This document shows positions 1 to 28,162 of a DNA stretch of 28,162 bases, piece by piece (the first letter of the stretch is position 1; each line of letters begins with the position of its first letter). The notes beneath the pieces are model-generated. The model worked only from the letters and a program-made list of their open reading frames with translations. It made no database searches and was not told the origin of the DNA. The position numbers and the translations under genes were made by a program. This DNA comes from a virus. The stretch is taken from positions 1-28,162 of IMG/VR virus record IMGVR_UViG_3300018416_000086; one strand, 5' to 3'.

Positions 1-387
1 TACAAAGAATGGGTTGCTAGATATGAGAGCGATTCAAGCGGTCTTGGTGATACCGTAGAGAAAATTACTAAAGCTACAGGCATAAAGAAGGCTGTAGAGT
101 TTGTGGCCGGTGAAGACTGTGGCTGTGATAAACGCAAGGAGAAACTCAATTACTTATTTCCCTATAATAAGCCTAATTGCTTTACAGAGGAAGAATTTGA
201 TTATTTAAGTGAATTATTCTCTGATAAATTATGGCAGAGAAGATCACCTAAAGGTGAACAAGTTAGAGAGATATATGCCATTTACAATAGAGTTTTTAAT
301 GTTTCTGACCTACCTAGTGGATGCGGTTCTTGTGTCCTAAATAGACTTAAAAAGATAGAGAGACTATATAAAGAATATCTTGATTGA
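1..387 (+). CDS. Conserved phage protein with CxC and CxxC cysteine pairs, 5' end cut off
   Basis: The frame is open from the first base of the window, so the true start lies upstream. The GTG at 103 is internal and probably not a start. The visible 128 residues hold a GLGDTVEKITKATGIKKAVEF stretch, then GEDCGCD, and near the C-terminus GCGSCV. The two cysteine pairs could bind a metal, but that is inference. I recognise the KITKATGIK...GEDCGC pattern from small proteins of Bacteroidota phages with no assigned role. It overlaps the next gene by a few bases, which suggests one transcript. Confidence 0.8.
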   Translation, partial: YKEWVARYESDSSGLGDTVEKITKATGIKKAVEFVAGEDCGCDKRKEKLNYLFPYNKPNCFTEEEFDYLSELFSDKLWQRRSPKGEQVREIYAIYNRVFNVSDLPSGCGSCVLNRLKKIERLYKEYLD

Positions 388-760
388 ACAACAACTTTTC
401 GAATATCTAAGAAAAGATCATTATCCCGATCTAGTTAAGGCTAAAAGCCAAATGAGTAGGTGGGATTGTTATAGTCCGATTACATTTCACAGAATAGAAC
501 TTAAGTGCAGAAGTAAGCACTTTGATGCATTACTTATAGAGAAGAAAAAGTATGATGCTATGGTCCTTAAATGCCAGGACAACCTAGACATACCCATCTA
601 TATTAATTCTACTCCAGAAGGGGTTTATAGGTGGAATCTATATAATGTTGAGCCTCAGTGGTTTACTAAGAAGATTAAGGCTACAACTGAGTTTGCAAAT
701 AATAATTTAATAGATAAAGAGATTGCCTTACTTGAGGTGATTGATGCTGAAGTGTTATGA
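380..760 (+). CDS. Putative PD-(D/E)XK nuclease-like phage protein
   Basis: This is a 126-residue protein whose start appears to be TTG at 380, inside the end of the previous gene. The central block has WDCYSP, then RIELKCR, then LLIEKKKYDAM, and later YINSTPEGVYRWNL and TTEFANN. The D...ExK spacing is that of a small restriction-endonuclease-like fold, and I recognise the ELKCR/IEKKKYD/YINSTPxGVY pattern from phage proteins of unknown function. Nuclease activity is inference. The stop overlaps the next ATG (ATGA), so the genes are probably translated together. An alternative is a catalytically dead relative. Confidence 0.75.
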   Translation: MIEQQLFEYLRKDHYPDLVKAKSQMSRWDCYSPITFHRIELKCRSKHFDALLIEKKKYDAMVLKCQDNLDIPIYINSTPEGVYRWNLYNVEPQWFTKKIKATTEFANNNLIDKEIALLEVIDAEVL

Positions 761-1017
761 GTGATAGTTTAAAAAAATGGGTGGAGATGCAGTTCGGAGA
801 CAGATGGACTATGGACTCCACTTACGAGCACAGAACAGAGGACCTTATAGTCGAAAAGGTTATAAGTGTTATGAGGGATAGGAGTAAGAAAGGTATTGAT
901 AAGTATGGTACTACTTTGCACGACTCCCCTGATGGATTCTATAAACTCCTTAATCATTTACAAGAGGAGCTTATGGATGCAATATTATATATAGAGAAAA
1001 TTAAAAGTCAAAAGTAA
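757..1017 (+). CDS. MazG-like/all-alpha NTP pyrophosphohydrolase-type small protein
   Basis: This is an 86-residue protein starting at the ATG of an ATGA junction. The C-terminal half reads KKGIDKYGTTL...LLNHLQEELMDAILYIEKI. That matches the phage proteins with an R/K-x-x-KYG-T-L helix followed by an acidic EELxDAxxY helix, usually placed in the MazG-like superfamily. Such proteins are thought to hydrolyse nucleotides. The complete four-helix core with its EExxE plus ExxD metal set is not evident, so it may be a reduced member. It ends in TAATG with the next mini-gene. Confidence 0.7.
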   Translation: MSDSLKKWVEMQFGDRWTMDSTYEHRTEDLIVEKVISVMRDRSKKGIDKYGTTLHDSPDGFYKLLNHLQEELMDAILYIEKIKSQK

Positions 1018-1163
1018 TGCCACTACCAAAACCAACAGCAGAGGAAACTCAACAGAAATTCATACAAAGGTGTATGATCAATCCAGAGATGATTAAAGAA
1101 TTTAGACCTGTAGACCAAAGGTTTGCAGTATGCAATCAAATATACAGGGATGAAAGAAGCTAG
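1017..1163 (+). CDS. 48-residue conserved phage mini-protein (PLPKP...RCM...VCNQIYR type)
   Basis: The start ATG shares its A with the preceding stop (TAATG). The protein begins MPLPKPTAEETQQKF, continues IQRCMINPEMIKEF and ends FAVCNQIYRD. I recognise this pattern (PLPxP..E....F...CM....M..EF....QR.AVC...W/Y) from a short domain that often sits inside or beside head-morphogenesis proteins of other phages; here it is free-standing and far from the head genes. The two cysteines that define the pattern are both present. No function is established that I can name. Confidence 0.65.
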   Translation: MPLPKPTAEETQQKFIQRCMINPEMIKEFRPVDQRFAVCNQIYRDERS

Positions 1164-1317
1164 TCTTATAATGATGCAAAAGGATATTAAAATCCTTCAA
1201 CAAGCATTGGCGGTAGCCTTATACAAAATAGAAAAATTAGAAAAAGAAAATGATAACCGACGAGAAGATAAGAAAGATTCAGGGGTACAAGACCTGGACA
1301 GTGAAAAGAAAAGTTGA
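1150..1317 (+). CDS. Small coiled-coil-like hypothetical protein
   Basis: This 55-residue protein is taken from the ATG at 1150; a TTG at 1123 would add nine residues but is less likely. It has a helical stretch ILQQALAVALYKIEKLEKEN with heptad-like spacing, then a highly charged tail. It overlaps the 48-residue gene before it and the 82-residue gene after it by 68 bases, which is long for this region. So one of the starts may be wrong, or the overlap is real. I do not recognise a family. Confidence 0.45.
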   Translation: MKEASLIMMQKDIKILQQALAVALYKIEKLEKENDNRREDKKDSGVQDLDSEKKS

Positions 1318-1498
1318 TGAGCTCCTAAGGGAGGATGCTTGGATGTACACCAATCTAGGGATAGATTCAACAGTGACACAAAAGAAAGCTGTGAAGCTAA
1401 TGAGTAGAAAGATATACAGAGCTATAGCAGCTATCAGTCCATTAGACGGATATATCCTAGAGGCACATATGAATGAAAAAGATTTAACTGATAAATAA
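1250..1498 (+). CDS. Conserved small phage protein, VKRKVDELL type
   Basis: This is an 82-residue, lysine-rich, mostly helical protein. The sequence TVKRKVDELLREDAWMYTNLG followed by DSTVTQKKAVKLMSRKIYRAI resembles small proteins of Bacteroidota phages that share a KxKVDxLLxxDAxMYTxLG pattern; their role is unknown to me. The basic, helical make-up would suit nucleic-acid binding, which is inference only. A short AT-rich gap of about 35 bases follows before the nuclease gene. Confidence 0.7.
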   Translation: MITDEKIRKIQGYKTWTVKRKVDELLREDAWMYTNLGIDSTVTQKKAVKLMSRKIYRAIAAISPLDGYILEAHMNEKDLTDK

Positions 1499-1533
1499 TT
1501 GTGTATATCTAAAAAAAAGATTAGCTTAGTTGT

Positions 1534-2322
1534 ATGAAAACAATTAAACTATTTGACGGTAAAGAATGGAAGGTAGATGAAATCCTTAAGAAGATGGATG
1601 ATGACTCCTTCTATTATGGCTATCTAGGTCAGAATGCCTTATCGTCTTCATCAGCTAAGGATTTATACAAATCACCAAAGACATACTTCAATAAAACCAA
1701 AGAGGTTAATTCAGATGCTGCTCCACTTAGAGAGGGTAGACTGATACATACCGTTGTATTGGAGGAGGAGAAACTAAATGACAAATATGATTTTGTCAAT
1801 ATAGGTGGTAGAAGGACAAAGACTTTTGAAGCAGCACAAGAAGAAGCTAAAAGTAAGGGTAAGGAGGTTATGCTCACTAGTGAACTTAATAAGGCTAATG
1901 AGCTTTGTAATGCTATTAGGTTCAACAGTCACGCTAATGAACTATTCACTGGAGGTACAGCAGAGACACCTGCTATTGGTGAGTTGTTTGGCCTACCCTT
2001 TAGAGGTAAGGCTGATTACCTTAAGGATGGTCACCTTGTTGATCTTAAGACCACTAGCAAGTTAGATGGTTGGGAGAGAGCAGCTAAGTACACTTGGCAC
2101 TACGATATGCAAGGGTGGATTTATTGTGAGCTCTTCGGGGTGACTAAATTCACTTTCGTTGTAATAGAGAAGGGTACTGGTGATATAGGAATATTTGAAC
2201 TCAGTGATGAGACTAGAGAGCTTGGCGGTAATAAAGTCAAGCAGTGTGTTAATACCTATAAGGAATACTTTATAGATAAAAGAAGTAAATTGAATGACTA
2301 CACCATTAGGGGAATCCTCTAA
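1534..2322 (+). CDS. PD-(D/E)XK exonuclease, RecE/Cas4-like (DUF3799 type)
   Basis: A 262-residue protein with the hallmarks of the RecE C-terminal/Cas4-like nuclease family. Near residues 30-65 it has LSSSSAKDLYKSPKTYF and LREGRLIHTVVLE. The active site is GKADYL (Asp near 161), then VDLKTT (Asp near 170, Lys near 172), then the YDMQGWIYCELFG helix with the conserved Gln near 192. These enzymes degrade one DNA strand from ends, feeding recombination or replication. No RecT-like annealing protein is visible next door. The next gene overlaps its end by 29 bases. Confidence 0.85.
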   Translation: MKTIKLFDGKEWKVDEILKKMDDDSFYYGYLGQNALSSSSAKDLYKSPKTYFNKTKEVNSDAAPLREGRLIHTVVLEEEKLNDKYDFVNIGGRRTKTFEAAQEEAKSKGKEVMLTSELNKANELCNAIRFNSHANELFTGGTAETPAIGELFGLPFRGKADYLKDGHLVDLKTTSKLDGWERAAKYTWHYDMQGWIYCELFGVTKFTFVVIEKGTGDIGIFELSDETRELGGNKVKQCVNTYKEYFIDKRSKLNDYTIRGIL

Positions 2323-2545
2323 GAAGTTCAAAGAAGAAGAAGGTTTGTATTATTATCTCACCATATTAAGTTTACTTGAAGGAGTCTCTGTCTACGAACT
2401 AGACTTGGAATTAAAGTTCCAGGAGAAGTTAGAGAACTACGAGGCTTGTGCAGGTATTAAGAAAGCTATAGATGAGGCGGATTACAAAACCTATTCTGAA
2501 TTAAAATTAATTGCCCTAGAACTAGATAACAAGTATAATTTATAA
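2294..2545 (+). CDS. Small helical protein with a UVR-like motif
   Basis: An 83-residue protein. Residues from about 38 read LELKFQEKLENYEACAGIKKAIDEAD. This resembles the UVR helical hairpin of UvrB/UvrC-type proteins, whose pattern is L...M..AxxxxxYExAAxxRDxI, but with changed residues at the usual RD position. It overlaps the nuclease gene by 29 bases and is followed by a short AT-rich gap. A link to the nuclease as an interaction partner is possible from position only. I cannot name a family with certainty. Confidence 0.65.
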   Translation: MTTPLGESSKKFKEEEGLYYYLTILSLLEGVSVYELDLELKFQEKLENYEACAGIKKAIDEADYKTYSELKLIALELDNKYNL

Positions 2546-2554
2546 ATAACAGAT

Positions 2555-3034
2555 ATGGAACAAGAATTAATAAGATCAATTGTAGAAGAGTATTTCGGAA
2601 TAAACTTAAGTGAAAAGTCTAGGAAGACTCTTTATGTAGAAGCTAGGGCTATCTACTATAAACTTTGTAGAACACACTTACCTCAGCTATCCTTAGATAG
2701 GATTGGTAGTGAAGTAGATAGAGATCACGCTGTAGCTATAAACGGTATTAAAAGGATTGAGGGTTGGTTAACTTATGATAAGAGAATCCAAATGATTTAT
2801 GGTGATCTTAATGAAAAGGTTTGTGAGATGATTTACAAGACTAAAGGTTATGTTCGCTTTGAAGATACAGAGGCTCTTTACGAGTCTAAATATAGAAGTC
2901 TATTAGATGACTATAATGAACTAGCAAGAAAGTTTTTATTCCTAAGAGCTTCTCTATCTAAGTATGAACCCAACAGGGTTAAGTCAGATGTATTTGCACT
3001 AAAAGAAGAGAAGTATGCCGGTCAAGAACGATAG
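2555..3034 (+). CDS. DnaA C-terminal-domain-like DNA-binding protein
   Basis: A 159-residue protein. Residues about 20-75 read KSRKTLYVEARAIYYKLCR, LSLDRIGSEV, DRDHAVAINGIKRIEG. This follows the pattern of the DnaA domain IV fold (a helix with A/R, then LSLxxIGxxxxRDHxTVxxAxxxI), which in DnaA contacts DnaA boxes. The ATPase part of DnaA is absent. The C-terminal half is helical and charged. I infer sequence-specific DNA binding, perhaps in replication or transcription control. The stop overlaps the next gene. Confidence 0.75.
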   Translation: MEQELIRSIVEEYFGINLSEKSRKTLYVEARAIYYKLCRTHLPQLSLDRIGSEVDRDHAVAINGIKRIEGWLTYDKRIQMIYGDLNEKVCEMIYKTKGYVRFEDTEALYESKYRSLLDDYNELARKFLFLRASLSKYEPNRVKSDVFALKEEKYAGQER

Positions 3035-3284
3035 AATACCGGAGGCTGTAATAAACCAAGAGGCTGCTAAGTGGTGTATGGATAGGGGTTATAGAATATA
3101 TCCTGTACCTGTGGAGTTTAAAGAACTTAAGTACAAACAGAAGTTAGGTGTTAAGTTTAAACTGATGGTTGAGTTTGGTGGTGAGAAGAGGATAGGTGAG
3201 AAACTATACAGTCAATCTGAATGGCCATTTGCAGTGTGGTCCATATATAATTTTTTATATAATAAACATAATGCAACAAATTAA
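3015..3284 (+). CDS. Conserved small phage protein (YRIYPVPV...WPFAVW type)
   Basis: An 89-residue protein starting inside the previous gene. It has RGYRIYPVPVEFKE, then KYKQKLGVKFKLMVEFGGEK, then YSQSEWPFAVWSIYNFLY. Short proteins with YRIYPVPV near the N-terminus and a WP..xW..Y C-terminal helix are frequent in Bacteroidota phages, and I know no function. Its last 14 bases overlap the start of the methyltransferase, which suggests coupled translation. Confidence 0.7.
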   Translation: MPVKNDRIPEAVINQEAAKWCMDRGYRIYPVPVEFKELKYKQKLGVKFKLMVEFGGEKRIGEKLYSQSEWPFAVWSIYNFLYNKHNATN

Positions 3285-4335
3285 TCTATTAGATTTATTT
3301 AGTGGTATCGGTGGGTTTCACCTTGGATTAGAGAGAGCAGGTTTTGAAATCAACTCTTATAATTCAGAGATAGATAAATACGCAATACAAGTATATAAAC
3401 ATAATTTTAAAGATAGTAAATATGTTGGATCAGTTACAGATGTTCGAGGATCAGAATTACCAAGAATCAACGGAATCACCTTCGGAAGCCCTTGCCAGGA
3501 TTTTAGCCTTGCAGGAAAAAGGAGAGGTATGTCTGGAGAAAGATCAAGTCTCATCCTTGAAGCGATTAGGCTTATCAAAGAATGCCGACCAGATTTTTTT
3601 ATCTGGGAAAATGTTAAAGGAACATTCAGTTCAAACAATCGCCAAGACTTTGCAGCAATCCTGCAAGCGTTTACCAACGTTGGGGGTTATCGACTCGAAT
3701 GGCAACTGCTTAATACAAAGTGGTTTCTACCCCAAAATAGAGAGAGAGTCTACCTTGTCGGATATCTTGGAGACGGAAGTAGAGGACAAATATTTCCTAT
3801 CGGAGAAAGCCTTAGACAGTCTGATGCTGTGGCAGAAACAAGGGAAACAAGTTCCTGTATCACAACAAGCTACCATAAAGGAGTGAATTGGGATAATCAG
3901 TTGATAGCTGCAATGAGAGGTAGGAATCCTGATAACCCCTCAGATAGAAGTAAAGGAGCTCCACTCAAACAAACACTAGAGGTTAATACTGAAGGTGTGT
4001 CTAATACACTTACTAGGGTTCAGAAAGATAATTATGTGTTAGGCTATTCTAGAGACAAGAAGGGTAAGGTTGTGAGTAGGCACAAGAAAGATGTAGCTAA
4101 TACTATACATTCTTCTTCAGGGACAGGTAATAACACGGATCAATTTGTCAATTCAATAAGGAGACTTACTCCTATAGAGTGTGAAAGGCTGCAAGGTTTC
4201 CCAGATAATTGGACACAATATGGAGCTGAAGGACCTATATCTGACACACAAAGATATAAGATGTGTGGTAATGCCGTAACAGTTGATGTAGTAAAGGCTG
4301 TAGGTGAAAGAATAAAAGATGTAATTTATGGGTAG
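3271..4335 (+). CDS. dcm: DNA (cytosine-5) methyltransferase
   Basis: A 354-residue protein starting at ATG 3271; the longer frame from 3196 would add 25 residues with no motif and would overlap the upstream gene by 89 bases. C5-methyltransferase motifs are in order: motif I DLFSGIGGF (about 8-16), IV GSPCQDFSLAG (about 72-82, catalytic Cys), VI ENV (about 112), VIII QNRER (about 155-159), then a variable target-recognition part, IX RRLTPIECERLQGFPD (about 296-311) and X GNAV near the C-terminus. It transfers a methyl group from S-adenosylmethionine to a cytosine. No partner endonuclease is beside it, so it is probably an orphan phage enzyme for protection from restriction. Bases 3422-3886 also encode a second protein in another frame. 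Confidence 0.93.
   Translation: MQQINLLDLFSGIGGFHLGLERAGFEINSYNSEIDKYAIQVYKHNFKDSKYVGSVTDVRGSELPRINGITFGSPCQDFSLAGKRRGMSGERSSLILEAIRLIKECRPDFFIWENVKGTFSSNNRQDFAAILQAFTNVGGYRLEWQLLNTKWFLPQNRERVYLVGYLGDGSRGQIFPIGESLRQSDAVAETRETSSCITTSYHKGVNWDNQLIAAMRGRNPDNPSDRSKGAPLKQTLEVNTEGVSNTLTRVQKDNYVLGYSRDKKGKVVSRHKKDVANTIHSSSGTGNNTDQFVNSIRRLTPIECERLQGFPDNWTQYGAEGPISDTQRYKMCGNAVTVDVVKAVGERIKDVIYG
3422..3886 (+). CDS. Nested out-of-frame gene within dcm (SLSDILE/YFLSEKA family)
   Basis: This 154-residue frame starts with ATG at 3422, runs in the +1 frame relative to dcm and lies wholly inside it. The start (MLDQLQMFEDQ) resembles true starts of a family of phage proteins found near cytosine methyltransferases. 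The C-terminal third has the family signature: TLSDILETEV, DKYFLSEKALD and then KQGKQVP, matching the pattern SLSDILE...+YYLS.KA...L.+..KRGK.LP that I recognise. The overlap covers dcm motifs IV, VI and VIII. Known: the family has no assigned activity. Inferred: the DNA is dual-coding. An alternative is that the frame is a by-product of constraint on dcm and is not translated. Confidence 0.55.
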   Translation: MLDQLQMFEDQNYQESTESPSEALARILALQEKGEVCLEKDQVSSLKRLGLSKNADQIFLSGKMLKEHSVQTIAKTLQQSCKRLPTLGVIDSNGNCLIQSGFYPKIERESTLSDILETEVEDKYFLSEKALDSLMLWQKQGKQVPVSQQATIKE

Positions 4336-4747
4336 GAAGCCTAAGGAAAGGAAGTACGTTAAACCCACTGATGGCCGTAAGAATAACGGTAGGAAGAGAG
4401 GTGAGAAAGTAAATAAGCCCGTAAAGAAGGTTATGGCTACCCCTAGTGCTATGAACAAGGCTAAGAGGGATAGGGTTAACATCTACGCTTTAAACGCAAT
4501 GAAGCAAGTCTTTGGGTCTGAGGAAGCAGCCTGGGAATCACTAGCAGAGAAAGCTAAGGATTCATTCCCTCATCTTAAACTACTATTTGAATATAAATAT
4601 GGTAAGCCAGAGGATCAAGATATGAATGAAGGAAAACCTAAAGTGAATATAAATATTAAGAACTTGTTTGCAGGGAATCAAGATGATGACACTGAGAATG
4701 ATGACCCTGATATAATTGATATTACAGATGAGTCAGAGGAAGAATGA
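4328..4747 (+). CDS. terS: Putative terminase small subunit
   Basis: A 139-residue protein that starts inside the dcm stop. The N-terminal 50 residues are strongly basic, with RKNNGRKRGEK and several Lys runs, which suits DNA binding. The middle helix AMKQVFGSEEAAWESLAEKAKDS followed by LKLLFEYKYGKPED is the pattern seen in small proteins just before the large terminase of Bacteroidota phages. The C-terminus is a very acidic tail. Known: small terminases recognise the packaging site and load the large subunit. The assignment rests on position and the LLxEYxYGKP motif. Confidence 0.65.
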   Translation: MGRKPKERKYVKPTDGRKNNGRKRGEKVNKPVKKVMATPSAMNKAKRDRVNIYALNAMKQVFGSEEAAWESLAEKAKDSFPHLKLLFEYKYGKPEDQDMNEGKPKVNINIKNLFAGNQDDDTENDDPDIIDITDESEEE

Positions 4748-4748
4748 T

Positions 4749-4874
4749 ATGCCAGACAATTGGTGGGATTATGGTATCAATCCTTTGTTAGGGTATAGGT
4801 ATACACCAGACGGTAAGTCTTTACCTTCGTTTATTAGGACCAAAAAGAATAAAGATGAAAGTTCAGACGGGTAG
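4749..4874 (+). CDS. 41-residue hypothetical mini-protein
   Basis: Starts one base after the preceding stop and encodes MPDNWWDYGINPLLGYRYT and then a short basic tail. Tight spacing and an in-register chain of overlaps with the next mini-gene support translation. I do not recognise a family and give no function. Confidence 0.45.
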   Translation: MPDNWWDYGINPLLGYRYTPDGKSLPSFIRTKKNKDESSDG

Positions 4875-4992
4875 ATATGATTCTCAAATAGCTTTTGGTG
4901 TTACACTACTTAGTTATTATGATAATTATAAAGCATTGGTTTTTGACTTTGGTATTTGGTATATAGAATTAATATTTAAAAATAATATATAA
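4855..4992 (+). CDS. 45-residue conserved mini-protein (TGRYDSQI...WYIEL type)
   Basis: Starts inside the previous mini-gene and its stop shares bases with the terminase start (TAATG), so it is probably translationally coupled to it. The protein begins MKVQTGRYDSQIAFG and ends FDFGIWYIELIF. I recognise the TGRYD.QI.FG and L.WYIE pattern from very short phage proteins near packaging or early genes. No function is known to me. Confidence 0.55.
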   Translation: MKVQTGRYDSQIAFGVTLLSYYDNYKALVFDFGIWYIELIFKNNI

Positions 4993-6197
4993 TGTCAGTA
5001 CCACAACTAAACCCTAAATATCAAGCACTAGGTAATGACAGCCGATACTTTGTAGTAACCGGTGGTAGGGGTAGTGGTAAGTCTTTTGCTGTAGGTGCAT
5101 TCCTAGCCCTTCTGACGATGGAACAAGGTCATAAGATACTGTTCACTCGTTACACTATGTCTTCAGCTTCTACCTCTATCATTCCAGAGTTTATTGAAAA
5201 GATAGAGTTGTATGGTATCTCTGAGCACTTTAGAATAACTAAAGATGAGATACTAAATATGTCCACAGGGAGCTCTATTATCTTCAAAGGTATCAAGACT
5301 TCAGCAGGTAATCAAACGGCTGCTCTGAAGTCCCTACAAGGTATTACAACGTTTGTATTGGATGAGGCAGAGGAACTTATTAATGAAGATGACTTTGATA
5401 AGATAGATCAGTCTGTTAGGGCTAAGAACAAACCTAATAGAGTTATCCTTATATTAAACCCTACAACTAAGGAGCACTGGATATATCAAAGGTTCTTTGC
5501 AGCTAAAGCCGTTAACGGTGGACACAATGGTTGGAAGGATAACGTAACTTATATTCACACTACATTTAAAGATAATATGGAGCATCTATCTGATTCCTTC
5601 CTTATGCAGATAGAAGAGATTCGTAGACGTAGACCGGATAAATATAATCACCAGATACTCGGTGGTTGGCTAGATAAAGCTGATGGTGTTGTATTCACTC
5701 GTTGGACTATTGGGCCATTCAACGAATATGCTCCTTATGTGTATGGGCAAGACTTTGGGTTTTCTGTAGACCCTACGGTGCTCCTTAAAGTGGCTATTGA
5801 TAAGGATAGGAAGAAAATGTGGTTAAAGACAATGTACTGCAAGGTTGGACTTTCTACAAAAGAGATAGGGGAGATGAATAGGAGATATGCCCAGGATGAA
5901 CTTATCGTATGTGATTCAGCAGAACCTAGGTTGCTCCAGGAGCTCAAAGTGTATTGCAACGTCAAACCTGCAATAAAGAGGCAGGGTAGTATCTTAACCG
6001 GTATAGCATTAATACAAGACTTCGATTTGATTGTTGACCCAGATTCCTTAGAACTTATAAAGGAACTCAATAATTATGTATGGCACAGTAGGAATGAAAG
6101 ACCAATAGATAAATGGAATCACCATATGGATAGCCTACGATATGCAGCTCAATACTTCCTTGCAAATGCAAACAAAGGGAGTTATGTTATAAGATAG
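4992..6197 (+). CDS. terL: Terminase large subunit (packaging ATPase and nuclease)
   Basis: A 401-residue protein of the PBSX/Terminase_3 type. The N-terminal ATPase has Walker A GGRGSGKS (about 24-31) and Walker B FVLDEAEE (about 119-126). The C-terminal RNase H-like nuclease has YGQDFGFSVDPT (Asp near 254), VCDSAEP (Asp near 307) and HHMDSLRYA (Asp near 380), the three acidic positions expected. It pumps DNA through the portal into the procapsid and cuts concatemers. The length is normal. Unusually, the portal lies 16 kb downstream, not next to it. A hairpin and repeats begin immediately after its stop. Confidence 0.95.
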   Translation: MSVPQLNPKYQALGNDSRYFVVTGGRGSGKSFAVGAFLALLTMEQGHKILFTRYTMSSASTSIIPEFIEKIELYGISEHFRITKDEILNMSTGSSIIFKGIKTSAGNQTAALKSLQGITTFVLDEAEELINEDDFDKIDQSVRAKNKPNRVILILNPTTKEHWIYQRFFAAKAVNGGHNGWKDNVTYIHTTFKDNMEHLSDSFLMQIEEIRRRRPDKYNHQILGGWLDKADGVVFTRWTIGPFNEYAPYVYGQDFGFSVDPTVLLKVAIDKDRKKMWLKTMYCKVGLSTKEIGEMNRRYAQDELIVCDSAEPRLLQELKVYCNVKPAIKRQGSILTGIALIQDFDLIVDPDSLELIKELNNYVWHSRNERPIDKWNHHMDSLRYAAQYFLANANKGSYVIR

Positions 6198-6220
6198 TGT
6201 AAACCCTTTACACTTTACAC
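6197..6220. repeat. Hairpin GTGTAAA-ccc-TTTACAC plus an extra TTTACAC copy
   Basis: Directly after the terL stop there is a perfect 7-bp inverted repeat (GTGTAAA and TTTACAC, 3-base loop), and the right arm is repeated once more head to tail. There is no T-tract, so it is a weak terminator at best. The doubled half-site looks more like a protein-binding site. Read by eye. Confidence 0.6.
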
Positions 6221-6224
6221 TTCA

Positions 6225-6326
6225 TTAAACGCAGTAGGTCTTCTTAAACGCAGTACCCCACTGAACTCAATACCCTCTTGAACGCAGTACCCTCTTGAAC
6301 GCAGTAGGTTCTTAAACGCAGTAGGT
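6225..6326. repeat. Six imperfect 17-bp tandem repeats with core AACGCAGTA
   Basis: The core AACGCAGTA occurs at 6228, 6247, 6281, 6298 and 6315, with a diverged copy (AACTCAATA) at 6264. Start-to-start distances are 19, 17, 17, 17 and 17 bases. Flanking bases alternate between GGT and CCC followed by TCTT. Iteron-like spacing suggests a binding array, either for replication or for control of the promoter at 6578-6607. No real gene runs through it. Confidence 0.75.
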
Positions 6327-6577
6327 TTGCGAGGTTTGGTTGCATTTTGCAACTTTCGTTTTAAGCCCTTGTTTTTTCTTTTAGGTAGGGGTACACCTAG
6401 AATTGATAAAAGTCTCTTAGAAGCTCTTAAAATGCGTTTCATTACGTTTTATAGTTTCCCCAAAAAAACTATATTATTAAACCAAAAAAAAGTTTGTTTT
6501 TCCTTGCATATTAAAAAAGATTTTTCTACGCGTACCTTATTATATATAACAGCTAAAAAAATATTTTTATTCTTTTG
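6327..6577. other. AT-rich gene-free stretch with small inverted repeats
   Basis: I accept no gene here. An open frame does cross it but reads as low-complexity Phe/Lys/Leu sequence without a motif. Two perfect inverted repeats can be seen: GTTGCA/TGCAAC at 6339-6353 and TATAGTTT/AAACTATA at 6450-6473 with an 8-base loop. Either could be an operator for the promoter just downstream. The DNA becomes poly-A/poly-T rich toward the promoter. Confidence 0.5.
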
Positions 6578-6607
6578 TTTGTTTATTAACAATTTTGTTT
6601 ATATTTG
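6578..6607 (+). promoter_or_regulatory. Bacteroidota-type promoter for the accessory operon
   Basis: A TTTG at 6578-6581 and TATATTTG at 6600-6607 are separated by 18 bases. This fits the Bacteroidota consensus of TTTG/TTG near -33 and TAnnTTTG near -7. An A-rich leader of about 25 bases follows before the ATG at 6636. It is the best promoter match I see in the window. Confidence 0.75.
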
Positions 6608-6635
6608 TAATGAATAACAATTAAAACTATTTAAA

Positions 6636-6800
6636 ATGAATACACAAACACACACACAAACAGAAGACAAAATTTTAAATTTTATCGACGGTCCTTTGAC
6701 TAAAATTTTAATCTTTGCCGTTATCGGTTGCCTTTTAGCAATTGTATTTTACAACGGTTTAATTCAAGGGGGATTTTCTTCCGCATCTTGGGGCTTTTAA
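6636..6800 (+). CDS. 54-residue single-span membrane protein
   Basis: First gene after the promoter. A Thr/Gln-rich start (MNTQTHTQTED) is followed by about 22 hydrophobic residues, ILIFAVIGCLLAIVFYNG, and a short Gly/Ser-rich end. This predicts one membrane span with a short tail. The role is unknown; a holin-like or superinfection function is possible, but the position beside early-type genes gives no direct support. Confidence 0.6.
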   Translation: MNTQTHTQTEDKILNFIDGPLTKILIFAVIGCLLAIVFYNGLIQGGFSSASWGF

Positions 6801-6826
6801 TTATTAACTATTTTAAACTTTATCAA

Positions 6827-7174
6827 ATGAAAACAGCAAAAGAAATACTAAAGCAAATGAATAGCGGTAAAATTTTTACAGCTCAGTTTATTAAAAAAGA
6901 TGGATCAACTAGAATAATAAACGCACGAACCGGGGTAAAAAAAGGGAATAAAGGTATTGGGCTTAGTTTCGATCCTATTGCTAAAAACTTGCTACCGGTT
7001 TTAGATATGGACCTTTGCAAAAAGGTTGATGATATAAACAAGGCTAAAAGGTTCATTAACCTTTCAACCGTTGTTTGGGTGCAAGTTGACGGGGTCAAAT
7101 ATTGGGTGAGTGACCTGGTAATTGATCAAAGTATTGAAAATATTAAAGAATTAAACAAAACTATTTTAAAATGA
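6827..7174 (+). CDS. SH3-like beta-barrel phage protein
   Basis: A 115-residue protein taken from ATG 6827; the frame is open further upstream but lies over the previous gene. Motifs: MKTAKEILKQMNSGKIF, IKKDGSTRIINARTGVKKG, LPVLDMDL and RFINLSTVVWVQVDG. This is the pattern of small Bacteroidota phage proteins described as SH3-fold, with a xDGSxRxMNARxGVKKG strand pair and a RxINLxTV strand. The biochemical role is unknown. It overlaps the next gene by 4 bases. Confidence 0.75.
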   Translation: MKTAKEILKQMNSGKIFTAQFIKKDGSTRIINARTGVKKGNKGIGLSFDPIAKNLLPVLDMDLCKKVDDINKAKRFINLSTVVWVQVDGVKYWVSDLVIDQSIENIKELNKTILK

Positions 7175-7305
7175 AGAACAGAGAAATTGCCAAAAGGGTA
7201 GCTGAAAATATAGTTGACTCAATTTACGAACATATTGACGAGGTAACACAAACCGACGAACAATTCTTATCCGTCTTGTCAGAAATTAAAAAAATACTAA
7301 AATGA
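7171..7305 (+). CDS. 44-residue helical hypothetical protein
   Basis: Begins at the ATG of an ATGA junction and ends in another ATGA junction with the Gp88-like gene, so its place in a translated chain is well supported. The sequence is charged and helical (REIAKRVAENIVDSIYEHI), with no family I recognise. It is probably a small regulator or partner protein; that is inference. Confidence 0.55.
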   Translation: MKNREIAKRVAENIVDSIYEHIDEVTQTDEQFLSVLSEIKKILK

Positions 7306-8051
7306 AATATACAATACCAAAAAACCTTTTAAGTAAAGGAATAACAAACGCCAAAACTAAAAAGAATAGTTTAAAAACGTTTATACTTTATTTAGCACCA
7401 TATAACCAAAACGACAAAGGAATAAATATTTGTCCAATGGCTTCTAAAGGTTGTGCAAAGGCTTGTTTATTTACAGCCGGACGCGGTAAGTTTTCAAACG
7501 TCCAAAGTTCCCGTATAAATAAAACAAACTATTTCATCTACAATAAAAAATTGTTTATTAATCAACTTGCAAAGGAAATAGTAAGGGAAACGGCAAAGGC
7601 TGAGGCCAAAGGTGAAAAGATAGCTTTTAGGTTGAATGGTACGTCGGATATTGATTTCATTTACCTATTAAAAAAATATACTGGTTTGACTATATCGGGC
7701 TTAGCCCCTACCGCTGTTTTTTATGACTATACAAAAATACTAGGTAAGGTAAAAAAGTACAAAGGCCATCCAAACTATTTTTTGACTTTTTCTAGGGCTG
7801 AGGATAACGAAAGTGCAGCGATTGCAGCTTTAAACGACGGTTCAAACGTTTCAATAGTTTTTAACGGTGAGCTCCCTAATTATTGGCGGGGGTTTAAAGT
7901 TATTGACGGTGATACCTCGGACCTTGTAATGATATACAATAAAAATGTAGTGCTCGGGCTTAGGGCAAAAGGTGACGCCAAAAAAGACACATCAGGTTTT
8001 GTAGTAACGGCCCCAATTGAACAAAGAAAAAAACAATTAATAACAATATAA
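7302..8051 (+). CDS. Gp88-like / DUF7227-type phage protein with conserved cysteines
   Basis: A 249-residue protein. Strong family features: KTKKNSLKTFILYLAPYNQN near the start, the cysteine block ICPMASKGCAKACLFTAGRG (about 45-64), then NVQSSRINKTNYF, RLNGTSDIDF (about 110), VFYDYTK, YFLTFSRAEDN, NVSIVF, VIDGDTSDL and LGLRAKG. I recognise this protein from many unrelated phages; the mycobacteriophage version is called gene product 88. The four clustered cysteines suggest a metal or Fe-S site, but no activity has been established that I know of. It is the largest gene of the accessory block and favours codons and CG-containing words rarely seen in neighbouring genes. Confidence 0.85.
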   Translation: MKYTIPKNLLSKGITNAKTKKNSLKTFILYLAPYNQNDKGINICPMASKGCAKACLFTAGRGKFSNVQSSRINKTNYFIYNKKLFINQLAKEIVRETAKAEAKGEKIAFRLNGTSDIDFIYLLKKYTGLTISGLAPTAVFYDYTKILGKVKKYKGHPNYFLTFSRAEDNESAAIAALNDGSNVSIVFNGELPNYWRGFKVIDGDTSDLVMIYNKNVVLGLRAKGDAKKDTSGFVVTAPIEQRKKQLITI

Positions 8052-8062
8052 ACTTTAATGAG

Positions 8063-8425
8063 ATGAAAGAAACAGAGAATAAGTACACATATTTAACCCC
8101 GTACGAAATAAAGGAAATAAAAAAAGAAGATATGGACCAAATATTGGACCGCTTAAATGAAAAAGAAAAAAAATATAAACGTTTGTTCTGGGAGGTTCAA
8201 CACTACGGAAAAGCCTCAATATTAATTTATAAAAACGGTAGGCAAATTCAGACCTTACATTTTGACGAAAATAATACCGCAAACGGTTTTATGTTTAATG
8301 AGCTCAAAAGTATGGCACAAAATTTAGAGCATATGTACCAAGATTATGAAAGCCTAATCGAAACAAAAATAATTTTGTCAGATACCTGGGATGAAAGGGA
8401 CGAACCAAAAAAGAATGAGGAATGA
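8063..8425 (+). CDS. Charged hypothetical protein
   Basis: A 120-residue Lys/Glu-rich protein. A helical N-terminal half (YEIKEIKKEDMDQILDRLNEK) is followed by a short strand-rich part (HYGKASILIYKNGRQIQTLHF) and a second helical region. I do not recognise a family. It starts 11 bases after the Gp88-like gene, and its stop overlaps the next ATG, so it belongs to the same operon. Confidence 0.65.
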   Translation: MKETENKYTYLTPYEIKEIKKEDMDQILDRLNEKEKKYKRLFWEVQHYGKASILIYKNGRQIQTLHFDENNTANGFMFNELKSMAQNLEHMYQDYESLIETKIILSDTWDERDEPKKNEE

Positions 8426-8556
8426 AATATATTAAGAAACTTGCACAGCCTTTTTATACTGTGGAATTAGACAATAAGTATTTTATATCTAATCAAAACG
8501 GCTTCAGCAAAAGAATATCATTTGAACAGTTCGATAAATTAAACACTAAAGAATAA
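8422..8556 (+). CDS. 44-residue hypothetical protein, last gene of the accessory operon
   Basis: Starts at an ATGA junction and encodes MKYIKKLAQPFYTVEL, then DNKYFISNQNGFSKRISFEQF. The strand-rich pattern suggests a tiny beta-sheet protein. There is no family I recognise. A strong terminator follows 30 bases downstream. Confidence 0.55.
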   Translation: MKYIKKLAQPFYTVELDNKYFISNQNGFSKRISFEQFDKLNTKE

Positions 8557-8586
8557 CAGCACTTTTTTTCAATTTGTTTTTGTTTG

Positions 8587-8625
8587 ATTACCCTCTAAGA
8601 TTAATTTTTTAGGGGGTAATTTTTT
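8587..8625 (+). terminator. Rho-independent terminator of the accessory operon
   Basis: A 12-bp stem, ATTACCCTCTAA (8587-8598) with TTAGGGGGTAAT (8609-8620), contains one G-U pair and a 10-base loop, and is followed by six T. It closes the block that begins with the promoter at 6578. Confidence 0.9.
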
Positions 8626-8684
8626 GTACCTATATTTTATTAATGAATTGAAAATGAATGTAAGTATTTTGAAAGGTGGTGCCG

Positions 8685-8764
8685 AAGGCCTTATTTTCAG
8701 CCCCTTTAAGAGACTTTCTCTACTCCTGGAGGGTATTATATGCTTCAGCCCGAGAAAATGCCTT
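8685..8764 (+). ncRNA. Candidate structured RNA element
   Basis: Bases 8685-8698 and 8754-8764 form an 11-bp closing stem: AAGGC with GCCTT and ATTTTC with GAAAAT, with a 3-base bulge on the left. Inside is a perfect small hairpin, AGAGA-ctt-TCTCT (8709-8721), and GGG/CCC pairing options around 8731-8750. The stretch TTCAGCCC occurs twice within the element. It lies in a gene-free gap. It could be part of an untranslated leader or a separate RNA. Strand is assumed from the flanking genes. Confidence 0.4.
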
Positions 8765-8770
8765 AAAACG

Positions 8771-8868
8771 ACGTAAAATGAATGTATGCGGTGGTGAGGT
8801 AAGAGGTTTTAAAAAATCAACGTAAAATGAAGATGCGGTAGTGTTAGGTATCAGGTTTAAAAAATTCA
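8771..8868. repeat. Two tandem copies of a 49-bp repeat
   Basis: Copies at 8771-8819 and 8820-8868 are each 49 bases. Both begin ACGTAAAATGAA, contain ATGCGGT(A/G)GTG, and end with a TTTAAAAAA-type run and TCA. They differ at about a quarter of positions, allowing for small shifts. A shorter partial match, AAAATGAATGTA followed by GGTGGTG, lies at 8651-8680. No reading frame explains them. Confidence 0.7.
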
Positions 8869-8877
8869 AGGGGTATT

Positions 8878-8969
8878 GAAAAAGCCCCCTGAAAGAGCTA
8901 AAACAGGAGGCTTGAACAAATAACTAAAAACTATTTAACAATGAAACAGACATTGTTATTACAAATATA
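8878..8969 (-). ncRNA. Candidate minus-strand small RNA with its own terminator
   Basis: On the minus strand, TATATTTG (8969 to 8962) fits the Bacteroidota -7 element, though no good -33 box is seen. Just after it is an 8-bp hairpin, TAACAATG/CATTGTTA (8936-8958). Further on a 10-bp stem, AAGCCTCCTG/CAGGGGGCTT (8913 to 8882), with one G-U pair is followed by five T on that strand. The T-tract exists only on the minus strand, so the terminator points leftward. The predicted RNA is about 75-80 bases. Confidence 0.4.
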
Positions 8970-9069
8970 ATAAAGTAGATTGGAAATAAAAAGGATGATT
9001 TGAAAAAAGAATGTATTTACCCTTCTCTGACTAAAAGTTTTATGATAATCTAAGGTCTAGTTAATAGTT

Positions 9070-9093
9070 TAGGGGTCTCTGTAGGAGCCCCTA
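9070..9093. other. Hairpin TAGGGG/CCCCTA upstream of the tail operon
   Basis: A 6-bp GC-rich stem plus a T-G pair encloses about 10 bases, and weak outer pairing (TTAAT with ATTGA) could extend it. No T-tract follows on + (ATTGATTATC). It sits about 90 bases before the first tail gene and may be a leader structure or an mRNA end. Confidence 0.4.
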
Positions 9094-9134
9094 TTGATTA
9101 TCTAGATATATAACTGATTATTTTCAAAGTGTTT

Positions 9135-9142
9135 TATTTTTG
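9135..9142 (+). promoter_or_regulatory. Possible -7 element before the tail operon
   Basis: TATTTTTG matches TAnnTTTG and lies 38 bases before the chaperone ATG. I see no convincing TTTG or TTG about 19 bases upstream, so this is a half-match only. The operon needs some start of transcription because a strong terminator lies upstream at 8587. Confidence 0.35.
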
Positions 9143-9180
9143 ATTCTAGTACAAAACAGTTGTTGTTTAGTTATATAGGT

Positions 9181-9885
9181 ATGAGTCAAAAGTTTACTTT
9201 AGAAGTACCAAGAGAGTTGTCCGGTATTAAGTTGAGTCAGTATCAGAAATACCTTAAAGTTATGGAGGGGAATGAAGATGCTGAAGATACGGAATTTGCA
9301 AATCTGAAGGTGTTAGAATGTTTTTGCGGTATAAGTATGAAAGATGCATACTCTTTACCATTAGCTAAATTCTCTGAAGTAATAAGTCATATAATAGGGT
9401 TATTTAAGCAAGATACTCCTTTACAAAGAGACTTCACATTAACAGACCCAAATGGGGATAGTGTGACTTTTGGATTCATACCAAAGTTAGATGACATTAG
9501 TTTAGGTGAGTTTATAGACCTAGATAATTATATTGGTGATTGGCAACAGATACACAAGGCAATGGCGGTGCTATACAGACCAATAACATTCCGTAAAGGT
9601 GACTTATATCTTATAGAAGACTACGAGGGTTCAGATAAGTATGCTGAGGTAATGAAGGATGCTCCGGTAAATGTAGCTCTAGGTGCAACGGTTTTTTTTT
9701 ATCGTTTAGGGAGAATTTTATCGAACTATTTAGTGGGCTCTTTGGAGAATCAGATCCAGAAGGACAACAAATTGGCGGAGGCTTTGGAAAAAAATGGGGT
9801 TGGTATCAATCAATTTATGCAATCGCTAGAGGTGACGTTACAAGGTTTAAAGAAATTACCAAGCTCACAGCTTCCGAATGTTTAA
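9181..9885 (+). CDS. Tail assembly chaperone, zero-frame product
   Basis: A 234-residue protein starting at ATG 9181; a TTG at 9160 would add seven residues with no support. Motifs: FTLEVPRELSGIKLSQYQKYLKV, ECFCGISMKDAYSL, FIPKLDDISLGEFIDLDNYIGD, KAMAVLYRPI, YEGSDKYAEVMKDAPVNVALG. This is the pattern of a conserved Bacteroidota phage protein at the head of the tail operon. Known from lambda gpG/gpGT: chaperones bind the tape measure during tail tube assembly. A slippery A AAA AAT at 9789-9795 probably lets some ribosomes enter the -1 frame; the zero frame then ends GVGINQFMQSL...LPNV. Confidence 0.75.
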   Translation: MSQKFTLEVPRELSGIKLSQYQKYLKVMEGNEDAEDTEFANLKVLECFCGISMKDAYSLPLAKFSEVISHIIGLFKQDTPLQRDFTLTDPNGDSVTFGFIPKLDDISLGEFIDLDNYIGDWQQIHKAMAVLYRPITFRKGDLYLIEDYEGSDKYAEVMKDAPVNVALGATVFFYRLGRILSNYLVGSLENQIQKDNKLAEALEKNGVGINQFMQSLEVTLQGLKKLPSSQLPNV

Positions 9886-9953
9886 CCTGGCTAGAATTTG
9901 AGAAAGAGAAAAACGAGTTAGAAGCTAAAATGATAAAACAAAAGACTAAATGA
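9181..9953 (+). CDS. Tail assembly chaperone, -1 frameshift fusion product
   Basis: After the heptamer A AAA AAT (9789-9795, in register with zero-frame GAA AAA AAT), the -1 frame stays open for 52 codons from TGG 9795 to the TGA at 9951. It encodes WGWYQSIYAIARGDV, FKEITKLTASECLTWLEFEKEK and a charged end. The WGWY..IY.lA.GD....F.eiTkL....CLt.L.fEKek pattern is one I recognise as the downstream part of this chaperone in related phages. The joined product would be 257 residues, equivalent to gpGT. The stop overlaps the next gene's ATG, as in a tight operon. A sequencing indel in the 7-A run is the alternative. Confidence 0.65.
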
Positions 9954-10423
9954 GACAAGTATACACTGTAATACAAAAGCTAAACGACAAACTAAAGGAG
10001 AATGGAATTACTAATACAGTTACCTTCGGGGATATATTGGAGGTTGATTTGGACAAAACAACTATCTATCCATTATCCCATATATCAATGGGAGACGTGG
10101 TATTCCAACCGCATATAATAACAGCTACCATACAGATATTCTGTCTTGATATAGTCGATAAGAGTAGTGAATTGACTGACGAGGACCTCATCTACGGTAA
10201 CGATAACCTACAAGACGTCTTAAACACTCAACTACAAGTTGTGAATGATATACAACAAGAATTAAGGAGGGGAGAGCTCTTTGAAGACAATTTACAATTA
10301 ACAACAGATATCACTGCCTCCCCGTTTATAGACAACTTTGAGAATCAATTAGCCGGTTGGGCAGCCACAATCAATATAGAGATAGCTAATAACGAACACA
10401 CTATTTGCCCACCTGAAGAATAA
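9950..10423 (+). CDS. Putative tail terminator / connector protein
   Basis: A 157-residue protein that starts at an ATGA junction with the -1 chaperone frame. It has TVTFGDILEVDLDKTTIYPLSHI, ITATIQIFCLDIVD, LNTQLQVVNDIQQELRRGELF and a C-terminal FENQLAGWAATINIEI. I recognise this alpha/beta pattern from a conserved Bacteroidota phage protein next to tail genes. By position and size it could be the tail terminator or a neck protein; that role is inference. It is joined to the next gene by TAATG. Confidence 0.6.
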   Translation: MRQVYTVIQKLNDKLKENGITNTVTFGDILEVDLDKTTIYPLSHISMGDVVFQPHIITATIQIFCLDIVDKSSELTDEDLIYGNDNLQDVLNTQLQVVNDIQQELRRGELFEDNLQLTTDITASPFIDNFENQLAGWAATINIEIANNEHTICPPEE

Positions 10424-10914
10424 TGGCTAGACAATACACAAAGGATGTTTTATCTCGATATACGGTTATTCTAAGGAATGAACTGAAAAGGCAATTAAAG
10501 GCCAAACCGAATCCCACAACTGTCTCTAACGGAAGTAGGCTTGAGAATAGCATATCTATAGAACCATTCTCAAAGGGTGATATTGAAGGTGTCAGTGTAT
10601 TAATGAATTCTTACGGATTAAACATTAATAACGGAAGAACTGCAGGTATAGGAGCTCCTCCAAATAAAATAGATGAATGGGTCAGGAGGAATAGTAGAAC
10701 TTTAAGACTAAAAGACACCAAGCCTTCAACTATAAAACAAGTTGGTTATTTAATCAATAGATCAATAGAAAGAAGAGGTATAAGGCCGTATAGATTTATA
10801 GATATAGCCATAGAAAAAGTTGAGCCTAAACTAACCCTAGACTTAGTGAATGCATTTTTTAGAGACATAAAAGAGGAATTAGACCAGAGAATACCAAAAC
10901 CTAAGAGTAATTAA
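10423..10914 (+). CDS. Putative tail completion protein, HK97 gp10-like
   Basis: A 163-residue basic protein. A helical N-terminus (YTVILRNELKRQLKAK) leads to strands around LENSISIEP and SVLMNSYGLNINNGRTAG, then PPNKIDEWVRR, VGYLINRSIERRGIRPYRFID. This shape (amphipathic helix, Y..nNGR.......W, then a helix before RPYRFI) resembles HK97-gp10-type head-tail connecting proteins. The assignment is tentative and no decisive motif exists. A 44-base gap follows it. Confidence 0.55.
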   Translation: MARQYTKDVLSRYTVILRNELKRQLKAKPNPTTVSNGSRLENSISIEPFSKGDIEGVSVLMNSYGLNINNGRTAGIGAPPNKIDEWVRRNSRTLRLKDTKPSTIKQVGYLINRSIERRGIRPYRFIDIAIEKVEPKLTLDLVNAFFRDIKEELDQRIPKPKSN

Positions 10915-10958
10915 GGTTACACTTTAGTAAAACAGAGTTATATTATAAAGGAAGTTAA

Positions 10959-12623
10959 ATGAGTGATGTTAGAATAAATACCAGAAGCCCATATTATATT
11001 GAGGCAAATCCTACAGCACCAGAAGTGCCAGATACACCTGATATTCCAGACCCACCTGCCAATACACCACCTACGGTAACAATTACCGCTAGTAATCAAA
11101 ATCCATTTGTAGGGGAAACAGTTACGTTAACTGCCGTAGCTACCGATAGTGATGGTACTATAGTTTCATATTTATGGGGTGGTACTTCTTCACCACAGAC
11201 TACAGTATCTATAGACGTAACGAGCTCTACTGTTGAGTCTAAAATATTTAATGTGGCGGTTACGGATGATGATGGGGATGTGGGTGTCGCTCAAATCACT
11301 ATTAACTGGCAAGAGAAACCTGAGCAAATAATAAATACCGATATAGACGTTGAATGTGGGGATGTTATAAATGAAGGTACTTTTACAGGAACTAAAACAT
11401 ATAATCTAGTAGGTGTCGGAGATAAGATTGGAGACGTAGAAATAGAGCTTCTAACGGTTGGATACAATCAAGATTCTCCAGTTAGATTTGATATAAGTTG
11501 GAATGGTGCAACAACTTCAACTGGTTATATTGGGAATTCCACTTATCCTGTGGCAGGAACAATACCTTCGCCAAACAATACAGCAGACCCAACAACAAAG
11601 TCAGATTTAACTACTTTAACGATATTCAAATCAGCAGCTACTCCAACAGAAGTAACTTTAACAGCTACAGCATTTGACCAAAATGACGCTTTTAGTTTCA
11701 GGTTAAATTGTCCAAATGTAACTGCTACAGAAACATTCTTCTATACCCTTACTGGTACTTGTACTAGCGGAGATACTACTTTTACCTATACAGATGTTAA
11801 TGGAGATTCACAAAATGTTATATTGGCTAATGGGGACTTTCAAAAAGTTTGTGCTCAAGATGGAACAGTATTTACTGCGGTATGTAGTGGTACTATTGTT
11901 AAAGGTAGTCCGTGTTTTGATTTAGGTACTCCAGAGTTAGAAATTGACGTAACCACAGAATTTAATTTATTTGAAACTTCTGGAGAGGCTGGTCTTTTTC
12001 AAACTAACACTAAACTTCAAGAATCATTTGATGGGCAGTTAAAAGAAGATTTCTTACAATTTTACAATAATGATGAGGTTCAATATCAAGAGAAAGTAAA
12101 TTTAATATCAAGAGATACTAGTACTGGTTATATAGATACAGATAAAGACCCTAGCCGATGGCTATCTTTTGCGGCTTCCCCTAAAAGAGATGCAGATTCA
12201 ACTCAAAACGTTAATATTGTAGTAATAAACTCTGGTAATTATTTTTATCACTTTGGAAATCAAAAACAAGATATAAACGATTATGCACAAAGAGGTGTTA
12301 ATTATGATGCAGATTTAGCTACGTTTAGGAGTCAGTTAGATGCAGCTCAGAACTATGGAGATACAATAGTTATGTTTTTATGTATAGAGACTTATGCTGA
12401 TGATTGGTATGCACTACCAGATTCTGGTTATCTCCACCCATATATAGCATTTACAGGGTTTTTAGATAACATTTCTCTTGGCACAAATGGATTTGAGGGA
12501 GATAAAGGTTTGTCTGATAGGTCAGATGTAATTTTTGTTAGAAATGTGCTACCCACTAGAACTGCTGATTACTACGCAAACCTAATAAAAACAGAATTAA
12601 GTAATATAGGATTTCAAATATAG
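10959..12623 (+). CDS. Virion/tail protein with a PKD (Ig-like) domain
   Basis: A 554-residue protein. The N-terminus INTRSPYYIEA is a signature I know from the start of another Bacteroidota phage tail protein. A Pro/Thr/Asp linker (about 20-36) is followed by a PKD-like Ig domain at about 38-118, with PPTVTITAS, GETVTLTA, ATDSDGTIVSYLWGG, VAVTDDDGDVG and ITINW. The middle has Thr/Gly-rich beta repeats and a cysteine-containing segment (CTSGDTTF...VCAQDGTVFTAVCSGT). The C-terminal 200 residues look globular. Ig-like domains on virions usually help weak binding to the host surface or sugars; this role is inference. Confidence 0.7.
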   Translation: MSDVRINTRSPYYIEANPTAPEVPDTPDIPDPPANTPPTVTITASNQNPFVGETVTLTAVATDSDGTIVSYLWGGTSSPQTTVSIDVTSSTVESKIFNVAVTDDDGDVGVAQITINWQEKPEQIINTDIDVECGDVINEGTFTGTKTYNLVGVGDKIGDVEIELLTVGYNQDSPVRFDISWNGATTSTGYIGNSTYPVAGTIPSPNNTADPTTKSDLTTLTIFKSAATPTEVTLTATAFDQNDAFSFRLNCPNVTATETFFYTLTGTCTSGDTTFTYTDVNGDSQNVILANGDFQKVCAQDGTVFTAVCSGTIVKGSPCFDLGTPELEIDVTTEFNLFETSGEAGLFQTNTKLQESFDGQLKEDFLQFYNNDEVQYQEKVNLISRDTSTGYIDTDKDPSRWLSFAASPKRDADSTQNVNIVVINSGNYFYHFGNQKQDINDYAQRGVNYDADLATFRSQLDAAQNYGDTIVMFLCIETYADDWYALPDSGYLHPYIAFTGFLDNISLGTNGFEGDKGLSDRSDVIFVRNVLPTRTADYYANLIKTELSNIGFQI

Positions 12624-12625
12624 TT

Positions 12626-13705
12626 ATGGCAACATTAGCATCAGCAACATTAAAACTTTGGATATATAATGGTAGTATATTAAGTTATTCTGGAGACCCA
12701 CAGTATACAATAACTAAAACATTAATTCCTGGTGAGGAAACCATATTATTCGAAATATCTGAATTAATAAAGGATTATGTAAGTATATCTTTTGATGGGG
12801 ATTATGGTAATGCTAGTATATCATCTTGGGCATCTTGGGAGATAACAAACACTTTTGATGATGATTCTGAAACTATAAATCAAGGCACTAGACTTGTAAC
12901 CCACGGATATGGTTATTTTGAAGATGAAATAAACCCACAACTAACAACTCCATTACAGCAATCTAATAATTGCATCTATTGGAAAAAAGGTGAGAAGGTT
13001 AGAGTTCCTCTATATAAAGAATATGAATTATATAGTGTTGAGTTTTATGAGGGGAATACAGTAACATCAAAACAAACGTTTGGTAAAACAGTAGAGCCTT
13101 TAACTACTGATATGACAGATTACAGAGCCGATACAACTTCTATTAAGGCTGATGCAGCTTCTATAATGGGTAGTACGGCTAGTGACATAACATCAGGTGT
13201 AAATGCTCCTTTAGGAACTGATAAGGTTGTTATAACTACTGAGGATAATCAAGTGGTTAATTTAACGGTAACTTATATTGATGAATGTAGAAACACACCC
13301 TACAAGGTTACATTCTTAAACAAGTTTGGTGCTTTGCAAGATGTATGGTTCTTTGGTAGAAGAAAAGAAAGTGCTAATGTAACTAGGGAGCAGTACAAGA
13401 TAAATACTATTCAGTCCACTGCAACTAGCAAATTATACCCTACATATTCACCTACGAACAAAACTCATAACGTAGAGTCAGATAAATCCCTAGTCTTAAA
13501 CACTGGATTCTTGTGTAGTGACTATAATGAAGTGATACAGCAAATGATGCAGTCTGAATACGTTTGGATTCACGAAGACAATAAAGTTTATCCGGTAACT
13601 CCTACAGATAACACTATAGATTACAAAGACGATAGATACGACAAATTATTGAACTTCACAGTTAAGTTTGATTATGCTTATAGTGAACTAAACTCAGTTA
13701 GATAA
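12626..13705 (+). CDS. Tail structural protein (LWIYNGS / FEISELIKDY type)
   Basis: A 359-residue protein. The N-terminus has LASATLKLWIYNGS and ILFEISELIKDYVSISFDGDY, which in related phages I associate with a protein that carries the NTRSPYYI start; here that start belongs to the gene upstream. Later motifs include YIDECRNTPYKVTFLNKFG, WFFGRRKE and YVWIHEDNKVYPV. It is predicted to be beta-rich and probably part of the tail tip or baseplate, judging by position between connector-type genes and the large tail protein. Joined by TAATG to the next gene. Confidence 0.6.
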   Translation: MATLASATLKLWIYNGSILSYSGDPQYTITKTLIPGEETILFEISELIKDYVSISFDGDYGNASISSWASWEITNTFDDDSETINQGTRLVTHGYGYFEDEINPQLTTPLQQSNNCIYWKKGEKVRVPLYKEYELYSVEFYEGNTVTSKQTFGKTVEPLTTDMTDYRADTTSIKADAASIMGSTASDITSGVNAPLGTDKVVITTEDNQVVNLTVTYIDECRNTPYKVTFLNKFGALQDVWFFGRRKESANVTREQYKINTIQSTATSKLYPTYSPTNKTHNVESDKSLVLNTGFLCSDYNEVIQQMMQSEYVWIHEDNKVYPVTPTDNTIDYKDDRYDKLLNFTVKFDYAYSELNSVR

Positions 13706-16092
13706 TGCAGAGAATTCAGTTATATATCGAGGATAAGTCAACAGACCCTATAACTTATCCACTAGTTGATATGTTTGATAATGAGACAGTACAACTGACC
13801 TCAACAATACAAGACGTCAAAGATATCGGTAAAGTATTCACTGACTTCTCTATGCCCTTTACTGTACCTGCATCTGAAACCAATAATAAGATATTTAGAC
13901 ATTTCTATAACTATAATATTACGGGAAATGCCTTTGATGCTAGAAAAAAAAGGAAGGCTAAGATTCACATAAATTATTCACCGTTTAGAGAAGGTAAGAT
14001 ATTCCTAAACAGTGTAAAGATGAGGAATAATAAAGCGTATGCTTATGAAATTATCTTCTACGGAAATACTGTATCATTAAAAGACTTGATTGGGGATGAT
14101 GAGTTGACGGACTTAGACTACCTATCCAACTATAATCACGAATACACTGACACTACAGTAAAAACTGGTTTTACCACAGGATTAGACTTAAACGGTCAGA
14201 CGAATTCAATTATATATCCATTAATAACATCTAAGAAACGGTTGTTTTTCAATTCTGACCCTGACTCTGATATATTTTTCAATTCAAGCGGTAATTTATA
14301 TCACGACTCTGTTGGCACGCCAGACACAACTAGAGGTTTAGAATTTACCGATCTAAAACCCGCTATCAGAGCTATACACATCATAGAAGCTATAGAGTCT
14401 AAATATGGAATATCCTTCACAAGAGATGCTAATGGTGATTTTGATAAATTCTTTGGTTCTACAGCTTTTTCAAATTTATATTTATGGCTTAACAACGTAA
14501 AGGGAGAATTTGACGAACAGGATGGTGTTAAGTTATTTGAGCATCAAGCAAAGACAAGTGAATATTCAATAAACAATACATATACAGCAGGAGGAGTGTT
14601 GATTAATCAAGACATCCCTGAAGTAACATTTCAAGACGATATTATAGAAATAACCAAATCAGCCGGAACGGACGAATACAAGATTGCTTTTAGAGCTTTG
14701 TATAGTAATCAGGGCGAGTTTGACATTATTTTCACCGAATTAGATTCTGATGGTAACGAAATAAATGAATTTGTTACTAAGACTGGTAATGTTGAGTTCA
14801 CTACTGCTGACGGTTTTTTTATAGGATATTATACAGCTTTTGAGTCTTCTAGTAGTGCGGGAACAAGAAGGTTTAAGGCTAAAATAAAAACAAGTAATTT
14901 TACGTATTTAACACCGATACTTCACGTAATTAAAGACTCTGGAGCTACTCCTGTGGTAGAGGCATATGACAAATCTGACTTCCCAATATCTTTTGATTTT
15001 GATCTAGCGGGCAAAAACAAAGAATATCTAATCCCAGAAATGAAAGTTATTGACTTTTTAACCGGGCTATTTAAGATGTTTAATTTAACTGCATATTTTA
15101 TTGATGATAGAGGAGATAGTCAATATGGTAGAATATATGTTGATACTCTAGATAATTTTTATGCTGATGCCGTAAACAATAAATTAGGAGGTTTAATAGA
15201 AATAGAGAAATATGTAGATGCATCCCAACATACGGTGAACTCAGTTCTACCATTTACAGACATACACTTTAAGTATAACGAGAACAGTTCTTTGCTTATG
15301 AGACAGCACGAAGAGGCTTTTGGTGAAGTTTTTGGTGATGCTGAGTTTAATGTTAGGGAAGGAACAAAAAACCCAACAACTGGTGAATATGCAATTGATA
15401 GGGGTAAGAAATATGAGATAGATGTTCCTTTTGCTCATATGAAGTATGAAAGACTTGTGAATCAAGCTAGACTAGACGATGCTATCAACAGAACGGATAG
15501 CACAATTATACAGTGGGGATATTCTGCAGGTGGTGATTTTAATGCAAATACAAGCGTTAGCCCACCGACAGGTGATTATGATTCTTTAGATGTAAAGCCT
15601 TTACTTTTTTACGCAATAAGAGAAACGGATTTGCCAGGGCCATCTGCAGCTAATGATAATACCGATGGTAGAATAAACTGGATTGAAGGGGGAACTGCTT
15701 CATATGTTGATTCTTATTGGAGACCATCCAATAGCAACGAAACCGGAAATACCACAACTCCACCTGCATATACTTTGAATTTTGATGCTGAATTTGATGA
15801 ATGGCAAGGAATAAATTATTCTGAATTAGATGCTCCATATGATGAATTAGAGTCTCAATCACTTTATTATGTATTCTATAAAAGTTATGTAGAGAGTGTG
15901 TTTAATCCACTTAAAAGGATGTTCAAGTTAAAAGCATTCCTACCACCAAACATTATAATAAACTATAGGCTTAATGACCAGATAAAGATTAGGGATAAGA
16001 TATTTAGAATTAACTCAATAACAACGAACCTAATGACTGGAGAATCCGAATTAGAATTGTTGAACATATTTTCAAATGAGATAGTGCAATGA
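13705..16092 (+). CDS. Large tail / baseplate protein
   Basis: A 795-residue protein. The N-terminus carries IQLYIEDK, VQLTSTIQDVKDIGKVFTDF and FTVPASETNNKIFRHFYNYN, followed by RKKRKAKIHINYSPFREGKI. I recognise this block from large tail or baseplate-hub proteins of Bacteroidota phages. The middle is beta-rich; the C-terminus has LKAFLPPNIIINYRLNDQIKI then FRINSITTNLMTGESELELLN, typical of hub-like proteins. It is likely the central tail-tip or hub component. The stop overlaps the next mini-gene (ATGA). Confidence 0.65.
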   Translation: MQRIQLYIEDKSTDPITYPLVDMFDNETVQLTSTIQDVKDIGKVFTDFSMPFTVPASETNNKIFRHFYNYNITGNAFDARKKRKAKIHINYSPFREGKIFLNSVKMRNNKAYAYEIIFYGNTVSLKDLIGDDELTDLDYLSNYNHEYTDTTVKTGFTTGLDLNGQTNSIIYPLITSKKRLFFNSDPDSDIFFNSSGNLYHDSVGTPDTTRGLEFTDLKPAIRAIHIIEAIESKYGISFTRDANGDFDKFFGSTAFSNLYLWLNNVKGEFDEQDGVKLFEHQAKTSEYSINNTYTAGGVLINQDIPEVTFQDDIIEITKSAGTDEYKIAFRALYSNQGEFDIIFTELDSDGNEINEFVTKTGNVEFTTADGFFIGYYTAFESSSSAGTRRFKAKIKTSNFTYLTPILHVIKDSGATPVVEAYDKSDFPISFDFDLAGKNKEYLIPEMKVIDFLTGLFKMFNLTAYFIDDRGDSQYGRIYVDTLDNFYADAVNNKLGGLIEIEKYVDASQHTVNSVLPFTDIHFKYNENSSLLMRQHEEAFGEVFGDAEFNVREGTKNPTTGEYAIDRGKKYEIDVPFAHMKYERLVNQARLDDAINRTDSTIIQWGYSAGGDFNANTSVSPPTGDYDSLDVKPLLFYAIRETDLPGPSAANDNTDGRINWIEGGTASYVDSYWRPSNSNETGNTTTPPAYTLNFDAEFDEWQGINYSELDAPYDELESQSLYYVFYKSYVESVFNPLKRMFKLKAFLPPNIIINYRLNDQIKIRDKIFRINSITTNLMTGESELELLNIFSNEIVQ

Positions 16093-16232
16093 TAAAGCAA
16101 TTGATAGAGATATTAAAGATTAGTGACTTTTACGGTGTTCACCCTATGATAGATATAGCTAAGGGTAAATATAAGGCCCCACTAAATATAGAAGAGTTTA
16201 AGGAATCTGTAAAGAGAAGAGCAAATGGCTGA
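16089..16232 (+). CDS. 47-residue hypothetical protein between hub and tape measure
   Basis: Starts at an ATGA junction with the large tail gene and runs 8 bases into the tape measure gene, so translation through it is well supported by spacing. It has an amphipathic helix, MIKQLIEILKISDFYGV, then HPMIDIAKGKYKAPLN. No family recognised. It may act as a small tail accessory protein; that is inference. Confidence 0.6.
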   Translation: MIKQLIEILKISDFYGVHPMIDIAKGKYKAPLNIEEFKESVKRRANG

Positions 16233-17844
16233 TACTACTAAAAATATAGTTTATAATATAAGTATAAACGAGAAAGGTAAGGTTAAGATAGACAATCTTA
16301 CCAAAAGTTTTGTAAGTGCTGATAATGCAGTTAACAAACTAACTGCTGATCTTAAGAAACAGCAGCAAACAATGACTGAGACCACTACCAAAGGTCTTAA
16401 TCCAATGATTGACAAAACTGGTTTAGCAGGAGCTACAATCGTTGAACTTGGTAGAACTATATCTGATGCCAATTATGGTATTAGAGGTGTAGCAAACAAC
16501 TTGTCTCAATTATCCACTCTTTTTGTAACATTAATATCCACTACTGGTGGGTTTAAGAATGGTATAATGGCACTTAAGAATGCCTTTATGGGGCCATTAG
16601 GTATTATCGTTCTGTTTCAAATTGCTATTGCTTTATTGGAAAAGTTTTCTATGGAGCAGGAAAAAGCAAAAGATAAAACTGATGATTTAACAAAATCAAT
16701 CGATAAGCAGATAAAATCATTCACTATACTTAATAAAGCTGTTGGAAATTATAATCTAGGTGGGGAAGCGTTGAGAGATACTGTTGCGTTATTGAGTTCT
16801 GAATTTAAAGAATTTGATCAAGCATTTCAAGATTTAGCAGAAAATGATTTTAAATTGGTTGTCTTTGAAACTGATATTTTTGGGGAGTCGATAAAGAAAG
16901 TGTATGAAGGTGAAGAAGCTATAGCGAAACTTACAGAGACATTCACTTCATTAATGGCGAATGAAAGAAAGGAAATACTGATTAACCAACAGTTGGAGGA
17001 TGCTACTGGAAAGAAAAAAATTGAACTTGAAGGTGAACTAAAGGAATTACTTAGAGAGAGAATAGGTTTAAGAAAAATATTAGACGATTTAAAGAGAGTT
17101 GAGGGTGCTAGAGATATTAGCGACTTGGAAGAAAAAATAAAATTGACATTTGACTTACAACAAGCCGAACTTGAACTAGAAAATGCTAGAGTTGCAATTT
17201 CTGACGCAGAGGCAGAAAGGGATGCTTTTGTTGCTCAATTCAAACAGCAAAGCATAATAGATAGAATAAACGCAGAAGAACAAGCTGCCTTGCAACAGTT
17301 AGATGCATACGAAAAGGATATAGAAAATTTCGAAATGTATCAAAAACAAAAAACCGAGATACAAAATTATTTTGCTGAAGAAAGGGCAAAATATATGATG
17401 AATGAGCTCGAGGCTTTGGAGATTTTGACAATGGGGATGGCTAGAATGTTTGGTGAGCAATCAGCTATAGGTAAGGCTTTTGCTGTGGCAAATGCTACCA
17501 TAAACACATATTTAGGGGCTTCACAAGTCTTGAAGGATGATACTATTCCCACTCCTTTAAAGCCGGTTGTAATGGCAGGTATAATAGCTGCAGGTTTAGG
17601 GAATGTGAGAGAAATATTAAAAGTTGATGAGACTGGTGGGGGAAGATTAAGGGGTGGTAAAGCCTCTGCTCCTTCTGTAGAAGCTCCAGACTTTAATGTA
17701 GTAGGTGCTTCACCTGAATCTCAATTAGCACAATCTGTGTCTCAACAGCAAACACAACCATTAAGAGCGTTTGTAGTCAATAAAGATATCAAGGATGCTC
17801 AAGAATTGGAGAGAACTATAGACTTCAATAGGTCTTTAGGGTAA
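16225..17844 (+). CDS. Tail tape measure protein
   Basis: A 539-residue, largely helical protein. The N-terminus has IDNLTKSFVSADNAVNKLTADLKKQQ, then TISDANYGIRGVANNLSQLSTL and a hydrophobic segment GPLGIIVLFQIAIALLEKF (about 125-143). The centre is coiled coil with many Glu/Lys (LEEKIKLTFDLQQAELELEN). Near the C-terminus, AIGKAFAVANATINTYLGASQVL and KPVVMAGIIAAGLGNV are typical of tape measures, followed by a Gly/Ser/Ala/Gln-rich tail. Tape measures set tail length; at about 0.15 nm per residue this predicts a tail near 80 nm. The chaperone pair is 6 kb upstream. Confidence 0.85.
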   Translation: MADTTKNIVYNISINEKGKVKIDNLTKSFVSADNAVNKLTADLKKQQQTMTETTTKGLNPMIDKTGLAGATIVELGRTISDANYGIRGVANNLSQLSTLFVTLISTTGGFKNGIMALKNAFMGPLGIIVLFQIAIALLEKFSMEQEKAKDKTDDLTKSIDKQIKSFTILNKAVGNYNLGGEALRDTVALLSSEFKEFDQAFQDLAENDFKLVVFETDIFGESIKKVYEGEEAIAKLTETFTSLMANERKEILINQQLEDATGKKKIELEGELKELLRERIGLRKILDDLKRVEGARDISDLEEKIKLTFDLQQAELELENARVAISDAEAERDAFVAQFKQQSIIDRINAEEQAALQQLDAYEKDIENFEMYQKQKTEIQNYFAEERAKYMMNELEALEILTMGMARMFGEQSAIGKAFAVANATINTYLGASQVLKDDTIPTPLKPVVMAGIIAAGLGNVREILKVDETGGGRLRGGKASAPSVEAPDFNVVGASPESQLAQSVSQQQTQPLRAFVVNKDIKDAQELERTIDFNRSLG

Positions 17845-17881
17845 ATCTGAAACGGATATAAACCAAAATAGTTAATTATAT

Positions 17882-18814
17882 ATGGAACGTATTATAGAAC
17901 TTATTATAGACGAAGAAAATGAGTTTAGCGGTATAGAAGCTATCTCAGTTGTGGAAAACCCTGCTATTGAAGAGGATTTTATTGCCCTAAAGGAGCATAA
18001 AGAGGTAAAACTTGCTGAAGTTGACAAAGAGAAGAGGATTTTAATGGGTGCAGCCCTAATTCCTAACAAAAAGATATATAGAAACAGTGGTGAAGAGGAA
18101 TATTACATATTCTTCTCTGAAGATACCGTTAGAAAGGCATCTGAACTGTTTTTAATGAAGGGAAATCAAAATAATAGCACCCTAGAGCATAATGTAGAGC
18201 TCGAAGGTATGTCCGTAGTCGAGTCTTGGATTATAGAAGACGAAAAAAAGGATAAATCTAGAAAATACGACTTCAATTTGCCCATAGGAACCTGGATGGT
18301 ATCTGTAAAAGTCAATAATGATGATGTTTGGCAACAAGTTAAGGCAGGTGAAGTAAAGGGTTTCTCTATTGAAGGCTATTTTGCAGATAAAATGGACGGT
18401 CCTAAGGAATCTTTACCTGAACATATGTGTTCTGACTGTCTAGATGAATTAAATGCCGAATACGAGCTCCTAGAGGCCTTAGAAAGCCTATCTGAAGAGG
18501 TTGAATTGGAGTCTTATGGTGGATATCCTGAATCTGCATCTAATAATGCTAAATTAGGTATTAAAAGGAACAAAGAACTAGGTAATAAGTGTGCGACCCA
18601 GGTAGGAAAAGTCAGAGGGCAGCAATTAGCTAGAAAAGAGAAGTTCACAGTCTCAACTTTGAAGAGAATCTATTCTTATTTGAGCAGAGCTGCTGAATAT
18701 TATGATCCTAGTAAGCCTGAGGCTTGTGGAACTATCAGTTATCTTCTATGGGGAGGTAAAAGTATGCTTAATTGGACTGAATCTAAGTTAAAAGGTCTAA
18801 ACGAGATAGAATAA
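17882..18814 (+). CDS. XkdF-like prohead serine protease with a C-terminal extra domain
   Basis: A 310-residue protein. The first 210 residues match the XkdF (peptidase S78_2) pattern: ISVVENPAIEEDF, KRILMGAALIPNKKIYR, then STLEHNV with His near 103, EGMSVVESWI, GTWMVSVKV and GFSIEGYF with Ser near 161. These two residues fit the His-Ser catalytic pair that matures procapsids. Residues from about 213 form another unit, GYPESASNNAKLGIKRNKE, CATQVG, RGQQLARKEKF, CGTISYLLWGGKSMLNW, seen as a domain or separate protein in other phages. The tail operon ends just before it. Confidence 0.8.
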   Translation: MERIIELIIDEENEFSGIEAISVVENPAIEEDFIALKEHKEVKLAEVDKEKRILMGAALIPNKKIYRNSGEEEYYIFFSEDTVRKASELFLMKGNQNNSTLEHNVELEGMSVVESWIIEDEKKDKSRKYDFNLPIGTWMVSVKVNNDDVWQQVKAGEVKGFSIEGYFADKMDGPKESLPEHMCSDCLDELNAEYELLEALESLSEEVELESYGGYPESASNNAKLGIKRNKELGNKCATQVGKVRGQQLARKEKFTVSTLKRIYSYLSRAAEYYDPSKPEACGTISYLLWGGKSMLNWTESKLKGLNEIE

Positions 18815-18815
18815 T

Positions 18816-19454
18816 ATGGCCATAACAAAAAACACTTCATATAGAGTACACGTTCAAGACACTACAGAGTCCGAGGTATCTTCAGTTAATATAGAGAATG
18901 GTGCAATGCTACGCACTGATTCAGCCCTTTATATGGGTCATAATGGAAGTAATGTTGTCGTATACCCTCAGAATGTTATAACTGTAAATGGTTGGGCAAG
19001 ATATGACGATACAGAATATACCTCCTCAAACAAACTCACTTTATCAGACGGTGTTGAGGTTGTATTACCTAATAATGCAGGTGCAGTATACAGAAGTCAT
19101 CCTTCAATAGCTTTTTATAATGGTTCAACACAAAAGGTGTTAGCTATAAATGAAAATGATGTTTATCAAATCACAGTGGTGTTTAGATGTTCAGCGGCTA
19201 ATGCTAACCAAACTTATTTGAGTCTACACTTTGAAGGTGGGAATGGAACACCATACGATAGAATAAGGAGTGATATTAATTTCCCCAAAGGAAATGACGT
19301 AGACCACGACTTCCATCAAATGTTTCAATATTATACAGATGCGGATTTTGTACTTAATGGTACTGATTGGAAAATAACTTCAAACGGAGGAAGTGCAAAA
19401 ATATGGGATGTAATTTATTTTATACAACGAACACAAAACGCAGATTTTAGCTAA
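18816..19454 (+). CDS. Putative head decoration or fibre-like virion protein
   Basis: A 212-residue beta-rich protein located between protease and scaffold. It has VNGWARYDDTEYTSSNKLTL, VVLPNNAGAVYRSH, and in the C-terminal part alternating strands (VYQITVVFRCSAANAN, WKITSNGGSAKIWDVIYFIQRT) like a small jelly-roll or trimeric fibre head. I recognise the NGWARYDD.Y.S..P/L...gv...LPNNaG pattern from Bacteroidota phages. A virion role is likely from position; whether head or tail is uncertain. Confidence 0.6.
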   Translation: MAITKNTSYRVHVQDTTESEVSSVNIENGAMLRTDSALYMGHNGSNVVVYPQNVITVNGWARYDDTEYTSSNKLTLSDGVEVVLPNNAGAVYRSHPSIAFYNGSTQKVLAINENDVYQITVVFRCSAANANQTYLSLHFEGGNGTPYDRIRSDINFPKGNDVDHDFHQMFQYYTDADFVLNGTDWKITSNGGSAKIWDVIYFIQRTQNADFS

Positions 19455-19609
19455 TGAAAAATAAAAGGAAAGCTACACCAAGCTATTCTTCACCTAAAGG
19501 TGGTAGCAGGGGCTGTCTTTGCAAAGATGGTAAAACGTATTCAAGAAAATGCTGTGATGGTTCTTTACAAGCCCAAGGGGTTGGTAATGTGACTGGTGAT
19601 GGCACTTGA
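19454..19609 (+). CDS. Four-cysteine mini-protein (GCLCKDGKTYSRKCCDGSLQAQG)
   Basis: A 51-residue protein whose ATG shares the preceding stop (TAATG). The core GCLCKDGKTYSRKCC then DGSLQAQGVG holds four cysteines in a CxC...CC arrangement, which I recognise as a very conserved small protein between the head genes of Bacteroidota phages. The cysteines suit zinc binding or disulphide cross-linking; neither is shown. It is followed by a 50-base AT-rich gap before the scaffold. Confidence 0.75.
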   Translation: MKNKRKATPSYSSPKGGSRGCLCKDGKTYSRKCCDGSLQAQGVGNVTGDGT

Positions 19610-19659
19610 AAATACAACAATATATTTTTAATCAGTAATAATTATAAACATCAATTTTT

Positions 19660-20115
19660 ATGAAAGCAACAGAAATCGTTTCTAAACTAAAGGACGTGCT
19701 TTTGTCTTCAACTGAAGAGATTGAAACTCAAGAAGCTGTACAACAAGAAGTGCAGGAAGAAGTACAAGAAGAGGTACAACTTGAGTCTGCAACTGAAGAA
19801 GTTAATGAAGAAGAAGTACAGCTAGAAGAAGCTCCTGAAATGGAGGCTTCTGAAGAGGTTGCTGCAGAAGAGGCAGAAATGTCTTATGCAACCAAAGAAG
19901 AATTAGCCGAAGTTAAGGCTATGGTAGAAAAACTAATGGGTCAATTAGAGGCTAAAGAAGAATCTAAGCAAGAAGTTCCTCAAGAACTATCTGCTGATGA
20001 AGAACCTTTAACTCACAGCCCAGAGAACGCAACAGAGAGTAGAAATCTACATTTATATTCTCAAAACGGACCTGCAACTACTCTTGACAGAGTTTTAGCA
20101 AGATTAAATAAATAA
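19660..20115 (+). CDS. Capsid scaffold protein
   Basis: A 151-residue, very acidic protein. The N-terminus is helical, then a Glu/Val/Gln-rich repeat (EEVQ units, about 22-60) and a coiled-coil (EELAEVKAMVEKLMGQLEAKEE, about 85-107), ending LTHSPENATESRNLHLYSQ and TTLDRVLARLNK. The low-complexity acidic coiled-coil plus a basic C-terminal helix just before the capsid gene is the standard form of a scaffolding protein. The capsid protein is expected to bind the C-terminal helix. The spacer to the capsid gene is 27 bases. Confidence 0.75.
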   Translation: MKATEIVSKLKDVLLSSTEEIETQEAVQQEVQEEVQEEVQLESATEEVNEEEVQLEEAPEMEASEEVAAEEAEMSYATKEELAEVKAMVEKLMGQLEAKEESKQEVPQELSADEEPLTHSPENATESRNLHLYSQNGPATTLDRVLARLNK

Positions 20116-20142
20116 TAAACACAATTATCTAAATTACCAAAA

Positions 20143-21102
20143 ATGGCAACAACTACATCAATTACTACTACTTACGCAGGAGAGTTCGCAGGTGAATATA
20201 TCGCTGCTGCTCTACTCGAAGGTGCTACTATCTCTAATGGTGGTATCACTGTAAAACCGAATGTAAAGTTAAAAGAGGTGATCAAGAAAGTGGCTACTGA
20301 CGATATCGTTAAGGATGCAACTTGTGATTTCGATCCTACTTCAACTGTTACACTTACTGAAAGAATCCTTCAACCAGAGGAGCAACAAGTCAACCTACAA
20401 CTTTGTAAGAAAGACTTTATCTCTGACTGGGAAGCACTTTCTATGGGATATTCTGCACACAGCAATATGCCTTCTAAATTCTCTGACTTCTTAATTGCAC
20501 ACGTTGCAGCTAAAGTTGCACAAAGAACTGAGCAATCTATCTGGTCAGGTTCAACTGCTACAAACGGTCAGTTTAATGGATTATCTACACTATTAGCAGC
20601 AGATGCTGCTTTACCTGTTGCAAACGAAATTGCAGGTACTACAGTTACCGCTGCTAACGTAATTACTGAACTAGGTAAAATCGTAGATGCTATTCCTTCT
20701 GCAGTTTATGGAAGTGAAGATTTATACATCTATGTATCTCAAAATATCGCAAGAGCTTATGTAAGAGCTTTAGGTGGATTTGGTGCAGCAGGTTTAGGTG
20801 CTGCCGGTACAAATGCAATGGGTACTCAGTGGTGGAATAATGGTGCACTTTCTTTTGACGGTGTGAAATTATTTGTAGCTAACGGTCTTGCTGATAACGA
20901 TGCTATCGCTGCTGAAAAGTCTAACTTGTTCTTCGGTACTGGTCTATTGTCTGACCACAACGAAGTTAAGGTTATTGATATGGCTGATCTTGACGGTTCT
21001 CAAAACGTAAGAGTCGTAATGAGATTTACTGCAGGTGTACAGTATGGTATTGTTGATGATATCGTAACTTATGGTATCGCTAACACTGCTAATAATCCAT
21101 AA
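20143..21102 (+). CDS. Major capsid protein (HK97 fold likely)
   Basis: A 319-residue protein. Features: an Ala/Gly-rich N-terminal segment (FAGEYIAAALLEGATISNGG), then VKPNVKLKEVIKKV, LTERILQPEEQQVNLQLCKKDF, WEALSMGYSAH, WSGST, DLYIYVSQNIARAYVRALGG and VMRFTAGVQYGIVDDIVTYG. The C-terminal strand pattern and the position between scaffold and terminator fit the HK97-type shell protein. Codon use is biased to a few synonymous codons more than in neighbouring genes (many gct, act, ttc), which suggests very high expression. It is closed by a strong terminator. Confidence 0.85.
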   Translation: MATTTSITTTYAGEFAGEYIAAALLEGATISNGGITVKPNVKLKEVIKKVATDDIVKDATCDFDPTSTVTLTERILQPEEQQVNLQLCKKDFISDWEALSMGYSAHSNMPSKFSDFLIAHVAAKVAQRTEQSIWSGSTATNGQFNGLSTLLAADAALPVANEIAGTTVTAANVITELGKIVDAIPSAVYGSEDLYIYVSQNIARAYVRALGGFGAAGLGAAGTNAMGTQWWNNGALSFDGVKLFVANGLADNDAIAAEKSNLFFGTGLLSDHNEVKVIDMADLDGSQNVRVVMRFTAGVQYGIVDDIVTYGIANTANNP

Positions 21103-21129
21103 TAAAAAAATAATCAATTAACTAACTTA

Positions 21130-21168
21130 AAGGGTGGGTAAGCCAATGTAGCCTACTCACCCTTTTTT
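21130..21168 (+). terminator. Rho-independent terminator after the major capsid gene
   Basis: A 14-bp stem (21130-21143 with 21151-21164) carries one mismatch and one G-U pair and a 7-base loop, and runs into a T tract to 21168. It lies 27 bases after the capsid stop. Confidence 0.9.
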
Positions 21169-21181
21169 AATACCTTATAAT

Positions 21182-21730
21182 ATGGCTTGTGATTTAACAA
21201 AAGGTAGAAAAGAACCCTGCAAAGACGTAGTTGGTGGTCTCAGAGCGATTTATTTCGTAGATTATGGTGATTTAGGAACCGTAACACAAACTGATGACGA
21301 GATTACAGATTTGTCAGGAACTTTTACTGCTTATAAATATGAATTGAAGGGTAATAGCAGCTTTGAGCAAACTGTTACTTCTTCAAGAGAGAATGGTACA
21401 ACATTCTTTGAGCAAACGCTAAACTTGACTCTTAAGAAACTTTCTAAGGAAGACCACAAAGAGATTAAGCTATTAGCTTACGGTAGACCCCACGTTGCGG
21501 TTGAAGACTATAACGGAAATGTATTCCTTATGGGTCTTGAGCACGGAGCTGATGTGTCTGGAGGAACAATTGTAACTGGTGCTGCTATGGGAGACCTTTC
21601 AGGGTATACACTTACCTTGAGCGGTATGGAGACAAAACCTGCAAACTTTGTTTCTTCACCTACTGCTGCTGATCCATTTGATGGAATGAGTTCTGCAACA
21701 GTTACTATTACAGAGGGTACTAACTCTTAA
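21182..21730 (+). CDS. Putative major tail tube protein
   Basis: A 182-residue beta-rich protein. Motifs: CDLTKGRKEPCKDVVGG, IYFVDYGDLGTVT, YELKGNSSFEQTVTSSRENGTTFFEQTLNLTLKKLSKEDHKE, LLAYGRPHVAVED, LGL/GLEHGADVSGG, AAMGDLSGYTLTLSGMETKPANF. The GYTLTLSGME.KPA C-terminal strand is usual for tail tube proteins, and I recognise the whole pattern from Bacteroidota phages. It is flanked by two strong terminators, so it forms its own unit with high expected output. A head decoration role cannot be excluded. Confidence 0.65.
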   Translation: MACDLTKGRKEPCKDVVGGLRAIYFVDYGDLGTVTQTDDEITDLSGTFTAYKYELKGNSSFEQTVTSSRENGTTFFEQTLNLTLKKLSKEDHKEIKLLAYGRPHVAVEDYNGNVFLMGLEHGADVSGGTIVTGAAMGDLSGYTLTLSGMETKPANFVSSPTAADPFDGMSSATVTITEGTNS

Positions 21731-21751
21731 TAGTAATTTCATTTGATAATT

Positions 21752-21784
21752 ATAGGGTGGCTGTTTGGTCACCCTATTTTTTTT
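21752..21784 (+). terminator. Rho-independent terminator after the tail tube gene
   Basis: A stem of ATAGGGTGGC (21752-21761) with GTCACCCTAT (21768-21777), 10 bp with one G-U pair and a 6-base loop, is followed by eight T. Well formed. Confidence 0.9.
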
Positions 21785-21816
21785 GAACAAAAACGAAACT
21801 ATTTAGTTATACTTAT

Positions 21817-22173
21817 ATGATAAGGTTATTACCAAGCACAGACAGTCAAACCATAAGTATTGTTCCTAGAGAATATACTGAAGCTAGTGATTTAGAGTTA
21901 GTCATTAAAGAGGATGGGACTAGAAAGACAGAAACGCTAGAAGGATTAACTTCAACGATAAACGGTAACTTTTTAGATATAGATTGTACTTTTAGTATTT
22001 TATCGGAGGATAGTGCTTATTCTATAGAAATAAAACAAGGGGAGACTTTGCTTTATAGAGATAAGGTTTATTGTACTTCAAAAACAGATACAACTTTATC
22101 TCACACATTAAATACGAATCAATATAACAATTATGATTCTGAAACAGAAGGGCAACAATATATTATAATATGA
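21817..22173 (+). CDS. Conserved small phage structural-region protein
   Basis: A 118-residue beta-rich protein that starts 33 bases after the terminator and overlaps the portal by 4 bases (ATGA). It has TISIVPREYTEASDLELVI, FLDIDCTFSILSEDSAYSIEI and LLYRDKVYCTSKTD, ending YDSETEGQQYIII. Proteins with the LLYRdKvyCTsQt pattern sit beside head or tail genes in Bacteroidota phages. Function unknown; a minor structural or assembly role is inferred from position only. Confidence 0.6.
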   Translation: MIRLLPSTDSQTISIVPREYTEASDLELVIKEDGTRKTETLEGLTSTINGNFLDIDCTFSILSEDSAYSIEIKQGETLLYRDKVYCTSKTDTTLSHTLNTNQYNNYDSETEGQQYIII

Positions 22174-23447
22174 GTCGAAAAACAATAAGGTCAGCTAGAA
22201 AGATAGAGGCTCCTAAGGAAGTTAGAAATAGTATGAGAGTACTTAATCTATCTGGCTATGAAATCCCAAGTATAAAGGAGAATACTCGTAATGATTGGGT
22301 TGAGTACGGTGACGATAATGATTATTTCACTGAACTTATAGAAAGGTATTTGGGTAGTCCTACAAACTCAAGATGTATCAATGGTATTGTTGATATGGTT
22401 TATGGTAGAGGACTAAACGCAACAGACTCAACAGAGAAGCCTGAGATGTTCGGTAAGATGCAAAGCCTATTAAGACCGAGTGACGTTAAGAAGATGGTTA
22501 ATGACCTTAAAATGTTAGGTCAAGCTGCTATCCAGGTGGTATATAAGAATGGTAAGAGGGAGATATCCGGTCTTTATCATTTCCCTATGGAAACATTAAG
22601 AGCTGAGAAGGCTAAAGACGGTAAAGTTAAAGGATATTACTATCACCCCGATTGGGCCAATATAAAGCCCTCTGACAAGCCTAAAAGAATTCCTTCGTAC
22701 AAGAATGGTAGTAAGTCTGAGAAGATCGAAATATACTGCGTTAAACCGTATAGAGCAGGGTTCTATTATTACTCACCAGTAGATTATCAAGGGTGTTTAC
22801 AGTATTGTTCTTTAGAGGAAGAGGTTTCTAATTATCACCTTAACAATATTAAGAATGGATTGCAGCCTTCTTTACTATTGAACTTTAATAATGGTATTCC
22901 TTCTGACGAAATTCAGGAAAGAATTGAAAGAAAGATATACGATAAATTCAGTGGATCTTCTAATGCAGGTAGATTTATATTAGCCTTTAATGAAAGTTCA
23001 GAGGATCAATCTACAGTTGAACCTATACACTTACCAGATGCTCACGCTCAATATGAGTTCTTAGCCAAAGAAAGTAGGGAGAAGATTATGATTGGCCACG
23101 GTGTTGTATCACCTATCTTATTAGGTATTAAGGATAATACCGGGTTTGGTAATAATGCTGAAGAACTTAGAACTGCTTCTATCCTTATGGATAATATTGT
23201 TATTAGACCATTCCAAACTTTACTTATTGATGCATTCAAAGAATTACTTGCATTCAACGGTATTTTATTGGACCTATACTTTACTACTCTTCAACCAATT
23301 GAGTTTACAGAGCTCGATAATATTGCAACTAAGATTAAGAGAGAGGAAGAGACTGGAGAGAAGTTGTCTAGTCAGAAAGTAGAGGAGGAAGAGTTGTTAA
23401 ACACAGAGGTTGAACCTGAAATAGTAGAACCTAACGAGGAAGAATAA
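22170..23447 (+). CDS. Portal protein
   Basis: A 425-residue protein. Features fit the SPP1/HK97-like portal family: SPTNSRCINGIVDMVYGRG near 65, VNDLKMLGQAAIQVVYKNG, ISGLYHFPMETLRAEK, then KPYRAGFYYYSPVDYQGCLQYC, YHLNNIKNGLQPSLLLNF and KIMIGHGVVSPILLGI, ending with a Glu-rich tail. The portal sits at one vertex, nucleates the capsid and is the DNA entry channel used by terL. It lies after the capsid gene, not next to terL, which is unusual. The last 25 residues are acidic and low-complexity. Confidence 0.85.
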   Translation: MSRKTIRSARKIEAPKEVRNSMRVLNLSGYEIPSIKENTRNDWVEYGDDNDYFTELIERYLGSPTNSRCINGIVDMVYGRGLNATDSTEKPEMFGKMQSLLRPSDVKKMVNDLKMLGQAAIQVVYKNGKREISGLYHFPMETLRAEKAKDGKVKGYYYHPDWANIKPSDKPKRIPSYKNGSKSEKIEIYCVKPYRAGFYYYSPVDYQGCLQYCSLEEEVSNYHLNNIKNGLQPSLLLNFNNGIPSDEIQERIERKIYDKFSGSSNAGRFILAFNESSEDQSTVEPIHLPDAHAQYEFLAKESREKIMIGHGVVSPILLGIKDNTGFGNNAEELRTASILMDNIVIRPFQTLLIDAFKELLAFNGILLDLYFTTLQPIEFTELDNIATKIKREEETGEKLSSQKVEEEELLNTEVEPEIVEPNEEE

Positions 23448-23448
23448 T

Positions 23449-23946
23449 ATGAAGGCATTATTTATAACACTAAAGGAGCTTAAGAGAAAGTCAATATTTG
23501 ACGGGAATCTAGATGCTGATAAATTAATTCAATTTGTTGAGGTGGCCCAGGATACTGAGATTCAGCAATTCCTAGGTACTAAATTATATGAGAAATTACA
23601 AACTGAAATTATAGCAGATACTTTATCTGGTAATTATGAAACATTAGTTAATGATTATATTAAGCCAATGCTTATTTGGTATACTCAAGCGACTTACATC
23701 CCTTACGCAGCATATCAAATATCTAACGGGGGAATATATAAGCATAATTCAGAGAATGCTACATCTGTAAGTGAGTCTGAGATAAAGAACCTTGCGAATC
23801 ACGCAACTGAAACTGCTGAGTTCTATACGCAAAGATTTATGGATCATATGAACTATAACAGTTCATTATACCCTGAATATGTAAGTAACCAGAATGACGG
23901 TATGTATCCGGAGAGAGATGTAAATTTTACTGGTTGGGTTTTATGA
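23449..23946 (+). CDS. Head-tail connector/adaptor (DUF6712-like)
   Basis: A 165-residue protein located just after the portal. It has DADKLIQFVEVAQDTEIQQFLGTKLYEKLQTEII, LVNDYIKPMLIWYTQATYIPYAAYQISNGG and ETAEFYTQRFMDHM. The helical pattern of an N-terminal Asp/Gln helix pair, KP.L.wY....P..a....ng., and a C-terminal helix is that of phage adaptors which dock below the portal. The role of joining portal to tail is family knowledge; the assignment is by motif and position. The stop overlaps the next gene (ATGA). Confidence 0.7.
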   Translation: MKALFITLKELKRKSIFDGNLDADKLIQFVEVAQDTEIQQFLGTKLYEKLQTEIIADTLSGNYETLVNDYIKPMLIWYTQATYIPYAAYQISNGGIYKHNSENATSVSESEIKNLANHATETAEFYTQRFMDHMNYNSSLYPEYVSNQNDGMYPERDVNFTGWVL

Positions 23947-24071
23947 TAGAAGAAGTGAAGAAGGTTTATAAACCTAAAAAAGAAAACGAAATTAAATTAA
24001 ATAGTTATTTAAAAAAGAGAGATGGCGAATCAAATAAATTGGGGAAAGACATATTGCGAGATTCAAACTAA
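23943..24071 (+). CDS. 42-residue basic hypothetical protein
   Basis: Starts at an ATGA junction after the connector gene and overlaps the next gene by 50 bases. It is very rich in Lys, Glu and Asn (VYKPKKENEIKLNSYLKKRDG). The start position is good but the overlap is long, so it could be a real tiny gene or a chance frame. No family recognised. Confidence 0.4.
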   Translation: MIEEVKKVYKPKKENEIKLNSYLKKRDGESNKLGKDILRDSN

Positions 24072-24246
24072 TGGGGGTTTCGGTGTTGATGAACAATGGT
24101 CAACATTTGCAATCAACGATTTATCTGCTCCAACTTGTTGGGGACTTGTTCCGGTAACACCGTTTACAGCAGATATGGTTAGCTATTTTGGAGGTAATAT
24201 AACAGTAGACACAACAGAATTTAAAGCAGATAAAACACAATTATAA
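24022..24246 (+). CDS. Conserved small phage protein (INWGKTYCEI type)
   Basis: A 74-residue protein. It begins MANQINWGKTYCEIQTNGGFG, with WSTFAINDLSAPTCWG and a C-terminal FGGNITVDTTEFKADKTQ. I recognise the NWG..YCE...nsGFG.d..W.t.AInD.SaP.CW pattern from Bacteroidota phages, usually beside portal and fibre genes. Function unknown. A 10-base gap precedes the fibre gene. Confidence 0.65.
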   Translation: MANQINWGKTYCEIQTNGGFGVDEQWSTFAINDLSAPTCWGLVPVTPFTADMVSYFGGNITVDTTEFKADKTQL

Positions 24247-24256
24247 ATAAAAAAAT

Positions 24257-25162
24257 ATGGCATCACAAAATATTAATGTCGGAACGAATGCAGATGATGG
24301 AACTGGTGAATCACTAAGAAGTGCATTTATCGATATCAGAAAAATGTTCGCTGAAGTTTACAACCAAACCTATACTAGCGACACTCAGGATTTAAGTGGG
24401 GCAACTTTTGATTTGTATAGTAAGCCAGACTTAACCCTAGTAGGAAACACACTAACGTTAACAAAACCAGATGCAACTACAGATACAGTAGACTTATCCC
24501 CTTATCTTGATGAGGATGCTAGAGCAATCGCAAGTGGTACAATAGATGGAGCAGGTATAGTAACTTTTACTAGAGATGATGCCAGTACTTTTACCTTGGA
24601 TTTATCTAGCTTATTAGACGATACTACCGCTAATGATGCTACAATAACTTTATCTGCAGGTAGTGGTTTAACTGGTGGAGGTAGTTTTACAACTGACCAA
24701 GCCTCTGCCGATACAGTAACCTTTGACGTAAATGTAGATGACTCTACTATTGAAGTTGCAACAGATACAGTACAGGTTAAGGATGATGGTATCACCCACG
24801 CTAAATTAGAGGGTAGATATACCGAGATTCTAGATATAGCCACTACAAACGGTACTATTGCTTTAGATGCTTCTTCTTATGCTGCTTTTAACCTTACAGG
24901 AGCATTAACAAATCCAACTTTAGATATACAAAATATCAAAACAGGTCAAGTGGTAGACATTATCCTTTCAGGTAGTTTAGCAAGTGCGGTTATTACTTTA
25001 TCCGCAAGTACTTTTACAACGGTAGCAATTAATAAAGTAGGTAGTACAAGTTTAGATACTGCAGCAACAAACATTCTACAGGTACTTTGTGTGGATGATA
25101 CGGATGCAGATGCAATATTAACTTGGGCAGTAGCCTCTTACGCAACAGGAACTTCAGTATAA
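24257..25162 (+). CDS. Tail fibre protein, proximal part
   Basis: A 301-residue protein with the N-terminal signature INVGTNADDGTGESLRSAF, common where phage fibres attach to a tail tip or baseplate. Next is a Thr/Asp/Gly-rich region of strand repeats (SGLTGGGSFTTDQASADTVTFDVN, and IEVATDTVQVKDDGITHAKLE). The C-terminal portion is Ala/Thr-rich and probably a beta-solenoid or trimeric shaft, with no receptor domain that I recognise. The distal binding part is probably supplied by the LamG fibre downstream. Confidence 0.75.
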   Translation: MASQNINVGTNADDGTGESLRSAFIDIRKMFAEVYNQTYTSDTQDLSGATFDLYSKPDLTLVGNTLTLTKPDATTDTVDLSPYLDEDARAIASGTIDGAGIVTFTRDDASTFTLDLSSLLDDTTANDATITLSAGSGLTGGGSFTTDQASADTVTFDVNVDDSTIEVATDTVQVKDDGITHAKLEGRYTEILDIATTNGTIALDASSYAAFNLTGALTNPTLDIQNIKTGQVVDIILSGSLASAVITLSASTFTTVAINKVGSTSLDTAATNILQVLCVDDTDADAILTWAVASYATGTSV

Positions 25163-25172
25163 AAAATAAGAT

Positions 25173-25640
25173 ATGAAAGCAATACAAATAGGAGGAGCAA
25201 TAAAAAGATATACTACAATCCCTAAATCTTGGGGTAATGTAATCGCAGGTTTTGATTTACTATCATCTTCCGATTGGGAAGCTGCAGGATTTTATGATGT
25301 GGTTACACCAAGCTATAATTCAGCAACTCAATACTTGGGAGACCTTGAATGGGATGCAGATAGTAGTACTTTTACCTACCCTGTAATTGATAGAACTTGG
25401 TCTCAAACAGTAGCCGAGTTAAAAGAAAGTAAGATTGCAAATTTAAAGTCAATATACAATAGAAAACTATCAGAAACGGATTGGTATATAATCAGAAGCC
25501 AAGAAGGTACTTCAGCACCTCAAGATGTGTTGGATGCAAGAGCGGCATTAAGAACTGATTGTGCAACTAAAGAAGCAGAGATTAACGCACTTACAACAAA
25601 GAAGGCGGTAGTATCTTATTCTTTACCAAACCTTGACTAA
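25173..25640 (+). CDS. Tail fibre assembly-like protein
   Basis: A 155-residue protein between the two fibre genes. The C-terminal half has SQTVAELKESKIANLKSIY, LSETDWYIIRSQEGTSAPQ, VLDARAALRTDCATKEAEI. This is the shape of fibre assembly or DUF4376-type proteins: an amphipathic helix, then L..tDW.iIr......P..v...R..lR. Such proteins help fold or attach fibres. The N-terminal part (KSWGNVIAGFDLL) has no assigned role. It shares TAATG with the next gene. Confidence 0.6.
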   Translation: MKAIQIGGAIKRYTTIPKSWGNVIAGFDLLSSSDWEAAGFYDVVTPSYNSATQYLGDLEWDADSSTFTYPVIDRTWSQTVAELKESKIANLKSIYNRKLSETDWYIIRSQEGTSAPQDVLDARAALRTDCATKEAEINALTTKKAVVSYSLPNLD

Positions 25641-28027
25641 TGGGATTTAATAAAAAGTTTTTTACAACAGGAGGTATTGTAGCCTCTACACCACCTGCAG
25701 CAGCAGCAGGACTCGACCCTTTACAAAACTTTGAAACTGTAACCTATACAGGGAATGGTAGTGCACAAAAGATAACAGGGTATATAAGAAAGGGTGCTGC
25801 TTTTAATGGGAATAGTAGTGAAATAGACATTCCGCATAACACTGCGTTTGATGCAACTGGAGGGTTAAGTTTTTCTTTATGGATAAATAAAGCGGTGCTT
25901 GACAGTTCTTTTGACAGAATAATGGACAAAGCAAATGGTGGCTTAGGTAATTATGGTTGGGAAATAATGTACAATTCAACTGTAGGCTACAGACTTGATG
26001 TTTATGACACTTCAAATAATGTTTCATCTGCAAGGTCAGGTTCATCAGCAATATCAGCGGTTGGAGTTTGGGACCACGTTGTAGGAACTATTAGTTCTTC
26101 AGGTGTTGCTAAATTATATGTAAATGGAGTTTTAGAAGATACAACTTCAGCATTAAGTAACCCTATATCTTCAAATACAGGTTCAGTTACAATAGGTAGG
26201 TATTTTAATGCTTCGAATGGTATTAATGCTAAATTAGACCAAATAAGATTCTTTAATACAGATATTGACCAAACTGCAGTAGACGCTTTATATGCTGAAG
26301 AGTATGGAGATTCAACCGTATCTACTACAGATTTCTTTGGAGATGGTTCAGGTTTTGCTTTATATCAGTTAGATGAGGATGCGAGTGATACAGGAGGTAC
26401 ATATAATAGAAGTAATTTAAACGTTACAAATGCAGTATTAGATTTAGATGGTGCTGATTTAACGAGTGGTGCAACAACTTGGTCAGACAATACTTCTAAC
26501 AATAATGATGGTGCTATTGATAGTGCTACTTATGTTAGTGATTTTGGCGGTTATCTAAATTTTGCACAAGGAGATGATGCAAAAGTTACAGTTACTGATT
26601 CAAGTAGTTTAGACCTTGCTTCTACAATAACATTAGAGGCTTGGGTTTATGTAACAGGAACTCAAGATACTTATGGTAGATTGTTTTGGAAAAGTGGTGC
26701 TTATGCACTTTACAGACAAGGAAGTAATGGTAATTGGACTTTTTTGATTGGTGGAACAACTTTAGTTTATACATATAATACAACAGATGAATGGTATCAT
26801 ATTGCAGCTACTTATGATGGCAGTAATATGAAAATATTTATTAATGGGGTAGAAAAAGCAACTCAAGCAAAAACAGGTGCAATAACTACTAATAATAATA
26901 ATTTGTTTATTGGTGGTTCAACAGATTCAGACAGATACTTTGTAGGTAGAATTGCTCAAGCACGAGTTCATTCGACTGCACTTACGGATATAGCTTCAAA
27001 TGTATTAGCATCAAGTCAATTTTCACTTTACAACGGAACACCTACCAACGTAAACTTTTTAGGTATGGCATTCCAACCTGATTTGGTGGTTATAAAGAAT
27101 AGAGAAACTTCGGGATATGAATTTACTTGGTTTGACTCTATTAGAGGTGCATTACAAAGATTACGTTCTGATTCAACATCAGGTTCACTTGCTGAAGATA
27201 CAAAGGCAGGCAGTTTAACTTCTTTTGACACTAATGGGTTTTCACTTGGTAATTATGCAGGAACAAATCAAAGCAATATAGGACACGTAGCTTGGTGTTG
27301 GAAGGCAAATGATACCACAGTAACTGATTCCTCAACGGGAGATATTACTGCGGATATCAGAGCAAATACTGATGCAGGATTTAGTATCATTAAATACACG
27401 GGTAATAATACTTCAGGTGCTACTGTTCCGCACGGACTTAATTCTCAACCTGATTTAGTTTTCATAAAAGCTAAAGATTCATCTAATAATTGGCACGTTT
27501 ATGTAAATGGAGTAACGAGTGATTTGCAGGACTTCAGATTAAATTCTAATAGTGGACTTATAAGTGTTACTTCTAAAAGATTTGTACACGCAAGTTTTAC
27601 AGACTCTGTAATTGCTTTAGGTGATAGTGGTGGTACAAATGCAACAGAAACTTATATTGGATACTGCTTCCATTCAGTAGATGGGTATCAGAAGATAGGG
27701 AGTTATACAGGAAACGGAGATGGTTCTTATAACGATAGTTCCGTTGCTAAAAGTATTACAACGGGATTTAGACCAAGATTTGTTGTAATAAAAAGAACTG
27801 ATGCAGCAGAGCATTGGGAAGTTTTTGATAGCGAAAGAAAAAATACTAACCCAAATTATGGGGATTTTAATCGTCTTAATTTTAACCTTACTAATGCAGA
27901 GGTGTCAAGTTATAGTAATTATTGGAACATTGTAGATTTTACTGATACAGGTTTTGATTTAGGTCAAGACCCTTCGCAGAGAGTTAATCTTAATAATGCG
28001 GAGTATTTATATTGGGCAATAGCATAA
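25640..28027 (+). CDS. Distal tail fibre with two LamG domains and a DUF7483-like C-terminus
   Basis: A 795-residue protein. Residues about 48-215 are one LamG (concanavalin A-like lectin) domain: AAFNGNSSEIDIP, GGLSFSLWINKA, WDHVVGTIS, AKLYVNGVLEDT, LDQIRFFNTDI. About 308-450 is a second LamG domain: TLEAWVYVTG, DEWYHIAATYDGSNMKIFINGVEKA, GRIAQARVHSTAL. From about 470 comes FLGMAFQPDLVVIKNRETSGYEFTWFDSI, SLGNYAGTNQSN and VAWCWKA, then QPDLVFIKAKDSS and PRFVVIKRTDAAEHWEVFDS, a pattern typical of marine phage fibres (DUF7483-like). LamG domains bind sugars; this is the likely receptor-binding protein. Confidence 0.8.
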   Translation: MGFNKKFFTTGGIVASTPPAAAAGLDPLQNFETVTYTGNGSAQKITGYIRKGAAFNGNSSEIDIPHNTAFDATGGLSFSLWINKAVLDSSFDRIMDKANGGLGNYGWEIMYNSTVGYRLDVYDTSNNVSSARSGSSAISAVGVWDHVVGTISSSGVAKLYVNGVLEDTTSALSNPISSNTGSVTIGRYFNASNGINAKLDQIRFFNTDIDQTAVDALYAEEYGDSTVSTTDFFGDGSGFALYQLDEDASDTGGTYNRSNLNVTNAVLDLDGADLTSGATTWSDNTSNNNDGAIDSATYVSDFGGYLNFAQGDDAKVTVTDSSSLDLASTITLEAWVYVTGTQDTYGRLFWKSGAYALYRQGSNGNWTFLIGGTTLVYTYNTTDEWYHIAATYDGSNMKIFINGVEKATQAKTGAITTNNNNLFIGGSTDSDRYFVGRIAQARVHSTALTDIASNVLASSQFSLYNGTPTNVNFLGMAFQPDLVVIKNRETSGYEFTWFDSIRGALQRLRSDSTSGSLAEDTKAGSLTSFDTNGFSLGNYAGTNQSNIGHVAWCWKANDTTVTDSSTGDITADIRANTDAGFSIIKYTGNNTSGATVPHGLNSQPDLVFIKAKDSSNNWHVYVNGVTSDLQDFRLNSNSGLISVTSKRFVHASFTDSVIALGDSGGTNATETYIGYCFHSVDGYQKIGSYTGNGDGSYNDSSVAKSITTGFRPRFVVIKRTDAAEHWEVFDSERKNTNPNYGDFNRLNFNLTNAEVSSYSNYWNIVDFTDTGFDLGQDPSQRVNLNNAEYLYWAIA

Positions 28028-28030
28028 ACA

Positions 28031-28162
28031 ATGGAACAGTTGAAGATATATCTATTAAACGCAATCGCATTAGCAATCAGTATAACAGAGATTAATCCGT
28101 ATCTTCAAACAATATCACTATTATTGGCAATAGGGTACACAACAATACAAATAATAAAGAAA
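28031..28162 (+). CDS. Holin-like small membrane protein, 3' end cut off
   Basis: The frame is open from ATG 28031 to the end of the window (44 residues visible). It has two hydrophobic stretches, YLLNAIALAISITEI and ISLLLAIGYTTIQIIKK, separated by a short polar turn. That fits a two-span holin, and the position just after the receptor-binding fibre fits a lysis cassette. The C-terminus is not seen, so the call is provisional. Confidence 0.55.
   Translation, partial: MEQLKIYLLNAIALAISITEINPYLQTISLLLAIGYTTIQIIKK

Follow-up and report, generated by a model that had tools for sequence, protein, structure and literature searches.

A second gene overprinted in the +1 frame of phage C5-cytosine methyltransferase genes, with a possible role as a methyltransferase subunit

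Introduction

In prokaryotes, claims of long genes nested on the same strand seldom gain acceptance. The DNA analysed here (the window) comprises the 28,162 bases of an IMG/VR virus record, in which a C5-cytosine DNA methyltransferase gene, dcm, contains a long open frame one base off its own, and the question raised by this locus is whether that frame encodes a second protein and, if so, what such a protein might do. A preliminary description had regarded it as the overprinted partner of dcm, kept open in distant phages, and had proposed that it acts as a methyltransferase (MTase) partner or an anti-restriction factor.

Results

Layout of dcm and the nested gene

The host gene of the overlap, dcm, was located in frame 0 at 3271..4335 (+), with its ATG start codon at 3271 (PF00145, E 1.4e-72; TIGR00675, E 3e-73); dcm residues were numbered with the codon at 3274 as residue 1. 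Entirely within it, at 3422..3886 (+), lies the +1-frame gene for a protein of 154 aa, assigned by the constraint tests below and by a full-length match to phrog_16143 (residues 4-132 against profile positions 5-133 of 139, E 3.4e-14). Its start ATG (3422..3424, +), present at the homologous position in 64/64 non-redundant relatives, is followed at 3431..3445 (+) by QLQMF, residues 4-8 of the +1 protein and a candidate beta-sliding-clamp-binding motif fitting the pattern Q[LM].[LMI]F. By translation, frame 0 reads motif IV, PCQ, at 3490..3498 (+; also by family match), motif VIII, PQNRERVYLVGY, at 3730..3765 (+; the same bases read PKIERESTLSDI in +1) and motif IX, RRLTPIECERLQGFPDNW, at 4159..4212 (+). 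The most conserved segment of the +1 protein, TLSDILETEVEDKYFLS, is encoded at 3752..3802 (+).

The preliminary description of an ATG-started, 154-codon gene at 3422-3886, out of frame over the dcm core and spanning motifs IV-VIII, was borne out. The peptides quoted in it are present in the +1 translation, LVGYLGDG/LSDILET and GQIFPIGESL/DKYFLSEKA are indeed double readings of shared bases, and the 'classic' phage version that it cited was recovered in P1-type dcm, where the bases for PAAVLFELDSVRRDS give RYFLSSTACAGILRR one base on. The longest +1 run in the window dcm is 170 codons and is not due to chance: the runs in 2000 synonymous-codon shuffles averaged 55.2 codons and reached 141 at most.

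Searches of Pfam with the +1 proteins gave no useful match, nor did PDB sequence searches (one match at E 0.46), and a PDB fold search gave none at E <= 0.001. The AlphaFold model of the window +1 protein had no usable fold (pLDDT 48.3), and that of a P1-type +1 protein was confident only for the helical C-terminal part. Directly upstream of dcm, at 2555-3034 (+), the window encodes a 159-aa protein with a DnaA C-terminal DNA-binding domain (PF08299, E 8.4e-11) and without the remainder of DnaA, possibly a phage replication or origin-binding protein.

Open frame and purifying selection

Window-type relatives were found with the dcm protein, and the best 80 of 200 were combined with the window to give 81 genes, some near-identical. 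Across dcm residues 50-178 the +1 frame was stop-free in 80/81 of these genes (set not dereplicated), whereas shuffles preserving the dcm protein predicted that a gene would carry 7.9 stops and that 0.003 genes would be open; the +2 and the three antisense frames were open in 0/81. The +1 frame was likewise open in 72/75 testable P1-type relatives against 4.1 expected, and a +1 ORF with a DILE..KYFLS-like element was present in 8/8 further phage dcm genes, hand-picked from 40 listed dcm matches and including two close relatives. A +1 frame that is often broken while dcm stays intact was therefore not what these phages show.

Synonymous variability of dcm and dN/dS were measured, as the preliminary description had suggested. 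Fourfold divergence of dcm in 65 non-redundant genes was 0.556 upstream of the overlap, 0.562 downstream and 0.161 within it, with a minimum of 0.01-0.03 across dcm residues 146-181, a stretch that contains the bases for TLSDILETEVEDKYFLS of the +1 protein. The drop starts at the +1 ATG; stops in +1 are frequent upstream of this codon, and downstream none reaches the 8% reporting threshold before dcm residue 196. For changes nonsynonymous in dcm, the dN/dS of the +1 frame was 0.33 inside the overlap versus 0.68 outside, and for changes synonymous in dcm it was 0.20 versus 1.37; the corresponding P1-type values were 0.33 and 0.22 inside versus 1.25 and 3.15 outside. The dcm frame was also constrained according to the same substitution counts. 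Sites synonymous in both dcm and +1 change fast, so the constraint acts on protein and not on nucleic acid, and a DNA or RNA element was ruled out as its cause.

The possibility that there is no second protein, and that the open +1 frame is a by-product of dcm conservation, of base composition or of a DNA or RNA element, was weighed against these results. Conservation of dcm can itself generate +1 likeness, as in the comparison of the window type with the phrog_1008 class described below (a score of 32.5 versus 46-54 in shuffled genes), and ORF length is uninformative among P1-type genes from bacterial genomes, where the test is weak at high GC and only 9/80 genes exceeded their shuffles. The shuffle controls, however, hold the dcm protein fixed, the +1 dN/dS is 0.20-0.33 with doubly synonymous sites free to change, and the +2 frame is never open; we consider this explanation scarcely credible and, at the level of sequence, already refuted. 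The +1 frame of such phage C5-MTase genes almost certainly codes for a second protein under purifying selection.

A stop in the +1 gene with dcm reading through it was seen in rare relatives of the window (L110/L047, which are one contig, and L066), and these are possible natural knock-outs.

The P1 type

In phage P1 (AF234172) a +1 ORF of 163 codons was found in dmt, at 2216-2707 of the locus; it is unannotated and contains LLSQVLE..RYFLSSKACAGILRR, RYFLSSKACAGILRR being the C-terminal end of the P1-type +1 protein. The DNA of this ORF matches 517/5426 complete E. coli genomes, and its translation matches 531 plasmid records. Searching with the P1-type motif yielded at least 596 relatives from 600 stretches of viral contigs and 177 relatives from 209 stretches of bacterial genomes, with 80 examined in each case and a few contigs shared by the two sets; when 200 genomes of Pseudomonadota were drawn, the motif profile matched 4 of them.

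Among 72 non-redundant genes retrieved with the +1 motif, dcm fourfold sites diverged by 0.03-0.09 at residues 191-230, 0.25-0.4 in some other overlap bins, 0.3-0.6 in the C-terminal extension, where sampling is thin, and about 0.5-0.7 across most of the remaining dcm. Over dcm residues 201-230 the conservation of the +1 protein exceeds that of dcm, and the start ATG is kept in 92% of the 72 genes. A further set of 80 loci, the one that gave the 72/75 open genes above, was chosen solely by dcm residues upstream of the +1 gene; among its 77 non-redundant genes the ATG was kept in 69/77 and the motif in 71/77. Shine-Dalgarno-like 4-mers were found upstream of the P1-type ATG in 20/72 genes (null 7.5) and 25/62 genes (null 8.5), in sets that were not dereplicated.

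Spread and age

With the +1 protein as query, tblastn returned 214 phage records at E <= 1, and related +1 genes over dcm were found in streptococcal phages, in phage P1 and in an archaeal virus. Each relative was compared with the window in +1 against 200 dcm-preserving shuffles. The pairwise score lay above all 200 shuffles for Methanobacterium virus Drs3, SAC12B, Lenus, IPP14, MM1, P0091, NihilNomen, a Ruminococcus phage and Javan112, lactobacillus and streptococcal phages being among those that passed; P1 (reached by 4/200 shuffles), VpaJT_1 (1/200) and CcrPW (43/200) did not pass. Profile comparison of the window type with the P1 type gave 40.6 versus about 19 in five shuffles, which links the two types beyond what dcm alone gives. 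The +1 gene is old enough that an archaeal virus has it in common with phages from several bacterial phyla. Among cellular genes, E. coli K-12 dcm lacks the +1 gene (longest +1 run 88, null 105), and no +1 run longer than in shuffles was found in 30 cellular PF00145 genes.

The preliminary description had named a stand-alone SLSDILE family, always encoded apart from dcm, as the other finding that would contradict overprinting. No such family was found among the motif-found loci, dcm being in the -1 frame at 80/80 viral and 80/80 bacterial-genome loci with the P1-type motif. With the +1 frame not commonly broken and not found away from dcm at these loci, the proposal of an overprinted partner of dcm, open in distant phages, is supported.

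An ORF in the +1 frame is annotated in 3 of the 26 annotated phage regions examined (MM1, P0091 and Thibault), and in MM1 and P0091 it is already annotated as methyltransferase. Thibault gp104, one of two fold-search matches at E <= 0.001 (the other was a phage cytosine MTase), was considered as a stand-alone copy and turned out to be the +1 piece of an interrupted dcm. In Thibault (L512), Schatzie (L513) and Omegavirus (L168, L514), dcm is broken up, with its pieces next to HNH genes or on either side of them; according to the record of Schatzie, the limits of the intron are not determinable. In FP_Toutatis (L160) dcm is split over two ORFs, and at three loci (L199, L252 and L344) the dcm and +1 parts are joined in one frame; these four cases come from frameshift mutation, from natural fusion or from errors in sequencing.

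A second overprinted class

The phrog_1008 family (WPTP..WVEWLMGFP; labelled DNA methyltransferase; L416-L425, L432-L511), considered at first as a stand-alone relative, proved to be a +1 overprint of another MTase lineage, since all nine genome matches inspected out of 10 (L420 being left out, and two of the nine being one contig) overlie a gene of that lineage in +1. In 60 non-redundant genes of this class, fourfold divergence was 0.64-0.76 outside the +1 ORF and 0.08-0.69 inside, the minimum of 0.08 falling over NPTWVEWLMG. The +1 ORF exceeded shuffles (p <= 0.01) in 57/77 genes and the +2 ORF in 0/77, three short genes being left out. A motif-IX-like pentapeptide was present in +1 in 70/77 genes and in frame 0 in 1/77. 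Because its likeness to this class does not go beyond what dcm homology imposes, as given by the scores above, the window type was not filed with phrog_1008 and no common descent is claimed. This second overprinted family and the N-terminal QLxLF-like motif treated below are additions to the preliminary description.

The C-terminal element

The segment TLSDILETEVEDKYFLS of the +1 protein resembles an in-frame segment that follows shortly after motif VIII in many ordinary C5 MTases, for example VGDILEKDVDDKYTIS. For a fair test of this likeness, a profile was built from the post-motif-VIII segments of 25 cellular MTases (34 were supplied, 3 of the 34 having been found by the +1 profile); the DILE-KYxLS element is visible in many of the 25 segments and absent from some. 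Against this profile the window-type +1 frame scored 15.9 bits on average and at least 8 bits in 74/74 genes, compared with a mean of -1.1 and 4/740 at or above 8 bits for shuffled +1 frames; frame 0 and +2 of the window type never reached 8 bits. The +1 frame outscored all of its shuffles in 74/74 window-type relatives, and all 10 shuffles in 75/80 and 74/79 P1-type genes (means 5.0 and 4.2).

The reverse profile, of DILE-KYxLS as built from the +1 proteins, matched window-type +1 in 74/74 by construction and window-type frame 0 in 0/74. In the P1 type (sets of 80 and 78 genes, not dereplicated) it had 45 and 28 matches in +1 and no match in frame 0, and among 30 cellular MTases it matched frame 0 in 4/30 and +1 in 0/30. 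E. coli K-12 Dcm was undetected by it, the likeness to Dcm being one seen by eye, and direct genome matches to the +1 element were weak (E 0.002-0.008). The PADLOC type II MTase model matched 48/51 members at E <= 0.1 (best 1.9e-5, window 0.0069).

The motif-IX-like pentapeptide lies in frame 0 in 72/74 and in +1 in 0/74 window-type genes, by a crude pattern that finds frame 0 in only 14/30 cellular MTases and +1 in none; since motif IX stays in frame 0, the window dcm may work alone. In both overprinted classes an MTase element thus lies in the other frame, namely DILE-KYxLS in the window type and motif IX in phrog_1008. Because its conserved end resembles the in-frame segment of ordinary C5 MTases, the +1 protein was read as a second MTase subunit acting in trans. 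We judge that it is, on balance, the small (beta) subunit of a two-part C5 MTase; the likeness to cellular MTases could also have arisen by convergence without shared function. As regards the two functions suggested earlier, the MTase partner is thus the better supported, and the anti-restriction factor received no direct support.

An MTase-like C-terminal element would also be expected if ribosomes were programmed to shift from dcm into +1, the product then being an MTase variant with a different end and not a separate protein, and the three loci with dcm and +1 parts in one frame fit such a scheme. Against it stand the conserved start ATG at the point where constraint begins, the N-terminal motif directly following that ATG, and the excess of Shine-Dalgarno-like 4-mers upstream of the P1-type ATG. 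Programmed frameshifting is accordingly judged very improbable.

The N-terminal clamp-like motif

QL(S/D)LF or QLxLF is the bacterial sliding-clamp-binding consensus, placed mostly at C-termini (PMC4549789, PMC9690074); QLQMF of the window is a variant whose third residue is Q and whose fourth is M. Occurrences of Q[LM].[LMI]F within 12 codons of an ATG or GTG were counted in non-redundant genes. The motif was found in 47/48 window-type genes (null 0.40), 19/57 P1-type genes from bacterial genomes (null 0.10), 10/55 genes of the phrog_1008 class (null 0.38), where it is partly forced by the dcm sequence preceding PCQ, and 3/44 viral P1-type genes (null 0.50). Five control patterns gave 0-3 genes. 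Near a start codon the motif was present in 0/30 cellular MTases, and without the start-codon condition in the +1 frame of 2/30.

Offsets of the motif from dcm motif IV, measured with a slightly wider pattern, range from -20 to +37 residues. Upstream offsets are -20 (window), -18 (streptococcal), -15 (mycobacteriophage), -10 and -9, and downstream offsets are +30 (Pseudomonas), +33 (Magnetospirillum, Desulfovibrionaceae, Collimonas) and +37 (Janthinobacterium, QLDFF). The upstream and downstream groups, at least, cannot go back to a single inherited position. The P1 +1 protein begins MQLTTNG and has no full clamp motif. In Methanobacterium virus Drs3 (L158) the C-terminal element is kept and a bacterial-type clamp motif is not visible by eye, as might be expected in this single case because its host has PCNA. 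We tentatively propose that the QLxLF-like motif binds the host beta sliding clamp, a reading for which the case is nearly balanced and falls slightly short.

A clamp-like motif at several dcm registers would also suit a real +1 protein that is no MTase subunit, an independent phage factor seizing or blocking the host beta clamp and merely riding in dcm; the clamp-blocking toxin SocB uses such a motif (PMC9690074). No copy was found apart from dcm in the 80 + 80 motif-found loci, however, the top conservation falls on the MTase-like C-terminal element and not on the clamp motif, and P1-type enterobacterial copies without the clamp motif still keep the C-terminus. An independent clamp factor is considered unlikely.

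Discussion

The explanation towards which we lean overall, with moderate confidence, is that of a dual-coding gene whose +1 product would serve as the second MTase subunit in trans and would possibly be tethered to the clamp. The nested protein would be made from its own start inside the dcm message, and the frame-0 chain would retain the catalytic motifs. The +1 chain would supply 'TLxDILE..V..KYxLS' in trans as a recognition-side element, its in-frame counterpart sitting where target recognition begins. Its N-terminal motif would hold the MTase pair on the host beta clamp and bring the MTase to newly copied phage DNA, which might then be methylated at the fork before host nucleases act, much as Dnmt1 operates with PCNA. 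Nested coding would keep both parts together and their amounts linked.

Among known systems the nearest in layout are M.EcoHK31I and M.EaeI, in which, as reportedly described by Lee, Kam and Shaw (NAR 1995), the gene of one polypeptide contains, out of frame, the entire coding sequence of another; the nested polypeptide is said to carry motif IX, and both are said to be needed for methylation. The window +1 gene at 3422-3886 is likewise wholly inside dcm (3271-4335) in the other frame. The window type differs in that motif IX stays in frame 0 and the +1 protein has DILE-KYxLS and a QLxLF start; because its +1 frame lacks motif IX, which reportedly lies in the nested polypeptide of the M.EcoHK31I type, it was set apart. 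The phrog_1008 class fits the layout of M.EcoHK31I, with a motif-IX-like stretch in +1 in 70/77 genes. Overlapping two-part C5 MTases are already known, and the phage +1 system would be a widespread and distinct version of them.

Parts of the system have been recorded before. The family phrog_16143 ('DNA methyltransferase') is identical with the +1 family, matching the window at E 3.4e-14 and IPP14 at E 9e-52, and MM1 ORF14 and P0091 gp40 are annotated ORFs in the +1 frame of dcm; these records mention methyltransferase, but neither dual coding nor a clamp-like motif. P1 Dmt, a bifunctional Dam/Dcm MTase, shares the feature in that dmt carries a +1 ORF, and differs in that this ORF is unannotated in the P1 record and has no full clamp motif. 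In actinobacteriophage methylases an HNH endonuclease hidden out of frame within an insertion is described in PMC11855218; this too is an out-of-frame gene within a phage DNA methylase, but it is a homing endonuclease in a mobile insertion, whereas the second frame in the window covers the conserved catalytic core. Dnmt1 is a cytosine MTase that a PCNA-binding motif guides to freshly replicated DNA (PMC9690074). Guidance of an MTase to new DNA by a clamp motif would be common to both, and is predicted in the case of the window; in Dnmt1 the motif is in the MTase itself, and in the window type the candidate motif is in the nested protein.

The literature searched (titles and the starts of abstracts, with most subscription papers outside it) contained no recognised account of the +1 gene, which is weak evidence of absence, and a search for six +1 motif strings found none. 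That literature, including the accessible parts of PMC11855218, PMC4549789, PMC9690074 and PMC12707154, mentioned neither the spread across phages nor the P1 case, and neither the DILE-KYxLS version nor the recurrence of a clamp-like start.

A wider picture may be drawn more speculatively, and we hold it to be possible and rather doubtful as a whole: phages of bacteria and archaea would use one gene in two frames, the nested part both completing the MTase and tethering it to the clamp in a manner like that of Dnmt1 and PCNA, with the motif having arisen repeatedly at new starts and P1 dmt holding an unrecognised copy.

A nested gene in dcm is backed here by several independent tests, and it occurs, mostly unannotated, in phages that include P1, long a standard phage of the laboratory. 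Should the +1 protein prove to be a clamp-bound MTase subunit, this would explain how methylation of nascent DNA by phages could come early enough, and both the persistence of overprinted genes and the use of the replication clamp by prokaryotic MTases would become testable.
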